Origin: an uncultured Desulfobacterium sp.
Lineage (GTDB): Bacteria > Desulfobacterota > DSM-4660 > Desulfatiglandales > Desulfatiglandaceae
Assembly: GCA_900258555.1 (NCBI GenBank)
Contig: LT984854.1
Span: 916,409-978,232 of the forward strand
Length of the DNA: 61,824 bases
Direction of reading: 5' to 3'
Shown here piece by piece: positions 1 to 61,824 of the stretch. Position 1 is the stretch's first letter, and each line of letters opens with the position of its first letter. A model generated the notes under the pieces. It was given only the letters and a program-made list of their open reading frames with translations, had not been told where the DNA came from and did not search any database. The position numbers and the translations under genes were made by a program.

Positions 1-1
1 A

Positions 2-58
2 AAGCAAGAAGGGGAGCCGATTCCTGATGATAGTCGATTTGAAATCGACCCCTCATAA
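2..58 (+). CDS. 3' end of an unidentified protein (partial)
   Basis: An open frame enters from the left edge and encodes about 18 residues (ending EGEPIPDDSRFEIDPS) before a TAA. It is acidic, reads like a normal protein C-terminus, and is followed three bases later by a strong hairpin, as expected at the end of a transcription unit. Too little is present to name the product. Chance openness over so short a stretch is possible, so confidence is low. Confidence 0.35.
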   Translation, partial: KQEGEPIPDDSRFEIDPS

Positions 59-61
59 AAC

Positions 62-82
62 CCCTCGACTTATAGTCGAGGG
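62..82 (+). terminator. Terminator-like hairpin
   Basis: CCCTCGACT and AGTCGAGGG form a perfect 9-bp stem around a 3-base loop, followed by TGGTTTAGTTTG. A second dyad, GTCGATTT/AAATCGAC (33-49), lies just before it inside the end of the partial frame. The position after a stop codon fits a rho-independent terminator, although the T-run is weak. The rest of 83-337 shows no gene I can support. Confidence 0.5.
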
Positions 83-337
83 TGGTTTAGTTTGAGCAGT
101 GAAGACGTGACAGAAGTGGTTAAACAATTATTCACATACTGAGGTGAAAATAACGCAATCACATAGGCAAATATCCTCAGACCGAAGACTGAGGGTAAAA
201 AATTCGTAAAGAAAAAATAACATGCCACATATTAAGGAAAAGACAAGGCCGTGCTTTTTAAACTCGCAATATGCTGCTTTAGAATATTCCACATCGGTAT
301 ATTAAAACAAACTATGCATTACGAGTTAACTGCTTGG

Positions 338-808
338 CTATTTGTGATATTTTTCGTTATTGATAATGGTAAATGCCCTGTAGAGTTGCTCAAGGAGAAG
401 TAGTCTACTCATTTCGTGGGTGAGGGTAAGTTTTGAGAGGCTTAGTGTCTCGTGGGCATTTTCCAGAATCTTTCCTGACAGGCCCAAAGGCCCTCCTATA
501 ATAAAAACTATATGACTGTGTAATGTAGATAATTGTTCAATCCTTGCCGCCAGTCCCTCTGAACCATACTCTTTGCCTGCTCGGTCCAGGGCAATAACAA
601 AGTCCCTGGTGAGAAGTCTCTTAGAGATGGCATCTCCTTCCTCTGCCAAAATCGTATGAACCGGCCTTCCTTTTTTTATGCCGGCCGGCTTTGTCTCTAT
701 CCATTCTGTAGTCACATATCTTTTTAGACGATCCAGGTAAAAAGACTCCCCTTGGGCGAGGAATGGCGACCTTGTGCGGTCAACAACAATGAATCTGATA
801 TTTAACAC
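338..808 (-). CDS. rlmH: 23S rRNA pseudouridine-1915 N3-methyltransferase RlmH
   Basis: This SPOUT-class enzyme methylates N3 of pseudouridine 1915 in helix 69 of 23S rRNA, using S-adenosylmethionine on the assembled 70S ribosome. The 156-residue length is normal for the family. The C-terminal trefoil-knot region is clear: FIIGGPLGLS, then LSLSKLTLTHEMSRLLLLEQ, then the typical C-terminal end NNEKYHK. The start is GTG, three bases after the stop of the upstream threonine synthase gene, so the two are probably cotranscribed. The upstream SD is only a weak purine run. Identity is confident; the exact start is less so. Confidence 0.95.
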   Translation of the reverse strand: MLNIRFIVVDRTRSPFLAQGESFYLDRLKRYVTTEWIETKPAGIKKGRPVHTILAEEGDAISKRLLTRDFVIALDRAGKEYGSEGLAARIEQLSTLHSHIVFIIGGPLGLSGKILENAHETLSLSKLTLTHEMSRLLLLEQLYRAFTIINNEKYHK

Positions 809-811
809 TAT

Positions 812-2314
812 CTATTTCTTCTTCAGATCCAGTATGCTTGCTATCTCTGCGGCCATTTCCCGGACAAATAGATCCATGTCGTCTCCCGTAAGGGGCTTTC
901 CCTGCTCAGGGAATTTTGAAAGCCTTTGCGGCCTGACTTGGATGGGGGCATTTTTCAGTTCAGGTTTTGGCCTGACATGGAATTCAGGGGAAAAGGTATT
1001 GTTAAAATACATCTCCTGAAAGACCGCAAACTTAAGACTATGTGCAGTTGAATCCAGCACCCCCGCTTCTCCGCTTTTAATCAAGCCCGTCTCCGCTGCC
1101 TTTTTAAGACCTGCTAGAGATTCCCCTCCCTGGGTACAGGCAATGTTGCCATTCCTGTTTGCAATGATCATCGAATCCATGATTTCCTGCTCAGTGACCT
1201 GGACGACAAAGACCTTTTTTTCGTCAGCGGTGCTGTTATAGAGACGGACCAGTTCGATTACACGGGGCATTGAGACAGGGTTTCCGATCATCGCCGCCTG
1301 CGCTACACTTGGCGCAACCGTGACAGGGACAAATCTTCGCTTGTCTTCATCCGGTTCAAGGTAATAACGGTACACCGGATCTGCATGCTCTGATTGAACA
1401 CCAATGATCTTGGGCAAGGTATCAATGACACCGGCATCATAAAATTTTAAAAATCCCCTCATCACCGCCGTAATGTTTCCTGCATTGCCTATAGGGACAA
1501 AAATAACCTTGTTGCTGACTTCGTAGTCAAAGTCCTGGGCTATTTCATAAGAGAATGTCTCCTGTCCAAGGATACGCCAACTGTTTTTTGAATTAAGAAG
1601 AGCAACGTGATAATTGCTTGAAAGAAATTCCACCACTTTCATGCAATCATCAAAGACCCCGGGGATCTCCAACACCTTGGCGCCGCTTCCAAGCGGTTGG
1701 GACAACTGCTGTGCCGTAACCTTACCCTTGGGCAGCAATACGGCGGATTTCAGGAAGTCATCAAGATAAGACCCGTAAAGGGCTGCTGACGCCGAGGTGT
1801 CGCCGGTGGAGGCGCAGATGGCAAGGACGTCTTTCATCCCCTCCTGCTTGGCCAGGTAGTTGATATAGCTAAGGGCGCATGCCATGCCCCTGTCTTTGAA
1901 AGAGGCGCTGGGATTAAGGCCGTCATTTTTAAAGTAGAAATCAATTCCAACCCGGTTTTTCATGCGGGTGTTCGCCTCGACCAGGGGGGTATGGCCCTCG
2001 CCTAAGTAGACGATCTGATCTAATGGGATAATAGGGGCGACAAACTCGTAGAATCTAAAGATCCCTTTAAGGGCCTTCTCGTTAATCATCTTTCGGTAGT
2101 CAAATATCCTGCGCCATTTCTCTCCTGAGACCTTGTTTATGTGTTGTTTATTCATGTCGTGGAGCAAAAAGACACTGCCGCATTCAGGACAGGTATCGAG
2201 AAGCCGATCAGAGCTGTACTCTGTTTTACATCCAAGACACCGGTACACCATCTCTCCTTCCGGCTTGGGAAGAATATGGTCTTGGATATCTTTTGGAAAT
2301 TGATCAATCTTCAT
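812..2314 (-). CDS. thrC: Threonine synthase with N-terminal zinc ribbon
   Basis: A PLP-dependent fold-type II enzyme that converts O-phosphohomoserine to threonine. After the chosen ATG the protein has about 500 residues. A CxxC...CxxC zinc-ribbon-like segment is at about residues 26-45. The PLP-binding lysine is in SASFKDRGM (about Lys140). The substrate-binding GEGHTPL motif precedes it, and the phosphate-binding CASTGDTSASAA lies further on. The start at 2314 is preferred over the upstream in-frame ATG at 2395 because AGAGGA lies seven bases before it and the extra 27 residues look non-coding. The zinc-ribbon form is the one common in archaea and many anaerobes. It is followed directly by rlmH. 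A related PLP lyase is possible but less likely. Confidence 0.93.
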   Translation of the reverse strand: MKIDQFPKDIQDHILPKPEGEMVYRCLGCKTEYSSDRLLDTCPECGSVFLLHDMNKQHINKVSGEKWRRIFDYRKMINEKALKGIFRFYEFVAPIIPLDQIVYLGEGHTPLVEANTRMKNRVGIDFYFKNDGLNPSASFKDRGMACALSYINYLAKQEGMKDVLAICASTGDTSASAALYGSYLDDFLKSAVLLPKGKVTAQQLSQPLGSGAKVLEIPGVFDDCMKVVEFLSSNYHVALLNSKNSWRILGQETFSYEIAQDFDYEVSNKVIFVPIGNAGNITAVMRGFLKFYDAGVIDTLPKIIGVQSEHADPVYRYYLEPDEDKRRFVPVTVAPSVAQAAMIGNPVSMPRVIELVRLYNSTADEKKVFVVQVTEQEIMDSMIIANRNGNIACTQGGESLAGLKKAAETGLIKSGEAGVLDSTAHSLKFAVFQEMYFNNTFSPEFHVRPKPELKNAPIQVRPQRLSKFPEQGKPLTGDDMDLFVREMAAEIASILDLKKK

Positions 2315-2486
2315 GCCTGAGTCCTCTTCGAATTTTTTTGGGCTTTGAATGGTTACAATCTTATATATTTCAAAATACAGGTGATTGCAACACAAGAGTT
2401 TTTTCGGTATTTGTAATTGGACGTGGTAAAGGCAGGGGAAAGGTTAAGTCAGATTCTATAGAAAGGATAAACGAGGGCGGAGATTG

Positions 2487-2810
2487 CTAGTGGATAGTAA
2501 TGTCTTCTCTAATACTCCATCCGTCCCGTGGTACAACGATTGCCCTGGATTGATCGCCCACCCAGACATAAAGCACCAATTCCTTGGTGTTTTCAACCCA
2601 GAAACCCTTACAGGTTATATCGCCAATAGGCAGCATACCGCGTATCCGCGCTTCATCATAAGGCTTTTCAATGGCCAGCATCTGCGCGATCGTCTTATAT
2701 ATATTTTGCTGAACACCTGAATCCAGTTGAATGTCTTCAAGTTCGATTTCATTTAGTTTGGTGTCAGCTGTTTTCAGCCAATCAAAATCATGTGATTTAT
2801 TACTATCCAT
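2487..2810 (-). CDS. Conserved-looking hypothetical protein
   Basis: A 107-residue soluble, acidic protein that I do not recognise. It has no signal peptide or membrane segment. The C-terminal half (KGFWVENTKELVLYVWVGD, then AIVVPRDGWSIREDITIH) looks like a small beta-rich domain. The start has a good SD, AAGGA, about seven bases upstream. It lies about 170 bases upstream of threonine synthase on the same strand and may share its transcript. Coding is supported by length, SD and a sensible composition, not by a family match. Confidence 0.65.
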   Translation of the reverse strand: MDSNKSHDFDWLKTADTKLNEIELEDIQLDSGVQQNIYKTIAQMLAIEKPYDEARIRGMLPIGDITCKGFWVENTKELVLYVWVGDQSRAIVVPRDGWSIREDITIH

Positions 2811-3099
2811 GTCATTTCCTTGAGAAATCTTACCTCAAGTTTTAGAGTCCAGGAATTGGGCAAGATAAAAACGACAAATAGGTCTATTTTTCAAATAGGT
2901 CAATTGTTTTTTTTGATTTCTTAATCAGACTTCACTAATTTCCACACATTAGTCTGGTCATGAATAGGAGCTCAATACTTCGCGGTATTTTCAATCCCCC
3001 CTCCTGTTCTAAAACTTCTTATCGGCACATTGGTTTCAATCTTGAGAATCTACTGATCGCTTATGCCAAAATGACTTTGCATTTGCGGTGCAGTTTCGC

Positions 3100-3255
3100 A
3101 CCCGCCGATTCGCAACCACACTATAATACGGTGTGCCTTGCCATCCTTGTATCTGTTCGTTGATCTCAAAAACATAGTTCCATTCTGGCAGTCTGTTTCC
3201 CGCAGGGAAAGGGGGTAGGTCTTCGCCACAGCAGCTTTTCGAAATCCGGCTTCGA
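3100..3255. repeat. Diverged direct repeat, copy 1
   Basis: About 155 bases resemble 15770-15925 in the same orientation, with a 40-base identical core at 3129-3168 (copy 2: 15797-15836). On the minus strand this copy lies in an open frame (3036-3287, 83 codons; RLPEWNYVFEINEQIQGW) whose peptide is also recognisable in copy 2, where the frame is broken by stops. I do not recognise the family; a decayed mobile-element gene is a reasonable guess. The two copies bracket the glycosyltransferase-flagellin block. Confidence 0.75.
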
Positions 3256-3912
3256 GTTTTCAGATACTTATGCTTAAAAAACTTCAATTCTCTTGTTTTC
3301 GTTCTCGAATAGCTGTCAAGAACTTGACGGATGCTTTCGTCAAGTTAAAACTACGAAAATATGTTGTCCAAAGCAACCCATGCTTTTTGGATCCGTCGTT
3401 TAACAGCATGTTGCCAGAGCTTCTTAGGTAATTCTTGATCGCCTTGCGAGTACGCTGAATAATTGTCTCAGATTTTAATATATTGCGAGCATTGATAGAT
3501 AATTAGCACCAAGGTAATAATTAAAATATGCGTGCATCCAATTAGGGAAACTTTAGGGTCCCGTCAAGGTCAAATTTACCCTGCCACGCCGATGAGCCGC
3601 AAGACGCGCTGGCCAAGTCTTGAGCAAGCACGCAGAGTGGGAGCTTCGTCTGGATTGCAAGGAAAATACAGATACTTATATCCTGTATTATCACCTGGCA
3701 TATGTCTTGCATCTCAATGAAAAAATAATAAGAAACAGTAATTATTCTATCACCAAGAACTATAAGTCTTTTAAAAATCAAAATCTTTGGCCGTAATTAT
3801 CAAATCGGTCAGGTTGGGAGTCTTGGATGAAAGAAATTTCAACACCAAAATGTTCCTCTCAGGGTGAACCTCACCCGCCCGTTGTCCTGCGGAAACAACA
3901 CGAAAAGGTCTT
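3256..3912. other. Intergenic stretch upstream of the giant glycosyltransferase
   Basis: Together with 2811-3099 this is more than 900 bases without a gene I can support. Short open frames on both strands (3532-3720 plus, 3542-3781 minus) have no good SD and no recognisable family. The useful content is the sigma-54 promoter at 3696-3711 and the repeat copy to its left. A minor dyad, CAAGAACTTGACGG with CGTCAAGTT, lies at about 3318-3346. The region is A/T-rich and looks like accessory, partly decayed DNA. Confidence 0.5.
3696..3711 (+). promoter_or_regulatory. Candidate sigma-54 promoter
   Basis: TGGCATATGTCTTGCA has the invariant GG and GC of RpoN promoters exactly ten bases apart and matches the TGGCAC-N5-TTGC consensus closely. 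A start near 3722 would give a leader of about 190 bases to the giant glycosyltransferase ATG at 3913. In many bacteria RpoN controls middle flagellar genes, which fits the flagellin operon opposite. No enhancer-binding site was identified. Confidence 0.65.
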
Positions 3913-6900
3913 ATGAACGCTATCATTGCACAAGCTCTGGAGAAGGAAAAACAAGGAAAAAGCGCCGAAGCTTTGCATTTTTTATTTGATACTGTCAATT
4001 CTACCCCAACTATGAGCGAGCTTTGGCTTCATATCGCATTAATCGCAATCCGCGCTGGACAATACTCATTGGCCATCCAATGTTTAAATCTTCTTCCAAA
4101 ATACTCACCCTCATACGAATCGATAAAACATGATTGCCTTCCTGAGAAGACAATAATGCTTACCGTTCTAGAATGGTTTTTTCAAAAAAAGCCTCCAATT
4201 TACAACCGGTTGGCGGAAGAAGGATACTATCCTGTCATTATATCCGACAATACCAAGGACCGCGTCCAGCTTTCTGATCTTTCCCCTGAAAACATTAAAG
4301 ACTATCTTCATAACGGAATCAGTCTATATGATGGGGCCGTATACGGAAGCGCCGTTATGCTGGAAAAAGGGATTACAGAACTTGATCCTTATAGTCACGC
4401 TGACTGGCAAGTTATTTTCGGACATATGCAGGCCATGGCGGCATATGCTGACTATGTCACGCACATGGTTGATTTTTACAGACCTGAAAAAATCATTTAT
4501 CCCCAAGGCTATCTTCCTTACGCACACGTCCTGCGTCAGGTTGCGATCACGAAAAACATACCTTATCTGGCTCTTGAAAACACTATGCATGTGGAAAGGG
4601 TGATATACGACACAGTGTCCGGCATAACTGTGAATAAGAACACGGTTCGTAACACATTTTGGAAGATGGAACGTTATATCTCAAATGACACGGCACAAAA
4701 CTTTCGGGATAACTATTTTGCTAATATCAAAAAGACCAAACATCTGGAACATTTCTCTCCTGCAAGCTCCTTTTCTCTAGCAAAGGATCAAAAGGGTAAA
4801 AGAACCGTGTTGTATATCGGACAGGTCGGAACGGACTCGTCTGTGCTCTTTGGTATTCGTGACGGTTTCAAAAAACAATCCGATGTCATAATTGCCGCCA
4901 TCAAAGATATTCTCCACCGTGGACACCGTATCGCCATCAAAATGCATCCCAAGGAAAAAAACGGATACACCCCATGCAACTCTGCAAAACTGAATCATCT
5001 TACCTTGCGCTGGCTAATGAATGATCCTGACTTTGCCCCCTATTCCTGCCATTCGGACGTAATTATCGATTCGGAAAACATCTACAATACCTACGATATG
5101 ATTGATGCTGCTGATTTCTGCATTACAGTCAACTCACAAGCCGGATTAGAAGCGTTGATGCGCGGCAAGGAGGTAATTCTGTGCGGTGATGCCTTTTATG
5201 GGATGATGGGATGGACTTACGAGGCCTGGGACGCCAAAGATCTTTCCTTTTGCATCGGAAAGGCCCTTGCTAAAGAACGACGAGCCAACCCTAAGCCAAA
5301 TCCTGATGTACTCAAATTTGTGTACTCTTATTTAAACCATTCTTGCATAGACCGGGACCTTGAAACTTATATCAAGCTTTTTACGAACATTTCTTTTCCC
5401 CCAAGAAAAAACTTTCAAGAATCCATTCTCCTCCGTCCGAGATGTGGAGCTACATGGACAGTGAAAGATATGGCGAATATAAGCAAAAATATACCACAAA
5501 ATGACATGAATTGTTCTTCAACGCTTATACAGGTTGGCTCGCAAACTGAAACAAAAATCAGTGTTGTCATTCCTACTTATAATCGATCGGAAATTCTGTT
5601 GAAATGCCTTCAATCATTAAACCAACAAAGTCTACCATCTGATCATTTTGAGGTATTTGTCTGTGATGATGGCTCAACCGATAATACGAAGGACATTGTT
5701 AAGAATTTTTCCTCTCGTTTTGTTCTCAAATATATAAAGCAGAACAATAGGGGCCCCGGGCCTGCCCGCAATAAAGGTATACTTGCTGCAAGGGGAGAAT
5801 ACGTTCTCATAATAAATGATGATACCATCGCAGACAAGGATTTGCTAAAAGCGCATCTTCAAGCGCACAAAGAAAACTCGCACAGAAAAATATCGGTCCT
5901 TGGAACATTTGATTATCTTCCTGAAGCTCAGGAAAGTCCATTTGTCTATTTTCTGTCAAAAAGCCCAATTGTCTTTGCTTATCCGATTATGCAAGAAGGG
6001 AAGACATACTGCTACAGGTTTTTCTGGACATGCAATATTAGCCTTAAAAGGCAAGCGGTTCTGGATGCAGGCCTATTTGACGAAGAGTTTAGTGACCCTA
6101 TGGCAGAAGACACTGAACTTGGTTACAGGCTCGAGAAAATGGGGTATGAGGTACTTTATTACCCTAAAGCGATGTCTCAGCATGACCATAGTATGGATAT
6201 TCATGGTTTTGCAAAACGCCAGGTAATGCAAGGGAGAAATGTGGTCAAGTTATTCAATAAGCATCCTGAACTTCTTGAAAAAGAGAAAAAACTATTTGGT
6301 TTTGAAAATCTAGATGAAAAGACAATGAATTCTTTTCATGAGTATATCGAACGTCATAAATTGATATTGCCTCAAGTGATCAGTCAGTTTAGCGAGTTTG
6401 AACAAGGGAAAATAAGTGATAATCAATTAATCGGCCCCGACGGGGAGTTGTTGATGTCAGGTAAAGAAATGATTTCAGAAATGGAAAAGTGCCTCTCGCC
6501 AGTACATTTTTGTAATTTTTATAACGGAATTCTTGAGGCGCTAAGAGCGCCAGATATGGAGTTAAATGAAAGAATGAGGAGGGATCATCTTTGTTCAAGA
6601 AAAATGCGTATTCTTTACACCATGTATGGCTGGAATGAGGAAGGTGGAGGGACAATTCTACCAAAATCAATGGCCACCCGGCTGGCAAAGCATGGCTTCG
6701 AGGTCGGTGTTTTTTTTGCCGGCCCTCATCATCCTAAGAGTGATGTCCCATATTTTCTGGAAAAATCCCAGGATAAAGGGGTTCGACTTTATGGCGTATA
6801 TAATCGCTCTACGGTATTTTTAGACGAAGCCAATCCATATAGGGAAATAAGAGATGACAATGTGGTGAGCATTTTCTCTCAGGTTCTTGACGAATTTGAA

Positions 6901-9900
6901 CCCGACCTAATACATTTCCATAATTTTTTGGGACTTTCTTTTGCATTGGCAGAAACAGCCAAACAAAGAGGGCTTGCTTCTTTATATACACCGCATAATT
7001 ATCATATGATAGATCCCCGGCTATATATGATAAGCCCTGGTCTTGAATTATGGAGAGATACGAACTTTTCAAAAAACTCAGATCTTGCAATAGAAAATCC
7101 TGAAAAGAAAAATGGCTACAAGGAACGAATAAAGACAGCCTTAAGGCTGTTGAATGAAGACACGAGCTTTACGCTAGCAATTTCTACAAGGGTAAGGGAA
7201 CTTCTTATTGATTTCGGTGTTAAAGCAGAAAAGATTGCCATTGTACATCAGATCCCACAGTCGGTAGAAAATCTTTCAGATAATATTCTCTCCAAGAAAC
7301 ATCCACAATTTCCTCTTCGTTTCGGTTTCATCGGAAGTATAATACCCCATAAGGGGATACATAAACTCGTAACTGCAGCACAAAGATTTTCCAAGGACAG
7401 CGCAGAATTTATTGTATATGGGACAGGAAGTTCAAGTTACTTGGAAGAACTGAAGAAAATCGATCGTAAAAATATTATTCAATGGAAGGGGGCTTACAAA
7501 CCACAGGACCTCCCTAAAATTGCCGATGAGGTTGATGCGGTAATCGTTCCCAGTGTATGGGAAGAAGGTGCAGGTCTTGTCCTGATTGAGAGCCTTGCAA
7601 TGAAACTCCCTGTTATTGCAGCAAAGATCGGAGGAATTCCGGATTTTATAAAGGATGGAGTAAACGGCCGTCTATACTCCTATAATTCAGAACGGCATTT
7701 GGCATCGATTATCAATGAAATGATCGAAGATCCTTATGAGCTTATTAAATTACGTGAAAACTGCTCGTTACCGTATAATTTTGATGAGTTCATGAGGCAT
7801 ATTGAAAAGATATATGATAATCTCATAAAAAAGAAGCATGTTTCAGCGAAAGAAATAAATCTTTTTTTTACGCACAAATTGAATGAAGCCCAGTCTGGGG
7901 AAACGGTAACTCTTTCTCTAAACAGAGATCTGGTTTCGAAAAAGATATCAGGAGGTTTTTCAGATAAGCCTGCCACAGGGAAACTACCTCACCCTCTTCC
8001 ATCACCCCTATTTCTTAACCTGGGATGTGGAAAAGATATAAGAGAGGGTTTTGTAAACATAGACCTTTTCAGTGATGATTCTCGCGTCGTGGGAATGGAT
8101 GTTAGAAAGCTCTCCTTACCTGACAACTGTGCAGACAGGATCCTCGCCAGCGATATCTTGGAACACTTTTCACACAGGGAAATTGATGCTGTTCTTTCAG
8201 AATGGGTCCGTATATTAAAACCCGGGGGCGAAATAATTTTGCGATGCCCCTCCCTTTACTTACAGATAAAGGCATACATAAACAGGGTATGGGATGCGGA
8301 TACGGCTTCATTTATGATTTTTGGAGGGCAGAGTAATCCAGGAGACTACCACTGTATCGGTTTTGATGAAGAATCGATTAAAAGACATTTGATGAAAGCG
8401 GGTCTGGAGGTCTCATTATTCGACGAGGTGGATACGCCTCAAAATAATAGATTCATCAATTTGAATATGAATATTCGGGCACGAAAGGCTGCAATAAACC
8501 ATAGCAAGCATAGGGCTGATGAAATAACCATACAGTGGGAAGGCTCCCAATTCGTTTGTCATTCCCTTGCCCTTGTGAACCGTGAACTGTGTTTAGGACT
8601 AATTAATGCCGGTTATAACTTATCCATTATCCCTTATGAAAGACATACATTCAGTCCCGAAGTAGATGCCCGATTCCATAAGCTTTCCTCTAGGTTTAAT
8701 AAAAAACTTAATAAACCTGTGGATGTCCATATCCGGCATCAATGGCCGCCTAAATTTGATCCACCTGAGGAAGGGCATTGGGTAATGATTCAGCCTTGGG
8801 AGTATGGTAGCCTTCCTAAGGAGTGGATAGAGCCAATGAGGAATTTGGTTGATGAAATATGGGTGCCCAGTAATTTTGTTAGGGAAAGTTATATTAAAAG
8901 TGGGATACCAGGTGAAAGGGTCTGCGTCATCAGTAATGGTGTAAGCACTGATATGTTTAACCCTGCGGCAGCACCTCTTAGGCTCAATACAGAAAAAAAA
9001 TTTAAATTTCTATTCGTTGGCGGAACAATATGGCGTAAGGGACCTGAAATATTACTTCATGCATATTTTAATTCTTTTACTGCTAATGACGATGTCTGCC
9101 TTATAATTAAGGATATGGGGGGGGATTCCTTTTATAAGGGGCAGACTCTTAGTGAGACATTACACAAGATGCAAGAGAATCCTGATGCTCCTGAGATACA
9201 CTACCTAAAAGATAATATTTCGCCTAGAGATCTCCCAGGACTGTATACATCATGCGATTGTCTGGTTCACCCTTACAGGGGTGAAGGATTTGGACTACCC
9301 ATTGCCGAGGCTATGGCCTGCGGTCTGCCAGTGCTCATTACCGAATATGGAGCTGCACTGGATTTTTGCAGTAAGGAAAACGCCTATTTCATACCAGCTA
9401 TTGAAAAGAGATCTGACCAAAAGCGTATTGGAAATTTGGAAACAGTAGACTATCCATGGTTTGCAGAGCCGGACCGGGAGCATTTGGCTAGGCTAATGCG
9501 ACATGTATATGAACACCCGGAAGAAGCTCGGCAAAAAGGTAAATGTGGTAGGATGTATGCCGAACGACATCTGAAATGGGCTGATGTATCCTGCAAAGTT
9601 CAAGAACGCATAATTGATATTAGTTCTAAACCTATTCGTAGAATGTGTAATAAAAATCCCGGCAATTTAAATTTTAATAATTCTATGGTTAATGATAAGA
9701 TTTCAAAGCCAACCATTGAGACCTCTATAATAGTCCCAGTTCCAAACCAACAAAAATATATAAGAAGACTTATAGAAAGCGTAAAGAAACATGCCGATAA
9801 GTCATGTGAGATCATACTTGTTGATAACTGTACCTCAAAGGGTATTTCAAAGTGGTTGAGGACAATTGTTGATGAAGATTCAAATTATAAATTGGTCGAA

Positions 9901-12528
9901 ACCAAAAAAAATGTCGGAGCAGCCAAATGTTATAACTCGGGCATTGTCGCCTCATCCGGTAAATTTCTGATCCTTATGCATAATGATGTTGTTATTTTCA
10001 AAGACGGTCTATCCGGAATTCTGGAGGGTTTAAAAAATAGTCCTAGCATCGGAATCGTAGGCTCCATGTCGAATAATGCTGATGGAATACAAAAAGATAT
10101 TTCAGCGGACTGCGTTTCAGTCGAAAATTTGGAAGAATATTCAAGGTCTCTTAGAAAAAGAAACAGGCATTGCATTGTTCCAGCAAAAAAATTGGCCGCA
10201 TTTTTTTGTGCATTCAAGAAAGACCTTGTTGAGGAAATCGGCCTATTGGATGAACAGATTGAGTCTGAAGACATCATGATGGAGGACTTTTGTCTTAGGG
10301 CAAGGATTGATGGCTATAAAAACGTTATCGTTTCTGATGTATTTATCCACCATTACGATAGCCACAAACTTGGAATAGAGAAGACAAATGGATCAATCTC
10401 CAGAGACAAAAAGTATTTTTTTGAAAAAACTCACACATTGGGCTCACAAAGTCCAAAAAGAAAAAAACTCTTTGGTCTTATGACAATTGAGCAGGCAGAT
10501 GAATTATGTCAGAAGGATCAGATTAAACAAGCATTCGATATACTGATGGATGCCATAAAGCAGGCACCAGACAATAAAGAGGTATGTTATGCCCTCACAG
10601 AGCTTTTAATTGATGCTAAAAAATTTGCTGATGCATGTAAAGTTATCGAAACAATTCCGTCAGATAATCGTGAGATTCGCAGGCTTGAACTGATAGGATA
10701 TTGTAAAGAGGGAATGGAACTCTATGATGAAGCTGAGGCATGTGCCGACAGGGCACTTTCATTAAAGCCAAACTCCGCACCTGCCCTTAATCTAAAAGGG
10801 ATGTTGGAGTACAGAAAGGGTGATGAGAAGACGGCGGAAGATTGGTTCAATCGCGCTATTGGAGCTGACCCTTCTTACGGAGAACCATACGCGAACCTGG
10901 GGTTTATGAGATGGTCGGCAGGCAAGGAAAATGAAGCCTTGGAATATTTTGAGAAGGCTTTTATCCTAACACCAACAGTTAGCGATATTTTCCAGAACTA
11001 TCATTCAGCAGTAAAAGTGATGGAAAAATATGATAGGGCCGAGATTATATTCCGCCAAGCCTGCGCATTGTATCCAACCAATAAGAGGCTGCAATACTTG
11101 TTTATTGATGTTTTGACGAGGCTGGAGAAACAAAGGGATGCAATGAAGGAGATTGAAGATGCGATCCAAAAATTTGGTGTCGAGGATGGTATCATCTCTG
11201 CGGCCCTTGAAGTCAGGAAATCTGTCGGGCCATTTGATAAAATAAAGGCTCCTGAAAAAGGGACTAAAGTTTCCTTATGCATGATTGTCAAAAACGAAGA
11301 AGCCCAAATTGCAAAGTGCATTTCAAATTTGAAATCTATTGTTGATGAGGTGATTATTGTAGACACCGGTTCCTCAGACAAGACCAGGAAAATAGCAACC
11401 ATATTTGGGGCAAAGGTCCATGAATACCAGTGGACTAATGACTTTTCCGAGGCCAGGAATTTTTCCATTTCAAAGGCCAGTGGAGACTGGATATTTATAA
11501 TGGATGCCGATGAAATTATCTCTCCCTATGATTTTGATGAGTTTCGTAAAATAGTTTCAAAAAAGCCTTCCAAGCCTTTTTCCTACTCATTTGTGACAAG
11601 AAACTACAGTGCACGGAGGGATCTTATCGGATTAAACTGCAATGATGGGAAATATGAAGAGGAGTCAGGTGTTGGGTGGGTTTCAAGCCAAAAGGTGAGA
11701 CTTTTTACAAATGGCCATGGAATTTTCTTTGAACACCCTGTTCACGAGCTTGTAGAGCCGTCGTTAAGGAAAAAAAACATTGAGATAAAAGTCAGCAATA
11801 TCCCCATCCACCATTACGGGCATATGATGGAGGATAAAAGAGTTTCCAAGGGTGAGGAATATTATAACCTCGGCAAGAAAAAACTTGAGGAAATAGGCTG
11901 CGATGATATCGTAGCTATTCAGGAACTTGCTGTTCAGGCCGGAATGCTGGAAAAATGGGATGATGCTGTAGAGTTCTGGCAAATGTTCATAAGTCGTCGT
12001 CCCGATAAGGCCTTGGCCTTTGTCAATTTGGGGACTGCATTCCAAAACATGGGAAGATATACTGATGCAATGTCAGCTGCTGGAAGGGCAATGAAACTCG
12101 ACCCTAATATGAAAGAGGCCTTTCATGACTATGCCCTATACAATCTATTTTCCGGTAATGCTGAGGAGGCGGTTGCCATACTGGAAAAACTGATTAAACG
12201 CTTCCCCGACTACCAGGCCGCTCAGTTTAAGCTTGCTGCAGCATATTTGTGTGCAGGGAGGACAGAGGATGGAATCATGTGGCTTGACAGACTATGGTCT
12301 GCACCTAATGATTGGGGCCTTGCCATTTCCTGTCACACCATAGCAAAAAAATTGTTTGATATTGGAAGGCATCAGTTTGCAAAGGCAGTTCTTCAAGCTG
12401 CCGTAAGAGGAGAACATGTCAATGAAGACGTAATTTCTCTACTCAATCAATGCAGCATGATAAATGATCAGATACCAGTTAAGTCTGAGAACATGTTAGA
12501 GATGCATGACACGGTGATGCATGCCTGA
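3913..12528 (+). CDS. Giant multi-domain glycosyltransferase/methyltransferase with TPR repeats
   Basis: A 2,871-residue cytoplasmic protein without membrane segments. Modules in order: a TPR-like N-terminus (1-70); a GT-B domain like capsule (KpsC/KpsS-type) transferases (about 80-480; NSQAGLEALMRGK near 406); a GT2 domain (549-770; SVVIPTYNRSE, NDDT); a GT4 domain (898-1307; WEEGAGLVLIESLAM); a class I SAM methyltransferase (1366-1527; LNLGCGKDIREGFVNID); a second GT4 domain (1539-1905; GEGFGLPIAEAMACGLPV); a second GT2 domain (1936-2154); TPRs (2186-2436); a third GT2 domain (2452-2640; CMIVKNEE, MDADE); and C-terminal TPRs (2682-2783). It plausibly builds a methylated oligosaccharide stepwise. 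The convergent neighbour is flagellin and the promoter looks RpoN-type, so flagellin glycosylation is the best inference. By analogy, Caulobacter FlmG is a TPR-glycosyltransferase that acts on flagellin. Surface polysaccharide synthesis is the alternative. The SD is AAAAGG. By eye it is more A/T-rich than the housekeeping genes. Confidence 0.9.
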   Translation: MNAIIAQALEKEKQGKSAEALHFLFDTVNSTPTMSELWLHIALIAIRAGQYSLAIQCLNLLPKYSPSYESIKHDCLPEKTIMLTVLEWFFQKKPPIYNRLAEEGYYPVIISDNTKDRVQLSDLSPENIKDYLHNGISLYDGAVYGSAVMLEKGITELDPYSHADWQVIFGHMQAMAAYADYVTHMVDFYRPEKIIYPQGYLPYAHVLRQVAITKNIPYLALENTMHVERVIYDTVSGITVNKNTVRNTFWKMERYISNDTAQNFRDNYFANIKKTKHLEHFSPASSFSLAKDQKGKRTVLYIGQVGTDSSVLFGIRDGFKKQSDVIIAAIKDILHRGHRIAIKMHPKEKNGYTPCNSAKLNHLTLRWLMNDPDFAPYSCHSDVIIDSENIYNTYDMIDAADFCITVNSQAGLEALMRGKEVILCGDAFYGMMGWTYEAWDAKDLSFCIGKALAKERRANPKPNPDVLKFVYSYLNHSCIDRDLETYIKLFTNISFPPRKNFQESILLRPRCGATWTVKDMANISKNIPQNDMNCSSTLIQVGSQTETKISVVIPTYNRSEILLKCLQSLNQQSLPSDHFEVFVCDDGSTDNTKDIVKNFSSRFVLKYIKQNNRGPGPARNKGILAARGEYVLIINDDTIADKDLLKAHLQAHKENSHRKISVLGTFDYLPEAQESPFVYFLSKSPIVFAYPIMQEGKTYCYRFFWTCNISLKRQAVLDAGLFDEEFSDPMAEDTELGYRLEKMGYEVLYYPKAMSQHDHSMDIHGFAKRQVMQGRNVVKLFNKHPELLEKEKKLFGFENLDEKTMNSFHEYIERHKLILPQVISQFSEFEQGKISDNQLIGPDGELLMSGKEMISEMEKCLSPVHFCNFYNGILEALRAPDMELNERMRRDHLCSRKMRILYTMYGWNEEGGGTILPKSMATRLAKHGFEVGVFFAGPHHPKSDVPYFLEKSQDKGVRLYGVYNRSTVFLDEANPYREIRDDNVVSIFSQVLDEFEPDLIHFHNFLGLSFALAETAKQRGLASLYTPHNYHMIDPRLYMISPGLELWRDTNFSKNSDLAIENPEKKNGYKERIKTALRLLNEDTSFTLAISTRVRELLIDFGVKAEKIAIVHQIPQSVENLSDNILSKKHPQFPLRFGFIGSIIPHKGIHKLVTAAQRFSKDSAEFIVYGTGSSSYLEELKKIDRKNIIQWKGAYKPQDLPKIADEVDAVIVPSVWEEGAGLVLIESLAMKLPVIAAKIGGIPDFIKDGVNGRLYSYNSERHLASIINEMIEDPYELIKLRENCSLPYNFDEFMRHIEKIYDNLIKKKHVSAKEINLFFTHKLNEAQSGETVTLSLNRDLVSKKISGGFSDKPATGKLPHPLPSPLFLNLGCGKDIREGFVNIDLFSDDSRVVGMDVRKLSLPDNCADRILASDILEHFSHREIDAVLSEWVRILKPGGEIILRCPSLYLQIKAYINRVWDADTASFMIFGGQSNPGDYHCIGFDEESIKRHLMKAGLEVSLFDEVDTPQNNRFINLNMNIRARKAAINHSKHRADEITIQWEGSQFVCHSLALVNRELCLGLINAGYNLSIIPYERHTFSPEVDARFHKLSSRFNKKLNKPVDVHIRHQWPPKFDPPEEGHWVMIQPWEYGSLPKEWIEPMRNLVDEIWVPSNFVRESYIKSGIPGERVCVISNGVSTDMFNPAAAPLRLNTEKKFKFLFVGGTIWRKGPEILLHAYFNSFTANDDVCLIIKDMGGDSFYKGQTLSETLHKMQENPDAPEIHYLKDNISPRDLPGLYTSCDCLVHPYRGEGFGLPIAEAMACGLPVLITEYGAALDFCSKENAYFIPAIEKRSDQKRIGNLETVDYPWFAEPDREHLARLMRHVYEHPEEARQKGKCGRMYAERHLKWADVSCKVQERIIDISSKPIRRMCNKNPGNLNFNNSMVNDKISKPTIETSIIVPVPNQQKYIRRLIESVKKHADKSCEIILVDNCTSKGISKWLRTIVDEDSNYKLVETKKNVGAAKCYNSGIVASSGKFLILMHNDVVIFKDGLSGILEGLKNSPSIGIVGSMSNNADGIQKDISADCVSVENLEEYSRSLRKRNRHCIVPAKKLAAFFCAFKKDLVEEIGLLDEQIESEDIMMEDFCLRARIDGYKNVIVSDVFIHHYDSHKLGIEKTNGSISRDKKYFFEKTHTLGSQSPKRKKLFGLMTIEQADELCQKDQIKQAFDILMDAIKQAPDNKEVCYALTELLIDAKKFADACKVIETIPSDNREIRRLELIGYCKEGMELYDEAEACADRALSLKPNSAPALNLKGMLEYRKGDEKTAEDWFNRAIGADPSYGEPYANLGFMRWSAGKENEALEYFEKAFILTPTVSDIFQNYHSAVKVMEKYDRAEIIFRQACALYPTNKRLQYLFIDVLTRLEKQRDAMKEIEDAIQKFGVEDGIISAALEVRKSVGPFDKIKAPEKGTKVSLCMIVKNEEAQIAKCISNLKSIVDEVIIVDTGSSDKTRKIATIFGAKVHEYQWTNDFSEARNFSISKASGDWIFIMDADEIISPYDFDEFRKIVSKKPSKPFSYSFVTRNYSARRDLIGLNCNDGKYEEESGVGWVSSQKVRLFTNGHGIFFEHPVHELVEPSLRKKNIEIKVSNIPIHHYGHMMEDKRVSKGEEYYNLGKKKLEEIGCDDIVAIQELAVQAGMLEKWDDAVEFWQMFISRRPDKALAFVNLGTAFQNMGRYTDAMSAAGRAMKLDPNMKEAFHDYALYNLFSGNAEEAVAILEKLIKRFPDYQAAQFKLAAAYLCAGRTEDGIMWLDRLWSAPNDWGLAISCHTIAKKLFDIGRHQFAKAVLQAAVRGEHVNEDVISLLNQCSMINDQIPVKSENMLEMHDTVMHA

Positions 12529-12547
12529 CGACACTACTCATCTTACA

Positions 12548-12575
12548 AAAAGGGCCTTGTGAACAAGGCCCTTTT
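12548..12575. terminator. Bidirectional rho-independent terminator
   Basis: AAAAGGGCCTTG and CAAGGCCCTTTT form a perfect 12-bp stem with a TGAA loop. T-rich tails follow on both strands (CTATTTGTTTTTT on plus, TTTTTGTAAG on minus). It lies between the convergent ends of the giant glycosyltransferase gene and flaF, so it should stop both. Confidence 0.92.
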
Positions 12576-12608
12576 CTATTTGTTTTTTAGTTTCAGGTGC
12601 GCAATCTA

Positions 12609-12998
12609 TTAGGGATTAGCAACAGACTGTCTGAGGCCGGCTGCAATGTTTCGATTAATGTTTATGACAGCGGTGAGTTTTTCAGCCATTGGGTAGGCTA
12701 TGGTCTCAAGAATCCGTTTGTCAATAAATGCGCTAAGTCTTAGGAGGTCTGAACGAAGCTGTTTTGGCAGCGGATTATCATCTCTTGCCAGTTCCACTTG
12801 AAATATGCTCCATATCCTCTGATTATATCTTAACGCCTCATCCAGCAGTTTACTGCGATCATCACTGTCCCAATTTTTTTGACACTCTTGGAGCTTCTGC
12901 GCTCCCTTTGTAAGAATTCTGGCCTCAGTCTCACGGCCGGACAATGTCTCTCTTTCAACTTCCTGATAAGTTGCCAACGCATTCTTGTACACAGCCAA
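12609..12998 (-). CDS. flaF: Flagellar biosynthesis regulator FlaF
   Basis: A 129-residue helical protein matching FlaF: the N-terminal ATYQEVERETLSGRETEARIL corresponds to the family's start, and the conserved middle covers helix-rich LLDEALRYNQRIWSIFQVEL and LRSDLLRLSAFIDKRILE. In Caulobacter, FlaF is needed for flagellin synthesis and secretion and acts against the repressor FlbT. Here it overlaps the end of flbT by 44 bases, which suggests translational coupling, and it ends just before the bidirectional terminator. FlaF is typical of Alphaproteobacteria. Its presence here with flbT and a short flagellin suggests that the flagellin unit was acquired as a block. Confidence 0.82.
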   Translation of the reverse strand: MAVYKNALATYQEVERETLSGRETEARILTKGAQKLQECQKNWDSDDRSKLLDEALRYNQRIWSIFQVELARDDNPLPKQLRSDLLRLSAFIDKRILETIAYPMAEKLTAVININRNIAAGLRQSVANP

Positions 12999-13371
12999 TT
13001 GCCTCCTCTTCGTAGTTTATTAGTTCTCTTGCAAGCTTAAGCGCCTGGTAATACTCTGTTTTAAAAATATGTTCACTAATCTGATCAATAATCCTCAAAA
13101 GGCTGGGGGCAGCTTCAACAAGATCTCGAACGAGATCCCAGTATATCTTATTATATTTTTCCTGGTCTTGCCCATCAACATACATGAGTTGAATGACAAA
13201 ATAGATCCTGCGACATGGCGATACCGCATCCGCTTCGTTCATGATGTTTTTTTGGCGTAAGACAGGAACATTATTCTCTATTGTAATTACAGACGGAGAG
13301 CCTACATTTTGTAAAACGGCACCCGAAATAATTATCCTTTCATGGGGTCTTAGCGATAATTTCAGTGACAT
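12955..13371 (-). CDS. flbT: Flagellin mRNA regulator FlbT
   Basis: A 138-residue FlbT family protein. The diagnostic N-terminus is visible: SLKLSLRPHERIIISGAVLQ, then IENNVPVLRQKNIM. The middle contains RRIYFVIQLMYVD and the C-terminal half is helical. In Caulobacter, FlbT binds the 5' untranslated region of flagellin mRNA and promotes its decay until the hook is complete. The start overlaps the preceding small frame by ten bases and has no clear SD of its own, so coupled translation is likely. Its presumed target, the flagellin leader at about 14467-14612, is in the same operon and carries a hairpin. Confidence 0.87.
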   Translation of the reverse strand: MSLKLSLRPHERIIISGAVLQNVGSPSVITIENNVPVLRQKNIMNEADAVSPCRRIYFVIQLMYVDGQDQEKYNKIYWDLVRDLVEAAPSLLRIIDQISEHIFKTEYYQALKLARELINYEEEAIGCVQECVGNLSGS

Positions 13372-13544
13372 AATATATTTATAAATTCAATAAGTATGCC
13401 AACTGTACTGGCGATGCTGTCAGGCTTCCCTGTACTTGTGCCTTCCGGCTTGATTTTATTCGAGGCTTCTTGATTGGGATCGACTGACGTCCGAATCTCA
13501 GGGCATGAACTGGAAGGATTAATTGTTATTTCATCTGTAAACAT
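13362..13544 (-). CDS. Small hypothetical protein between flagellin and flbT
   Basis: A 60-codon frame preceded by a good SD (AGGGGA, seven bases upstream). Its TGA overlaps the flbT start. The product is hydrophilic and serine/threonine/proline-rich in the first 45 residues, with a short hydrophobic tail (ASTVGILIEFINILCH). I know no family match. It may be a real flagellar small protein, or its translation may mainly deliver ribosomes to flbT, which lacks its own SD. Confidence 0.5.
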   Translation of the reverse strand: MFTDEITINPSSSCPEIRTSVDPNQEASNKIKPEGTSTGKPDSIASTVGILIEFINILCH

Positions 13545-13573
13545 AGCCGCATCCCCTAAGAGACGTCAGCACC

Positions 13574-13595
13574 GGAGGGGGATTTCTCCCCCTCC
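13574..13595 (-). terminator. Intercistronic hairpin after flagellin
   Basis: GGAGGGGGA and TCCCCCTCC form a perfect 9-bp stem with a 4-base loop, 25 bases after the flagellin stop. No T-run follows on the minus strand, so it is more likely an attenuator or 3'-end stabiliser than a full terminator. That would give high flagellin and lower flbT/flaF expression. Confidence 0.6.
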
Positions 13596-13620
13596 TTGCC
13601 CGAATTTGAGGCAGTGCTTA

Positions 13621-14466
13621 TTAGAATAATCTCATCACCGATTGTGCAGCTTGAGATGCGAGGCTCAATGAAGTGGTACCCAAGGCCTGACGTGTCTGGA
13701 GCATGAGCATGTTTGCCCCTTCTTCGTTCAGGTCGGCCTCTGTCAGTTTTGCGGCGCCATCCTGCAGGGTATTTATCATGTTTGCAGTAAAGTCCTGCCG
13801 GATGGTAATGGTTGACATGTTGTTCGAGAATGTCTTGGCTGCCGATCTGAGGGTGTCCCTCGCAGCGTCAAGCTCTGCAATTGAATCGTCTATAGCGCTG
13901 GAATCTGCAATGCCGTCGGTTTGCCAATCGTCCGTCGATAGTTCAGTAATATTTAGTCCATCTGTACCCGTAGATCCATCAATGCCTGTCAGGGTAATAC
14001 TGTGTGTGCCATCTTCATCGAAAAATACGCTCAACGTTTGGTCGTCGCCACCCAGGAGGTTTACGCCTTTGTACCCGGAGTCATCCGCCAGATCATCAAT
14101 CTGGCTCCTTATTGCATTAAACTGAGTTTCAAGGGCTTCAATATCGGCAGTCCCCTCGCCGGAACGTGCTGATTGCGCAATAGATTTGGCCGATGCGATC
14201 AAATCAAGCAGACCGGTAATACCCGCATCTGTGGCCTTCAAGAGCTGAACACCCTCGTTCATCTCCTCTTTTCTGTAAGCAAGGTCTGCTGCCCTGTCTC
14301 TGTGGCCTTTAGCGGCAAAATAGTTAATGGGGTCATCAAGGGCGCTCTGTACTCTAAGTCCTGTGGACAAACGGGTTTGAGTCCTTTCCATCAGGGAGGC
14401 TGTATTTTGCAGGGACAAAAGGTTTTGGCGCATGCCGGCTGTCAATTGAATAGATGATAATGCCAT
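13621..14466 (-). CDS. fliC: Flagellin (short, alphaproteobacterial type)
   Basis: A 281-residue filament subunit. The N-terminal D0/D1 coiled-coil (LSSIQLTAGMRQNLLSLQ, then RTQTRLSTGLRVQSALDDP) and the C-terminal D1/D0 helix (LMLQTRQALGTTSLSLASQA, ending SVMRLF) are conserved. The central D2/D3 part is short and rich in Asp, Ser and Thr (about residues 135-200), which could carry O-linked glycan. The SD is AAGGAG. It is the first gene of an operon with a small ORF, flbT and flaF, driven by a sigma-28 promoter. It has no cysteines. The length resembles Caulobacter-type flagellins rather than the longer enterobacterial ones. Confidence 0.95.
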   Translation of the reverse strand: MALSSIQLTAGMRQNLLSLQNTASLMERTQTRLSTGLRVQSALDDPINYFAAKGHRDRAADLAYRKEEMNEGVQLLKATDAGITGLLDLIASAKSIAQSARSGEGTADIEALETQFNAIRSQIDDLADDSGYKGVNLLGGDDQTLSVFFDEDGTHSITLTGIDGSTGTDGLNITELSTDDWQTDGIADSSAIDDSIAELDAARDTLRSAAKTFSNNMSTITIRQDFTANMINTLQDGAAKLTEADLNEEGANMLMLQTRQALGTTSLSLASQAAQSVMRLF

Positions 14467-14496
14467 GATTAATTTTCTCCTTTTCTAGGTCTTTTC

Positions 14497-14514
14497 TTCG
14501 ACATCCTTGTCGAA
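14497..14514 (-). promoter_or_regulatory. Hairpin in the flagellin mRNA leader
   Basis: TTCGACA and TGTCGAA form a 7-bp stem with a TCCT/AGGA loop, about 30 bases upstream of the flagellin start codon. It is a plausible recognition element for FlbT, which in Caulobacter acts on the flagellin 5' leader. That role is inferred from position only. Confidence 0.5.
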
Positions 14515-14576
14515 ACATGATATTTATTGTCAAAATTTAGGATATTGAAGGCATTTTGTTGATCTATCTGTCTATG

Positions 14577-14587
14577 TCACCTCCTTT
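14577..14587 (-). promoter_or_regulatory. Orphan perfect Shine-Dalgarno in flagellin leader
   Basis: On the minus strand AAAGGAGGTGA is fully complementary to the 16S rRNA tail, yet no ATG, GTG or TTG follows at a usable distance for an ORF (the GTG inside it is followed at once by TAG). It lies about 110 bases upstream of the flagellin ATG and about 25-35 bases from the predicted transcript start. It may be a standby ribosome site or part of a leader switch. Confidence 0.45.
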
Positions 14588-14619
14588 CAAGATCATTCTA
14601 ACTCCTGCCTTTGTTTTGT

Positions 14620-14646
14620 TTATCGGACATGTTCCGGAAAACTTTA
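14620..14646 (-). promoter_or_regulatory. Sigma-28 (FliA) promoter for flagellin
   Basis: Reading the minus strand, TAAA (14643-14646), exactly 15 bases, then TCCGATAA (14620-14627) matches the FliA consensus TAAA-N15-GCCGATAA at all but one position. The predicted start near 14612 gives a flagellin leader of about 145 bases. The IS66 end lies about 40 bases upstream of the -35, so the insertion spared the promoter. Confidence 0.9.
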
Positions 14647-14684
14647 GGGCTTTTTGTCAGCGTTAAATACCTTAGGTGTTCAAA

Positions 14685-14866
14685 GTAAGCGTCAAATTAA
14701 ATGCATCTTCCCGGGGGGTTGGTAATATGAGATGATGGTCCGAAAGATATTGTAATGAGGAGGGGACATCATGAAGAATACCGAACTTGAAAAGAACAGG
14801 GAAGAATGGTGCAGTCGAGTAAGGGACTGGGAAGTAAGCGGAATGAGGGCTGCTGAATACTCCTCT
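14685..14866 (+). mobile_element. IS66-type element, left-end fragment
   Basis: GTAAGCGTCAAATT at 14685 matches the typical IS66-family terminal repeat start (GTAAGCG). After a GAGGAGGGG SD, an ATG at 14771 opens a frame whose product (EKNREEWCSRVRDWEVSGMR) resembles the N-terminus of the IS66 accessory protein TnpA. After about 30 codons it runs into the truncated IS1634 transposase on the other strand and stops. Only the left end of the element remains; the right end and any target duplication are gone. Confidence 0.7.
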
Positions 14867-15723
14867 TCGTAACGGGTCAAATGCCCTCGCGGGATACCTA
14901 CCAAATAACGTATAGGAACTTCAGCCTCACGCATCTCCCCAAGCACTTCTTCCGTAGGAATCCCTCTGTCCATGATCCAGATTCGATCCGCATTGCCGTA
15001 ACACCTGCCTATATGCTCCAGCATCCCTCGCAATGTCTGCTTATCCTGCGTGTTGCCCGGTAATACTTCATAAGCCAATGGAAATCCCTCCGGAGTAACC
15101 ACCAGCGCGATAATTACCTGCACGCAGTCATCGCGTTTGTCCCTGCCGTAGCCAAACTGCCTCTTGCCCCTAAAGGGTGGGTCACTTTCAAAGTACGTGC
15201 TGGTCAGATCATAAAGCATTACTTCAAAACGGCTACCAAATAGCTCTCCCCATTTTCCACGTAAATGTTTAAACAACTCCTCCTTGTGATCCAGCAATTT
15301 GTAGTGGCACCGATACAATGTATCTTTGCTTGCAGCCCTGAAGTCTTCTCCTAAAAGATCTGACATGGCGCTCTGATCATACCAATACCGATGAAGACGC
15401 CACTCACTGCCAGGATCAATCAGACGGTAGCATACCAGGGTATCAAGCACATTAATCCACCTCGTCCCCTTGCGGCTTAAGCTCAACCTTTCATGCCAAA
15501 ACCGAGTCAAATCCAGCATCTCCCACATCTGACAGGCCAACCAGCAAGCCCCCCACTGCCGAGGTCTAGAAAGTTCCAGATCTCTCATCACCAGACGCAG
15601 GCCGTTGTCCACTCCTGTTGGAACTGCACGGTCGTTGGGAAATAATGACATCTGACGTTTTTCATTGCCTTCCACAACTTCTATAGCATTTGTCCACGCG
15701 GCTTTTTGGCTGTCGTTGATCTC
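14867..15723 (-). pseudogene. IS1634-family transposase fragment, truncated at both ends
   Basis: The middle of a DDE transposase of the IS1634 group is clear: EVMLYDLTSTYFESD (first catalytic Asp), GYGRDKRDDCVQVIIALVV, GFPLAYEVLPGNTQDKQTL, and IWIMDRGIPTEEVL (second Asp). The coherent frame begins near 15723, where an in-frame TAA lies just upstream, so the normal N-terminal hundred or so residues are missing. The C-terminus switches at about 14867 into read-through of the IS66 fragment. The third catalytic residue is lost. The remnant cannot be active. Confidence 0.85.
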
Positions 15724-15769
15724 CCCTAATTAAAGAAGGGTCTTCTGAACACTACGACCGTTTCGCGCA

Positions 15770-15925
15770 CGCCGGTTCTCAACCACGCTATGATATCGGT
15801 GTGCCTTGCCATCCTTGTATCTGTTCGTTGATCTCAGAAACATGGCCCCATTCGGGCAGCCTATTTCCCTCAGCGCAAGGGGGGAGGTCTTCACCACAGC
15901 CGGTTTTCGAAATCCAGTCCCGCAT
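15770..15925. repeat. Diverged direct repeat, copy 2
   Basis: Same orientation as 3100-3255, sharing a 40-base identical core (15797-15836). The minus-strand peptide EDLPPCAEGNRLPEWG, then EINEQIQGWQGTP matches the copy 1 frame but ends in stops, so this copy is more decayed. With copy 1 it brackets a 12.5-kb block containing the giant glycosyltransferase and the flagellin operon. Confidence 0.75.
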
Positions 15926-16071
15926 TTTCAGTCGGGTATGTCCTCAAGACACCCTAATTTTATCGATTTCCTTCTAGAATAACGAAAGTCGGGCTAGAAA
16001 ACCTGTGATAAGTCTGTGTGTGCCATTGACGTCCACAAGTCTTGGGTTATGGAATTTTGGTGCTGTGCGAC

Positions 16072-16111
16072 CCGTAAAAATACCGTAAGGATCTTTGATC
16101 GTTTTTTACGG
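16072..16111. repeat. Inverted repeat between IS remnant and ABC permease gene
   Basis: CCGTAAAAA and TTTTTACGG form a 9-bp outer stem, and GGATC/GATC pair inside it. It could terminate the permease operon, whose stop is at 16230 on the minus strand, or be an end of a lost insertion element. The remaining bases of 15926-16229 show no gene. Confidence 0.55.
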
Positions 16112-16229
16112 CCAGAAATGAATATTTATCATATTCGCACCCGGACCTTGAGAAGTTACTTTTGCTTTCATATGGGGTGCGTATAGGACAAGGGTGCGGA
16201 AAGGCAATGTTGCGAGTTCGGCCGGTCTC

Positions 16230-17348
16230 CTAATACAGCCTGCGGCGAAACAGCATACTTGCTATGGTCAGATTTATAATGCCTATGAGGGCCATGGGCC
16301 AGTAATTGGGCCACAGTCTTGACACGTTCGCCCCTTCAAGAAATACCGACCTCAGGATGATCAGAAAATAGCGCATGGGATTTATGAGCGTAATGTCCTG
16401 CACCAGGGGCGGCATGTTTGCAATGGGCGTTGCAAATCCTGAAAGTATTATGGACGGCACTATGAAGAGGAAGGCTCCCAGCAGGCCCTGCTGCTGGGTC
16501 ACCGCTATGGAGGAAATTGCAAGCCCGACCCCGATCGTGGACAGGAGAAACAGGAAAAGGCCGCAATAGAGTGCTGCAAGACTCCCTCTCAAGGGCACAT
16601 TGAACCATAATATTGCAATAAGTATAATGATGCTCGCCTCAATCACACCAATGACAAGTCCCGGAAGTGTCTTACCCAAAAGGATCTCTACAGGTCTGAA
16701 CGGTGTAACCAGAAGCTGATCAAATGTCCCTGCCTCGCGCTCACGCGCAACGGAAAGGGCCGTAACAAGTGTTGTCACCACCAGCGTCAAAAGGCCCACT
16801 ACACCAGGTACTATAAACCAGCGGCTTTCCAGGTTTTGATTGAACCAGGCCCGGATATTCAGCCTGGCTGCGGGTGGCCGTTCTCCGTGGGCTATGTTCC
16901 ACTGCTCATTAAATTTGATTAAGATCGAACGAAGGTAACCCAGCACCACCAGAGCGGTGTTGGAATCCCTTCCGTCCACTATCACCTGAAGCTCAGTGGG
17001 CCGCTTGAGCAAAAGGTCTTTTGTGAACTCCGGACCAAAGTGCACCACCATGGTAGCGCCTTTATTGTCAATTATGGGTGCCACTTGGGAGTCTTTTTCA
17101 AGATAATCGACAGGTCTGAATGCCTCTGATCCTTCAATCGCCGCCAAAAGCTCCCTTGATGCAACACCCCTGTCTTCGTTGTACACTGCATAGGGGACAT
17201 CGTGCAGATCAAAGGTTGCAGCATAGCCGAATATGATCAATTGAATGATAGGAGGCACTATAAGGACGGTCCTGCTGCGTCTGTCCTTTACCAGTGCCAG
17301 AAATTCCTTGATGGTAAGAGCAATTATCCGCCGCCACATGGTCATCAT
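16230..17348 (-). CDS. ABC-2 type transporter permease (second of a pair)
   Basis: An inner-membrane permease of about 372 residues in the ABC-2/YhhJ-YbhR class. An N-terminal membrane anchor (SRTVLIVPPIIQLIIFGYAA) is followed by a large periplasmic domain and then five further membrane segments, with the conserved block TALSVAREREAGTFDQLLVT before the second helix and the family-typical NPMRYFLIILRSVFLEG near the end. The start at 17348 is chosen because the longer frame would overlap the upstream permease by 169 bases with unlikely sequence. It follows that gene by a few bases. Such pairs normally work with an ATPase and an HlyD-like periplasmic adaptor in drug or lipid efflux. Neither is in this window. 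Confidence 0.88.
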   Translation of the reverse strand: MMTMWRRIIALTIKEFLALVKDRRSRTVLIVPPIIQLIIFGYAATFDLHDVPYAVYNEDRGVASRELLAAIEGSEAFRPVDYLEKDSQVAPIIDNKGATMVVHFGPEFTKDLLLKRPTELQVIVDGRDSNTALVVLGYLRSILIKFNEQWNIAHGERPPAARLNIRAWFNQNLESRWFIVPGVVGLLTLVVTTLVTALSVAREREAGTFDQLLVTPFRPVEILLGKTLPGLVIGVIEASIIILIAILWFNVPLRGSLAALYCGLFLFLLSTIGVGLAISSIAVTQQQGLLGAFLFIVPSIILSGFATPIANMPPLVQDITLINPMRYFLIILRSVFLEGANVSRLWPNYWPMALIGIINLTIASMLFRRRLY

Positions 17349-17353
17349 ATTAC

Positions 17354-18460
17354 CTATTCCAACCGCTTCCTGGTTCGCCTGCGCACCAGTGTTAAAAATA
17401 TGACCGCCATGATCACAAGGGCTGCGCAATTGGCGAGTATCACGGGCCAGACATTTCCTGCCAGAAATACCGTCTGGAGTATGCTCACAAAATATCGTGC
17501 CGCCACTATATGGGTAAACCACTGTATAGGTATAGGCATGCTTCCGATATAAAAAATGAAACCCGACAGCATAAAAGCCGGGAGAAAGGTGCTGATGATG
17601 GCCGCCTGACCTGCCAGGAACTGATTCTTTGCGGCGGTGGAGATCAATAACCCCAGGGAGAGGGCCACGACAAGAAACAGGGCCGAGGCCCCAAACAGGA
17701 CAAGAAAAGAGCCCCTCAGGGGGACATCAAACAGCCATACTGCCATTGCTACAGAAAGGGCCATCCCTCCCATTCCTAAGATAAAGTACGGGATCAGTTT
17801 TCCCAGCAGGATATCCCTGACAGAGACAGGGGTCACCATCAGGGCCTCCATTGTGCCGCGCTCCCATTCTCTTGCAACGACCATGGAGGTCAACAGCGCC
17901 CCGATAAGGGTCATGATAATCGCAATAAGCCCGGGGACCAGAAAATTGCGGCTTCTGACCTCCGGGTTATACCAGATACGCTGCTCAAGGGACACGGGGA
18001 TCTTTTGGATTTGACCGGTTGAGGCTGCATACTGCTCAAGCCATGTAACCCAAACACCCTGTATATAGCCTTCAATAATCCTTGCGTTATTTGCATCAAC
18101 CCCATTGATTATAACACTTATGGGCGCTGCGGATGCAGAGAGCAGATCCCTGCCGAAGCCCTCGCGCAACCACACAATGGCAATTATCTTTCTTTCCTTG
18201 ACGGCCTGCTCCGCATCCTGGATATTGCCGAATGTCATAGGATCAAAATACGGAGAACCGGAAAATGCGGCAGTAAAGCTCTCTGTCTGTGAGGAAGGAT
18301 TTTCCACAACAATCCCCACAGGCACATCCTTTGCGTCAAGCGAGACCCCGTAACCAAAGATAAGCAAAAGAACCAGAGGCAGCAAAAAGGCGATCCCTAT
18401 ACTCGAAGGGTCCCGAATGATCTGATAGGCCTCTTTGCGCATCAGGCCCCTGAGGCGCAT
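17354..18460 (-). CDS. ABC-2 type transporter permease (first of a pair)
   Basis: The same architecture as the following gene: an N-terminal anchor (GIAFLLPLVLLLIFGYGVSL), a periplasmic domain of about 150 residues, then the conserved SMVVAREWERGTMEALMVTP and C-terminal helices ending in a basic tail (VRRRTRKRLE). The paired permeases probably form a heterodimer. The start is uncertain: 18460 is given because the longer frame (to 18547) begins in repeat-like intergenic DNA; 18442 has a slightly better SD (AGGGG). No ATP-binding subunit is adjacent; the gene upstream encodes a small soluble protein. Confidence 0.85.
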   Translation of the reverse strand: MRLRGLMRKEAYQIIRDPSSIGIAFLLPLVLLLIFGYGVSLDAKDVPVGIVVENPSSQTESFTAAFSGSPYFDPMTFGNIQDAEQAVKERKIIAIVWLREGFGRDLLSASAAPISVIINGVDANNARIIEGYIQGVWVTWLEQYAASTGQIQKIPVSLEQRIWYNPEVRSRNFLVPGLIAIIMTLIGALLTSMVVAREWERGTMEALMVTPVSVRDILLGKLIPYFILGMGGMALSVAMAVWLFDVPLRGSFLVLFGASALFLVVALSLGLLISTAAKNQFLAGQAAIISTFLPAFMLSGFIFYIGSMPIPIQWFTHIVAARYFVSILQTVFLAGNVWPVILANCAALVIMAVIFLTLVRRRTRKRLE

Positions 18461-18550
18461 CAACCTGACAGCAGAGCAGGAATCTTGTTTTTCTGTTCGC
18501 CTAAGATATGGATATTTCACGTTACCGTTCATGGGTACACGGTACACGCT

Positions 18551-18889
18551 TTACGGTTCAGGGGGTGAAGAACCCGGATCCGTTGAAAAATTATCAGTAG
18601 ACTTGCCCTCTGCCCCATCTACTGCTTCATTTTCAGGGACATCCTTGGGCAAAGGTTTATCTACATAATCCTGAAGAATTTCTATCTTGTCCGTCACTGA
18701 TTTTCGCCTGTCTATAAACAGGTGATATTCTCCTTTTATCTTACAGAGTCCGCCTTTCAGCTTCAGGCCTGCGGCCTCCAAAAGATCATAATGGAGCTGT
18801 ATGCCCTGGTCCGAGGCATTTTGTTCCAGAGCTGATAGTTTATTCTGAAGAGAGGGAGATATTGTTTTCTTTCTCTTGGATGATTTCAT
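18551..18889 (-). CDS. Conserved hypothetical protein downstream of lolA
   Basis: A 112-residue soluble protein. Residues 1-25 are basic and helical. The core LHYDLLEAAGLKLKGGLCKI followed by YHLFIDRRKSVTDKIEIL resembles a short conserved deltaproteobacterial protein that I have seen near ftsK/lolA but cannot name. The last 30 residues are acidic and proline-rich and probably disordered. It starts ten bases after the lolA stop and so belongs to the ftsK-lolA operon. Function unknown. Confidence 0.65.
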   Translation of the reverse strand: MKSSKRKKTISPSLQNKLSALEQNASDQGIQLHYDLLEAAGLKLKGGLCKIKGEYHLFIDRRKSVTDKIEILQDYVDKPLPKDVPENEAVDGAEGKSTDNFSTDPGSSPPEP

Positions 18890-18898
18890 GAAACTGCT

Positions 18899-19567
18899 CT
18901 ATTTATTCTCTTCAATTAACTTTACCCCTTCCGGCACCACGAAGCTGAAGTAGCCGTCTTCAAAGTCCTTTTTGGGCCTTACGTCATCGAGCGTAAACAT
19001 GGTTACTCCCCCCAACTGATAGTGAATGCCTACCAGTCTGATCTTGTTATCATCAGACACGGTGAGTATTATGCGATCTATACTCTGCCAGGGCGGGTTG
19101 GGCACAAGCCCGATCTGACGCTCTCCTTTCTGATTGCGATCAAGCATCTTCACCTCAAAGCGCTCTTCCACCTTTATGAGGCCCCGGAATATATCGGTCA
19201 ACAGTTTCATCTCCTTGCCGAAATCAGCGGCGGGATATTTGTATACAGACTTTTTTTCCGGCTGATACCACCAGAGGGTATCCTCATTGGATATCACGGT
19301 CTCCGCCCTTGGTTTTTCCTGCTCGAGCCGCAAGAGATTAGGCGGTTTAAAGTACATCCGGCCGGAGGCGAGATCCCCTTTGATCTGACCTCCCATCATG
19401 CTCATAGACTTTGTGATGACCTCACGCTGATATGAAAGCGTAAGGCCCGGCAGATCTCCATAATTTTTTCTGATGCCGCCCAGTACAGAAGCAAGATCGT
19501 CCTCGGCCATGGCAGGGCCTATATTCGAAACATACAAGATACAAAGTACGATCATTATTCTTATCAT
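18899..19567 (-). CDS. lolA: LolA-like outer membrane lipoprotein carrier
   Basis: A periplasmic chaperone of the LolA fold that ferries lipoproteins from LolCDE to the outer membrane. A signal peptide is visible (MIRIMIVLCILYVSNIGPAMA, cleavage after A21). The mature part has the LolA features: GRMYFKPPNLLRLEQEKP, ISNEDTLWWYQPEKKSVYKY, and the terminal beta-strands (GGVTMFTLDDVRPKKDFEDG, then FSFVVPEGVKLIE). Its 222 residues are normal. Its SD, AGGAGGGG, lies inside the end of ftsK and the start is one base short of overlapping, so ftsK-lolA is one operon, as in many proteobacteria. Confidence 0.9.
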   Translation of the reverse strand: MIRIMIVLCILYVSNIGPAMAEDDLASVLGGIRKNYGDLPGLTLSYQREVITKSMSMMGGQIKGDLASGRMYFKPPNLLRLEQEKPRAETVISNEDTLWWYQPEKKSVYKYPAADFGKEMKLLTDIFRGLIKVEERFEVKMLDRNQKGERQIGLVPNPPWQSIDRIILTVSDDNKIRLVGIHYQLGGVTMFTLDDVRPKKDFEDGYFSFVVPEGVKLIEENK

Positions 19568-19570
19568 TAT

Positions 19571-21760
19571 TTATGCTCCCCTCCTACCGTATACATCTCT
19601 TGGCCGTACACCATCTGAGGGCCCGACGAGTCCCTCAATCTCCATCACCTCGATCATCCTGGCCGCCCTGTTGTAACCCACCCTTAGTTTTCGTTGCAAC
19701 ATGGAAATCGAGGCCTGGCCTGTTTTCAATACAACCTCCACGGCTTCCTCATATTTTTCATCATGATCCAGGCCGCCCTTTTCTGAGTCTTCATCCTTGT
19801 CAACTACTGAAAGGATGGAGGTGTCATAATCCGGTTTCTTCTGTTTTCTCAAAAAGCCGGTGACGGCCTTTACCTCTTCTTCTGAGACGAATGCGCCGTG
19901 TATCCTGGTCAGTCTCCCTACGCCCGGGGGCAGAAACAGCATATCCCCATCCCCTAAAAGATGCTCCGCCCCAATACCGTCAATGATAGTCCTGGAATCC
20001 ACCTTGGATGAAACCTGGAAAGATATCCTTGTGGGGAAGTTCGCCTTGATAATGCCTGTAAGCACATCCACCGAGGGCCGTTGGGTCGCAAGGATAAGGT
20101 GTATTCCTGCTGCCCGCGCCATCTGGGCGAGCCTGGTAATGGATTCTTCCACCTCCTTTGACGAGACCATCATCAGGTCGGCAAGCTCGTCAATCAGTAT
20201 TACAATATAGGGCAGGTGCTTATCAGTTCCACGCGCCTCATCTCCTTTAGCCTCTCTGACTGTTTTTTTATTATAGGTATCAATATTTCTTACCCCCCTG
20301 TCGGAAAGGAGCATGTAACGTCTTTCCATTTCCTCCACCGCCCACTTGAGTACCTTTGTGGCGTCCTTGGGCTGCGTGACCACCGGGTGTAACAGATGAG
20401 GGATATCCTGGTATATGGTCAGCTCGATCCTCTTCGGGTCAACCATCAAAAGCTTTGTCATGTCGGGAGGAGACTTATACAGGATGCTGTTTATTATTGT
20501 GTTGATGCACACGCTTTTTCCTGTGCCGGTGGCGCCTGCAAGGAGTAGATGGGGCATCCTGGTCAGGTCGGTTACTACAGGGGATCCGGTAATGTCCTTT
20601 CCGAGGGCGAGAGGGATCTTGAACTCCGATGAGGTAAAGGAATCATCGGACAGGACCTCTTTTAGATAAACGGTGTCCCTCTGGTTGTTGGGGATTTCAA
20701 TGCCGATCGCGGCCTTTCCAGGTATAGGGGCGACAATACGAATGCTGGGCGCCCGCAGGGTAAGAGCCAGATCGTCTGCAAGCCCTGCTACCTTGCTGAT
20801 CTTTACCCCTGGGGCGGGCTTGAATTCATACATTGTTATCACAGGTCCCGGAAGGATCTCTTGTACCTCTCCGTGAACGCCAAAGTCCTCAAGCTTCTTT
20901 TCAAGACGCCTGGCGTTCATCTCCAGACTTTCACGTTGTATGGCAAGGTTCTTTTTTTCTGGAGGGTCCTGCAACAGATCAAGGGGCGGCAGTTTGAATG
21001 CACCGACATTGTCCATGAAAGGAAACCGTTGCTGCTGGGGTTTCTTGGGGGTCTCAAGCCTTGGTTCGATTATCCTTACCTTTGGCCTTGATTTGTTCTT
21101 TTCTTTGGCCGCCATTGTCTTTATGGCCCTGTTCTTACGTTCTTTTCTCTTGTTGATTATCCCACTGATATTCCGCAATATCAGCAAAACCCAGAGGCCC
21201 GCCCTGGAGAAAAACTGCCCAAGGGAGACATGTGATATCAGAATGAATGAGACGATAAAAACCGCTACAAGAAAGACATAGGCCCCGAAATAATTTAAAA
21301 GATCTCCAGTCCTTAAGGCCGTGTAGTAACCTACAAGCCCCCCTGCCTGCATAAAATGATTCTTGTAGCTGACCACGTTCTGGAACTGAAGATTCAATAT
21401 GCCGGAAAAGGAAACCGGTAGTGCTATGGCGGCTATCATACTCTTTACAGCGGACGACAGTGGTCTACCCCTGAAGGAAAGGATGGCGAAGACCACCAAT
21501 ATGACCACCAGCCAGAATGAGGAAAAGCCAAGGAGAGAAAAAAGGCCGCCGGCCAGGTGTGCGCCCACGGAGCCGAACAGATTCTGGGCATTTGACAATG
21601 AAACTGCCTTCTTCCAAACCAGAGGATCCTGTGGTTGATAGGATAAGAGGCTACCGCTCAGGATAATTGCCGTAACCAGAAACAATATACCCTTGATTTC
21701 CCTTCTGACCGGGCCAGGGGGGCTCTTGATCTCTTCTCTTTTGTTTGATTTACTGGGCAA
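19571..21760 (-). CDS. ftsK: FtsK/SpoIIIE DNA translocase
   Basis: A septal DNA pump that clears chromosomes at division and activates XerCD recombination. The N-terminus has four membrane helices (about 25-190), then a short charged linker (about 200-255), the translocase motor with Walker A AGATGTGKSVCI (about 405), Walker B VILIDELADLMMV and the RAAGIHLILATQRPSVDVLT segment, and a C-terminal winged-helix gamma domain (SISMLQRKLRVGYNRAARMI) that reads KOPS sites. The 729-residue length with a short linker is of the SpoIIIE/short FtsK type. No ATG is available; TTG at 21760 is the likely start. The linker contains basic KERKNRAIK runs. Confidence 0.96.
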   Translation of the reverse strand: MPSKSNKREEIKSPPGPVRREIKGILFLVTAIILSGSLLSYQPQDPLVWKKAVSLSNAQNLFGSVGAHLAGGLFSLLGFSSFWLVVILVVFAILSFRGRPLSSAVKSMIAAIALPVSFSGILNLQFQNVVSYKNHFMQAGGLVGYYTALRTGDLLNYFGAYVFLVAVFIVSFILISHVSLGQFFSRAGLWVLLILRNISGIINKRKERKNRAIKTMAAKEKNKSRPKVRIIEPRLETPKKPQQQRFPFMDNVGAFKLPPLDLLQDPPEKKNLAIQRESLEMNARRLEKKLEDFGVHGEVQEILPGPVITMYEFKPAPGVKISKVAGLADDLALTLRAPSIRIVAPIPGKAAIGIEIPNNQRDTVYLKEVLSDDSFTSSEFKIPLALGKDITGSPVVTDLTRMPHLLLAGATGTGKSVCINTIINSILYKSPPDMTKLLMVDPKRIELTIYQDIPHLLHPVVTQPKDATKVLKWAVEEMERRYMLLSDRGVRNIDTYNKKTVREAKGDEARGTDKHLPYIVILIDELADLMMVSSKEVEESITRLAQMARAAGIHLILATQRPSVDVLTGIIKANFPTRISFQVSSKVDSRTIIDGIGAEHLLGDGDMLFLPPGVGRLTRIHGAFVSEEEVKAVTGFLRKQKKPDYDTSILSVVDKDEDSEKGGLDHDEKYEEAVEVVLKTGQASISMLQRKLRVGYNRAARMIEVMEIEGLVGPSDGVRPRDVYGRRGA

Positions 21761-21786
21761 TGCCGAACCGTGTTTAACGGGTTAAA

Positions 21787-21848
21787 GGTTGCGGGTTGCG
21801 GGTTCCGGGTTGCAGGTTCCCACAACTCGAAACCCGCAACTCGCAACC
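21787..21848. repeat. Long inverted repeat (hairpin) after rnj
   Basis: Arms GGTTGCGGGTTGCGGGTT (21787-21804) and AACCCGCAACTCGCAACC (21831-21848) pair at 17 of 18 positions, the odd one being a G-T wobble. The spacer repeats the same GGGTTGC units. It begins two bases after the rnj stop. It looks like a mobile palindromic intergenic repeat that may protect or end the rnj message. Confidence 0.8.
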
Positions 21849-21850
21849 CC

Positions 21851-23500
21851 TCAAACCGCTATTATTATCGGCAGTATCAGGGGATTTTTCTCTATGGCAT
21901 TATAGAGAAATCTCTTAAGTCTCCGCCTGATATCTGATTCCACTTCAGTCCACTCTATAGGTGTTGATCTCTCAAACTCCTCAAAGGCTTCAAGCACAAC
22001 AGACTTGGCGTCCTCAAGGCTGAGTTCCGCCTGGCCTTCAAATACGACACCCCTGGGAATGATATCCGGGCCATAAACAATAAAACCGGTTTCTTCGTCT
22101 ACTACAACCAGGACAATGACCACCCCGTGCCCGCTAAGTTTTCTGCGGTCCTTGAGGACCATGTCCCCCTCATCTGCTATGCCCTTTCCGTCTACAATGG
22201 TCCTTCCTGTGTGGACAGGGGATTCCAGCAGGACCGACTGGTTTTCAAAAAATATTACGTCGCCGTCTTGTGCAATCAAAACATTGTCTTCTGACATCCC
22301 CATGTCAAGGGCCAATTGGCTGTGTTTTACCAGGTGTCTGTATTCGCCGTGGATCGGTATAAAAAATCTTGGCCTTACTAGACGCAGCATCAGTTTGAGT
22401 TCTTCCCTTTTTGCATGACCGGAGGTGTGTATGTCAGACACCTTCTCATAGACCACATCCGCGCCCATGCGGTAAAGACTGTTTATGATCGAGGTAATGG
22501 TCTTCTCATTTCCCGGGATAAACCTTGATGAAAGTATAATGGTGTCATTGCGCCTTATCTTTATGCCCTTGTGCTGACCCCTGGCCATCCTTGCCAGGGA
22601 GGACATTGGCTCGCCCTGGCTTCCAGTGGTGACCACTGTAATGGACTCGTCCGGATACTGGTTGAGCTGGCGTATGCTTATCTCAATGTCTTCGGGCAGT
22701 CTTATGAATCCCTCCTGTCTTGCGATATTCACGTTGGTGATTACGCTCTTTCCGTTTAGAACCACCTTACGGTTATATTTTTCGGCCAGATCAATCACCT
22801 GCTGAATGCGGGAGATATTGGATGCAAAGCTTGCGACAATAATCCTGCCTTTGCAGACCTGGAACAAGTCTTCCAGGGTCTTTTTGACAGCCCTTTCACT
22901 CAGGGTGAAACCCTCTTTCTCTGCGTTTGTGGAATCGGAAAAAAAGGCCAGTACCCCCTTTTCACCGTAATGCGCAAAGCGGATTAGATCGGTTAATTGG
23001 GTGTCCACGGGGGTCGAATCAATCCTGAAGTCGCCTGAATGGACAAGGATACCCTCGGGTGTGTCAATGGCTAGCCCTACCCCGTCTACAATGCTGTGAT
23101 TGACACTGATATATTCCACGGAAAACGGTCCGAATAGGGTGGTATCCCCCGCCATTATCCTCCTGAGATCAGCCTGTTCCGGCAATTGGTATTCTTTAAG
23201 TTTTTCCCGCAACAGCTCAAGGGTAAAACCTGTCCCATAAACAGGGACTGAAAACTCCTTAAGGAAAAAAGGCATGGCCCCTATGTGATCCTCATGGCCG
23301 TGGGTCAGGATAACGGCCTTGACCTTGTCTTTATTATCTTTAAGGTATTGAAAATCGGGAATCACCAGATTGATCCCCGGCATATAGTCCTCCGGGAACA
23401 TCAGTCCTGCATCAACAACCAAAATATATTGGTCATATTCTATGACCATCATATTGAGCCCGATCTCGCCCAGCCCGCCAAGTGGGATGACCTTTAGCAT
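21851..23500 (-). CDS. rnj: Ribonuclease J
   Basis: A metallo-beta-lactamase/beta-CASP ribonuclease with 5' exo- and endonuclease activity, central to mRNA decay in organisms without RNase E dominance. Metal ligands are in HGHEDHIG (67-74), with SGDFRID and the later HTSGHA motif typical of beta-CASP RNases, and IPIHGEYRHLVKH. At 549 residues it is complete, including the C-terminal domain. The start ATG at 23500 has AAGG within a TTAAGGTCTT sequence that is repeated 27 bases upstream. It is upstream of, and perhaps cotranscribed with, ftsK. Confidence 0.97.
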   Translation of the reverse strand: MLKVIPLGGLGEIGLNMMVIEYDQYILVVDAGLMFPEDYMPGINLVIPDFQYLKDNKDKVKAVILTHGHEDHIGAMPFFLKEFSVPVYGTGFTLELLREKLKEYQLPEQADLRRIMAGDTTLFGPFSVEYISVNHSIVDGVGLAIDTPEGILVHSGDFRIDSTPVDTQLTDLIRFAHYGEKGVLAFFSDSTNAEKEGFTLSERAVKKTLEDLFQVCKGRIIVASFASNISRIQQVIDLAEKYNRKVVLNGKSVITNVNIARQEGFIRLPEDIEISIRQLNQYPDESITVVTTGSQGEPMSSLARMARGQHKGIKIRRNDTIILSSRFIPGNEKTITSIINSLYRMGADVVYEKVSDIHTSGHAKREELKLMLRLVRPRFFIPIHGEYRHLVKHSQLALDMGMSEDNVLIAQDGDVIFFENQSVLLESPVHTGRTIVDGKGIADEGDMVLKDRRKLSGHGVVIVLVVVDEETGFIVYGPDIIPRGVVFEGQAELSLEDAKSVVLEAFEEFERSTPIEWTEVESDIRRRLKRFLYNAIEKNPLILPIIIAV

Positions 23501-23606
23501 ATAAGACCTTAAATTATTTTAAAATAAACAAGACCTTAATTTATTTCAAACCAACAGTCAATAACGAATGCGCATTACAAGGCGTGACAGTAAGGGGTTA
23601 ATCACC

Positions 23607-23633
23607 TTGATTTTGTTTGTCTGGTCATATAAT
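23607..23633 (+). promoter_or_regulatory. Promoter for ssb
   Basis: TTGATT (23607-23612), 15 bases, then a perfect TATAAT (23628-23633). It is placed 60 bases before the ssb start. The spacer is short, so the -10 carries most of the evidence. Confidence 0.5.
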
Positions 23634-23693
23634 CTTATCCCTATGACACTGGTCCACGATAAAAAATACAATAACATATAGGGAGAAAAGGAC

Positions 23694-24113
23694 ATGGCAG
23701 GTGTAAACAAGGTGATATTGGTAGGCAAGCTGGGAAGAGATCCTGAAGTAAGATATACGCCCAGCGGTGTGACTGTGGCCCAATTCAGCATTGCAACATC
23801 TGACGAATGGAAGGACAAAGACACCGGCGAAAAACAGGAACGCACCGAATGGCACAGGATTGTGGCATGGAGACGTCTGGGTGAGATATGCGGAGAGTAC
23901 CTTAAAAAGGGAAGCCAAGTCTATGTGGAGGGAAAACTGCAAACCAGGCAATGGGAGGATCGTGACGGTGTCAAGAGATACACAACTGAGATAGTAGCAC
24001 AGAACATGCAGATGCTGAGTCCTGTCAATAAGGCAGGCAGGGCTGAGCCCTATGAGCCCGGAATTCCCCTGGAGGAGCCCATAACTATCCCGGAAGATGA
24101 TATTCCGTTTTAG
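23694..24113 (+). CDS. ssb: Single-stranded DNA-binding protein
   Basis: A 139-residue SSB. The OB-fold covers residues 1-105, with the signature [20 protein letters not shown], the aromatic DNA-contacting positions, and [20 protein letters not shown] then [15 protein letters not shown]. The C-terminal tail is short and ends in acidic IPEDDIPF, the docking peptide for partner proteins. The SD is AAAAGGA. It is monocistronic, and its 3' end faces the tatA operon across a palindromic repeat. Confidence 0.98.
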
Positions 24114-24165
24114 ACTTAAGTCGGACAAACAGGAACCGGACAAGTTATAAAAAGCAGCTGAATTT

Positions 24166-24226
24166 CACCACGAAGCGCACAAAGAAGCACGAGGATTTTT
24201 TGTGATCTTCGCGACCTTAGTGGTGA
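24166..24226. repeat. Palindromic intergenic repeat between ssb and tatA
   Basis: CACCACGAAGCGCACAAAG and its imperfect complement ending TCTTCGCGACCTTAGTGGTG form a long hairpin across the convergent ends of ssb and tatA. This CACCACGAAG...GTGGTG type recurs between genes in many environmental genomes. It may act as a bidirectional terminator. Confidence 0.7.
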
Positions 24227-24245
24227 GGATTACATCTCTTACCCT

Positions 24246-24440
24246 TTAAGCCTTGTCCTCATTGCTTTCGTCTTTGTCTGCCGACGACTCCAGTTTATCG
24301 GGCGGCTCACGGGTCGCCTTCTTAAAATTTTTGATACCCTTTCCTATCCCGCTCCCTATCTCCGGTAATTTGCCTGCCCCGAAGATGATCAGGATAATAA
24401 TTAATATGATGATCAATTCAGGCATCCCTATACCAAACAT
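24246..24440 (-). CDS. tatA: Sec-independent translocase subunit TatA/TatE
   Basis: A 64-residue TatA family protein that forms the pore-like assembly for folded protein export. One N-terminal membrane helix ([20 protein letters not shown]) is followed by the [20 protein letters not shown] hinge and amphipathic helix, then an acidic tail. It sits 15 bases after a cysteine-rich hypothetical gene on the same strand. TatC is not in this window. Confidence 0.95.
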
Positions 24441-24455
24441 TAGCTCACTCCTCCA

Positions 24456-24845
24456 CTATTCATTTTCTTCCAGTATTTGTCTGAATTCCTTGGAATCTCT
24501 GAATGTCCTTATCGCGTCTCGGTAATTCTCCCAAGAAGACCACAGGGCCATCCATTCCTTATTGTGCCACAGGATCTCAGGATTCTTATCCACTTTAGAC
24601 ACATCCAGAAAATCACTATACTCTGCCTGACAGAACTCGCACAGGTTCAATGCAGGCGGGGAAGAGGAAGGAGGGCAGCACTGGTCTGGGGCCTCCATAT
24701 GAGAACCGCACATTGCACAGGTAAGATGACACGAGGAACATTGGACAATCCTCTTGACTGTCTCCATTCTTTTACGATGGAATTCCTCGTTTCTTTTTTT
24801 CTTCTTATCTTTTAGACGTTCATTAATACTTAGGACTTTGTCCAT
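24456..24845 (-). CDS. Cysteine-rich hypothetical protein upstream of tatA
   Basis: A 129-residue soluble protein. Residues 1-30 are a basic helix. The middle has CSSCHLTCAMCG (from about residue 36), a second CC pair and CEFCQAEY (about 69-76), arranged like one or two zinc-binding knuckles. The rest (WMALWSSWENYRDAIRTFRD) is helical. No known family. It is cotranscribed with tatA, but it has no twin-arginine signal itself. A metal-binding regulator or assembly protein is possible. Confidence 0.7.
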   Translation of the reverse strand: MDKVLSINERLKDKKKKRNEEFHRKRMETVKRIVQCSSCHLTCAMCGSHMEAPDQCCPPSSSPPALNLCEFCQAEYSDFLDVSKVDKNPEILWHNKEWMALWSSWENYRDAIRTFRDSKEFRQILEENE

Positions 24846-24865
24846 AGGATGAGTGCAGCCTCTTT

Positions 24866-24972
24866 ACGAATTATTAATTTTAACTGTTGGATTTTTAATT
24901 AAAATTAGGATACTTCCTTGCATTCACAATTAAAAATTAACAACTCAAAATTGGACATTGGCCTGACGCAGA
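24866..24972. repeat. AT-rich palindromic dispersed repeat, copy A
   Basis: 107 bases that match 43496-43602 in sequence and length, from ACGAATTATTAATTTT to CTGACGCAGA. The two arms are roughly complementary (ATTTTTAATT against AATTAAAAATTAACAA), so the whole could fold as a hairpin. It starts about 20 bases upstream of the cysteine-rich gene and is non-coding. The remaining bases up to sucD hold nothing I can identify. Confidence 0.75.
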
Positions 24973-25014
24973 AATTGCGGAAAAAGCCATTCTAGGACAG
25001 CCTACCAGCAAAGA

Positions 25015-25890
25015 TTAGTTCTTACCAATAACCTCTTTTGTGGTTTTTCCAAGCATAGCAAGGTTAAGGACGACCGTTATTCCGGCCTCATTAAGCGCCC
25101 TGATCTTATCTTCGGCCTTTCCCTGTCCGCCGGATATAATTGCGCCTGCGTGACCCATGCGTTTTCCAGGCGGCGCCGTCTGACCGGCTATAAAGGCGAT
25201 TACCGGCTTACTGAAACTATTTTGGATGTACCTGGCCGCATCTTCCTCGGCTGTGCCGCCGATCTCGCCGATAAGTACTACCCCCTTGGTATCAGGGTCA
25301 TCGTTGAATCTCTTCAGATGGTCAATAAAGGTTGTCCCCACAATGGGATCCCCACCGATGCCAATGCAAGTGGACTGTCCTAGACCTGCATTGGTCAACT
25401 GATAGACCACCTCATAAGTCAGGGTCCCGCTTCTTGAGATGACCCCTATTTCGCCCTTTCTGTGTATACGTGCCGGCATAATACCCACCTTGGTCTTGCC
25501 GGGTGAGATTATCCCCGGGCAATTGGGACCGATAAGCACCACATTTTTATCCTTAATATAGTTACCAACCTTTACCATATCAAGGACAGGGATACCCTCT
25601 GTGATGCAGACAATGACCTTTATGCCGGCGACCGCTGCCTCAACAATGGCATCAGAGGCAAAGGCCGGTGGCACGAATATGCAGGAGACATTAACACCCT
25701 CATTTAATACAGCCTCTCTTACGGTATTATATACCGGCACCCCTTCCACATCCTGACCGCCCTTGCCCGGCGTTACTCCGGCGGCCACCACGGTCTTATA
25801 TTCCAGCATCTGAATTGTATGAAACCGGCCTTCCTGCCCGGTTATTCCCTGCACCACTATCCTGCTGTTTTCATCTACAAGTATACTCAT
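25015..25890 (-). CDS. sucD: Succinate-CoA ligase, alpha subunit
   Basis: The alpha subunit binds CoA and carries the phospho-histidine of succinyl-CoA synthetase (succinate + CoA + NTP). The N-terminal Rossmann CoA-binding domain has [13 protein letters not shown]. The catalytic histidine is in [20 protein letters not shown] (about 246). [19 protein letters not shown] is also characteristic. The 291-residue length is standard. It begins five bases after sucC. In an anaerobe it could run in either direction of the TCA segment. Confidence 0.97.
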
Positions 25891-25895
25891 GATTG

Positions 25896-27068
25896 CTACA
25901 TCCCCTGTACCTGTTTTGAGACCAGTTCCGCCACCTCGGCGAGGTCTTTGGCGACCAGAAACTTAAGACCGGACTCCTGAAGGATCTTTCTTCCCTCCTC
26001 TACATTTGTCCCTTCCAGTCTGACAATCAGGGGAACCCTTATACTCTTTGTCTTTGCCGCTGCAACAACCCCCCTGGCCAAAACATCGCACCTGAGTATC
26101 CCTCCAAAGATATTGATTAGAATCGCCCTTACACGCCTGTCCAGTAAGATGATCTCAAAGCCCTTTGAGATCATCTCTTCATTGGCGCCGCCGCCTACGT
26201 CCAGGAAATTGGCGGGCGCAGCACCCGCCGCCTTGATGACATCCATGGTCGCCATTGCAAGGCCGGCCCCGTTGACCATGGCCCCGACATTTCCATCCAG
26301 ACGGATATAGTTCAGGTTATATTTTTCCGCCTTCAATTCCAGAGGATCTTTTTCATTGGGGTCGTCAAGCTCGATTAAGTCCTTTTGTCTGAACAGGGCA
26401 TTGTCATCAATTGTCATCTTGGCATCCACCGCTATGACCTTCCCGTCTTTTGTTACAACCAGGGGGTTTATCTCCACCATGGAGCAGTCATTGGCAATGA
26501 ATACCTTGTAGACATTGGCCATAACCGATGCAAGCCCCTTTCTAACCCCGGGGGAAGGAAGGGGATCCAGGCTGTAAATCAGATTCCCGGCCTGGTATGG
26601 AAGCCACCCTGTTATGGGGTTTATATGTTCCTTTAATATCAATCCGGGGGTCCTTGCTGCGACCTCCTCTATCTCCATCCCTCCTGCCTGGGAGAAAATC
26701 ATGGTCGGCATCCTTGTCTCCCTGTCAACCACCATGCCCAGATAAAATTCCCTGTCAATCTCAACCCCATCTTCGATCAGGACCTTCGTTACCTTGATGC
26801 CATCGCCGCCTGTCTGCTTGGTCGCCAAAGGTTTTCCAAGCATGCCCTCAGTCGCAACTGCCACCTCATAAGAGTTCCTCGCCACCTTTACCCCGCCTGC
26901 CTTGCCCCTGCCGCCCGCATGGACCTGGGCCTTCACAACCCACGGAGGCCCGGTAACTGCCCTCATCGCCTTTGGAATCTCGTCTGCGGAATCGACAAGA
27001 TGACCATTAGGGGTAGGAATACCTTCCTTACTGAAAATTTCCTTAGCCTGATACTCGTGTAGTTTCAT
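25896..27068 (-). CDS. sucC: Succinate-CoA ligase, beta subunit
   Basis: The nucleotide-binding and specificity subunit. The N-terminus [20 protein letters not shown] is the family start, so the 23-residue upstream extension to 27137 is discarded. ATP-grasp features follow: [41 protein letters not shown], then the C-terminal [17 protein letters not shown] and [15 protein letters not shown]. The 390 residues are normal. It is first in the sucCD operon. Confidence 0.97.
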
Positions 27069-27169
27069 ACCTGTTAACACTCCAATCTGGGATTCCTCTG
27101 CCTTTATATCACAAGAATAGTGGACATTTGTCATCACAAACTCGAAATTTTAGACAAGATTTATGATCG

Positions 27170-27198
27170 TATTTATTATTATCGCCCTGAATTGTCAA
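27170..27198 (-). promoter_or_regulatory. Candidate promoter for sucCD
   Basis: On the minus strand a perfect TTGACA (27193-27198) is followed, 17 bases on, by the A/T-rich TAAATA (27170-27175) within GATAATAATAAAT. The -35 is strong and the -10 weak. The start would lie about 100 bases before sucC. Confidence 0.4.
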
Positions 27199-27256
27199 GA
27201 AGGATATGAAGACTAAGGCGGTGCGCTGCTTGAGGATTTTGTCCTAGGGTGTTTTC

Positions 27257-27706
27257 CTAAAAGGTTGCAACGCTCTCGGCAAAAGCCTGGTCTTTGAGCA
27301 ACCTCTTGGCGAATTTCAGATACTTACTCACTATTGACCTGACGGCAAGCTGTAAAGCGAACGGCTTGATCGGCTTTTCCAGTAAATGGCTGACATTCGA
27401 GGCAATACACATGTTTACAATATCATCGCTGGCATTGCCCGTAATAATAATGGTATCCTCATGAACCGTCGGAAACCTTCCCTGAATGGCGTCAAGGAAG
27501 GTAAACCCGCTCTTTCCACTGAGATATACATCCACAACAAAGATTGCTATGCCTATCTCCCTGTTAATACAATATGCTATCGCCTCATCAACATCTGTAA
27601 ACACCAACACATCTCCCCACGTATAGAATCTGGAAATTATTGCAGAGACGGTCTTGCATACGCTCTTTTCATCATCTACAATAATTACATCCAATCCAGC
27701 AGGCAT
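27257..27706 (-). CDS. Single-domain response regulator
   Basis: A 149-residue receiver domain with no output domain. The acidic pocket is DDE at 11-13, the phospho-acceptor is Asp59 (FVVDVYLSG), with Thr89 (IIITGNAS) and Lys111 (LEKPIKP). The C-terminal 35 residues form a helix (AVRSIVSKYLKFAKRLLKDQ). It lies 40 bases downstream of a PilZ-domain gene on the same strand, so it probably acts in c-di-GMP or motility signalling. No kinase is nearby. Confidence 0.92.
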   Translation of the reverse strand: MPAGLDVIIVDDEKSVCKTVSAIISRFYTWGDVLVFTDVDEAIAYCINREIGIAIFVVDVYLSGKSGFTFLDAIQGRFPTVHEDTIIITGNASDDIVNMCIASNVSHLLEKPIKPFALQLAVRSIVSKYLKFAKRLLKDQAFAESVATF

Positions 27707-27746
27707 AGCATCCTCCTCCAGATAAAGGCTAATGGTTCAGCTCAGC

Positions 27747-28115
27747 TCACACCAAACCCGGATGACGTTGAATCTCATCTTCGACCAGTTTTGTATCAGG
27801 GGCATTATAAAGAACCACCCGACGGAGATGGAAAAGACTGTCGGGATCAATTGCAGTAAACTTCACTGCAACAGTCCGTTGTTCACAGCGGACGATCTCG
27901 CCCTCAATCACGATATTCAGCTCGCTGTTTGTTGGGTCCATCATGATCTTTACCTGGCATTGCGAACCTGTTTTGAATTCTTCGTTAAGAGACAACAGGC
28001 ACCCCCCAATACTCAAATTTATGATCTGATCAACGTGATACACCTCACCATTGACAGTCAGTTCCGCCTGGACCCCAAATCGGATGCGCGTAAACCGTCG
28101 GTTGTCGTTGGACAT
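27747..28115 (-). CDS. PilZ-domain protein (c-di-GMP receptor)
   Basis: A 122-residue protein made almost entirely of a PilZ domain. The arginine motif RRFTRIRF (6-13) and NLSIGGCLL (33-41, the D/NxSxxG motif) are the c-di-GMP contacts. EGEIVRCEQRTVAVKF completes the beta-barrel. Single-domain PilZ proteins act by binding a partner, here possibly the response regulator encoded next. Oligoribonuclease, which removes pGpG, is encoded just upstream on the same strand. Confidence 0.92.
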   Translation of the reverse strand: MSNDNRRFTRIRFGVQAELTVNGEVYHVDQIINLSIGGCLLSLNEEFKTGSQCQVKIMMDPTNSELNIVIEGEIVRCEQRTVAVKFTAIDPDSLFHLRRVVLYNAPDTKLVEDEIQRHPGLV

Positions 28116-28231
28116 GTCATACCCCTGAAAAGGAGTTTGTTATAGATGCAGGCAGTTTAGGTAAAATGGTCCTGCATGTCAAGGATCGAAAAGTAACCCA
28201 CCAATTGAAACCCTTCTTGCCCCAGTTCAGC

Positions 28232-28765
28232 TCACGGAATAAAAATCTTCTGCCGGTAATATCTCAACTCTGCAATGGATTCCTTGATATCGTCCATGGC
28301 CAGATGGGATTTTCGTTTTTTAAAGGCCGGCAAAAGAGGATACCAGTTTTTATAAAGTTCTTTAACCGAGCTGACATCAATGTTGCGATAGTGTAGAAAT
28401 TCATTAAGAAGGGGCATATACCTGGCAAGAAACAGGCGATCCTGCCAGACGGAATTTCCGCACAGCGGGGATTCATTCCTCTTACAATATTGGGAGACAA
28501 AATCCAAGGTCTGCTGTTCAGCCATCTTACAGGAAAATGATGAGGCCAGAATGCGGTCAAGAAGCCCTGAAGATCGGTGATGGCTTCTGCTCCAGTCGTC
28601 CATCAGGGAGAGGATATCCTCAGTATAGTTTATTGCTATTTCCGGCCCGATGGCGATGGTATTTAGTTGTCCGTCTGTAATGATTGTAGCAATCTCAACA
28701 ATTACATGCTTCTCGGGATCAAGCCCGGTCATTTCCAAGTCTATCCAGATCAGGAAGTCACTCAC
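28232..28765 (-). CDS. orn: Oligoribonuclease
   Basis: A DEDD-family 3'-5' exonuclease that degrades di- to pentaribonucleotides, including pGpG from c-di-GMP hydrolysis. The first motif, WIDLEMTGLDPEKHVIVEIA, supplies Asp and Glu. CGNSVWQDRLFLARYMP carries the next Asp. HLAMDDIKESIAELRYYR supplies the final His and Asp. A GTG start at 28765 places WIDLEMTGL at the usual distance from the N-terminus; the in-frame ATG at 28813 would add 16 residues with only a weak SD. It precedes the PilZ and response-regulator genes. Confidence 0.93.
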   Translation of the reverse strand: MSDFLIWIDLEMTGLDPEKHVIVEIATIITDGQLNTIAIGPEIAINYTEDILSLMDDWSRSHHRSSGLLDRILASSFSCKMAEQQTLDFVSQYCKRNESPLCGNSVWQDRLFLARYMPLLNEFLHYRNIDVSSVKELYKNWYPLLPAFKKRKSHLAMDDIKESIAELRYYRQKIFIP

Positions 28766-28878
28766 TTTGGCCCCCAATGTTTGTTGTGATTTTAAAAAAT
28801 AGCATAATATCATGGCATTATTCCAGAAAAATATCCTCGGAATTTTTATTTACATTTGCCCCTTCAGACGTTTTTTAC

Positions 28879-28907
28879 TTGCACTTCCCGGGGTTATTAT
28901 TTATAAA
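28879..28907 (+). promoter_or_regulatory. Promoter of the thrS operon
   Basis: TTGCAC (28879-28884), exactly 17 bases, then TATAAA (28902-28907). It is the best sigma-70-like pair in the gap and gives a leader of about 70 bases before thrS. I see no T-box or clear operator in the leader. Confidence 0.6.
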
Positions 28908-28983
28908 AGCTAGTTTACCGATCTATTCATTTCTGTAAGATGATATGGATTAGGTCATTAGAACAACAGGTTATACTTATATC

Positions 28984-30897
28984 ATGAACGACTTCTCCAT
29001 CCGCCTCAAAGATCAGCCTCCTATTGAAATTCAGGCGGAGGCCATGACCGCCCTTGATGCTTTAAGGCACTTGAAGGCCAAGGCCATTGACAGGGTGATT
29101 GCAGTCAAGGTCAATGGGACCGCCTGTGATCTTTCCTACAACATCGCAACTCAGGCCGTGCTTGAGCCGATTTACATGGATTCCAAAGAAGGGCTTGAAA
29201 TCCTCAGACACAGTACATCTCATGTAATGGCAATGGCGGTTAAGGAACTGTTTCCAGAGGCAAAGGTCACCATAGGTCCGGCCATCCAGGACGGTTTTTA
29301 TTATGATTTTGACTATGAACGGCCGTTTAAGGAAGAAGATCTGCCAAAGATAGAAGAAAAGATGGAAGAAATAATCAAGGCGGATCTTTTCTATGTCAGA
29401 AAAGATATGTCAAGCCAAAAGGCCATTGATTTCTTCAAGTCCCTGGGAGAGCAATACAAGGTTGAGTTGATCCAGGATCTGGGCGCTGAAACGGTCTCTG
29501 TTTACACACAGGGCGGTTTCACCGACCTGTGCCGAGGCCCACATGTACCTTCCACCGGCAGGATAAAGGCATTTCATCTGACTAAGGTGGCAGGGGCGTA
29601 CTGGCGCGGCGATGAAAAAAAGGCCATGTTGAGCAGGATTTACGGAGTCGCCTTTGCCGATCGAAAGGAATTGAAAGAGCACCTCATGAGACTTGAGGAG
29701 GCAAAGAAGAGAAATCATGTCAAACTCGGTCCCCAATTAGGCCTTTTTAATACTTATGACGAAATCGGCGCAGGCATGATCGTATGGCATCCAAACGGCA
29801 GCATGCTGAGGCATGTCCTTGAAGATTTTGAGATACGGGAGCATCTCAAGCGTGGATATGAACTGGCCAAGGGGCCTGAGATCCTGAAAACAGATTTGTG
29901 GAAAAAATCAGGCCATTTTGAAAACTACCGCGAGAACATGTACTTCACCATGATTGATGAGCAGTCTTACGGCATAAAGCCGATGAACTGCCTATCCCAC
30001 ATGCTTATCTACGGCTCCGAGATCAGGAGTTATCGCGACCTGCCGAAGAGATATTTCGAACTGGGGACCGTCCATCGCCATGAGCGTTCCGGCGTACTGC
30101 ACGGCCTTTTCAGGGTGAGGGAATTTACCCAGGACGATGCACACATCATCTGCACTCCAGAACAGTTGAATGGCGAGATAAAGGCGGTGCTCGATTTTGT
30201 CAAAGACGTGATGGCCATATTCGGCTTCAGCTATGAGCTGGAGATCAGCACAAGGCCTGCAAAGTCTATCGGCACGGATGAAGATTGGGATCTGGCCACT
30301 AATGCACTCAAGAATGCAATGGCAGATAATAATCTGATATATGAAGTGAACGAAGGGGATGGGGCCTTTTATGGCCCTAAGATTGATGTGAAATTGAGTG
30401 ATGCACTGGGCAGAAAATGGCAGTGCGCCACAATACAGTGCGATTTTACCCTTCCAGAAAGGTTTGATTTGGTTTATATTGGCAAGGACGGTCAGAAGCA
30501 CAGACCGGTAATGATCCACCGCGTAATCCTGGGCGCCATTGAAAGGTTCATCGGCGTCCTGATCGAACATTACGCAGGGGCCTTTCCGGTGTGGCTGGCG
30601 CCGGTCCAGGCCATAATCCTCACTGTAACAGACAGGAACAATGAATTCGGAGAAAGGCTGAAAAAGACCCTTGAGGAAACGGATATCAGGGTAAAGGCCG
30701 ATTTACGGAATGAAAAATTGAGTCTGAAAGTAAGAGAGGCGCAGTTACAAAAGATCCCCTATATGCTGATAGTCGGGGACAGGGAGACTGAAAAACAGGG
30801 CGCTACGCCAAGGAAAAGGGATGGTCAGAATCTGTCTTTTGCAACTGCGGAGGAAATTGTCAGTATGATTGCAAATGAATGTAAGACAAGGAGGTAA
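28984..30897 (+). CDS. thrS: Threonyl-tRNA synthetase
   Basis: A 637-residue class II synthetase. Order: TGS domain (1-62), the editing/SAD domain ([16 protein letters not shown] at about 77, with [18 protein letters not shown]), the catalytic core (motif 2 [20 protein letters not shown]; motif 3 [20 protein letters not shown]), zinc ligands including the Cys of [10 protein letters not shown], and the anticodon-binding domain (from about 535). It is complete. It leads the translation operon, and its stop lies within the SD region for infC. The SD before its own ATG is weak, which may reflect autoregulation. Confidence 0.98.
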
Positions 30898-30901
30898 CGC
30901 C

Positions 30902-31420
30902 ATAGCAAAAAAGGAAGAGGAAGTCAGGATCAATGAAAATATAACTTCATCGTCGGTCAGACTGATCTCAGAGGATGGCAAACAACTGGGCATTCTGCCC
31001 CTGTCCGAGGCGCAGAGGATAGCAAGCGAAGGAGGACTGGATCTGGTGGAGGTGGCTCCCAATTCAGATCCCCCTGTCTGCCGCATAATGGACTATGGAA
31101 AGTTCAAGTATCAGGCAAGCAAGAAGGAACAGGAGGCGCGCAAGAAAGGCCGGTCGTCCCAACTTAAAGAGATCAAGTTAAGACCCCACACCGAGGAACA
31201 CGACCTTGGATTCAAGGTCAGGAATTTAAAGAAATTTCTGCAAAAAAAAGACAGAGTAAAGGTGACGGTCTTTTTTAGGGGTCGGGAGATGGCTTATATG
31301 GATACAGGTGTTGACCTCCTAAACAGGATCGCCCAAGACGTCTCAGATGAAGGGAGCGTGTTTCAGGAACCCACCAGGGAATCCAAGAACAGGATGACCA
31401 TGGTCATTGTCCCAAAATAG
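30902..31420 (+). CDS. infC: Translation initiation factor IF-3 (AUA start)
   Basis: IF-3 binds the 30S subunit, prevents premature 50S joining and rejects non-canonical start codons. Conserved parts are INENITSSSVRLISEDGKQL, VEVAPNSDPPVCRIMDYGKF, the basic linker, and IKLRPHTEEHDLGFKVRNLK. The start is most likely ATA at 30902: AAGGAGG lies exactly seven bases before it, and the next residues AKKEEEVRINENI fit the family. The upstream in-frame ATG at 30869 lies inside thrS without an SD. A rare start codon allows IF-3 to repress its own synthesis, as with AUU in E. coli. Confidence 0.95.
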   Translation: MAKKEEEVRINENITSSSVRLISEDGKQLGILPLSEAQRIASEGGLDLVEVAPNSDPPVCRIMDYGKFKYQASKKEQEARKKGRSSQLKEIKLRPHTEEHDLGFKVRNLKKFLQKKDRVKVTVFFRGREMAYMDTGVDLLNRIAQDVSDEGSVFQEPTRESKNRMTMVIVPK

Positions 31421-31679
31421 CTGGTTACCGACAATGACATTCAGAGACAGGTCCTGTCGGATTTGCCGGGAGGATTCCTTTGCGCCAGCTTTTTTTGCGG
31501 GGGTTTTGAGCTGTGGAGATCACCTCACTTATTCCATTTTGCATTCAGGATGATACCAAGATGACAAGGAGGCGACACAGGCGTACCTCAGTAGGACGTC
31601 GAGGAGCCGATGACGAAGTCAATCCCGCCCTGGCGGGATAGGGCTTTAATGCGAAATGGGATCAGAAAGGAGTAATGGG
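31421..31679 (+). promoter_or_regulatory. infC-rpmI intergenic leader, possible L20 autoregulatory region
   Basis: 259 bases without an ORF inside an otherwise tight operon. It contains several possible hairpins: CGT-CCT/AGG-ACG around 31585-31602, and TCCCGC/GCGGGA at 31623-31638 with a CCTG loop, about 40 bases before rpmI. In several bacteria L20 or a leader RNA controls rpmI-rplT from this position. I could not match a named leader class, so the assignment is positional. Confidence 0.4.
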
Positions 31680-31877
31680 ATGCCAAAGATAAAAACAAAC
31701 CGTGGCGCGGCCAAAAGGTTCAGGACCACGGGAACGGGAAAAATAATAAGGAATAAGGCGTTTGCAAGCCATATCCTTACAACCAAGACCAGAAAGAGAA
31801 AAAGAAAACTTAGAAAGTCCGCTGTGGTGGATGCTACTAATTTTAAACGGACAGCCAAACTCATCCCCTACATGTAG
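31680..31877 (+). CDS. rpmI: 50S ribosomal protein L35
   Basis: A 65-residue basic ribosomal protein. [20 protein letters not shown] is the family N-terminus, so the start is the ATG at 31680 (SD AAAGGAG) and not the earlier in-frame ATG at 31656. The C-terminus ends LIPYM, as usual. It is in the standard infC-rpmI-rplT order. Confidence 0.97.
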
Positions 31878-31933
31878 CAGAACAAGGCAATAAGGGATGT
31901 TTTTACGCTGCCTCCACAACAAGAGGTTTTGCA

Positions 31934-32281
31934 ATGCCCAGGGTTAAAAGAGGCTTTAAGGCCAGGAGAAGAAGAAATAAGGTATTAAAGGCGGCAAAGG
32001 GTTACAGGGAAGGTCACGGAAATCAGTTCCGGACCGCCAAGGCAACCGTTGACAGGGCCGGAGTTTATGCATACAGGGATCGCAGGGTGAGGAAGAGGGA
32101 ATTCCGCGGCCTGTGGATTGTGAGGATTAATGCCGCAGCAAGAGAAAATGGCCTGTCATACAGCAGATTCATGTCCGGACTGAAAGAGGCCGGCATTGAT
32201 CTGGACAGAAAGGTGCTTGCGGATATGGCCATTCAGGATCCGACGGCTTTTTCCCAATTGGCGAGCATGGCCCGGAATTAG
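31934..32281 (+). CDS. rplT: 50S ribosomal protein L20
   Basis: A 115-residue primary rRNA-binding protein required early in 50S assembly. Characteristic: [20 protein letters not shown], then [20 protein letters not shown] and [12 protein letters not shown]. The SD is AGAGG. L20 is also the translational repressor of this operon in several bacteria, and the leader before rpmI may be its target. Confidence 0.98.
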
Positions 32282-32302
32282 TGGCCAGGCCGAAACTTGA
32301 CG

Positions 32303-33310
32303 ATGAAAGAACAGCTCCTTGAACTTGAAAAAAAGGCCCTTTCAGACCTCAAGGCTATTAATGACGCCACTGAGCTTGAGCAGTTCAGGGTCGCCTATCT
32401 CGGGAAAAAGGGTCTGATCACCTCAGTGATGAAAAGACTGGGAGAGCTGCCCCCCGATGAAAGGCCCGAATTTGGCAAACTGGCCAATCAGGTCAAGGCA
32501 AATCTGTCCAGACTGCTTGAAGACGTACGGGAGGACCTCTTATCAAGGGCTGCGGGACAAAAGAGCTTTCTTGACGTCACACTTCCCGGGAGAATACCCG
32601 CTTACGGGCATCTCCACCCATTAACGCTGGTGATCAATGAGGTCTGCCGGATCCTTTCCAGGATGGGATTCAAGGTGGTCAAGGGGCCGAATGTAGAACT
32701 GGACTATTACAACTTTGAGGCCCTGAATATCCCCAGGGACCATCCTGCAAGGGATATGCAGGACACCTTCTACATCTCCGATAACGTGGTCTTAAGGACC
32801 CACACCTCCCCTATCCAGATCCGTGTAATGGAGACACAAAAACCCCCTGTCAGCATAATTGCGCCAGGGAAGGTCTACAGAAGGGATTCCGATGTATCCC
32901 ACACGCCGATGTTTCATCAGGTAGAGGGACTCTTGGTTGACCGGCATGTGACATTCGGGGATCTCAAGGGGACGCTGACAGGTTTTTTAAATGAGATGTT
33001 CGGGCGTGAGACCAGGCTTCGTTTCAGGCCCAGTTTTTTCCCCTTTACCGAACCGAGCGCCGAGGTGGATATACGATGTGTAATATGCGGCGGGAAAGGG
33101 TGTCGGACATGTTCAAATACGGGCTGGCTTGAGATACTGGGTTCAGGCATGGTGGACCCGGCAGTTTACGGCTTTGTTGATTATGACGCCGAGGTTTACT
33201 CCGGCTTCGCATTCGGCATGGGCATTGAAAGACTTGCCATGCTAAAATACGGGATAGACGATATCCAGTTGTTTTACAGAAATGGCATGAGGTTTTTAAG
33301 ACAGTTTTAA
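32303..33310 (+). CDS. pheS: Phenylalanyl-tRNA synthetase alpha subunit
   Basis: The catalytic subunit of the (alpha-beta)2 class II enzyme. An N-terminal coiled-coil (1-85) binds tRNA. The core has [60 protein letters not shown] (motif 2) and [20 protein letters not shown] (motif 3). The 335-residue length is standard. ATG at 32303 is preferred; a TTG two codons earlier is possible. The SD is poor. It also has four cysteines in [12 protein letters not shown], resembling a small metal site seen in some PheS. Confidence 0.97.
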
Positions 33311-33438
33311 GGGCCTGTTTTATTCTGTAACCATAAAGTAGAACACCTGGATTTAAGTCTTCAACGTCTCTCTTTTAATGATCAGGTCTTTTCATGTCAT
33401 TCCGATTTTCGCCTCGTTTCTTCTATTGAGTAATATTA

Positions 33439-35871
33439 ATGAAGATCAGTCTTAATTGGTTAAGAGAATATGTAGACATTGACATGCAGCCCGAAGAGCT
33501 GGGCAGGCTCCTTACCATGTCCGGGTTGGAGTTGGAGGGACTTGAACCATCGGGGCAGTCCCTCGGCGGTATTGTTGTGGCGAGGATAATCTCAATCTCC
33601 CCTCATCCTGAAGCAGACAGGCTTTCCTTATGTCAAGTGGACACAGGCAATGGGGAGGTCCAGGTTGTGTGCGGCGCCCCGAATATTTTTTCAGGGGCAC
33701 TTGCCCCTTTTGCGGGAGCAGGCGTATCCCTTCCAAGCGGCGCAACCATCAGCGACAGCAAAATAAGAGGGGTCAGATCGCAGGGTATGCTCCTGGCCGA
33801 AGATGAAATGGGGCTCACGGAAGATCATACAGGGGTGATGATTCTACCGCCGAACCTCGCACCCGGAACCCCTTTTTCCTCCATGTCCTCTGATTTAAAG
33901 CGGTTTGAGCTTGCCGACTGGGTGTTCGATCTATCCATTACACCAAATCGTCCCGACTGGACAAGCGTCCTGGGGGTGGCAAGGGAGATAGCAGCACTGA
34001 TAGGTCAGAGACTCAGACGGCCGGAGATAATAATAGAAGAGGGAGGCAGCCATATCGCAGGGCTTGCAAGCGTTTCCATCGCCGACCCTGTGGGTTGTCC
34101 CCGTTATGCCGCAGGGGTGATTCAGGGCGTTGACATAGGACCGTCGCCCTTCTGGATGAGACGAAGGCTCTTCCTGTCCGGGATCAGGAGTATCAATAAT
34201 ATCGTTGACGTAACAAACTACGTGCTCCTAGAAATGGGCCAACCCTTACACGCATTTGACTACAATAAGCTGAGGGAGAACAGGATAATAGTCAGGAGGG
34301 CGGAAAAAGGCGAGACCTTTACCACATTGGATGGTGAGACAAGGCCGCTTAATGACGAATCCCTGATGATATGCGACGGCGAAAGGCCAGTGGCCCTGGC
34401 TGGGATCATGGGAGGGCTAAACTCTGAGATCACTCCTGAAACGCAGGATGTACTCCTTGAGAGTGCATTCTTTGATCCTGTGACCATCAGAAGGTGCTCA
34501 AAGAGGCTTGGTCTATCTACCGAGGCCTCTTATCGTTTTGAAAGGGGTGTAGATATTGAAGGGGCGACGACCGCACTTAAGCGCGCCATGTCGCTGGTAT
34601 ATCAACTGGCGGGGGGAAGTATTGCATCCGGCATTATTGACAACTACCCCAGGCCTTATACACCACCTGACATACGCCTCCGCATTGACAAAATTAACCG
34701 TCTGCTTGGGACAAGTCTTACAAAAGATGCAGTAACAGGGTATATGAAGGCCCTTGAAATGGATGTCAGAGACAGCGGCGAGGACCAGCTTTTGATTAGT
34801 CCCCCCTCATTTCGGGTGGATATCACAAGAGAAGCGGATTTAATCGAGGAGGTGGCAAGGGTATTTGGTTATGAAAATATACCTGTAACATACCCAAGTA
34901 TCAGACCCGGCCAGGTAAACGATGCGCCGGAGCTCGCCCTGAGCGACCAAATAAGACAGATCATGTCAGGGCTGGGTTTTGCCGAGATCATCACATACAG
35001 CTTCATCTCTCCCAAGTCCGCTGATATGTTGGGCGCGGAAGAGGAAAGCCCGCTGAGAAAATTCGTGCCGATTCTAAATCCCCTTGCCATTGATCAGTCT
35101 GTAATGAGGACGTCTCTTATCCCTGGGATATTAAATACCGTTGCGGTAAATGTAGCCCATTATGAAAAAGACCTGAAGCTCTTTGAATGGGGAAAGGTCT
35201 TTTTTCAAATGGGGGAAGATCTGCAACCCAACGAAAAACTGCTTCTGACTGCTGTTATTACAGGACTGGCCCAGAAAAAATCCTGGCATTGTGATGACAG
35301 GGCTGTAGATTTTTATGACATCAAAGGGGTGCTTGAGGCCCTGCTGGCTGCGCTTGGCCTAAAGGATGTTACCTTCAAAAGAGAGAAAGATTTTAATTCC
35401 TATGACCCGGAGGTCTCAGCCGGCGTTTACTGCAAAGGCTCAGCCCTGGGGCGGGTAGGCCGCGTGTCTTCAAACGTACTGGAGGCGCACGGCCTCGAAA
35501 AGATTAACGCCTTCCTTTTTGAACTGGACATTGCGGCCCTCTTAAAAGAGATCCCGGAAACAAGGAGATTTCAGTCCATTGCAAGATTTCCCGCCGTTTA
35601 CAGGGATATCTCGCTCCTGCTTAATAGAAACATCGAAAGCGCGGGCGTTGTTGATATCATAAAAGAAAAGGGGTCTGATTTGATCGAGTCTGTTGAAATC
35701 TTTGATTTATACGAAGACATAAAATCAGACCGGCCTGAGAAGTCCCTCGCGTTCAGAATCTCTTACAGATCAAAAGACAGGACCCTTGACGGCGCAGAGG
35801 TGAATAGTTTACACGAAACCATTATTGATGAGATAAAGCTAAAGACAGGGGGAAGGCTGAGGGAGGGCTAA
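33439..35871 (+). CDS. pheT: Phenylalanyl-tRNA synthetase beta subunit
   Basis: An 810-residue non-catalytic partner. It has an N-terminal EMAP-like tRNA-binding fold (about 40-150; PHPEADRLSLCQVDTGNG, GVRSQGMLLAEDEMGL), the B3/B4 editing domain, B5 (about 405-480), the degenerate synthetase core, and the C-terminal anticodon-binding ferredoxin fold (FPAVYRDISLLLNRNIES). It is complete. A 128-base gap separates it from pheS, with no promoter I can defend. Confidence 0.98.
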   Translation: MKISLNWLREYVDIDMQPEELGRLLTMSGLELEGLEPSGQSLGGIVVARIISISPHPEADRLSLCQVDTGNGEVQVVCGAPNIFSGALAPFAGAGVSLPSGATISDSKIRGVRSQGMLLAEDEMGLTEDHTGVMILPPNLAPGTPFSSMSSDLKRFELADWVFDLSITPNRPDWTSVLGVAREIAALIGQRLRRPEIIIEEGGSHIAGLASVSIADPVGCPRYAAGVIQGVDIGPSPFWMRRRLFLSGIRSINNIVDVTNYVLLEMGQPLHAFDYNKLRENRIIVRRAEKGETFTTLDGETRPLNDESLMICDGERPVALAGIMGGLNSEITPETQDVLLESAFFDPVTIRRCSKRLGLSTEASYRFERGVDIEGATTALKRAMSLVYQLAGGSIASGIIDNYPRPYTPPDIRLRIDKINRLLGTSLTKDAVTGYMKALEMDVRDSGEDQLLISPPSFRVDITREADLIEEVARVFGYENIPVTYPSIRPGQVNDAPELALSDQIRQIMSGLGFAEIITYSFISPKSADMLGAEEESPLRKFVPILNPLAIDQSVMRTSLIPGILNTVAVNVAHYEKDLKLFEWGKVFFQMGEDLQPNEKLLLTAVITGLAQKKSWHCDDRAVDFYDIKGVLEALLAALGLKDVTFKREKDFNSYDPEVSAGVYCKGSALGRVGRVSSNVLEAHGLEKINAFLFELDIAALLKEIPETRRFQSIARFPAVYRDISLLLNRNIESAGVVDIIKEKGSDLIESVEIFDLYEDIKSDRPEKSLAFRISYRSKDRTLDGAEVNSLHETIIDEIKLKTGGRLREG

Positions 35872-35873
35872 AG

Positions 35874-36200
35874 ATGGTCCATATTCCTGATGACAAGCGG
35901 TATTTTCGTATAGGCGATGCCAGCAGAATCATCGGTGTTGAACCATATGTCCTTAGATTCTGGGAGAGTGAATTTCCGCAGATCAGGCCACAGAGGGCGG
36001 ATTCCAAGCAGAGGACATATCAGAAAAAGGACATCGAGACCCTTCTCGAGATAAAAAGGCTCCTCTACGAAGAAAAAATGACAATAGAGGGCGCAAAAAA
36101 GCGCTTAAGCCAGGAAAAGTCAGCGGGCGCCAGGTCTGATAATAAGCTTTTGGAAGACATTAAAGGGGGGCTGAACGAACTTTTAGAAATATTGGCCTAG
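35874..36200 (+). CDS. MerR-family regulator at the end of the pheST operon
   Basis: A 108-residue protein with a MerR-type winged helix: YFRIGDASRIIGVEPYVLRF, WESEF, RTYQKKDIETLLEIKRLLYE, followed by a short helix and no ligand domain. It starts two bases after pheT. A small MerR protein is a frequent last member of this operon in Deltaproteobacteria, usually after ihfA. The ihfA gene is absent here. Its target is unknown. Confidence 0.9.
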   Translation: MVHIPDDKRYFRIGDASRIIGVEPYVLRFWESEFPQIRPQRADSKQRTYQKKDIETLLEIKRLLYEEKMTIEGAKKRLSQEKSAGARSDNKLLEDIKGGLNELLEILA

Positions 36201-36286
36201 GGGAAGTTTGTCCGAAAGAGGCTATTTCCCCCAAACTCAATGTCGCAATCCTGCACTGCCCATAAGCCGTTCAATGCAGTTTACAG

Positions 36287-36829
36287 TTAAAGGCCTTTTG
36301 GAATTTTGGACGCCATTAATTTCTTCCGGTTTAACTTGCGCCCATCTACTATAAACGTACCGTCGCCGATCGCGTGAACAGTCCGTTTCTCTTTGCGCGA
36401 GGTGTCAAAGTATGCCGCAACAGCTTCAAGAACGATGATGTTGTGTCTTTTGACGATGTCGACGACCTTACATTCAATATTTGCGAGGCACTCCTTTATC
36501 AAAGGTGCTTTGACTTCTTTCCCTTTCACGGCAGTCAGTTTGAATTTCTCGAATTTGTCGGTATCCACACCCGAGCATGTTCCTATTCCAACGATTTTAT
36601 CAAGCATGTCAACTGTGGGTATTGAAATAACACATTCCTTCGTTTTACGAAGAGCTGCAAAGGAGTAATTCCACTCTCCTGTGGTTATGGCGAATTTCGG
36701 CTTGAAATCCAATACCATTGTCCATGATATGGTCATAACGTTGTTCTTCCTGCCGTCATACGTTGTAACAAGCACCACCGGTCCCGATTCCAGCAATGTA
36801 AACGCTTTGTCAATTTTCAATTTTTTCAT
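36287..36829 (-). CDS. Flavin reductase-like FMN-binding protein
   Basis: About 180 residues of the split-barrel flavin reductase-like family. The FMN-binding core is visible: SGPVVLVTTYDGRKNNVMTI, then ISWTMVLDFKPKFAITTG and NYSFAALRKTKECVISIPT. The start at 36829 follows AGGGGGG, and the 60-residue extension to 37009 overlaps DUF169 and looks spurious. It is the last gene of a probable DsrE-DUF169-flavoprotein operon. Related proteins in anaerobes transfer electrons or reduce flavins; the substrate is unknown. Confidence 0.88.
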   Translation of the reverse strand: MKKLKIDKAFTLLESGPVVLVTTYDGRKNNVMTISWTMVLDFKPKFAITTGEWNYSFAALRKTKECVISIPTVDMLDKIVGIGTCSGVDTDKFEKFKLTAVKGKEVKAPLIKECLANIECKVVDIVKRHNIIVLEAVAAYFDTSRKEKRTVHAIGDGTFIVDGRKLNRKKLMASKIPKGL

Positions 36830-36843
36830 AAATGAATACCCCC

Positions 36844-37560
36844 CTATTTGGAGACTGATTTCAGCAGGGAAATAGGCTTGGCCAGATCCAGGATGTGGGC
36901 ATGTAGTGTCTCCAAAAGGGTCCCGGGGACGCCCATCATGAGATGACCGGCGCCGATAGCAGATTTCAGGCGGCAACCCAGCCCCAGGAAGGTAATATTG
37001 GGAAGACATTTAAGCAGAGGCCACACTGTAATGTCCGAGCACCCTCCCAGTGCACCTCCGGACTGAGGCAGATCCATTTTACCACCCTTTTCATAGTTGA
37101 CGGAATAGAGCAACCACATAACCTGTTCACTGTTCGCTGTAAAGACGACAACATGGGGCGTGTCCTGAAAGCTGGAAAGGGGCGCGATCAGGATGGAGCG
37201 AGTCGAGCCTTTCTCCAGACAGATGGCGCCCAGCACGGTTGCTGCAGAAGCGGCTTCCGAGCCAAAAAGGCCGACGCCATATTTTTCCAATACGCCGTCA
37301 TCCAGATAATCCGAAGGGTTTTCTTCGAAACCCAGTGCGGCGGTTCCCAGCTTGCAGCCCATCTGATCCTTTTTGAGCAACAGACTCTGTCCCTTGCCGG
37401 CAAGGATCAAGGCCTGGCAATAGCTCTTGACCTGGCCTTCGAATGGTGAAACGTGCCGGGGTATAGTCTGGCCTTCCTTGTATAATGAGACCCCCACCGG
37501 CTCGTATTCAAGGGAAAGTTCCCGAATCAGGTCCTGTGAAATAGCTTTAAATTCTTTCAT
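36844..37560 (-). CDS. DUF169 family protein
   Basis: A 238-residue protein matching the DUF169 pattern of anaerobes: an N-terminal LSLEYEPVGVSLYKEGQTIP, a cysteine in SYCQALILAGKG, CKLGTAALGF, then GGALGGCSDITVWPLL and a C-terminal LGCRLKSAIGAGHLMMGVPG. Conserved cysteines suggest a metal or redox centre, but the function is not established. The SD is AAGGA. It lies between the DsrE-like selenoprotein and a flavin reductase-like gene, suggesting a small redox or sulfur-related unit. Confidence 0.88.
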   Translation of the reverse strand: MKEFKAISQDLIRELSLEYEPVGVSLYKEGQTIPRHVSPFEGQVKSYCQALILAGKGQSLLLKKDQMGCKLGTAALGFEENPSDYLDDGVLEKYGVGLFGSEAASAATVLGAICLEKGSTRSILIAPLSSFQDTPHVVVFTANSEQVMWLLYSVNYEKGGKMDLPQSGGALGGCSDITVWPLLKCLPNITFLGLGCRLKSAIGAGHLMMGVPGTLLETLHAHILDLAKPISLLKSVSK

Positions 37561-37650
37561 GACTTTTTCCTTTTCAAGAAATTAAGGCGCAAATGAAGTG
37601 CAAATGAATGTGCAACCTTCTCAAAGATGTTATGCCTACTCCATTTTATT

Positions 37651-37962
37651 TTAAAATGTGAAAACCTTGTCTGCTTCCTTAGACAATTCATAAAGATCGT
37701 CCATCCACGCAATGGGGCAAGAACTTGATCCCTCCAGACCGTGGGATTTCATGCAAACCCCTCAGACATAAAAATCTCCATCGAATTGGTTGACCTGATC
37801 AATCACATTGAATTGATCATTGCTGATCTTTTCATAAAGGACGCCTTTGCCGAGCATAAAGACAGATACTTCATCTCCCTTCTTAACGGCAACGTTTGCC
37901 AACCTCATGGCATTGTATGCTGTTTCAGCATCGTCTGTGGAAATAATAAATAGTGCTTTCAT
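37651..37962 (-). CDS. DsrE-like selenoprotein (in-frame UGA as selenocysteine)
   Basis: 103 residues if the TGA at 37762-37764 is read as selenocysteine. The N-terminal part (MKALFIISTDDAETAYNAMR, then GDEVSVFMLGKGVLYEK) is a DsrE/DsrF-like sulfur-carrier fold. After QFDGDFYV comes U67-G-V-C70, a UxxC redox motif where relatives have CxxC. The frame continues with MKSHGLEGSSSCPIAWMDDL to TAA, exactly the family's C-terminus. A SECIS-like hairpin follows the UGA. The start is ATG at 37962 with SD GGAG; a TTG upstream is less likely. Standard gene calling would stop at the UGA and lose 37 residues. It leads an operon with DUF169 and a flavoprotein. Confidence 0.87.
37714..37761 (-). promoter_or_regulatory. 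Bacterial SECIS element
   Basis: Immediately 3' of the UGA: GGGG (37758-37761) can pair with CCCC (37714-37717), and ATCCC (37743-37747) with GGGAT (37728-37732). The apical loop ACGGTCTGGA contains GGUCU, the same loop core as in E. coli fdhF. The loop G lies about 21 bases after the UGA, in the range for SelB. Confidence 0.75.
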
Positions 37963-38374
37963 TTTTTTCTCCAATCATTTGTAATTAATCTTTATATAAG
38001 TAAGTGTAAATAACATAAAACATGCATTTGAGCATCTTGCCTGCCCAAACTGATTGGTTGGACGATTAGGTTGAAAAGAGGATTAATCCGGCTTTTTCCT
38101 TTCAACAAACATAAAAATCAGTAACGGCGATTATTCCAAACAGTGTTAATCCAGAGCAGATCTGATCCCAGACTGCCCCCTCACCCTGGGGGACTCCTTG
38201 CTTAAATGATATTGCCATCCCAAAGTTGTTCACAAAAATTTTTCCAGGGCATAATTAGGATATCTGAATCCAGTTTTTTTTGGATATGACAACTTGACAT
38301 CCAGGTCAACTTATTTGTGATAATCGGGACAACATGGCGCAATTATCATATTATTGTGGGAAAATGGTAAAGAA
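37963..38374. other. Intergenic stretch between selenoprotein and isomerase genes
   Basis: About 410 bases with no gene I can support. It holds a TTGAC/GTCAA dyad (38294-38309) and a GATAAT (38319-38324) that could make a weak plus-strand promoter, but no plus-strand gene follows. The promoter of the selenoprotein operon should lie near 37980-38060, where the sequence is A/T-rich, without a clear -35/-10 pair. Confidence 0.4.
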
Positions 38375-39196
38375 TCAAAAGGCATCCTTAAGCATATCTA
38401 CTAGTCTATTTCTGGCTTCATTCAATAGCGATGGGGGCTGGGGCCATTGTTCCATGATGATAGCGCCGGAAAAACCGCGTTTTTCAAGGCGCTCCAGGAG
38501 CCCTGCTATCCCGGATGGGTCTTTTCCCGCAGGGCCTGTAAATATGGTCAGATGGCTGTCACGGTCGCCGTAGTTTTCATGCACGTGGAGATGTATTATC
38601 GGGACCTGCGGACCTAGAATATCTACATACCCTAAATAGTCATTCAGGGTTTCTTTACATAGATTGGCGTGACCCAGATCAAGACACATACCCACGCAAG
38701 ATGTATCTAGCTCAGTATTGCGCAGGTGTTCAAACAGGATGTTAAAGGCGGCTGGGCCTGTAGCAGGCACATTTTCTATGGAAAGTCTTATCGCGTTTGC
38801 TGACAAGAGTTCTATAAGGTGGCTTATCGCCTGAACGAAGGCCTGGGCCCCTTCATCAGCAAAGAAATGTATGTTTACAAGGCATGCGCCGATATCCAGG
38901 GCAAATTCGGCATTTCTTAAGATGGTATCATAACTTTCCTTCTTTAATGGGTTTGCCGTCCATGGCAGATGAACCGACAGGGCGATGTCATGGTCATTGG
39001 CGATCTTTTTGATCAATGCACGGGTCTTTTTACCTAAATCCCCCTCTGTCCACCCGGCCCCGCTGACCTTAAGATCAGGGAACCACTCAAAGGCATCAAA
39101 GCTATTTACTACAGCATATCTGAATGGCTCGCTGATGCTTACAGTTGAAAAAAAAGTCTGATTGCCGATACGGATGCGCCCTTTTTTAATCACCAT
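38375..39196 (-). CDS. Sugar phosphate isomerase/epimerase-like TIM-barrel protein
   Basis: A 273-residue protein of the xylose isomerase-like/AP endonuclease 2 superfamily. Metal-site motifs in order: LSVHLPWTAN (His), LVNIHFFAD (His), LSIENVPATG (Glu), VGMCLDLGHANL (Asp, His), IIHLHVHENYG (His) and IIMEQWPQ (Glu). It overlaps the end of the glucan water dikinase gene by 11 bases, so translation is coupled. The substrate is unknown. In this operon it could act on a sugar released from the glucan, but relatives also include endonucleases and lyases. Confidence 0.82.
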   Translation of the reverse strand: MVIKKGRIRIGNQTFFSTVSISEPFRYAVVNSFDAFEWFPDLKVSGAGWTEGDLGKKTRALIKKIANDHDIALSVHLPWTANPLKKESYDTILRNAEFALDIGACLVNIHFFADEGAQAFVQAISHLIELLSANAIRLSIENVPATGPAAFNILFEHLRNTELDTSCVGMCLDLGHANLCKETLNDYLGYVDILGPQVPIIHLHVHENYGDRDSHLTIFTGPAGKDPSGIAGLLERLEKRGFSGAIIMEQWPQPPSLLNEARNRLVDMLKDAF

Positions 39197-42100
39197 TAAT
39201 TCCCACCTGAGGTCGTGTCTGGACTACATAATATCTGTCATTGGAGTAAACACCCTCTATATCCTGAGGATAGCCAAATAGTTTCTCTACCATTACGCCT
39301 ATGGCCGCAACCTTTATACAGAATTCCCTTTGAAATTCTTCATCCCACACAAGAGGCTCTTTGGAGTAATCAAGCACTGCTTGCGTTGGGGCCTGTAACA
39401 TAACGCTGTCGTAAAGGCCTGCGCCGGCGTAATCAACAAGATCCTCTCCATTTGAATCAGAACGGAAGATCAACCCGTTGCCGAAGAGGCCGATGCTCTT
39501 GCTGGGAAATGCATGAAGGTGAGGCGTTTTCTTGCCTTTTTTCATGGAAAAGCTGAAAGCCCTTCCAGGGTAATTTCCCACCAGCGTCTCCCCAAGTCCT
39601 GGGACAGCCTCAGCATAGATCTCATCCCGGTCCGAAGTAAATGGGTTTATGGTGTGAATCACAAAACTGTAATCCGCTTCAATAACCTCCTGGATGAGGA
39701 CCGACATAAAAAGATCACGATGCAGGATGCCCTGTGCCCTGCGGCTTAAAAAGGCCCGCTCATTCCATTTTGAGCCCCAGACCTTCTTGATGCATTCCCA
39801 TGCGCCGGCCCAGTTTTCGATGATCAGTCCCGCATCTTCATTCACCCTCTGGAGTGACGACCTTAAGGCGTCAGGGGCCTTGAGGCCGAGGATGACGGCC
39901 TTTAAATCCCCCAGGAGTCCACAGACGGAATCTACTGCCGTATCATCAGCCTTTTTTGTCAGATGATCATACTGCCTGGCCGCCTCCTCGTTTATTTTTT
40001 CATAGAGCACCTGTTCAAAGACGCCGAATGGCATGGCTACAGAAATTGGCAGGCCTATCCACCCGGGCAGGATTACCCTGAGCCGTTTTAAATGATTGGC
40101 TTTTCCACCCACCGTCCTATCGCTAAAATCCCTCTCCGAAATGGCATAGGAAGAAAACTCGGGCCTGGATGCCAGGATGCGGACAGGCCGGATTTTTGGC
40201 GATGTCTTTTTTGCATCTTGCTCACCCTTCTTGACCTCGACCTCACCTGCGGCGTTTACAGTCAGCCCGATCACCTGCCCTCTTAAGGACCTTAAATGTT
40301 CCAGTGTATCTGTGTCATAGCATGTGGCGATCAGTACCTGGGCGTTTCTGGCGCGAATGGCCACATGAGATACGATGTCGGTGGTGTCAGGGGTGATGAT
40401 GGCGGTTACACCCTGGGGTATTTCCTCATTGCCGACGATCTTGTCGGTAATGATGATTGTCGGCCTGACAAAGCTCTTATATTTAATGGATTCAAGGCTT
40501 GAGGCCTCTTCCACCTGTCCCATGCCCTTTCCCTGGCTGACTACCTGCCAATTGCCCAGGACCGCACTCTTTCTGAGTATCGGGTTTAGGTGCCGCAACA
40601 GCATCACCAGAACAAACGCGGGCCTGCCGCGCACCACCTCTTCAGTGAAAAGCGTAATGGTCCATGAATCCGCGTTAAATGCCTTTCCCATCAATTCCGC
40701 CTTTGGCTGGAGCAGCTTATAATATTGATCAATAGTGCCGTTTACCATCCGTCCAAGGCGTTCGAGCACAGACTGGGCCTTAAGCGCCCGGTGTTGGTCA
40801 AATTTAGGCTTGTCCCCCAAAAGCCTCCACTGAATACGGCACTGGTTAAGCTCTACATCGTCATCAGTGAGGGCCATATTGTCCATCATCACAGCTATCA
40901 GCCTCGCCAACCGGTTTCCCTCCCATTTGAAATGGAGGGACCTTTCCACTGCCACCCGCAGATAATCCTCCAGCGCCAGGTCCAGAAATAGCATGTCCCG
41001 CACCCCGTCCCTGTGTCCTTTGAGCCAAAGTGCAACTTGCCTGCGGCCCTCTGTAATCCAGCCCAACAGGGAAAATAGACCATCAGGCCCGGAATCCTTG
41101 TTCGACCATATATAGTCCATTAAAGTGTGCATATCATTGTCAAACAGATATCTTGCCGCCTGGATGGCAGCACCAAGATCAGTCCCTGAATGCACCCCTT
41201 TTAACACCCCCAAAAAGTCCCCGAAATCGTGGATAAGGGCATCCTTCAAATGAGGAATAAAATCCGGTTGAGACCTGATAGGTCTATCATAGCCTGTTAG
41301 ACGCTCCCTGGTGACCCCGCCTTCGGCAAGCCTCTTATAAAAAAGGTCCATATTTCCATCGCTTCTTAAAAAGGCCAGATAAGCTTCACAGATCACCACA
41401 TCATCCGGGGTAGTATTATTATGCAGCTTCTGGTGCCACTCTTCCATAAAATGGCCGGAGACCTCTTTGATGTGGTGGCGGTGCATGATATTCAAGATCT
41501 CGTCACGCACCCGCTGTCCTTCCCCACCCCTGCCAAGGTTGGTAAGAATCAGACGTACATGGTGGCGCGCCGGGGGATAATCCATATAAAGGTCTGAGAA
41601 TTTATTTGTTAAACGATCCAGTGCATGGCTCAGTTCCCTTGGCTGGGTGTTGTAGTTTCTCTGCCAGTCCAACTGCCTTATGGCGGAATAACGTAGCCAG
41701 ACGTAGACAAGGGAAAGACCGTCCGGGTCATCTCTTATGTCATCCAACAGGTCATAACAAAGATTGAACCTATGCATCAGTGTCCATGAATGGACCCCCG
41801 TCTCCCTTTCAACAATCCTTTTAAAGATGTCATCAAGATCAATATGCCTCGTAGGCAATTGTCCTGTTGTTGATGAAGACCTTGAAGGGATTTCAATCAG
41901 ATAGTCCTGACCGTGGTTATTGTCCCAAAGGTTGTCATCCGGGAAAAAGAGGACAAAGCCTATAAGAGGAAACCGTAGATTATCATTGAGCTTCAGGAGG
42001 ACCTCTGCCTTGCCGTCTTTCTCAAGAAATGGGCTCTGAAGGGCCTTATCGCCAAAGGGCCTGCTTTGCTCCGGCCACAGGGATTTATCAGGGATAACCC

Positions 42101-42251
42101 AGGATCGTTCACCCCGGTGTCGAAATCCCCAATGAAAAATGACCTTGCGTTGGGCATCCGTACTGATAATGACCTCAACGCCGGTTTCGGTAATCTGTTT
42201 ATTAACAAGGAGCATGAGGCCGCTTCTTGTGAGAATATTTTCAGTAGTCAT
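39186..42251 (-). CDS. Alpha-glucan water dikinase (plant GWD-like) with CBM45-like domain
   Basis: A 1,021-residue dikinase that would transfer the beta-phosphate of ATP to glucosyl units of an alpha-glucan, releasing the gamma-phosphate to water. The N-terminus (about 10-125) looks like one CBM45 starch-binding module: VIFHWGFRHRGE, WVIPDKSLWPE, IGFVLFFPDDNLWDNNHG. The middle has MEEWHQKLHNNTTPDDVVIC, ERLTGYDRPIRSQPDF and HSGTDLGAAI, all hallmarks of plant GWD. The catalytic histidine is about His629 in DTTDIVSHVAIRARN. The C-terminal ATP-binding domain has FRSDSNGEDLVDYAGAGLYD and ends VVQTRPQ. Plant GWD is longer, with two CBM45 domains. PEP synthase and pyruvate phosphate dikinase are excluded by domain order and by the GWD-specific middle. 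It overlaps GH57 by one base. Confidence 0.93.
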   Translation of the reverse strand: MTTENILTRSGLMLLVNKQITETGVEVIISTDAQRKVIFHWGFRHRGERSWVIPDKSLWPEQSRPFGDKALQSPFLEKDGKAEVLLKLNDNLRFPLIGFVLFFPDDNLWDNNHGQDYLIEIPSRSSSTTGQLPTRHIDLDDIFKRIVERETGVHSWTLMHRFNLCYDLLDDIRDDPDGLSLVYVWLRYSAIRQLDWQRNYNTQPRELSHALDRLTNKFSDLYMDYPPARHHVRLILTNLGRGGEGQRVRDEILNIMHRHHIKEVSGHFMEEWHQKLHNNTTPDDVVICEAYLAFLRSDGNMDLFYKRLAEGGVTRERLTGYDRPIRSQPDFIPHLKDALIHDFGDFLGVLKGVHSGTDLGAAIQAARYLFDNDMHTLMDYIWSNKDSGPDGLFSLLGWITEGRRQVALWLKGHRDGVRDMLFLDLALEDYLRVAVERSLHFKWEGNRLARLIAVMMDNMALTDDDVELNQCRIQWRLLGDKPKFDQHRALKAQSVLERLGRMVNGTIDQYYKLLQPKAELMGKAFNADSWTITLFTEEVVRGRPAFVLVMLLRHLNPILRKSAVLGNWQVVSQGKGMGQVEEASSLESIKYKSFVRPTIIITDKIVGNEEIPQGVTAIITPDTTDIVSHVAIRARNAQVLIATCYDTDTLEHLRSLRGQVIGLTVNAAGEVEVKKGEQDAKKTSPKIRPVRILASRPEFSSYAISERDFSDRTVGGKANHLKRLRVILPGWIGLPISVAMPFGVFEQVLYEKINEEAARQYDHLTKKADDTAVDSVCGLLGDLKAVILGLKAPDALRSSLQRVNEDAGLIIENWAGAWECIKKVWGSKWNERAFLSRRAQGILHRDLFMSVLIQEVIEADYSFVIHTINPFTSDRDEIYAEAVPGLGETLVGNYPGRAFSFSMKKGKKTPHLHAFPSKSIGLFGNGLIFRSDSNGEDLVDYAGAGLYDSVMLQAPTQAVLDYSKEPLVWDEEFQREFCIKVAAIGVMVEKLFGYPQDIEGVYSNDRYYVVQTRPQVGINGD

Positions 42252-43471
42252 TAATGGAGTGCGTGGCCCTGTGTTCTTTCAGAGATCATATTTACAGCAG
42301 TGTCCAGCATTGTATAGGCCTTTTCCAGATCATCAAAGGCCCTGTGGACCCAACTGCTTCCCCAGAAAAAGTTGCAGCTCGTCTCCGCCACCAGCAGATG
42401 GTCATAGCCCTTAATGATCATCTGACGCACCTCTTCGGGGTTACCCAGGTGATGATAGTGTTCGTCAAACAGCCTCTTGGCCTTGTGGTAATAAGAGCTG
42501 CAGTTATGCAATTCTTCCAGGCCCCTTTTCTGGAGCAGAGACCCGGTCCACTGGGTAAAATCGCCGCCCCAGTGATGCCCGGTATTCCAGGCGCCCTGGT
42601 AGACTTCCACTTCATCACACGGCGGGTGCATTTCAATAAAGTTGCTGATATGGATGGGCGTAAACCCAAGGGTTCCTTCCCTGTAACGGTTTAGGATCTG
42701 ATGAAAAAAATGGCCCCAGAAGCTGCTTTGAATGTTGATGTTGCGGAACCATCCGCCGTTTTCTCCATCAGTCCATGTGGTCACAAGCGCCGGAAAATCA
42801 CAGAACTTTGTCCTTTCGTAGATCTCATGTTGAAACCACCCTGGGTCGAGTCCTGACTGCTGGGCGCTGGAAAGCTCACGGTCTCGCGGGATGACGATAA
42901 TTTCTTCTCCCCCGTAACGGGCGAAATGGGGCCTGTAGCGTAGCTCTTCCCAGCGCATCTCGTGTTTGGGCTTGATATACCAGCAGTCAACCATTACATA
43001 CTTGTAGCCGTGGCGTTTCAGGACCGGAATCATCTCCATGGAAAACCCCATCTCAGGGGGCCAAAAGCCATAAAAGCTGTTTCTTCCAAGCATGTATCTT
43101 CCAAGGCCCAGCCACCATGATGTCTGGGTATCCCAATCCGTCTCAGGGATCAGGGGATACACACTGTGATAAAGGCCTGAGCCCAGAAATTCGATATTGG
43201 ATCTCTTGTAGCTATTGAGCATATCCTCTACATCTATCACATCATGAAAGGTCTCCCTTATCGCAGGGTCTTCGAATTGCTTTAACAAGGTGCCGGAAAA
43301 ACTGATATGGAGTCTCGCAATGTCTTCGTATCCCTCCAGCATCCTTACAGGGCGATCATAACACCATAGGATCTGCCTTGCCTCCCACCTTTCATTGGAA
43401 TTGTGCAGGGCGAGAAGATTGCCGAGCGGCTGATGCATGTTCAACCCGAGTGCATGATAGACCTGGCGCAT
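42251..43471 (-). CDS. Glycoside hydrolase family 57 protein
   Basis: A 406-residue GH57 enzyme (amylase, 4-alpha-glucanotransferase or branching type). The conserved regions are visible: HQPLG (13-17), GSGLYHSVYP (97-106), YGFWPPEMGF with the nucleophile Glu140, and TTWTDGENGG with the acid/base Asp233. It is shorter than most branching enzymes (about 520 or more) and lacks C-terminal starch-binding parts, so hydrolysis or transfer on alpha-1,4-glucans is likelier. Its stop overlaps the dikinase start (TAATG), and a GT4 synthase-like gene precedes it. Cytoplasmic: no signal peptide. Confidence 0.92.
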   Translation of the reverse strand: MRQVYHALGLNMHQPLGNLLALHNSNERWEARQILWCYDRPVRMLEGYEDIARLHISFSGTLLKQFEDPAIRETFHDVIDVEDMLNSYKRSNIEFLGSGLYHSVYPLIPETDWDTQTSWWLGLGRYMLGRNSFYGFWPPEMGFSMEMIPVLKRHGYKYVMVDCWYIKPKHEMRWEELRYRPHFARYGGEEIIVIPRDRELSSAQQSGLDPGWFQHEIYERTKFCDFPALVTTWTDGENGGWFRNINIQSSFWGHFFHQILNRYREGTLGFTPIHISNFIEMHPPCDEVEVYQGAWNTGHHWGGDFTQWTGSLLQKRGLEELHNCSSYYHKAKRLFDEHYHHLGNPEEVRQMIIKGYDHLLVAETSCNFFWGSSWVHRAFDDLEKAYTMLDTAVNMISERTQGHALH

Positions 43472-43495
43472 TATTAACCTCCTTAAGAATAAATA

Positions 43496-43602
43496 ACGAA
43501 TTGTTAATTTTAAATGTTGAATTTTGAATTACTATTGGATTATTTCCTTCATTTAAAATTAAAAATTCACAACTCAAAATTTGGATCTTGGCCTGACGTA
43601 GA
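43496..43602. repeat. AT-rich palindromic dispersed repeat, copy B
   Basis: 107 bases matching 24866-24972, from ACGAATTGTTAATTTT to CTGACGTAGA. Copies A and B sit 20-25 bases upstream of a start codon, between two minus-strand genes. This copy separates the GT4 and GH57 genes and could fold as a hairpin in their shared message. Confidence 0.75.
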
Positions 43603-43634
43603 GGTTGATCAAAACAGCCTTTTTCGTTCAGTCA

Positions 43635-44792
43635 CTACCCCCACAAGACGGAGAGCATCCTGTCTCCGATCACATCCCAATTAAAGGATTCTTCAACAGC
43701 GGCACGTCCGTTTCTGCCCATCCACCTGCCCCACTCAAAGTCCGTAAATAGGGTGCCCAGCCCCCAGGCAGCGGACTCCGGGGTTGGGTGGATCTTTAAT
43801 CCGTTTACTTCGTGCCAGAGATACTCGTTTGGACCTCCGTTTACTGTGGCTACGACCGGTTTTCCCGCGCTCCAGCCTTCGAGCACTACTATGCCGAACG
43901 GCTCATTACGGCTCGGCACGCATACAACGTCGCAGGACTTGTAAAGATCGACCAGTTCCCAGCCGCATTTAAACCCCACAAACCTTGTTGCATGAGAGAC
44001 ATTGAGTCTGTGTGCGCGATCTTCCACAGAAAACCGCATCTCACCGTCTCCGGCAAAGACAAATTTGGCAGTCGGATAATATTTGAGGATATAGGGGATG
44101 GCCTCCACCAGGAGATCAGGGCCCTTTTGATACACCATCCGGCCGACAAAAAGGACCATCGGATCCATAGGGCCGACCCAGTACCGGTCCCTCACTACAG
44201 CCGGATCAAGCCATCCGTCCCAGTGATGTACGTTCACGCCGTTGAATACAACAGATATTTTCCATTCGGGCACCTCGTACATCCACATGATCTCGTTTTT
44301 TAAGGACTGCGACACACTAATTACATGATCAGCCCAGTAGGCTCCGGACCGCTCATGCTCCCTGATGCGGGCGGATCTGCCCTGGTGAAAGACGTTTCCG
44401 CACCGGCCATATTCTGTCGAATGCATGGTGAGGACGGTCTTCCTGCCACGACCCTGTTTGATCCATATCATTGCAATGGCGGTGAGCCAGTCGTGGGCGT
44501 GGACCACATCAAAGGGACCGATATAGTCTTCGGTCTGATAAAAATGGGCCACAATGGAGCGGCACATGTTTAGGATCTCTTCGGCAAAGTCCGGGTGGAG
44601 GTCAAAGGGGCACCTGTGATAGTGGACCCCGTCTATCCAGTCGTATTGACCCTGACCGCGCCCCATACGGGTAAAGACATGGACCTCATGTCCCTTCCTC
44701 TCTAACGCCGCGGCCAGTTCAGTGACGTGAACTCCCACACCCCCGACCGGAATCGAATGAAGGGTCTCCCAAGACAGCAGTGCGATTCTCAT
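43635..44792 (-). CDS. GT4 glycosyltransferase, glycogen synthase-like
   Basis: A 385-residue retaining GT-B enzyme. The N-domain has SIPVGGVGVHVTELAAALER (the glycine-rich acceptor loop), DVVHAHDWLTAIAMIWIKQG and LTMHSTEYGRCGN. The C-domain has VLFVGRMVYQKGPDLLVEAI and RNEPFGIVVLEGWSAGKPVV (the EX7E motif). It resembles GT4/GT5 enzymes that make alpha-1,4-glucans from nucleotide-glucose or maltose-1-phosphate, but a different hexosyl donor cannot be excluded. It is the first gene of the operon with GH57, glucan water dikinase and the isomerase-like gene, which supports an alpha-glucan role. The SD is ACGGAGG. Confidence 0.88.
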   Translation of the reverse strand: MRIALLSWETLHSIPVGGVGVHVTELAAALERKGHEVHVFTRMGRGQGQYDWIDGVHYHRCPFDLHPDFAEEILNMCRSIVAHFYQTEDYIGPFDVVHAHDWLTAIAMIWIKQGRGRKTVLTMHSTEYGRCGNVFHQGRSARIREHERSGAYWADHVISVSQSLKNEIMWMYEVPEWKISVVFNGVNVHHWDGWLDPAVVRDRYWVGPMDPMVLFVGRMVYQKGPDLLVEAIPYILKYYPTAKFVFAGDGEMRFSVEDRAHRLNVSHATRFVGFKCGWELVDLYKSCDVVCVPSRNEPFGIVVLEGWSAGKPVVATVNGGPNEYLWHEVNGLKIHPTPESAAWGLGTLFTDFEWGRWMGRNGRAAVEESFNWDVIGDRMLSVLWG

Positions 44793-45099
44793 GGCTAACC
44801 TCCGTAAGGCAAGCTGGGATAGACCGAATGAAAATAAGCCTACTGCAAAAAATGAGTAAAAGATTCATCCCCTGTCCTCAGCGGTTGCATGCCAGAGAAT
44901 GGTAGGAACCCCGAATTACTGAGGAGATAAGTAGCCGGCCACAGGTAACAGCATAAAGGTATTAAGGGGGTATCACTTAACAACTAATTAATATTACAAG
45001 TATGTTGAATATGTATATAGGGTGAAATATGTATTTTTTATAATCAAGGACTGTATTTTGTATTATTCCCTTTCACCCCCCAAGGCCCCGCCGGATTTT
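44793..45099 (-). promoter_or_regulatory. Leader region of the glucan operon with long hairpin (44875-44925)
   Basis: 307 bases without an ORF upstream of the GT4 gene. TCCTCAG (44875-44881) and CTGAGGA (44919-44925) close a stem that contains nested GGTT/AACC and GCCA/TGGT pairs, making a 51-base folded element about 85 bases before the start codon. A/T-rich sequence at 44980-45060 may hold the promoter. I compared it mentally with cyclic-di-GMP, fluoride, glutamine and molybdenum-cofactor riboswitches and found no match. Confidence 0.4.
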
Positions 45100-45414
45100 T
45101 CAAACGGGCCTTCCGCACCTTGGACAATACTTAAAAGAAGGCTCAATCGTCCCCCCGCAATAAGGGCATAAGCTGCCTATTGCTTGGTTTCCGCTCAACA
45201 ATTCCCCTGATTCGCTTGAAATGGCCCCGCACCGCTGGCACTCAAGAAATGGAGTGCCTTTCTTGACCCTTAATACGGGGATAAAGAAAACAGACAGGTA
45301 GTGATTGACCATCTTAAGGCGCGCCTGATAAAGACCGCATATTGGACAGCGCCTTGGTTGATCATCAATATTAATTGTCTTTGGTTGAATACCGGCAATC
45401 AGAAAAAACATGGC
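45100..45414 (-). CDS. Double zinc-ribbon protein
   Basis: About 104 residues with three CxxC pairs: RCPICGLY, ECQRCGAIS and LCPYCGG/YCPRCGRPV, separated by a hydrophobic stretch (YLSVFFIPVLRV). This is the layout of small membrane-associated zinc-ribbon proteins of unknown function. ATG at 45414 is chosen because the longer frame starts at TTG (45498) and adds an unlikely helix; neither has a good SD. It lies upstream of the glucan operon on the same strand, separated by the 307-base leader. Confidence 0.7.
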   Translation of the reverse strand, partial: AMFFLIAGIQPKTINIDDQPRRCPICGLYQARLKMVNHYLSVFFIPVLRVKKGTPFLECQRCGAISSESGELLSGNQAIGSLCPYCGGTIEPSFKYCPRCGRPV

Positions 45415-45583
45415 AGCAGAAATAATGACGTTTGATAATTGATGGAAATCTGATATCCTCAAAAAAGCTATAATCCAGTGCAGCACATCTTTTACCAATA
45501 GTGGTTATTAGTCAACATTCTATAAATAAATATTCACCATCAGGGGCCTCATTATCCTCAAAACAAACCACGGAGGAGAAAAA

Positions 45584-46636
45584 ATGAAAAAGACTGGCAT
45601 CTTAAAAGACATCAGGTTCATCAACCACAAGACAGGACCTGGGCATCCTGAAAGCCCGAGGAGGCTTGAGGTGATATATGCCATGCTTGAAGAGCCTGAT
45701 ATGAAAGACAAATTTCCAGAGGTCCCTGCCAGGAGGGCTGCGGAGGAAGAACTCTCCCTCATTCATACCCCGGGCTACATCAAAATGGTAGCGGCAACCG
45801 AGGGAAGGGAGTGGAGCAGTCTTGATCCCGACACATCCACCTCAGCCGGTTCATACGAGGCGGCCCTGTTGGCCGCAGGGGGTCTGTGTCAGGCGATCTC
45901 AATGGTTATGGCAGGCGAACTTGACAATGCAATGGCGCTTTTAAGGCCGCCCGGGCATCATGCGGAAAGCGACCGCGGCATGGGATTTTGCCTGTTTAAC
46001 AACGTTGCTGTGGCCGCAAGATACGCCCAGAAATTTCATAACCTCAAAAGGGTCCTAATAGCAGACTGGGACCTCCACCACGGAAACGGTACACAGCACT
46101 CCTTTGAAGACGATCCGACCGTCCTCTATTTTTCAACCCATCAATATCCTTATTATCCAGGCACCGGCGCGTTTGATGAAGCAGGCCTTGGCAGGGGCGA
46201 GGGCTTTACGGTAAATGTGCCGTTACGGACCGGTTGCGGGGATACGGAATTTGTCGGAATTTTTGAAAAGATATTGAGACCCATTGCCCTGGAATTCAAA
46301 CCAGAGCTGATCCTGGTGTCAGCAGGATTTGACATCCATGAAGATGACCCGCTGGGAGGTATGAGGGTGACCCCAAAGGGTTTTGCCGGATTGACCGCTT
46401 CCATCATGGATATTGCAGAACAGTGCTGTGGAGGGAAGGTGGTAATTACACTGGAAGGAGGCTATGATCTCAATGGCCTCAGGTCCTCGGTCAAGGAGGT
46501 GTTAAGACAATTGGCGGGCCTTTCAGAAACAGACCATGCGGCCATGGCGGCAAATGCTGATCAGACTGTGCTCGGAAACCTGATAAAGCGAGTTTCACAG
46601 GTCCACAGCCGTTATTGGAAGGGTTTGAACCCTTAA
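45584..46636 (+). CDS. Histone deacetylase-like (AcuC/class II) protein
   Basis: A 350-residue zinc-dependent deacetylase of the arginase/deacetylase fold. The active site is clear: RPPGHHAESDRGMGFCLFNN (the His-His charge relay), IADWDLHHGNGTQ (zinc Asp and His), VSAGFDIHEDDPLGG (zinc Asp) and ITLEGGYDL (catalytic Tyr). Bacterial relatives deacetylate proteins such as acetyl-CoA synthetase, or polyamines. The SD is GGAGGAG. A GNAT acetyltransferase gene follows 88 bases later, so the pair could set and remove the same acetyl mark. Confidence 0.93.
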   Translation: MKKTGILKDIRFINHKTGPGHPESPRRLEVIYAMLEEPDMKDKFPEVPARRAAEEELSLIHTPGYIKMVAATEGREWSSLDPDTSTSAGSYEAALLAAGGLCQAISMVMAGELDNAMALLRPPGHHAESDRGMGFCLFNNVAVAARYAQKFHNLKRVLIADWDLHHGNGTQHSFEDDPTVLYFSTHQYPYYPGTGAFDEAGLGRGEGFTVNVPLRTGCGDTEFVGIFEKILRPIALEFKPELILVSAGFDIHEDDPLGGMRVTPKGFAGLTASIMDIAEQCCGGKVVITLEGGYDLNGLRSSVKEVLRQLAGLSETDHAAMAANADQTVLGNLIKRVSQVHSRYWKGLNP

Positions 46637-46663
46637 ACGCTAGGCGTTTGGATTCAATAATCT

Positions 46664-46708
46664 TGTCCATTTTTAATTCAAAATTAACAATTAAAAATTT
46701 AAAATTAT
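46664..46708. repeat. Partial AT-rich repeat related to copies A and B
   Basis: TTTTTAATTCAAAATTAACAATTAAAAATTTAAAATT-type sequence between the deacetylase and GNAT genes resembles the inner arms of the 107-base repeats at 24866 and 43496. The outer parts are missing. The match is composed of A/T-rich words and could be partly chance. Confidence 0.45.
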
Positions 46709-46724
46709 GTCTTAGTGGACTTTA

Positions 46725-47330
46725 ATGGGAACCAGCGGTCGCTACGGCAAATACGGAGAAACCAAGAGGCTTTCACGCCTTAGAAAGGCAGGGCCGGGTT
46801 TTCAAAAGGCAGTGCCGGAGACATCCCATTCCATGACCCACACGCACCTTGGATCAACGCGGTTTTACGGTACAAACATAAATATTGTCCCTGCCGACCT
46901 AAAGGATTCCGTTTATATCCGCAGCCTCAGCAAAAGGGTCTTCAGCATCTATGGACACTACGATGACACACTCACCAATTGGTTTTTGTCCGGTACGTCA
47001 TTTACAATATTGGCCTTGTCAGGGAAGAAGAATGTCGGCTTTGCCATGCTTGGGCGATCCTATCTCGGCCATTCAGCCTCTCGCGTGTGTGAACTCCTCG
47101 CGTTGGCAGTGGAGCCTGAAATGCACGGACGAGGTGTAGGGGGCCTTTTGCTGAAGGCCATCGAAAATGAGTGCAGAAAAAATCAGGCCGATTCTCTTGT
47201 CCTGCACACCTCAGTGGATAACCTTCCGGCCCAAAGGCTTTTCAGGAAATTCGGTTTTTCCGCGCTGGAAACCAAGCTGGCTTTTTACCCTGAAGGACAG
47301 GATGCGGTTATGATGAGCAAAGATATATAG
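46725..47330 (+). CDS. GNAT family N-acetyltransferase
   Basis: A 201-residue acetyltransferase. The first 45 residues are basic and without homology that I recognise. The GNAT fold follows, with the acetyl-CoA loop in LLALAVEPEMHGRGVGGLLL (R/QxxGxG/A) and the C-terminal LHTSVDNLPAQRLFRKFGFS. It resembles RimI-like protein or small-molecule acetyltransferases. It lies between the deacetylase and a metallo-hydrolase gene. The substrate is unknown. A start at a later ATG (the start of MTHTHLGSTRFYG) would remove the odd N-terminus and is possible. Confidence 0.85.
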   Translation: MGTSGRYGKYGETKRLSRLRKAGPGFQKAVPETSHSMTHTHLGSTRFYGTNINIVPADLKDSVYIRSLSKRVFSIYGHYDDTLTNWFLSGTSFTILALSGKKNVGFAMLGRSYLGHSASRVCELLALAVEPEMHGRGVGGLLLKAIENECRKNQADSLVLHTSVDNLPAQRLFRKFGFSALETKLAFYPEGQDAVMMSKDI

Positions 47331-47383
47331 TATAAAAGCGCTTGAATATAAAAACGCTTCGAGATTGGACTTGGAGAACTGAT

Positions 47384-48109
47384 ATGAAACAAATTACAGA
47401 AGGGGTCTACTTTATCCCAGGCCAGGACGGCATGATACCGGACTGTCATGTGTATATAATCGGCAAACCGTCATCAGGGGATCTTACGCTTGTTGACGCC
47501 GGGTTGATGGGAAAAAATGAGTACAAGATCAGGGCTATTGAAAAGGCGGGAATTGACCTTTCAGACATAAAGAGGGTGATTATGACACACACCCACCTGG
47601 ATCACCTGGGCTGTCTTCCGGAAATTAAGGCCAGACTAAGCCAGGCCGAGGTCTGGATGCATGGAAATGAGGCAGAGCCCCTGGAAAAGGGTGACGAGAG
47701 GATCGCCTATGGAATGAAGATGTTCGAGGGCATGGTGCGGACCATGTTCGGGAAAAAACCAGGGGCTTACAGCATGAAGGTGGATCGAAGGCTAAAAGGA
47801 GACGAAACGCTGGAGATCGGGAAAATGCTATGGGAGGTGATCCACGTCCCGGGGCATTCGCCGGGTGGCATAGCACTCTACAACCCTGCAGAAAAGATCC
47901 TCATTCCCGGGGATGTAGTTTACGCTGACCACGCCATAGGCAGATTCGATTTTCACGGGGCAAGCGGCCGGGATCTCAATGAATCATTGCTGGCCCTGAG
48001 CGCACTGGAGGTAAAAATCCTCCTCCCAGGCCATAACAGGATAATGAAAGACGTGCCTCACGGATATATCCTGGAGACGGAAAAGCAATGGGAGGCGTAT
48101 TTAGTTTGA
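47384..48109 (+). CDS. Metallo-beta-lactamase fold hydrolase
   Basis: A 241-residue glyoxalase II-like hydrolase. The zinc motif is THTHLDHLG, followed by later ligands in IHVPGHSPGGIALY and IPGDVVYADHAIG, and LLPGHNRIM at the C-terminus. The start at 47384 has SD GGAG; a TTG 14 codons earlier is rejected. The family hydrolyses thioesters, lactones and phosphodiesters, and the substrate cannot be told from sequence. It is probably cotranscribed with the GNAT gene, 53 bases upstream. Confidence 0.9.
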   Translation: MKQITEGVYFIPGQDGMIPDCHVYIIGKPSSGDLTLVDAGLMGKNEYKIRAIEKAGIDLSDIKRVIMTHTHLDHLGCLPEIKARLSQAEVWMHGNEAEPLEKGDERIAYGMKMFEGMVRTMFGKKPGAYSMKVDRRLKGDETLEIGKMLWEVIHVPGHSPGGIALYNPAEKILIPGDVVYADHAIGRFDFHGASGRDLNESLLALSALEVKILLPGHNRIMKDVPHGYILETEKQWEAYLV

Positions 48110-48220
48110 ATGATTTATTCATTTGAAGAAGTGAGGAATCCGATCTATAAAACTTTAGGGGAAACAAGGGGGAAATTGGCCTTAGTGCTTTGTTTGTTAA
48201 ATACTAATGGGATTTATTGA

Positions 48221-51200
48221 ATGCATGATTCAACCACTTCGGGAATCAAGGATAATTATTTGCATGGTTCGGCCGGTGATTTTGTTTTAAAATCAATCGT
48301 TCCCGAGTCAAAGTTATCGTTTGTTTCTGCCTACTTTACAATACATGCCTTTGAGGCGTTGCGTGCCGAACTGGAATCAATCCATTCGCTCCGCTTTCTT
48401 TTCGGAGAACCTCGTTTTGTTCGCAATCTCGATCACGAAAATAAACAGTCCCGTCGTTATAACCTTACTGAGAAAGGTCTCTTTCTTGGCAACCAGCTAT
48501 CCCAGCGTCGGTTGGCAAAAGACTGCGCCGATTGGATTCGCCGTAAGGTCGAAATCCGTTCAATTACGCGAACCTCTTTTCTACACGGAAAACTCTATCA
48601 CATACAGGATGGGAATGTCGCACACGCCATGGTGGGTAGCTCCAATTTTACCGTACCTGGTCTGGGACTTCATCCAAACGGCAACAATATTGAACTCAAC
48701 CTTGTTGTGACAGACGATCGGGATCGCACGGCCCTTCTTTCCTGGTTCAACAATCTATGGAACGATACTGAGCTGGTGGAGGATGTCAAGGATACTGTCA
48801 TAAAGGAACTGGGCCGGCTATATGAAAACCAATCCCCCCAGTTTATCTACTACCTGACTCTTTTTAATATCTTCAGGGAGTTTCTGGACGGGACCCGCGA
48901 CATAGATGAATCCTTGCGCCGGACGGCGATTCCTGATACTCGCATATGGCAGACCCTTTTTTCATTTCAAAAAGATGGCGCCAAGGCAGCGATCAACAAG
49001 ATTTTGGCCTGCAATGGATGCATACTGGCCGACAGCGTCGGCCTCGGAAAAACATATACCGCCCTGGCGGTGATCAAGTTTTTTGAACTGCGTAACGAAC
49101 GGGTTTTGGTGCTCTGCCCGAAAAAACTGCGGCGTAACTGGACGGTATTTCGCGCAAACAGCTCTCTTAACCCATTCCTGGCCGATCGTTTTCGGTATGA
49201 TGTACTGTCACATACAGATCTTTCCCGCGACCGGGGTGATGTTGACGGCATTGACCTCGCTTCCCTCAACTGGGGGAATTACGATCTGGTGGTCATTGAC
49301 GAATCCCACAACTTCCGCAACAACTCCTTGGCCCGTCAGCGTCCCGGCGAAAAGCCCAGACAAAGCCGTTACCAGCGACTGATCTCAGACATTATTACCT
49401 CCGGCGTTAACACTAAGGTCCTCTTGCTCTCGGCCACACCGGTCAATAACCAACTGGCCGATCTCCGAAACCAGATTTCTTTTATAGCAGGTGGTGACGT
49501 GGCCAGGGATGACCGAGCCGACGCTGCTTTCGGAGAATCCCTTGGTATTGAATCCGTGCGGGAGACCAGCCGCAAGGCCCAGACTAACTTCACCAATTGG
49601 GCAAAAAAACCCGCAGGGGAGCGGAAGACCCGCGATCTGCTTTCTGCCCTTGGCGGAGATTTTTTTAAGCTCCTCGACGGACTAAGCATCGCTCGCTCCC
49701 GCAGCCAGATCGCAAGCTACTACAAGGAAGAAATGAGAAGACTTGGGGGATTCCCCCGCCGGACAACCCCGCGATCACTGCACCCTCCCATAGATCTGCA
49801 ACAGCACTTCCTATCTTTTGAACAACTCGATCATGAGATCAGCGAACTCAATCTTGCCCTTTACCATCCTACGGCCAGACTTAGAGAAGACCTCCCCCAA
49901 GAGATACGGACCATGTATCTGGACACGATACTGGGCGGGTTCACCCAGGAAGGCCGCGAACGAATCCTGATCGCCATGATGAAGGTCAACCTTCTCAAGA
50001 GGCTCGAAAGTTCTGTAGACTCCTTCCGCCTGACCCTCCAGCGGACCATCGAAAAAATAGATCGCCTGAAAGAGCGAATCCTTGCCTTTGAAAAGCATGT
50101 AGACGAGAATCCGGAAATTGACTACGACATCTTGACCCCGGATCAATTTGAAGACCCTGATTTTGACACTGAAGAGTTCACTATCGGCGGGAAACGTCGC
50201 ATTCATCTGGGCCATCTCAAACTGCCAGAGTGGTTAAAAGAGGTGAGACAGGACCGGGTCCAGCTCCAGTTTCTCCTGGAAAAGACTTCAGCAGTAAAGC
50301 CTGACCGTGATGGCAAACTTGCTGAGCTGCGCACACTCATTGGAAGGAAGGTGAAAGACCCATCCGTTAACCGCGACGGCAAGACCAACCGCAAAGTTTT
50401 GGTCTTTACCGCCTTTGCCGACACAGCCCGTTACTTATATGACCAGTTGGATCTGTGGGCGCAGACTCACCTTAATATCCACACGGCCCTCATACTGGGT
50501 GACGGCAGCAATCGAACCTCCCTGGGAAATGCCGACTATGATGACATCCTGACCAATTTTTCGCCACTGTCCAAGTCACGGTCGGCCCAGCCCCGATTCC
50601 CACAGACAGAGGAGATAGACCTTCTGATCGCTACGGACTGCATCTCCGAAGGCCAGAATCTCCAGGACTGCGACCTGCTGATCAATTACGACATCCACTG
50701 GAACCCCGTCAGGATCATCCAGCGCTTCGGCCGTATAGATCGGATCGGTTCCCGAAACAGCGAGGTCCATCTGGTCAATTTTTGGCCCGTGGCGGATCTT
50801 GACCGCTATCTGAACGTCAAACACCGCGTTGAGGCCCGTATGGCCCTGGTGGACCTGTCGGCCACCCAGACCGACAATCTGCTCAACCCGGGGCAGCTTA
50901 AGGAGCTAATAAAAGAAGACCTCCTCTTTCGGAACCGGCAGTTAAGGCGGCTCAAAAATGAGGTCCTCGATCTGGAGGATTTTGATGACGCTGTTTCACT
51001 TACCGACTTTTCCCTTGACGAATTCCGTCTGGACCTGCTGCAATTCATTGAATCCCGGCGGGCTGAGCTCGAAGAGGCAGGCAGAGGCCTCTATGCAGTT
51101 GTCCAGCCGAGGGCGGATATCCCCGCCTGCCGTCCGGGGGCAATCTTCTGCCTGCGTTTCGGCAAAGATACGGGTATTCAAAAGGACCAGGGCGGAAATG

Positions 51201-51595
51201 AGGCTCAACCAACTGATTCCGCAAAAATCAATCCCCTGTCCCCCTATTATCTGGTCTATGTCCATGATGACGGGACAGTGCGTTTCTCATTCGCCCAGCC
51301 AAAGGAGTCTCTCCTCCTGATGCGAGGCATTGCAGCCGGTGAGACCGCCCCGTTGATCCAGCTATGCGATCTTTTTGATGCCGCCACCAAAGAGGGCTCC
51401 GATATGAGCCACTACAATAGTCTGATTCAGAAGGCCCTGGCATCCATTCAACATACCTTCCGCCGCCGCGCGGCCGCCGCGCTCCTCTCAGGACGCGGGG
51501 GAATGTTGCCGACCGCTGCCGAAACCCCTGCCCAGGATCAAGGGGATTTTGAGCTGATCACCTGGCTGGTGATTATGCAGCCGAAACAGGAATAA
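48221..51595 (+). CDS. PLD-SNF2 helicase, defence-like
   Basis: A 1,124-residue protein fusing a phospholipase D-like nuclease domain to a superfamily 2 helicase. The HKD-type motif HGKLYHIQD (122-130) with GSSNFT (139-144) lies in the N-terminal domain (about 10-200). Helicase motifs: Walker A ADSVGLGKT (270-278), DESH (360-363), SAT (404-406), then the C-terminal domain with ATDCISEGQNLQDCD and IQRFGRIDRIGS (about 836-847). A helical insert with coiled-coil character lies at about 520-640. Such proteins occur with DNA methyltransferases in phage defence. It is the first of three tightly spaced genes; the next starts five bases after its stop. Confidence 0.92.
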   Translation: MHDSTTSGIKDNYLHGSAGDFVLKSIVPESKLSFVSAYFTIHAFEALRAELESIHSLRFLFGEPRFVRNLDHENKQSRRYNLTEKGLFLGNQLSQRRLAKDCADWIRRKVEIRSITRTSFLHGKLYHIQDGNVAHAMVGSSNFTVPGLGLHPNGNNIELNLVVTDDRDRTALLSWFNNLWNDTELVEDVKDTVIKELGRLYENQSPQFIYYLTLFNIFREFLDGTRDIDESLRRTAIPDTRIWQTLFSFQKDGAKAAINKILACNGCILADSVGLGKTYTALAVIKFFELRNERVLVLCPKKLRRNWTVFRANSSLNPFLADRFRYDVLSHTDLSRDRGDVDGIDLASLNWGNYDLVVIDESHNFRNNSLARQRPGEKPRQSRYQRLISDIITSGVNTKVLLLSATPVNNQLADLRNQISFIAGGDVARDDRADAAFGESLGIESVRETSRKAQTNFTNWAKKPAGERKTRDLLSALGGDFFKLLDGLSIARSRSQIASYYKEEMRRLGGFPRRTTPRSLHPPIDLQQHFLSFEQLDHEISELNLALYHPTARLREDLPQEIRTMYLDTILGGFTQEGRERILIAMMKVNLLKRLESSVDSFRLTLQRTIEKIDRLKERILAFEKHVDENPEIDYDILTPDQFEDPDFDTEEFTIGGKRRIHLGHLKLPEWLKEVRQDRVQLQFLLEKTSAVKPDRDGKLAELRTLIGRKVKDPSVNRDGKTNRKVLVFTAFADTARYLYDQLDLWAQTHLNIHTALILGDGSNRTSLGNADYDDILTNFSPLSKSRSAQPRFPQTEEIDLLIATDCISEGQNLQDCDLLINYDIHWNPVRIIQRFGRIDRIGSRNSEVHLVNFWPVADLDRYLNVKHRVEARMALVDLSATQTDNLLNPGQLKELIKEDLLFRNRQLRRLKNEVLDLEDFDDAVSLTDFSLDEFRLDLLQFIESRRAELEEAGRGLYAVVQPRADIPACRPGAIFCLRFGKDTGIQKDQGGNEAQPTDSAKINPLSPYYLVYVHDDGTVRFSFAQPKESLLLMRGIAAGETAPLIQLCDLFDAATKEGSDMSHYNSLIQKALASIQHTFRRRAAAALLSGRGGMLPTAAETPAQDQGDFELITWLVIMQPKQE

Positions 51596-51600
51596 AACCG

Positions 51601-54600
51601 ATGCCTCCTTCCAATGATATACTCTTTAAAAAAAATATCCAATCGGCCATCAATGACTTTGCCGGATTGCCGTTACCAATCGCAGCCCGCAACCTTTTAC
51701 GGGTGCTGGGCTATGCCAGTCAGCGGGACGAAAATATCCTGAATATCGTTACGCCGGATGATTTCCTGAAATGGCTTGAAGGCGCCAATCAGGACAAGGC
51801 ACTGTCCGCCAGAGATCAGGATGAACTTCAAGGTCACCTGGAAAAACTCCATTTCATATTTCAGATTACCGAGGCCGAGATCAAGGCGGCCCTAGGTCCT
51901 GTCCAGGCGAATCTTTTCGATTCCGGAACAACAGTCGAGGGCTCGCGCATGGAAAGCTATCTGTTCTTCGCTGCCGCGCTGAAACCGGATGCGCCGGAAA
52001 CCCGATCCACCCTTGCCAGGCTTGTGCGTCTGATCAACAAGCCTCTTCCCATGCCTGCCATTATCCTCTTCAGACATGGCGGCGCCTTGACCCTCGGTGT
52101 CGTCAACCGAAGGCTGCATAAGCGCGCACCTGATCGTGATGTCCTGGAAAAGGTCACTCTGATCAAGGATATCTCCATCACAGAGCCGAACCGGGCACAG
52201 GTTGAGATACTCCATGATCTGAAGTTATCAACACTTTCCCAGAAATACCAGGTAGATAATTTTGTCCGCCTACACGACGCCTGGCGCAAGACCCTTGACA
52301 TCTCGCTACTCAACAGAAAGTTCTACAAAGAGTTGTTCAACTGGTATCTCTTTGCCGTCAAGACCGTACAGTTTCCCAATCCGGACAAGTTACCGGACGA
52401 TGTCAACAACTCCATTAATGTCATCCGGTTGCTGACCCGCCTGATATTCTGCTGGTTCATCAAGGAAAAGGGGCTTATTCCAGAGGTGCTGTTCAATGAG
52501 CGCAAGGTAAAGGAGTCTCTTCTCGGCCAGACATCAGGTGACGGGTCGGGCTATTACAAGGCCATCCTTCAGAACCTTTTTTTTGCCACCCTTAATACGG
52601 AAATGAACCGAGACAACCCGGGCAGCAGGCGTTTTATCACCGAACGAAAAAACCCGAACGGCGTCAATCCCGATTACAACAACTTTACGGTCTATCGGCA
52701 CCGGCGCTTTTTTAAAGACCCGAACGCCGCGCTACACCTCTTCGAGAATATCCCCTTTCTTAACGGCGGGCTCTTCGAATGCCTCGACACTGTTGAAACA
52801 GGCAATGGAAGAAACCGGGAGATCCGCTATGACGGTTTTTCTTCGACCCCATCCAAACAGCCGGTGGTCCCGGACCACCTTTTTTTCGGTAAAGTGGAGG
52901 ATGTTGACCTGAGCAGCGCATATAACGGCAAGACCGGGGGCCATGAGACCGTTATAGGTCTGATAGATATTCTGAATGGCTATAAGTTCACTATCATGGA
53001 AAACACCCCCCTTGAAGAGGAGGTGGCCCTCGACCCGGAGCTTCTCGGCAAGGTCTTTGAAAACCTTCTGGCCAGCTACAATCCGGAGACCCGCAGCACA
53101 GCCCGTAACCGGACCGGCAGTTTCTACACGCCGCGCGAGATCGTGAACTATATTGTGGATGAATCTCTGAAGGGGTATCTGGAAGGAAAATTGGCTAATG
53201 TTAAAGGAACCAATGCCGTTGCCGGAAAACAAAGGCAGGCGACGGAGTTATCTATACAGGAAAGGCTATCATTTCTCTTCTCCCATGAACAGACAGGCAA
53301 TCCCTTTTCGCCGGAGGAAACCGATTCACTGATAACCGCCCTGAGCAGTGTGCGCATACTCGATCCGGCCTGTGGTTCCGGCGCCTTTCCCATGGGGATG
53401 CTCCACCGGATGGTGCATATCCTCGGAAAGCTCGACCCCAACAGCCGGAAGTGGAAACAGGCCCAGATCGACATCGTCGAGCAGGACCGGCAGAAGGCCC
53501 TGGAGATGCGGGATGAGGCAATCCGGGAAGGGGCCATCCGGAGTGTCGAAGAGCGCAAGGCATATATCGAGGCGTCGTTTGAAAGCAGCCACCATGAGTT
53601 GGATTACCTGCGCAAGCTTTTTTTGATCGAAAACTGCATCTACGGCGTGGATATCCAGAATATTGCCGTCCAGATCGCCAAGCTCCGCTTTTTCATCTCT
53701 CTGATCGTGGAACAGAAGCAGGACGATGCAAAAGCCAATCTGGGGATACTGGCCATGCCGAACCTGGAGACCAAGTTCGTTGCCGCCGATACCCTGATCG
53801 GACTTGAAAAACCGACGCAGCAAAGCTTTGGCGCGGATGTTGTGGAACGGGCCGAGTTCGAACTCAGGCAGGTGCGGGAGAGAATCTTCTATGCCCGCAA
53901 ATACAAGGACAAAAAGGAACTCAGGAAACAGGAAAAGATTAAGCGTGAGGAGCTGGAAAGGGCACTGAAACAAAGCGGGTGGGAGGAGTCTACGGCTGTG
54001 AAGGTAGCGGCCTGGAACCCCTTTGACGTCTCTGGCTCTGCGCCATTCTTCGATCCGGAGATGATGTTCGGCATCACAACACTCCCTCCGCAAACTCAGG
54101 GCTCTCAATTGCCCTCTCCCTTTGGGAGGACGCAGGGTGAGGGTGTTTTCGACATTGTCATCGGAAACCCACCATACATCCAGATCCAGAGTTTCAGCGG
54201 CAGACCGGAGCAAAAGGCATGGGAGAGCCAGAAATACGTCACATACGCCAGGACCGGGGATGTGTACTGTCTTTTCTACGAACGGGGATTCAATCTCCTG
54301 GCCCCCGGGGGTATTTTGGCCTACATCTCGTCCAATAAATGGATGCGTGCGAATTACGGCAAGGCAATGAGAAGATTCTTCCTGCAGAACGGTCGAATTG
54401 ATCGCTTGATCGATTTCGGCGATTCACGGATTTTTGAAAGCACCACAACATATACGAATATCCTTGTATGGCGCAAAGAAAAGACTCGTCGAATTCCCCG
54501 TGTTTGGGATCTTAGCACGGCATTCGACACTGATGTTTCAATGGAAGAACTGCTTGAAAGAGAAGGGGTCTGTGAACCCCTTTTCAACGAGAATTCGTTC

Positions 54601-55602
54601 GTTGTCACTAAGGGGCCGCAGACTTTTATAAAGCAGCGCGTAGAAAAGGCTGGTGTTCCACTCAAGGGGTGGGACATTGCTATCAATTACGGTATAAAAA
54701 CTGGTCTAAACGCGGCTTTTATTATTAGCGAAAAGAAGAAAAAGGAACTGATCGCGCAGGATCCGAAGAGTGAAGAGATCATCAAACCGGTTCTGCGGGG
54801 ACGGGATATCAAGCGCTATAGAGCGGAGTTCGCTGATCTTTGGATTATTGCTACATTTCCTGCTCTACAGATTGACATCAATCGGTATCCTGCTGTAAGG
54901 GACTACCTGAAAAGCTTTGGGAAACAACTGGAGCAAACCGGAGAGCCGGGGTGCCGCAAGAAGACAAACAATAAATGGTTTGAGGTCCAGGATACCATTG
55001 CATATCACACTGAATTCATAAAAGAAAAAATAGTGTTTGCTGAAATAGTCTTCAACTCTGCTTTTTTCTATGACACAAATTTTTACTATCCGGAGGCAAC
55101 CTCATTTATTATGACTGGGGAGCGCCTGAAATTTCTCACTGCCCTTCTGAACTCAAATCTTCTCACATATTCTTTTCGCACTTTTTATGCTGGTGGTGAT
55201 TTGCGTGGCGAAACCTTCCGTTATAAAAAATTATTTTTGGAAAACCTCCCCGTTCCAAAACTCTCCCTGGCAGATCAACTCCCCTATGAAGTCCTTTTGG
55301 ATTGCATCCAATTCGCCCATGAAAAGGGGCTTACATCCGAGGCATCCACACTGGAATGGGTGATCAATGTCATGGTTTACGGCCTTTATTTTGCCGATGA
55401 GATGAAAAAAGATCACTGTTATATCAACGACCGCGTTGCTGGGGTGGTCAAGCCCTTCAAACCGGGAGATACCGATTCATTCAAAGCCGAATATGTCAAA
55501 TCCCTCGCGCTGTTTTGTCTCAAGGATAAAATTATCTATCATGGTCTGGTGCACAGCCGGAATGTGGAACCGGTCCGGATCATTCATGGGGAGAAAAAAT
55601 GA
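51601..55602 (+). CDS. Eco57I-like adenine-specific DNA methyltransferase
   Basis: A 1,333-residue protein of the Type IIG/Eco57I class. The N-terminal 490 residues have no nuclease motif that I can defend. GSFYTPREIVNYIVDESL (SAM-binding motif X) is followed by DPACGSG (motif I, about 587-593) and the catalytic NPPY (about 856-859). The C-terminal part (about 1,010-1,250) resembles a TaqI-like target recognition domain (LKGWDIAINYGIKTGLNAAF; ALLNSNLLTY). It likely makes N6-methyladenine. Near residues 835-850 an in-frame palindromic intergenic-type repeat is inserted just before NPPY. It overlaps the ATPase gene by four bases. Confidence 0.93.
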   Translation: MPPSNDILFKKNIQSAINDFAGLPLPIAARNLLRVLGYASQRDENILNIVTPDDFLKWLEGANQDKALSARDQDELQGHLEKLHFIFQITEAEIKAALGPVQANLFDSGTTVEGSRMESYLFFAAALKPDAPETRSTLARLVRLINKPLPMPAIILFRHGGALTLGVVNRRLHKRAPDRDVLEKVTLIKDISITEPNRAQVEILHDLKLSTLSQKYQVDNFVRLHDAWRKTLDISLLNRKFYKELFNWYLFAVKTVQFPNPDKLPDDVNNSINVIRLLTRLIFCWFIKEKGLIPEVLFNERKVKESLLGQTSGDGSGYYKAILQNLFFATLNTEMNRDNPGSRRFITERKNPNGVNPDYNNFTVYRHRRFFKDPNAALHLFENIPFLNGGLFECLDTVETGNGRNREIRYDGFSSTPSKQPVVPDHLFFGKVEDVDLSSAYNGKTGGHETVIGLIDILNGYKFTIMENTPLEEEVALDPELLGKVFENLLASYNPETRSTARNRTGSFYTPREIVNYIVDESLKGYLEGKLANVKGTNAVAGKQRQATELSIQERLSFLFSHEQTGNPFSPEETDSLITALSSVRILDPACGSGAFPMGMLHRMVHILGKLDPNSRKWKQAQIDIVEQDRQKALEMRDEAIREGAIRSVEERKAYIEASFESSHHELDYLRKLFLIENCIYGVDIQNIAVQIAKLRFFISLIVEQKQDDAKANLGILAMPNLETKFVAADTLIGLEKPTQQSFGADVVERAEFELRQVRERIFYARKYKDKKELRKQEKIKREELERALKQSGWEESTAVKVAAWNPFDVSGSAPFFDPEMMFGITTLPPQTQGSQLPSPFGRTQGEGVFDIVIGNPPYIQIQSFSGRPEQKAWESQKYVTYARTGDVYCLFYERGFNLLAPGGILAYISSNKWMRANYGKAMRRFFLQNGRIDRLIDFGDSRIFESTTTYTNILVWRKEKTRRIPRVWDLSTAFDTDVSMEELLEREGVCEPLFNENSFVVTKGPQTFIKQRVEKAGVPLKGWDIAINYGIKTGLNAAFIISEKKKKELIAQDPKSEEIIKPVLRGRDIKRYRAEFADLWIIATFPALQIDINRYPAVRDYLKSFGKQLEQTGEPGCRKKTNNKWFEVQDTIAYHTEFIKEKIVFAEIVFNSAFFYDTNFYYPEATSFIMTGERLKFLTALLNSNLLTYSFRTFYAGGDLRGETFRYKKLFLENLPVPKLSLADQLPYEVLLDCIQFAHEKGLTSEASTLEWVINVMVYGLYFADEMKKDHCYINDRVAGVVKPFKPGDTDSFKAEYVKSLALFCLKDKIIYHGLVHSRNVEPVRIIHGEKK
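54112..54143 (+). repeat. Palindromic repeat inserted in frame in the methyltransferase
   Basis: CCCTCTCCCTTTGGGAGGA followed by CGCAGGGTGAGGG is the well-known intergenic palindrome type, here read in frame as PSPFGRTQGEG immediately before the IVIGNPPY motif. It adds about a dozen residues to a surface loop without breaking the gene. Confidence 0.75.
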
Positions 55603-56969
55603 ACGACGAGCGATTGGAAATCCTTCAACATAAAATAGCCGAACCTGCCGCCGGATATAAGAGTGTGCGCATTAGCCGGATCAGGATAAGCAATTATCGC
55701 TTTTTCCGGGAAGAAATTGCCCTCGATTTTAATGGCGCTAATCTCCTGGTCTATGGTGAGAACGGCAGTGGAAAAAGCACTATCTACCGGGCGCTGGAGT
55801 ATCTTGCAGGCAAGCGTTTTGAAGGCATCGCCGCTGAGAAAAACATCTTCAGCGATGCGGCCGAGCCTCTGATAGAATTTGGCTTCACCAATGGAAAGGA
55901 GCTGATCATCCACAGCGATATGACCGAAATGCCGGAAGGCTTTGATTTCATCAAGGGGCTTTCGGTATTTGCCCCGATGCTGGATTACAAAAAGCTTCTC
56001 AAGGTCCACTATGCGACTACTTTGGTGGCCGGAAGGATCAATGTCTATGATATGCTCCGCGAATTGTTTAAAGACTACGAGGCTGAAGACGGGATCGTCC
56101 TCTCCGGCATAAAGGACCCCTCAAGGTATTTTGAATCCCTGGAGAGGATCGTAAACAGTGTTCTGTTGGATGAGACCAACCGCATTCTGGCCATGTTCGA
56201 CGCCGACATAAGCCTTCAGAAATTTACTTTCAAGACTGAATTTACACCGGATAATCGCCTGGAGCCGGTCATCAACATCGAGATTGACTACCGTGAACAG
56301 GCCGTTGATAATTATCACACCTTCCTGAACGAGGCCCGTCTATCAGCACTGGCGGTCTCCCTCTATTTTGCATCCACCAAAACACTCCTTGGATCCCTTA
56401 GGAGCGAATCCGTGAAGATCCTTGTCCTTGATGATCTTCTTATCGGTCTGGATATGGGCAACCGATTCAAGCTTCTTGACATCCTTAAGACGGAGTTCAG
56501 TGAATTCCAGATATTCTTTTTCACCTACGATAAAGAACTTTTTGAGATCTATAAAAATAAGATGCCGTGGGAGAAATACGAGCTATATATGGACGACACG
56601 GCAGACATTCCTGCGGCCATTGTCAAGAGAGGGTCATCTGAGACTGAACGGGCAAAAGAGTTTTATGCGGCCAAAGAATATGACTGCTGCGCCCTGGTCC
56701 TGCGCAAGGGATTTGAAAAACTCCTGAAAAGCTATCTCTCACCCCGCGAACAACTGGACCGGAACTGCAATGAGCTTAATCTGGCCGATTTGGTGGGGAG
56801 GGCTAAAAAGAAATGCACAGGTGAGGCCAAAAAGATCATGGAAAAGCTGGATAGCGACCGCCGCCACATTCTCAACCCCTTGAGCCACAATGACAACAGA
56901 AACATCTACGCGCAGGAACTGAAGTCTGCAATGGACGATCTGGAAAAGCTGAAGGATATGTTAAGATAG
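55599..56969 (+). CDS. RecF-like AAA/ABC ATPase, third gene of the defence-like operon
   Basis: A 456-residue ATPase. The N-terminal part resembles RecF/SMC heads: RIRISNYRFFREEIALDFNG, Walker A YGENGSGKST (52-61). The signature-like NEARLSALAVSLYFA and Walker B VKILVLDDLLIGLD (about 274-287) follow, with a D-loop. There is no long coiled coil. The C-terminal 120 residues (CCALVLRKGFEKLLKSYLSP, HILNPLSHND) look like a helical HEPN-type domain. It overlaps the methyltransferase gene by four bases (ATGA). It may sense DNA ends or switch the helicase-nuclease on; a toxin-like RNase role for the C-terminus is possible. Confidence 0.88.
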   Translation: MNDERLEILQHKIAEPAAGYKSVRISRIRISNYRFFREEIALDFNGANLLVYGENGSGKSTIYRALEYLAGKRFEGIAAEKNIFSDAAEPLIEFGFTNGKELIIHSDMTEMPEGFDFIKGLSVFAPMLDYKKLLKVHYATTLVAGRINVYDMLRELFKDYEAEDGIVLSGIKDPSRYFESLERIVNSVLLDETNRILAMFDADISLQKFTFKTEFTPDNRLEPVINIEIDYREQAVDNYHTFLNEARLSALAVSLYFASTKTLLGSLRSESVKILVLDDLLIGLDMGNRFKLLDILKTEFSEFQIFFFTYDKELFEIYKNKMPWEKYELYMDDTADIPAAIVKRGSSETERAKEFYAAKEYDCCALVLRKGFEKLLKSYLSPREQLDRNCNELNLADLVGRAKKKCTGEAKKIMEKLDSDRRHILNPLSHNDNRNIYAQELKSAMDDLEKLKDMLR

Positions 56970-56981
56970 ATTGAAAAGGCT

Positions 56982-57006
56982 GATGCCGCCCCCAGGGGAC
57001 GGCATC
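56982..57006. terminator. Hairpin at the end of the defence-like operon
   Basis: GATGCCG and CGGCATC pair, with CCCC/GGGG extending the stem. It begins 13 bases after the ATPase stop. No T-run follows, so strength is uncertain. It also faces the convergent lipoprotein gene. Confidence 0.6.
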
Positions 57007-57107
57007 GTTACTCCTTCCGCACTTGGCGGACGAGCTGTTGTGTTAAGTATAAGTTTTATCAGTAATCTTCAACTGAATCATTGTTTTAACTATCGAGAAT
57101 TATCCAC

Positions 57108-57815
57108 CTATTCATTCAGATTTGTAGAAATTTCAGAAAGTCGACCCCTTACATCCTCAATAAATTTTTTGTATAAATCCTTTAACATAGTCGGATAGTT
57201 GAATTCATTGGGCATAACATAGAGCCACCCCACCCTGCTATATTCAGGGGCGGTGTAAGTGTTTGTGAATAAGACGTTATCGGATTGGGTGTCTACGAGG
57301 CTCAACTCGACTGATAATTCATTTGCCACAGTACCTGCCGGGAAGCCTACAAACCAAAGTAGCGGGCCATAAGCACTTAAACCATAGGTTATCATCTTGC
57401 CACTGTATCTTGTTGTCAAAATTTTCCCTTTTACAACACAACCACTGTCCCCTTTCTTAAAATCAAAATATGCTTCTTTGAATAACCTTGAATTGGTGAG
57501 TTCTTCAGCCAGGGCCTTAGGATAATCCTCCGTCGGTTTATAGTTTGTCCAAAGGCCTGAAAAGATATGCATAGGTTGGCCTTCCGGAACGTTTAAGGTT
57601 TGCCAACCAAATGGCATTACAGGGATGAGGTACATTGCCCAATAGTTGCTATTAATGTTTGGTCTGGCATCTTGAAACGGCAGAACCACTACAGACTTAT
57701 TTATCTGATTAGAGGCCTCACCATAGCTGTTAGCGGAATAGACCCAAGATTTTTGTGTTGCACAACCACTTGCAAGAAACAAAGCAAACAATATTAGAAC
57801 AGCATACCTTCTCAT
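57108..57815 (-). CDS. Predicted lipoprotein
   Basis: A 235-residue lipoprotein. The signal MRRYAVLILFALFLASGCAT has a lipobox LASGC. The chosen start follows GGGAGGAAA; the longer frame to 57905 is rejected. The mature protein (VVVLPFQDARPNINSNYWAM, YPKALAEELTNSRLFKEAYF, CVVKGKILTTRYSGKMITYG, ELSVELSLVDTQSDNVLFTN) has the CsgG/GNA1162-like pattern of periplasmic, outer-membrane-anchored lipoproteins. Function unknown. It stands alone, convergent to the defence-like operon. Confidence 0.88.
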   Translation of the reverse strand: MRRYAVLILFALFLASGCATQKSWVYSANSYGEASNQINKSVVVLPFQDARPNINSNYWAMYLIPVMPFGWQTLNVPEGQPMHIFSGLWTNYKPTEDYPKALAEELTNSRLFKEAYFDFKKGDSGCVVKGKILTTRYSGKMITYGLSAYGPLLWFVGFPAGTVANELSVELSLVDTQSDNVLFTNTYTAPEYSRVGWLYVMPNEFNYPTMLKDLYKKFIEDVRGRLSEISTNLNE

Positions 57816-58154
57816 ACTACTTTCCTCCCTTTGAATTTGATAGTTGTATTCTGTTGCGTGAAGATTTATTCGGCGGACTATATGGAAATCAATCTTGGGC
57901 GTCAAGGATAAAACTGCTTTGCCCTAATCACAGAATTGCCATAAGCCCCTCTGTCAGTTGTTGTGTGCTTTCGATATACCAACAAATACCATGGTTGCAG
58001 ATTTTTGCTGGTAAAAAGATGCTCTATGAACAATAGATTGTCATGAAAAAAGCACCCACACTGATGTTTCAAGGATATGACAGGCACGCAACTCAGCCAT
58101 ATGCAGAGCAGAAAAAGTATTTTTCATTTAGCGCAAAGGCAATGCGGAGCTTGA
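57816..58154. other. Intergenic stretch, no supported gene
   Basis: 339 bases. A plus-strand open frame crosses it (57755-58036; ILLREDLFGGLYGNQSW) but has no SD and overlaps the lipoprotein signal antisense. It could be a remnant of a PqqD-like or radical-SAM partner gene, but that is a guess. Otherwise I see nothing. Confidence 0.4.
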
Positions 58155-58550
58155 TCAGTTGAGTTTATCAACCAGACCATCAAAAAATTTTTCCAGGAAT
58201 TTGGCCTTTTCATCTTCGGACATATCAAGCCCCGGGCAGCGTCCCTTTATCTTGCAGTGATACACATCATTCTGCTTTTTATCAAAAATACCGCATCTCA
58301 GGCAGGCGTCCTTGATCTCAGTGATACGACCTTTGGCCTGGTTTAGGATCGCTTCATCTATCAGTTTTACACCCTTGGAAAGACACCTCCTGCATATTAT
58401 TATTTCCACAGGTGGTGTCCCTGGGGTAAGAGGGATTGTATATTCTATCCCAAGGTATGCCTCGCTCTTTTTTTGACAAACATCACAGGCTCTCCATCCT
58501 GGTTCTCCATTCTCTGTCTTCGGGTTGTTGATGGTCTTTACTTTAAACAT
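58155..58550 (-). CDS. Cysteine-rich hypothetical protein
   Basis: A 131-residue soluble protein with cysteine pairs CDVCQKK (about 22), CRRC (about 53) and C-LRCG (about 83), plus two more cysteines (YHCKIKGRCPG). This looks like two or three structural zinc sites. The C-terminus is acidic and helical (MSEDEKAKFLEKFFDGLVDK). It follows efpL by about 60 bases on the same strand. I do not recognise the family. Confidence 0.7.
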   Translation of the reverse strand: MFKVKTINNPKTENGEPGWRACDVCQKKSEAYLGIEYTIPLTPGTPPVEIIICRRCLSKGVKLIDEAILNQAKGRITEIKDACLRCGIFDKKQNDVYHCKIKGRCPGLDMSEDEKAKFLEKFFDGLVDKLN

Positions 58551-58611
58551 TGTTTGTGCTCCTTTCTGAAATATGATGTCTCAGTCAGGGTATGGGAGAA
58601 AACCCTCGCCT

Positions 58612-59196
58612 TTAGCCAATGACATTTGACTTTGCCCGTGACATGTATTCCCCTGTCTCTGTATTTACCTGTATAATATCTCCTGTGGCCAGATATTCCG
58701 GAACCTGAAGGCTATGACCGTTTGATAGGGTTGCTGTCTTGTTGCGGTTGGTGACCGTGGCGCCTTTTACAGCAGGGGCCGTATCAACTATTTCCAGATC
58801 AACTGATGCAGGTAGTTCAATGCCGATAGGCTGACCGTCAATCAGGAGGGCGGTGATTCCCTCAAGCCCCTCTGAAAGCCACTGGATCTGACCCTCCATC
58901 TGGTCATAAGAAATGGTATATTGCTCATAGTTTTCAGAATCCATGAAGGTGTACATTTCCTGGTCCTTGAAGATATAGCTGACATGCCGCCTTACTAATT
59001 GCATTTCATCAAGAAAATCATTCCCCTTGAACGTCTGATCAAGTTTCTGACCTGAGGGGATGGTCGAAAAACGCACCTTGTAGAGGGTGTTTGCCCCCCT
59101 GGCGGATGGTGTCTGAACCTCTATCTTTTTGACCTGATAGGGGCGACCGTTTATTTGAACGATGTTTCCTTTATGTAAATTACAGGCCTTCGGCAT
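58612..59196 (-). CDS. efpL: Elongation factor P-like protein EfpL (YeiP)
   Basis: A 194-residue three-domain EF-P paralogue. MPKACNLHKGNIVQINGRPY begins the KOW-like domain I. The tip loop is QTPSARGANTLYK with Arg33, the position that defines EfpL/YeiP (canonical EF-P often has a modified Lys or a different Arg context). Domains II and III end with SLQVPEYLATGDIIQVNTETG and YMSRA. EfpL relieves ribosome stalling at proline-containing and some other motifs without modification. The canonical efp gene is not in this window. It is divergent from ftsY. Confidence 0.9.
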   Translation of the reverse strand: MPKACNLHKGNIVQINGRPYQVKKIEVQTPSARGANTLYKVRFSTIPSGQKLDQTFKGNDFLDEMQLVRRHVSYIFKDQEMYTFMDSENYEQYTISYDQMEGQIQWLSEGLEGITALLIDGQPIGIELPASVDLEIVDTAPAVKGATVTNRNKTATLSNGHSLQVPEYLATGDIIQVNTETGEYMSRAKSNVIG

Positions 59197-59366
59197 AACA
59201 GGGCTCCTACCTTCTGGATTCTGGCTTCTAACTCCCGAGTTGTCACTATTTTAATGTATGGTAACGTTTATGTGGGTGTCAAACAATAATATTTGATTGG
59301 GCGTTTGCTCAGGTTATCAGCTAGCCGCTTTACAATCCGCAACCCGTATCCGGCAATTCGTTGTTA

Positions 59367-59395
59367 TTGACAGCCGGATGCAGAAGGGTTATGAA
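59367..59395 (+). promoter_or_regulatory. Candidate promoter for ftsY
   Basis: A perfect TTGACA (59367-59372), 17 bases, then TATGAA (59390-59395). It lies about 40 bases before the ftsY start. The -10 is imperfect; TTATGAT a little downstream is an alternative. Confidence 0.5.
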
Positions 59396-59437
59396 GATGG
59401 CCACATTCCAGTATGTTATGATGAGTGATAAAAAGGT

Positions 59438-60406
59438 ATGATCAGTTTTTTCGGAAATAAAAACAAAGATAAAAATGGCGAGCCCCAGCAAGGGGGGTTG
59501 TTTCAGAGGCTCCAGCAGGGACTTTCAAAGACAAGGGCCTCATTTGCCGGGAAGCTCGACCGTGTATTCCTGGGCAAGAAGGAAATAACCCCGGATGTAC
59601 TGGATGAACTGGAGGAGGTCCTCTTTACTTCTGACATAGGAGTTGAAACCACACAGGAACTGCTGAACTCTATCAGGGAAAAGGTGGCTCGTAAGGAACT
59701 GAAGGATACTGAAAAATTGAAGGCCGCCCTTCGAGACCATATCCTGTCGTTTCTGGATATCCCAAGGCAGGACCGCCCCGGCCCCGCATCCGGAGAACCA
59801 TTGGTCATACTGGTGGTCGGCGTAAACGGAGTAGGCAAGACGACCACCATTGGAAAGGCCTCCCACCATTTCAGGTCTCAGGGAAAGAATGTCATGCTGG
59901 TGGCAGGTGACACCTTCAGGGCTGCGGCTGAGGAGCAACTGAGTATCTGGGGGGAAAGGGTGGGAGCTGATGTGGTCAAACAGGCTGCAGGGGCCGATCC
60001 GTCTGCCGTGGTCTTTGACGCCCTCACCGCCGCGATTTCAAGAAAGAGCGATGTGGTGATTATTGATACCGCGGGAAGACTCCACACCAAGACCAACCTG
60101 ATGGAGGAACTTAAAAAGATTTACAGGGTGACGGCAAAAAGACTCCCCGGCGCCCCACATGAGGTCTGGCTGGTGCTGGACGCAACCACAGGGCAAAACG
60201 CCATCTCCCAAGCAAATTTGTTTAACGAGGCCATAGGGGTTACGGGAATTATCCTGACAAAACTTGACGGTACAGCCAAGGGCGGCATTGTGGTGGGCAT
60301 ATCACACCAGTTCAGGATACCCATTATCTATATCGGCATAGGAGAAAAGGTGGAAGACCTTCGTCCTTTTGAACCGAAGGAATTTGTCAAGGCCATATTT
60401 GATTAA
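59438..60406 (+). CDS. ftsY: Signal recognition particle receptor FtsY
   Basis: A 322-residue SRP GTPase. A short N-terminal part without the long acidic A domain is followed by the four-helix N domain (about 40-110) and the G domain: P-loop GVNGVGKTT (128-136), [11 protein letters not shown] (the family-specific I-box), [28 protein letters not shown] and the closing [14 protein letters not shown]. It pairs with Ffh to deliver nascent membrane proteins. Its end overlaps the longest frame of the next gene. Confidence 0.97.
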
Positions 60407-60422
60407 GCTGACCGCTCATCCA

Positions 60423-61298
60423 ATGAAAATGCCTTTAGGAAAAACAGAAAATCATGCATTCGTAATGATACTGTGGAATCTCTTCCTGATCTCGGCTGGA
60501 AGTTTCCTAAGCGCCGTGGCTGTCAATGGTATTTTGGTCCCCCAAAAGTTTTTGTCCGCCGGCTTTACCGGTGTTGCATTAGGCATTAATTATCTGTTTC
60601 CTCGCCTTTCTGTTGCCTGGATCTATTTTCTGTTAAACATCCCGCTCTTTGCCCTGGGCTGGAAATTTGTCGGTCGCCGTTTTTTCCTTTACAGCCTTGC
60701 CGGGATGCTTATTTACACCGTCGCAGTGGGCTGGGTCCACATTCCTCTGGAGATTGAAGACAAAATCCTGAGCGCCCTGTTGGCCGGCATCTTCATGGGT
60801 GCAGGCACCGGGATCATTTTGAGGTCACTGGGATCCGCCGGCGGAGTAGATATCTTATCTGTTATCTTGCTACAGAGATTCTCTATAAGCCTTGGAGCTA
60901 CATCCCTGGCATTCAACAGCATTGTCTTATTGGGAGCTTGGGTTTTTCTTTCGCTGGAGAAGGCCCTCTACACGCTCGTATATATCTATGTGACCTCGCG
61001 GGTCTTGAATGTGGTGGTTACAGGGCTCAGCCAGCGAAAGGCTGTTTTTATCATTTCTCCCTGCTGGAAGGATATTTCCAGGGGGATCATGGATGAACTG
61101 CATCGCGGCGTAACCATATTTGATGGTGAAGGAGGTTTTACAGGCCGTGAGGAAAAGATCCTTTTTACCGTTGTCACCTTCCGCGAGTTGCCTAAACTCA
61201 AGCAGATGGTCCGTAAGCTGGACCCTGAGACGTTTCTTGTAGTAACGGACACCCTAGAGGTCATGGGTCAAAGGATAGGAAATCAGCCCCACTGGTAA
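60423..61298 (+). CDS. YitT family membrane protein
   Basis: About 290 residues. Five or six membrane segments (for example FLISAGSFLSAVAVNGIL, WIYFLLNIPLFALGW, LLAGIFMGAGTGIILR) form the YitT/DUF161 part with the conserved GSAGGVDILSVIL. The C-terminal DUF2179-like domain is soluble (KAVFIISPCWKDISRGIMDE, then GGFTGREEKILFTVVTFREL). It is possibly a transporter or small-molecule-sensing membrane protein. ATG at 60423 gives a normal N-terminus; an earlier start at 60369 would overlap ftsY by 38 bases. Confidence 0.9.
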   Translation: MKMPLGKTENHAFVMILWNLFLISAGSFLSAVAVNGILVPQKFLSAGFTGVALGINYLFPRLSVAWIYFLLNIPLFALGWKFVGRRFFLYSLAGMLIYTVAVGWVHIPLEIEDKILSALLAGIFMGAGTGIILRSLGSAGGVDILSVILLQRFSISLGATSLAFNSIVLLGAWVFLSLEKALYTLVYIYVTSRVLNVVVTGLSQRKAVFIISPCWKDISRGIMDELHRGVTIFDGEGGFTGREEKILFTVVTFRELPKLKQMVRKLDPETFLVVTDTLEVMGQRIGNQPHW

Positions 61299-61725
61299 GA
61301 ACCTTAAGTTATTTCACCTTATTTATCTCCGCATTTTCAAACACCTGCGATAGGGCTTCAATTGAGAACAGACACACAATTGAAATTAAGATGAAGACCG
61401 AACACATGACCAGCTTAATCCTTTTCTCCATTTACCCTGCTGACAATGCTCTTATGCGACTCAGCGGTACGTCTATCCTTAAAATTCAACACTCGAATGC
61501 CGCTTTCACGAGCGAAATCTTTGTGAAAGGCGTTGTTGGAAGAGCTGTTTCAAAACATATTTTGTCAAATGTGTAAGCCTGACCTTAATGTCTTCCCACA
61601 TTTATACAGAAGAAGACCATTTAATAGCATCTGCGGTTAAAGAGAAAATGAAAAAGACGAGAAATGATTGTTTCACCAACCGCCTTTCTTGCTTTTATTA
61701 TAGTATATGGCTAGTTATTTAATTA
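61299..61725. other. Intergenic stretch, no supported gene
   Basis: About 430 bases. A 61-codon plus-strand frame (61391-61576) has no SD and no family. On the minus strand a short peptide (KDFARESGIRVLNFKDRRTA) near 61430-61540 reads protein-like but is closed by stops. A gene remnant is possible. Confidence 0.35.
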
Positions 61726-61788
61726 TTGATTCCTGAGAAGTAACTATTGTATATTATCTACAAATATGCTATACATGAATCATGTATA
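61726..61788 (+). promoter_or_regulatory. Promoter with palindromic operator at right edge
   Basis: TTGATT (61726-61731), 18 bases, then TATATT (61750-61755). A perfect 19-base palindrome, TATACATGA-A-TCATGTATA, occupies 61770-61788, at about +8 to +26. The layout fits a repressor that blocks a plus-strand gene beyond the window. Confidence 0.45.
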
Positions 61789-61824
61789 AGAAAACAAGCC
61801 CCCAATTAAAGTTATTCGGTGTAG

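Follow-up and report, generated by a model that had tools for sequence, protein, structure and literature searches.

A plant-type alpha-glucan water dikinase and an adjacent candidate phosphoglucan phosphoesterase in an uncultured Desulfobacterium sp.

The window, a stretch of 61,824 nucleotides from an uncultured Desulfobacterium sp., includes a run of four co-directional open reading frames (ORFs), all on the minus strand. The first gene of the run (43635..44792) encodes a glycogen-synthase-like GT4 glycosyltransferase of 385 aa, and lies 163 bp upstream of a gene for a GH57 family protein of 406 aa (42251..43471). The GH57 ORF ends in ...CATTAATG..., where its TAA shares bases with the ATG of the following gene (TAATG overlap). 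This gene (39186..42251) encodes a protein of 1,021 aa, which was assigned as an alpha-glucan water dikinase (GWD) on the basis of its domains, catalytic residues and placement in a tree. The 3' end of the GWD gene overlaps by 11 nt the downstream gene (38375..39196) for an endonuclease-IV/CbiR-type TIM barrel of 273 aa, a candidate phosphoglucan phosphoesterase. An earlier sequence-only reading had placed the GWD gene after GT4 and overlapping GH57, which the ORF coordinates confirm, and had ended the run at GWD, overlooking the fourth gene.

The GWD ORF is uninterrupted and lies in a 2.63-Mb bacterial contig near thrS-infC-rplT-pheST-like genes, and plant or algal contamination is therefore unlikely. 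No GWD relatives were found in the viral contigs scanned, and a plasmid search returned only partial matches confined to the ATP domain. A second GWD-type dikinase was sought in the genome from which the window derives and not found, the match to PF22973 being single. The genome encodes a glycogen synthase, two full glycogen phosphorylases and CBM48 proteins, and hence a substrate for GWD is likely to be present.

Pfam analysis of the 1,021-aa protein identified GWD1_pHisD (PF22973, 111 bits), Ig_N_GWD1 (PF23166, 69 bits) and PPDK_N (PF01326, 84 bits). All of the domains described below are encoded on the minus strand. The N-terminal CBM45-like beta-sandwich (residues 7-120; 41892..42233) matched PF23166, which we infer to correspond to CBM45, well above the cut-off of 27 bits. 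The aromatic residues reported for the CBM45 of potato GWD (W129, W139, F184, W194 and F202) have their counterparts in W41, W51, F99, W109 and Y117, the last with F replaced by Y, and the spacings are 10/48/10/8 as compared with 10/45/10/8 in potato. A relaxed form of the aromatic pattern was detected in 77 of 81 bacterial GWDs versus ~4% of shuffled N-termini. The fold of this domain resembles the N-terminal domain of the plant starch isoamylase ISA2/ISA1 (Z 13.6). The central helical glucan domain (residues 140-563; 40563..41834) aligns with the solved plant GWD (9ha9/9qvi, E=3e-85). The phosphohistidine domain (residues 567-677; 40221..40553), similar in fold to the Enzyme I N-domain, carries the catalytic His629, which is kept in 81/81 GWD homologues. 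In the C-terminal ATP-binding domain (residues about 699-1017; 39201..40157; PF01326), R930, E936, D937, E999, Q1011 and R1013 are invariant, and the fold match was to the ATP domain of rifampin phosphotransferase (Z 26.5). A plant GWD structure was absent among the fold matches of the full 1,021-aa model. The plant-type GWD signatures noticed from the sequence were borne out by the strong Pfam scores and the alignment with 9ha9, the catalytic His region by His629 within the PF22973 domain, and the N-terminal CBM45-like module by PF23166 together with the five aromatics; the profile search proposed at that stage for CBM45 and GWD was run with Pfam and gave the PF23166 and PF22973 matches.

The top NCBIfam matches of the protein are the PEP synthase and rifampin phosphotransferase (Rph) models, as would suit an enzyme of that kind that resembles GWD by chance. 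However, these matches are carried by the ATP domain and fall far under cut-off, with at most 67 bits against cut-offs of at least 598 for the PEP synthase/PPDK equivalogs. Furthermore, Pfam found only three families in the protein, the pyruvate/PEP-binding C-terminal domain (PEP-utilizers C) is absent, the domain order is of the GWD type, and the central domain matches plant GWD at the E value given above. PEP synthase/PPDK identity was dropped on these grounds as highly improbable, and the view that the gene does not encode a PEP synthase was upheld by the NCBIfam scores and the missing pyruvate-binding domain. In the tree that the sequence-only reading had called for, the protein grouped with plant GWD and apart from the second-type (PWD-like) dikinases with 100/100 support, the plants being represented by a single GWD sequence and its central domain. 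The placement of plant GWD relative to the bacteria (p-AU 0.47) does not settle whether genes passed from bacteria to eukaryotes or the reverse. The 39186-42251 protein is a true bacterial GWD that most likely phosphorylates an intracellular alpha-glucan. Sequence establishes its family, the order of its domains, its catalytic residues, the layout of the operon and the conserved association. We strongly infer an alpha-glucan as the substrate, and C6 is weakly indicated as the target position.

Shared with plant and algal GWD1 (EC 2.7.9.4) are the domain order CBM45 - central helical - phosphohistidine - ATP domain, the catalytic His and the CBM45 aromatics, and the central domains of bacterial GWDs are 32-43% identical to that of plant GWD1. 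The protein has a single CBM45-like module, whereas tandem modules are present in 29 of the 81 bacterial homologues, and the redox Cys pair of GWD1 (CFATC) is represented by one Cys (IATC). Unlike in plants and algae, the gene shares its run with those for GT4, GH57 and a TIM barrel of the endonuclease-IV type. When compared with plant PWD/GWD3 (EC 2.7.9.5), the second dikinase of related loci has an N-terminal TIM barrel instead of CBM20, for which a search of the second dikinases gave no match. Taken as a lead only, a fragment of plant PWD gave 36-42% in alignment with the second dikinase, against about 22-30% for GWDs.

The GT4 protein includes Pfam Glycos_transf_1/Glyco_transf_4 and an EPFGIVVLE motif, and has GlgA and maltose-1-phosphate synthase as homologues in the PDB; it scored 147 bits against NCBIfam glgA_Coryne, under the 302 cut-off. 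The GH57 protein, which matched Pfam GH57 (63 bits) and 4-alpha-glucanotransferase 1k1w (E=1e-8), is probably an alpha-glucan transferase/hydrolase, and its motifs GFWPPE at 135 and TWTDGE at 232 are read as the nucleophile and acid/base regions, respectively. A glucan operon of GT4, GH57 and GWD had been proposed for this locus. The adjacency stands here, but GH57 lies upstream of GWD in only 3 of 53 loci and GT4 is found in 2 of 53, and this GH57 type is also present in genomes of the phylum without a detected GWD. Being seldom adjacent, GT4 and GH57 were ruled out as defining or characteristic partners of GWD. In other phyla, the families that recur around GWD are a debranching-type GH13 (27 loci), a GT4 cluster whose representative contains DUF4912 (17 loci), and a branching-enzyme family of GH57 (13 loci), of which the representative is fused to a GT5 synthase.

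The TIM-barrel gene is a more constant partner of GWD than GH57 and GT4. It lies directly downstream of GWD in 47 of 72 testable loci from several phyla, and in 24 loci the TIM barrel is fused to the second GWD-type, PWD-like dikinase. Among 395 genomes of the phylum, the TIM gene was found in exactly the three with GWD (Fisher p 1e-7, a value not corrected for relatedness; two of these genomes belong to one genus). It is missing directly 3' of GWD in 25 of the 72 loci, many of them in Nitrospirota, and would therefore be dispensable or located elsewhere in these cases. No published description of the phosphoesterase link or of the dikinase fusion was found.

The TIM protein matched PF01261 (AP_endonuc_2) with 69 bits, and its AlphaFold model has a pLDDT of 93. 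It is an AP_endonuc_2 TIM barrel with the nine endonuclease-IV metal ligands, and H76, H110, E141, D173, H176, H202/204/206, D213, H215 and E249 are invariant (50/50). The TIM fold and complete metal ligand set are common to CbiR and endonuclease IV, and the family has conserved motifs of its own (GNQT, HENYGDxDSH and EQWP). The phosphodiesterase CbiR is the nearest named family. However, CbiR proper was rejected given a score of 49.1 bits against the equivalog cut-off of 105, and a gene context of GWD instead of cobamide genes.

No SEX4/laforin-type phosphatase, comprising a dual-specificity phosphatase (DSP) and a carbohydrate-binding module, is encoded in the operon. A DSP scan of the genome gave one weak match and one DSP-like protein over cut-off; the latter, of 193 aa and encoded outside the window, was dismissed as a SEX4/laforin-type enzyme, being too short to hold a carbohydrate-binding module as well. 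The earlier remark that no glucan phosphatase is visible hence holds for the SEX4/laforin type only, as an adjacent phosphoesterase candidate, the TIM protein, tracks GWD across phyla. We tentatively propose, at somewhat less than an even chance, that this protein removes or otherwise processes glucan phosphate. Its likeness to SEX4, LSF2 and laforin would lie solely in the role of phosphoglucan dephosphorylation, as these are Cys-based dual-specificity phosphatases and the TIM protein differs in both fold and chemistry. That endonuclease IV and CbiR cleave phosphodiesters, whereas the product of GWD is a monoester, counts against a phosphoesterase. With GWD acting as described, the TIM barrel may instead be a sugar (phosphate) isomerase/epimerase for breakdown products. 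Many epimerases belong to its superfamily, ketose 3-epimerases rank level with endonuclease IV in both Foldseek and VIA-align, and the fold search did not separate the two activities. Against this, the TIM homologues without exception keep the extra His ligands and the D-x-H pair that characterise endonuclease IV, and 31 of 31 matched the CbiR model (below cut-off), as compared with 9 for endonuclease IV and 1 for epimerase. In addition, a polymer-phosphate substrate would better suit a protein fused to a polymer-phosphorylating dikinase. An isomerase/epimerase is considered rather unlikely.

In the mechanism proposed as the most likely, GWD would bind an alpha-1,4-glucan inside the cell, either glycogen or a polymer resembling starch, and transfer the beta-phosphate of ATP via His629 to glucosyl residues, the gamma-phosphate passing to water. 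GWD is encoded in one run with the GT4 glucan synthase-like and GH57 enzymes, and the metal-dependent TIM barrel encoded downstream would erase or process the glucan phosphate, such that the locus would encode both writing and erasing. A target other than a storage polymer, such as an alpha-glucan that is made by the adjacent GT4 and GH57 and either exported or linked to lipid, would be consistent with a GT4 that differs from the standard GlgA and falls under the glycogen synthase cut-offs, the standard GlgA being encoded elsewhere in the genome, away from the GWD run. However, the CBM45-type aromatics and plant-like central domain of GWD, and the debranching, branching and GT5 synthase families found near GWD in other phyla, indicate a branched alpha-glucan, and a non-storage glycan is improbable. 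That this GWD shares a gene run with a metal-dependent, probable phosphoesterase, whose gene lies behind GWD in most bacteria with a GWD, suggests a cycle in which some bacteria both add phosphate to their storage polysaccharide and take it off again.

A wider proposal, possible though doubtful, is that diverse bacteria have a full storage-polymer phosphoglucan cycle, in which GWD and a second, PWD-like enzyme write the phosphate and an endonuclease-IV-type enzyme, in some cases part of one polypeptide with a writer, erases it. The eraser would be the first glucan phosphatase that does not belong to the Cys-based SEX4/laforin class, and the GWD/PWD split would have existed in bacteria either earlier than plastids or independently of them. 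Structural work, which a 2026 review (PMC12892837) still lists as missing, could draw on the bacterial GWD and PWD-like enzymes as compact, non-plastidial forms, and these are also possible tools to make phosphorylated starch. Bacterial GWDs are mentioned in the literature once, in a figure legend.

The ORF at 39186-42251 (minus strand) encodes a 1,021-aa α-glucan water dikinase (GWD), for which the complete list of Pfam domains is an N-terminal Ig-like domain (residues 7-120, 69 bits), a GWD phosphohistidine domain (residues 567-677, 111 bits) and PPDK_N (84 bits across two stretches, the best at residues 817-892). Residues 140-563, which have no Pfam model, match the central domain of a chloroplast GWD from a plant, as solved in 9ha9 (E = 3e-85), and together these matches bear out the plant-type assignment made in the sequence-only reading. 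In the AlphaFold model (mean pLDDT 88), the best structural match of the ATP domain is rifampin phosphotransferase (Z 26.5), while that of the His domain is Enzyme I (Z 8). Identification as PEP synthase or rifampin phosphotransferase was rejected, as NCBIfam scores were far under the cut-offs. The best stretch for both sets of models lies in the ATP domain, and an annotation pipeline could well apply the PEP synthase label, as the sequence-only reading foresaw; that label would be wrong.

His629 (DIVSHVAIRARN) is unchanged in all 81 bacterial GWD homologues, and in the potato enzyme the catalytic His is required for function (PMC12892837). R930 and E936 are invariant in the 80 homologues that span those positions, as are E999, Q1011 and R1013 in 79 of 79. 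The redox pair of plant GWD, CFATC, is reduced to a single Cys (IATC), and hence plant-type regulation by thioredoxin would not be expected. Nor is CFATC conserved in red algae, most chlorophytes and many grasses (PMC7569903).

The claim of an N-terminal CBM45-like module was likewise upheld. The aromatic residues of potato CBM45-1 (W129, W139, F184, W194 and F202) have counterparts in W41, W51, F99, W109 and Y117, with spacings of 10/48/10/8 as compared with 10/45/10/8 in potato. The N-terminal regions of 77 of the 81 bacterial GWDs show a relaxed form of this pattern, compared with 4% of shuffles, and 29 of the 81 carry two such modules, as in plants. Residues 1-124 are modelled as a β-sandwich, for which the top structural matches are N-terminal domains of starch isoamylases from plants (Z 13.6).

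The genome includes one GWD phosphohistidine domain among many PPDK_N proteins; the dikinase-type set is large, with about nine members. GWD is present in 3 of 395 genomes of the phylum, a fourth, sub-threshold hit being an ordinary PPDK-like protein. When 84,980 species genomes were scanned, 119 relatives were recovered, and record names of the best 80, for the most part metagenome assemblies, indicate Desulfobacterales, Deltaproteobacteria, Nitrospirae, Nitrospinota, Verrucomicrobia, Planctomycetes (anammox genera), Acidobacteria, Myxococcales and Chromatiales. The nearest, from Desulfobacteraceae bacterium UBA5623 (75%), has the identical four-gene order of GT4, GH57, GWD and TIM barrel. 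In a central-domain tree, the single plant sequence grouped with bacterial GWDs, apart from a second dikinase type (100/100), though its place relative to the bacteria was not fixed. One published tree took in bacterial GWD homologues, and its legend allows for lateral acquisition (PMC6260743).

The next gene downstream (38375-39196, minus strand) overlaps GWD by 11 nt and encodes a 273-aa AP_endonuc_2 TIM barrel (AlphaFold pLDDT 93). Among the 72 relatives with sufficient downstream sequence, this TIM gene lies immediately 3′ of GWD in 47; at 24 loci it is joined to the second dikinase in one protein, and at two the second dikinase is a separate following gene. Across the 395 phylum genomes, the TIM family profile (E≤1e-30) matched exactly the three with GWD (Fisher p 1e-7, with relatedness ignored and two of the three positive genomes from one genus). 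The second dikinase, which the window does not encode, has PF22973 and PPDK_N C-terminal to the TIM barrel, and its catalytic His and ATP-site residues are invariant. A plant PWD fragment gave alignments of 36-42% with it and of about 22-30% with GWDs, a lead only.

Residues H76, H110, E141, D173, H176, H202/204/206, D213, H215 and E249 of the TIM protein are invariant in 50 of 50 homologues. In profile alignments, the ligand motifs superpose on M. tuberculosis endonuclease IV and MJ1311, the final Glu with MJ1311 only, and the ligands are the counterparts of those in endonuclease IV (His69, His109, Glu145, Asp179, His182, His216, Asp229, His231 and Glu261). Fold comparison of the model alone did not tell phosphoesterases and epimerases apart. 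All 31 members tested matched the CbiR model, the window protein scoring under its cut-off, while nine matched the endonuclease IV model and one the epimerase model. The AP_endonuc_2 family is metal-dependent and includes CbiR as a phosphodiesterase member (PMC7733943).

Homology and context best support the steps in which GWD would bind α-glucan via the CBM45-like module and transfer the β-phosphate of ATP through His629 to glucosyl residues. The TIM protein, a putative phosphoesterase judging by its metal ligands, fusion and co-occurrence, may then hydrolyse the glucan phosphoester. In this lineage, the predicted GT4 (43635-44792) and GH57 (42251-43471) would make the glucan and remodel it. 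The literature searched, which covered few subscription papers, held no account of the operon, of its putative phosphoesterase partner or of the fusion between TIM barrel and dikinase.

The genome also encodes GlgA, two full glycogen phosphorylases and CBM48 proteins. GH57 of the window type is upstream of GWD in only 3 of 53 loci, and GT4 in 2 of 53. Recurrent neighbours of GWD in other phyla are GH13 debranching proteins of the hDGE type (27 loci), a cluster of GT4s (17 loci, including plain GT4s) and GH57 proteins of a branching-enzyme family (13 loci); Pfam, run on cluster representatives only, found DUF4912 in the GT4 representative and a fusion to a GT5 synthase in that of GH57. The latter type is seen near an acidobacterial GWD (L040, 5051-8155) as a 1,034-aa GH57 branching enzyme-GT5 starch synthase fusion, with relatives in 13 GWD loci. 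At locus L027 (16463-18808), a 781-aa hDGE-type GH13 protein, with relatives in 26 further loci, is encoded downstream of a TIM-dikinase fusion, and its N-terminal part has a weak AP_endonuc_2-like match under the Pfam cut-off. Elsewhere in the genome of the window organism (L105, 10112-14326), a protein of 1,404 aa, whose PPDK-type ATP domain comes after a long, unassigned N-terminal stretch, shares a gene run with GlgA and a response-regulator histidine kinase. A GAPDH-like gene follows.

The gap between GT4 and GH57 (43472-43634) holds a 19-nt inverted repeat (43498-43516 and 43550-43568, 95% complementary), AT-rich and like a small repeat element. At 48221-55602 (plus strand), an HKD/PLD-Snf2 helicase gene is directly followed by one for a type IIG-like restriction-methylase; the two match PADLOC C3a139 (8e-125) and REase_MTase_IIG (2e-132), and are probably a defence pair.
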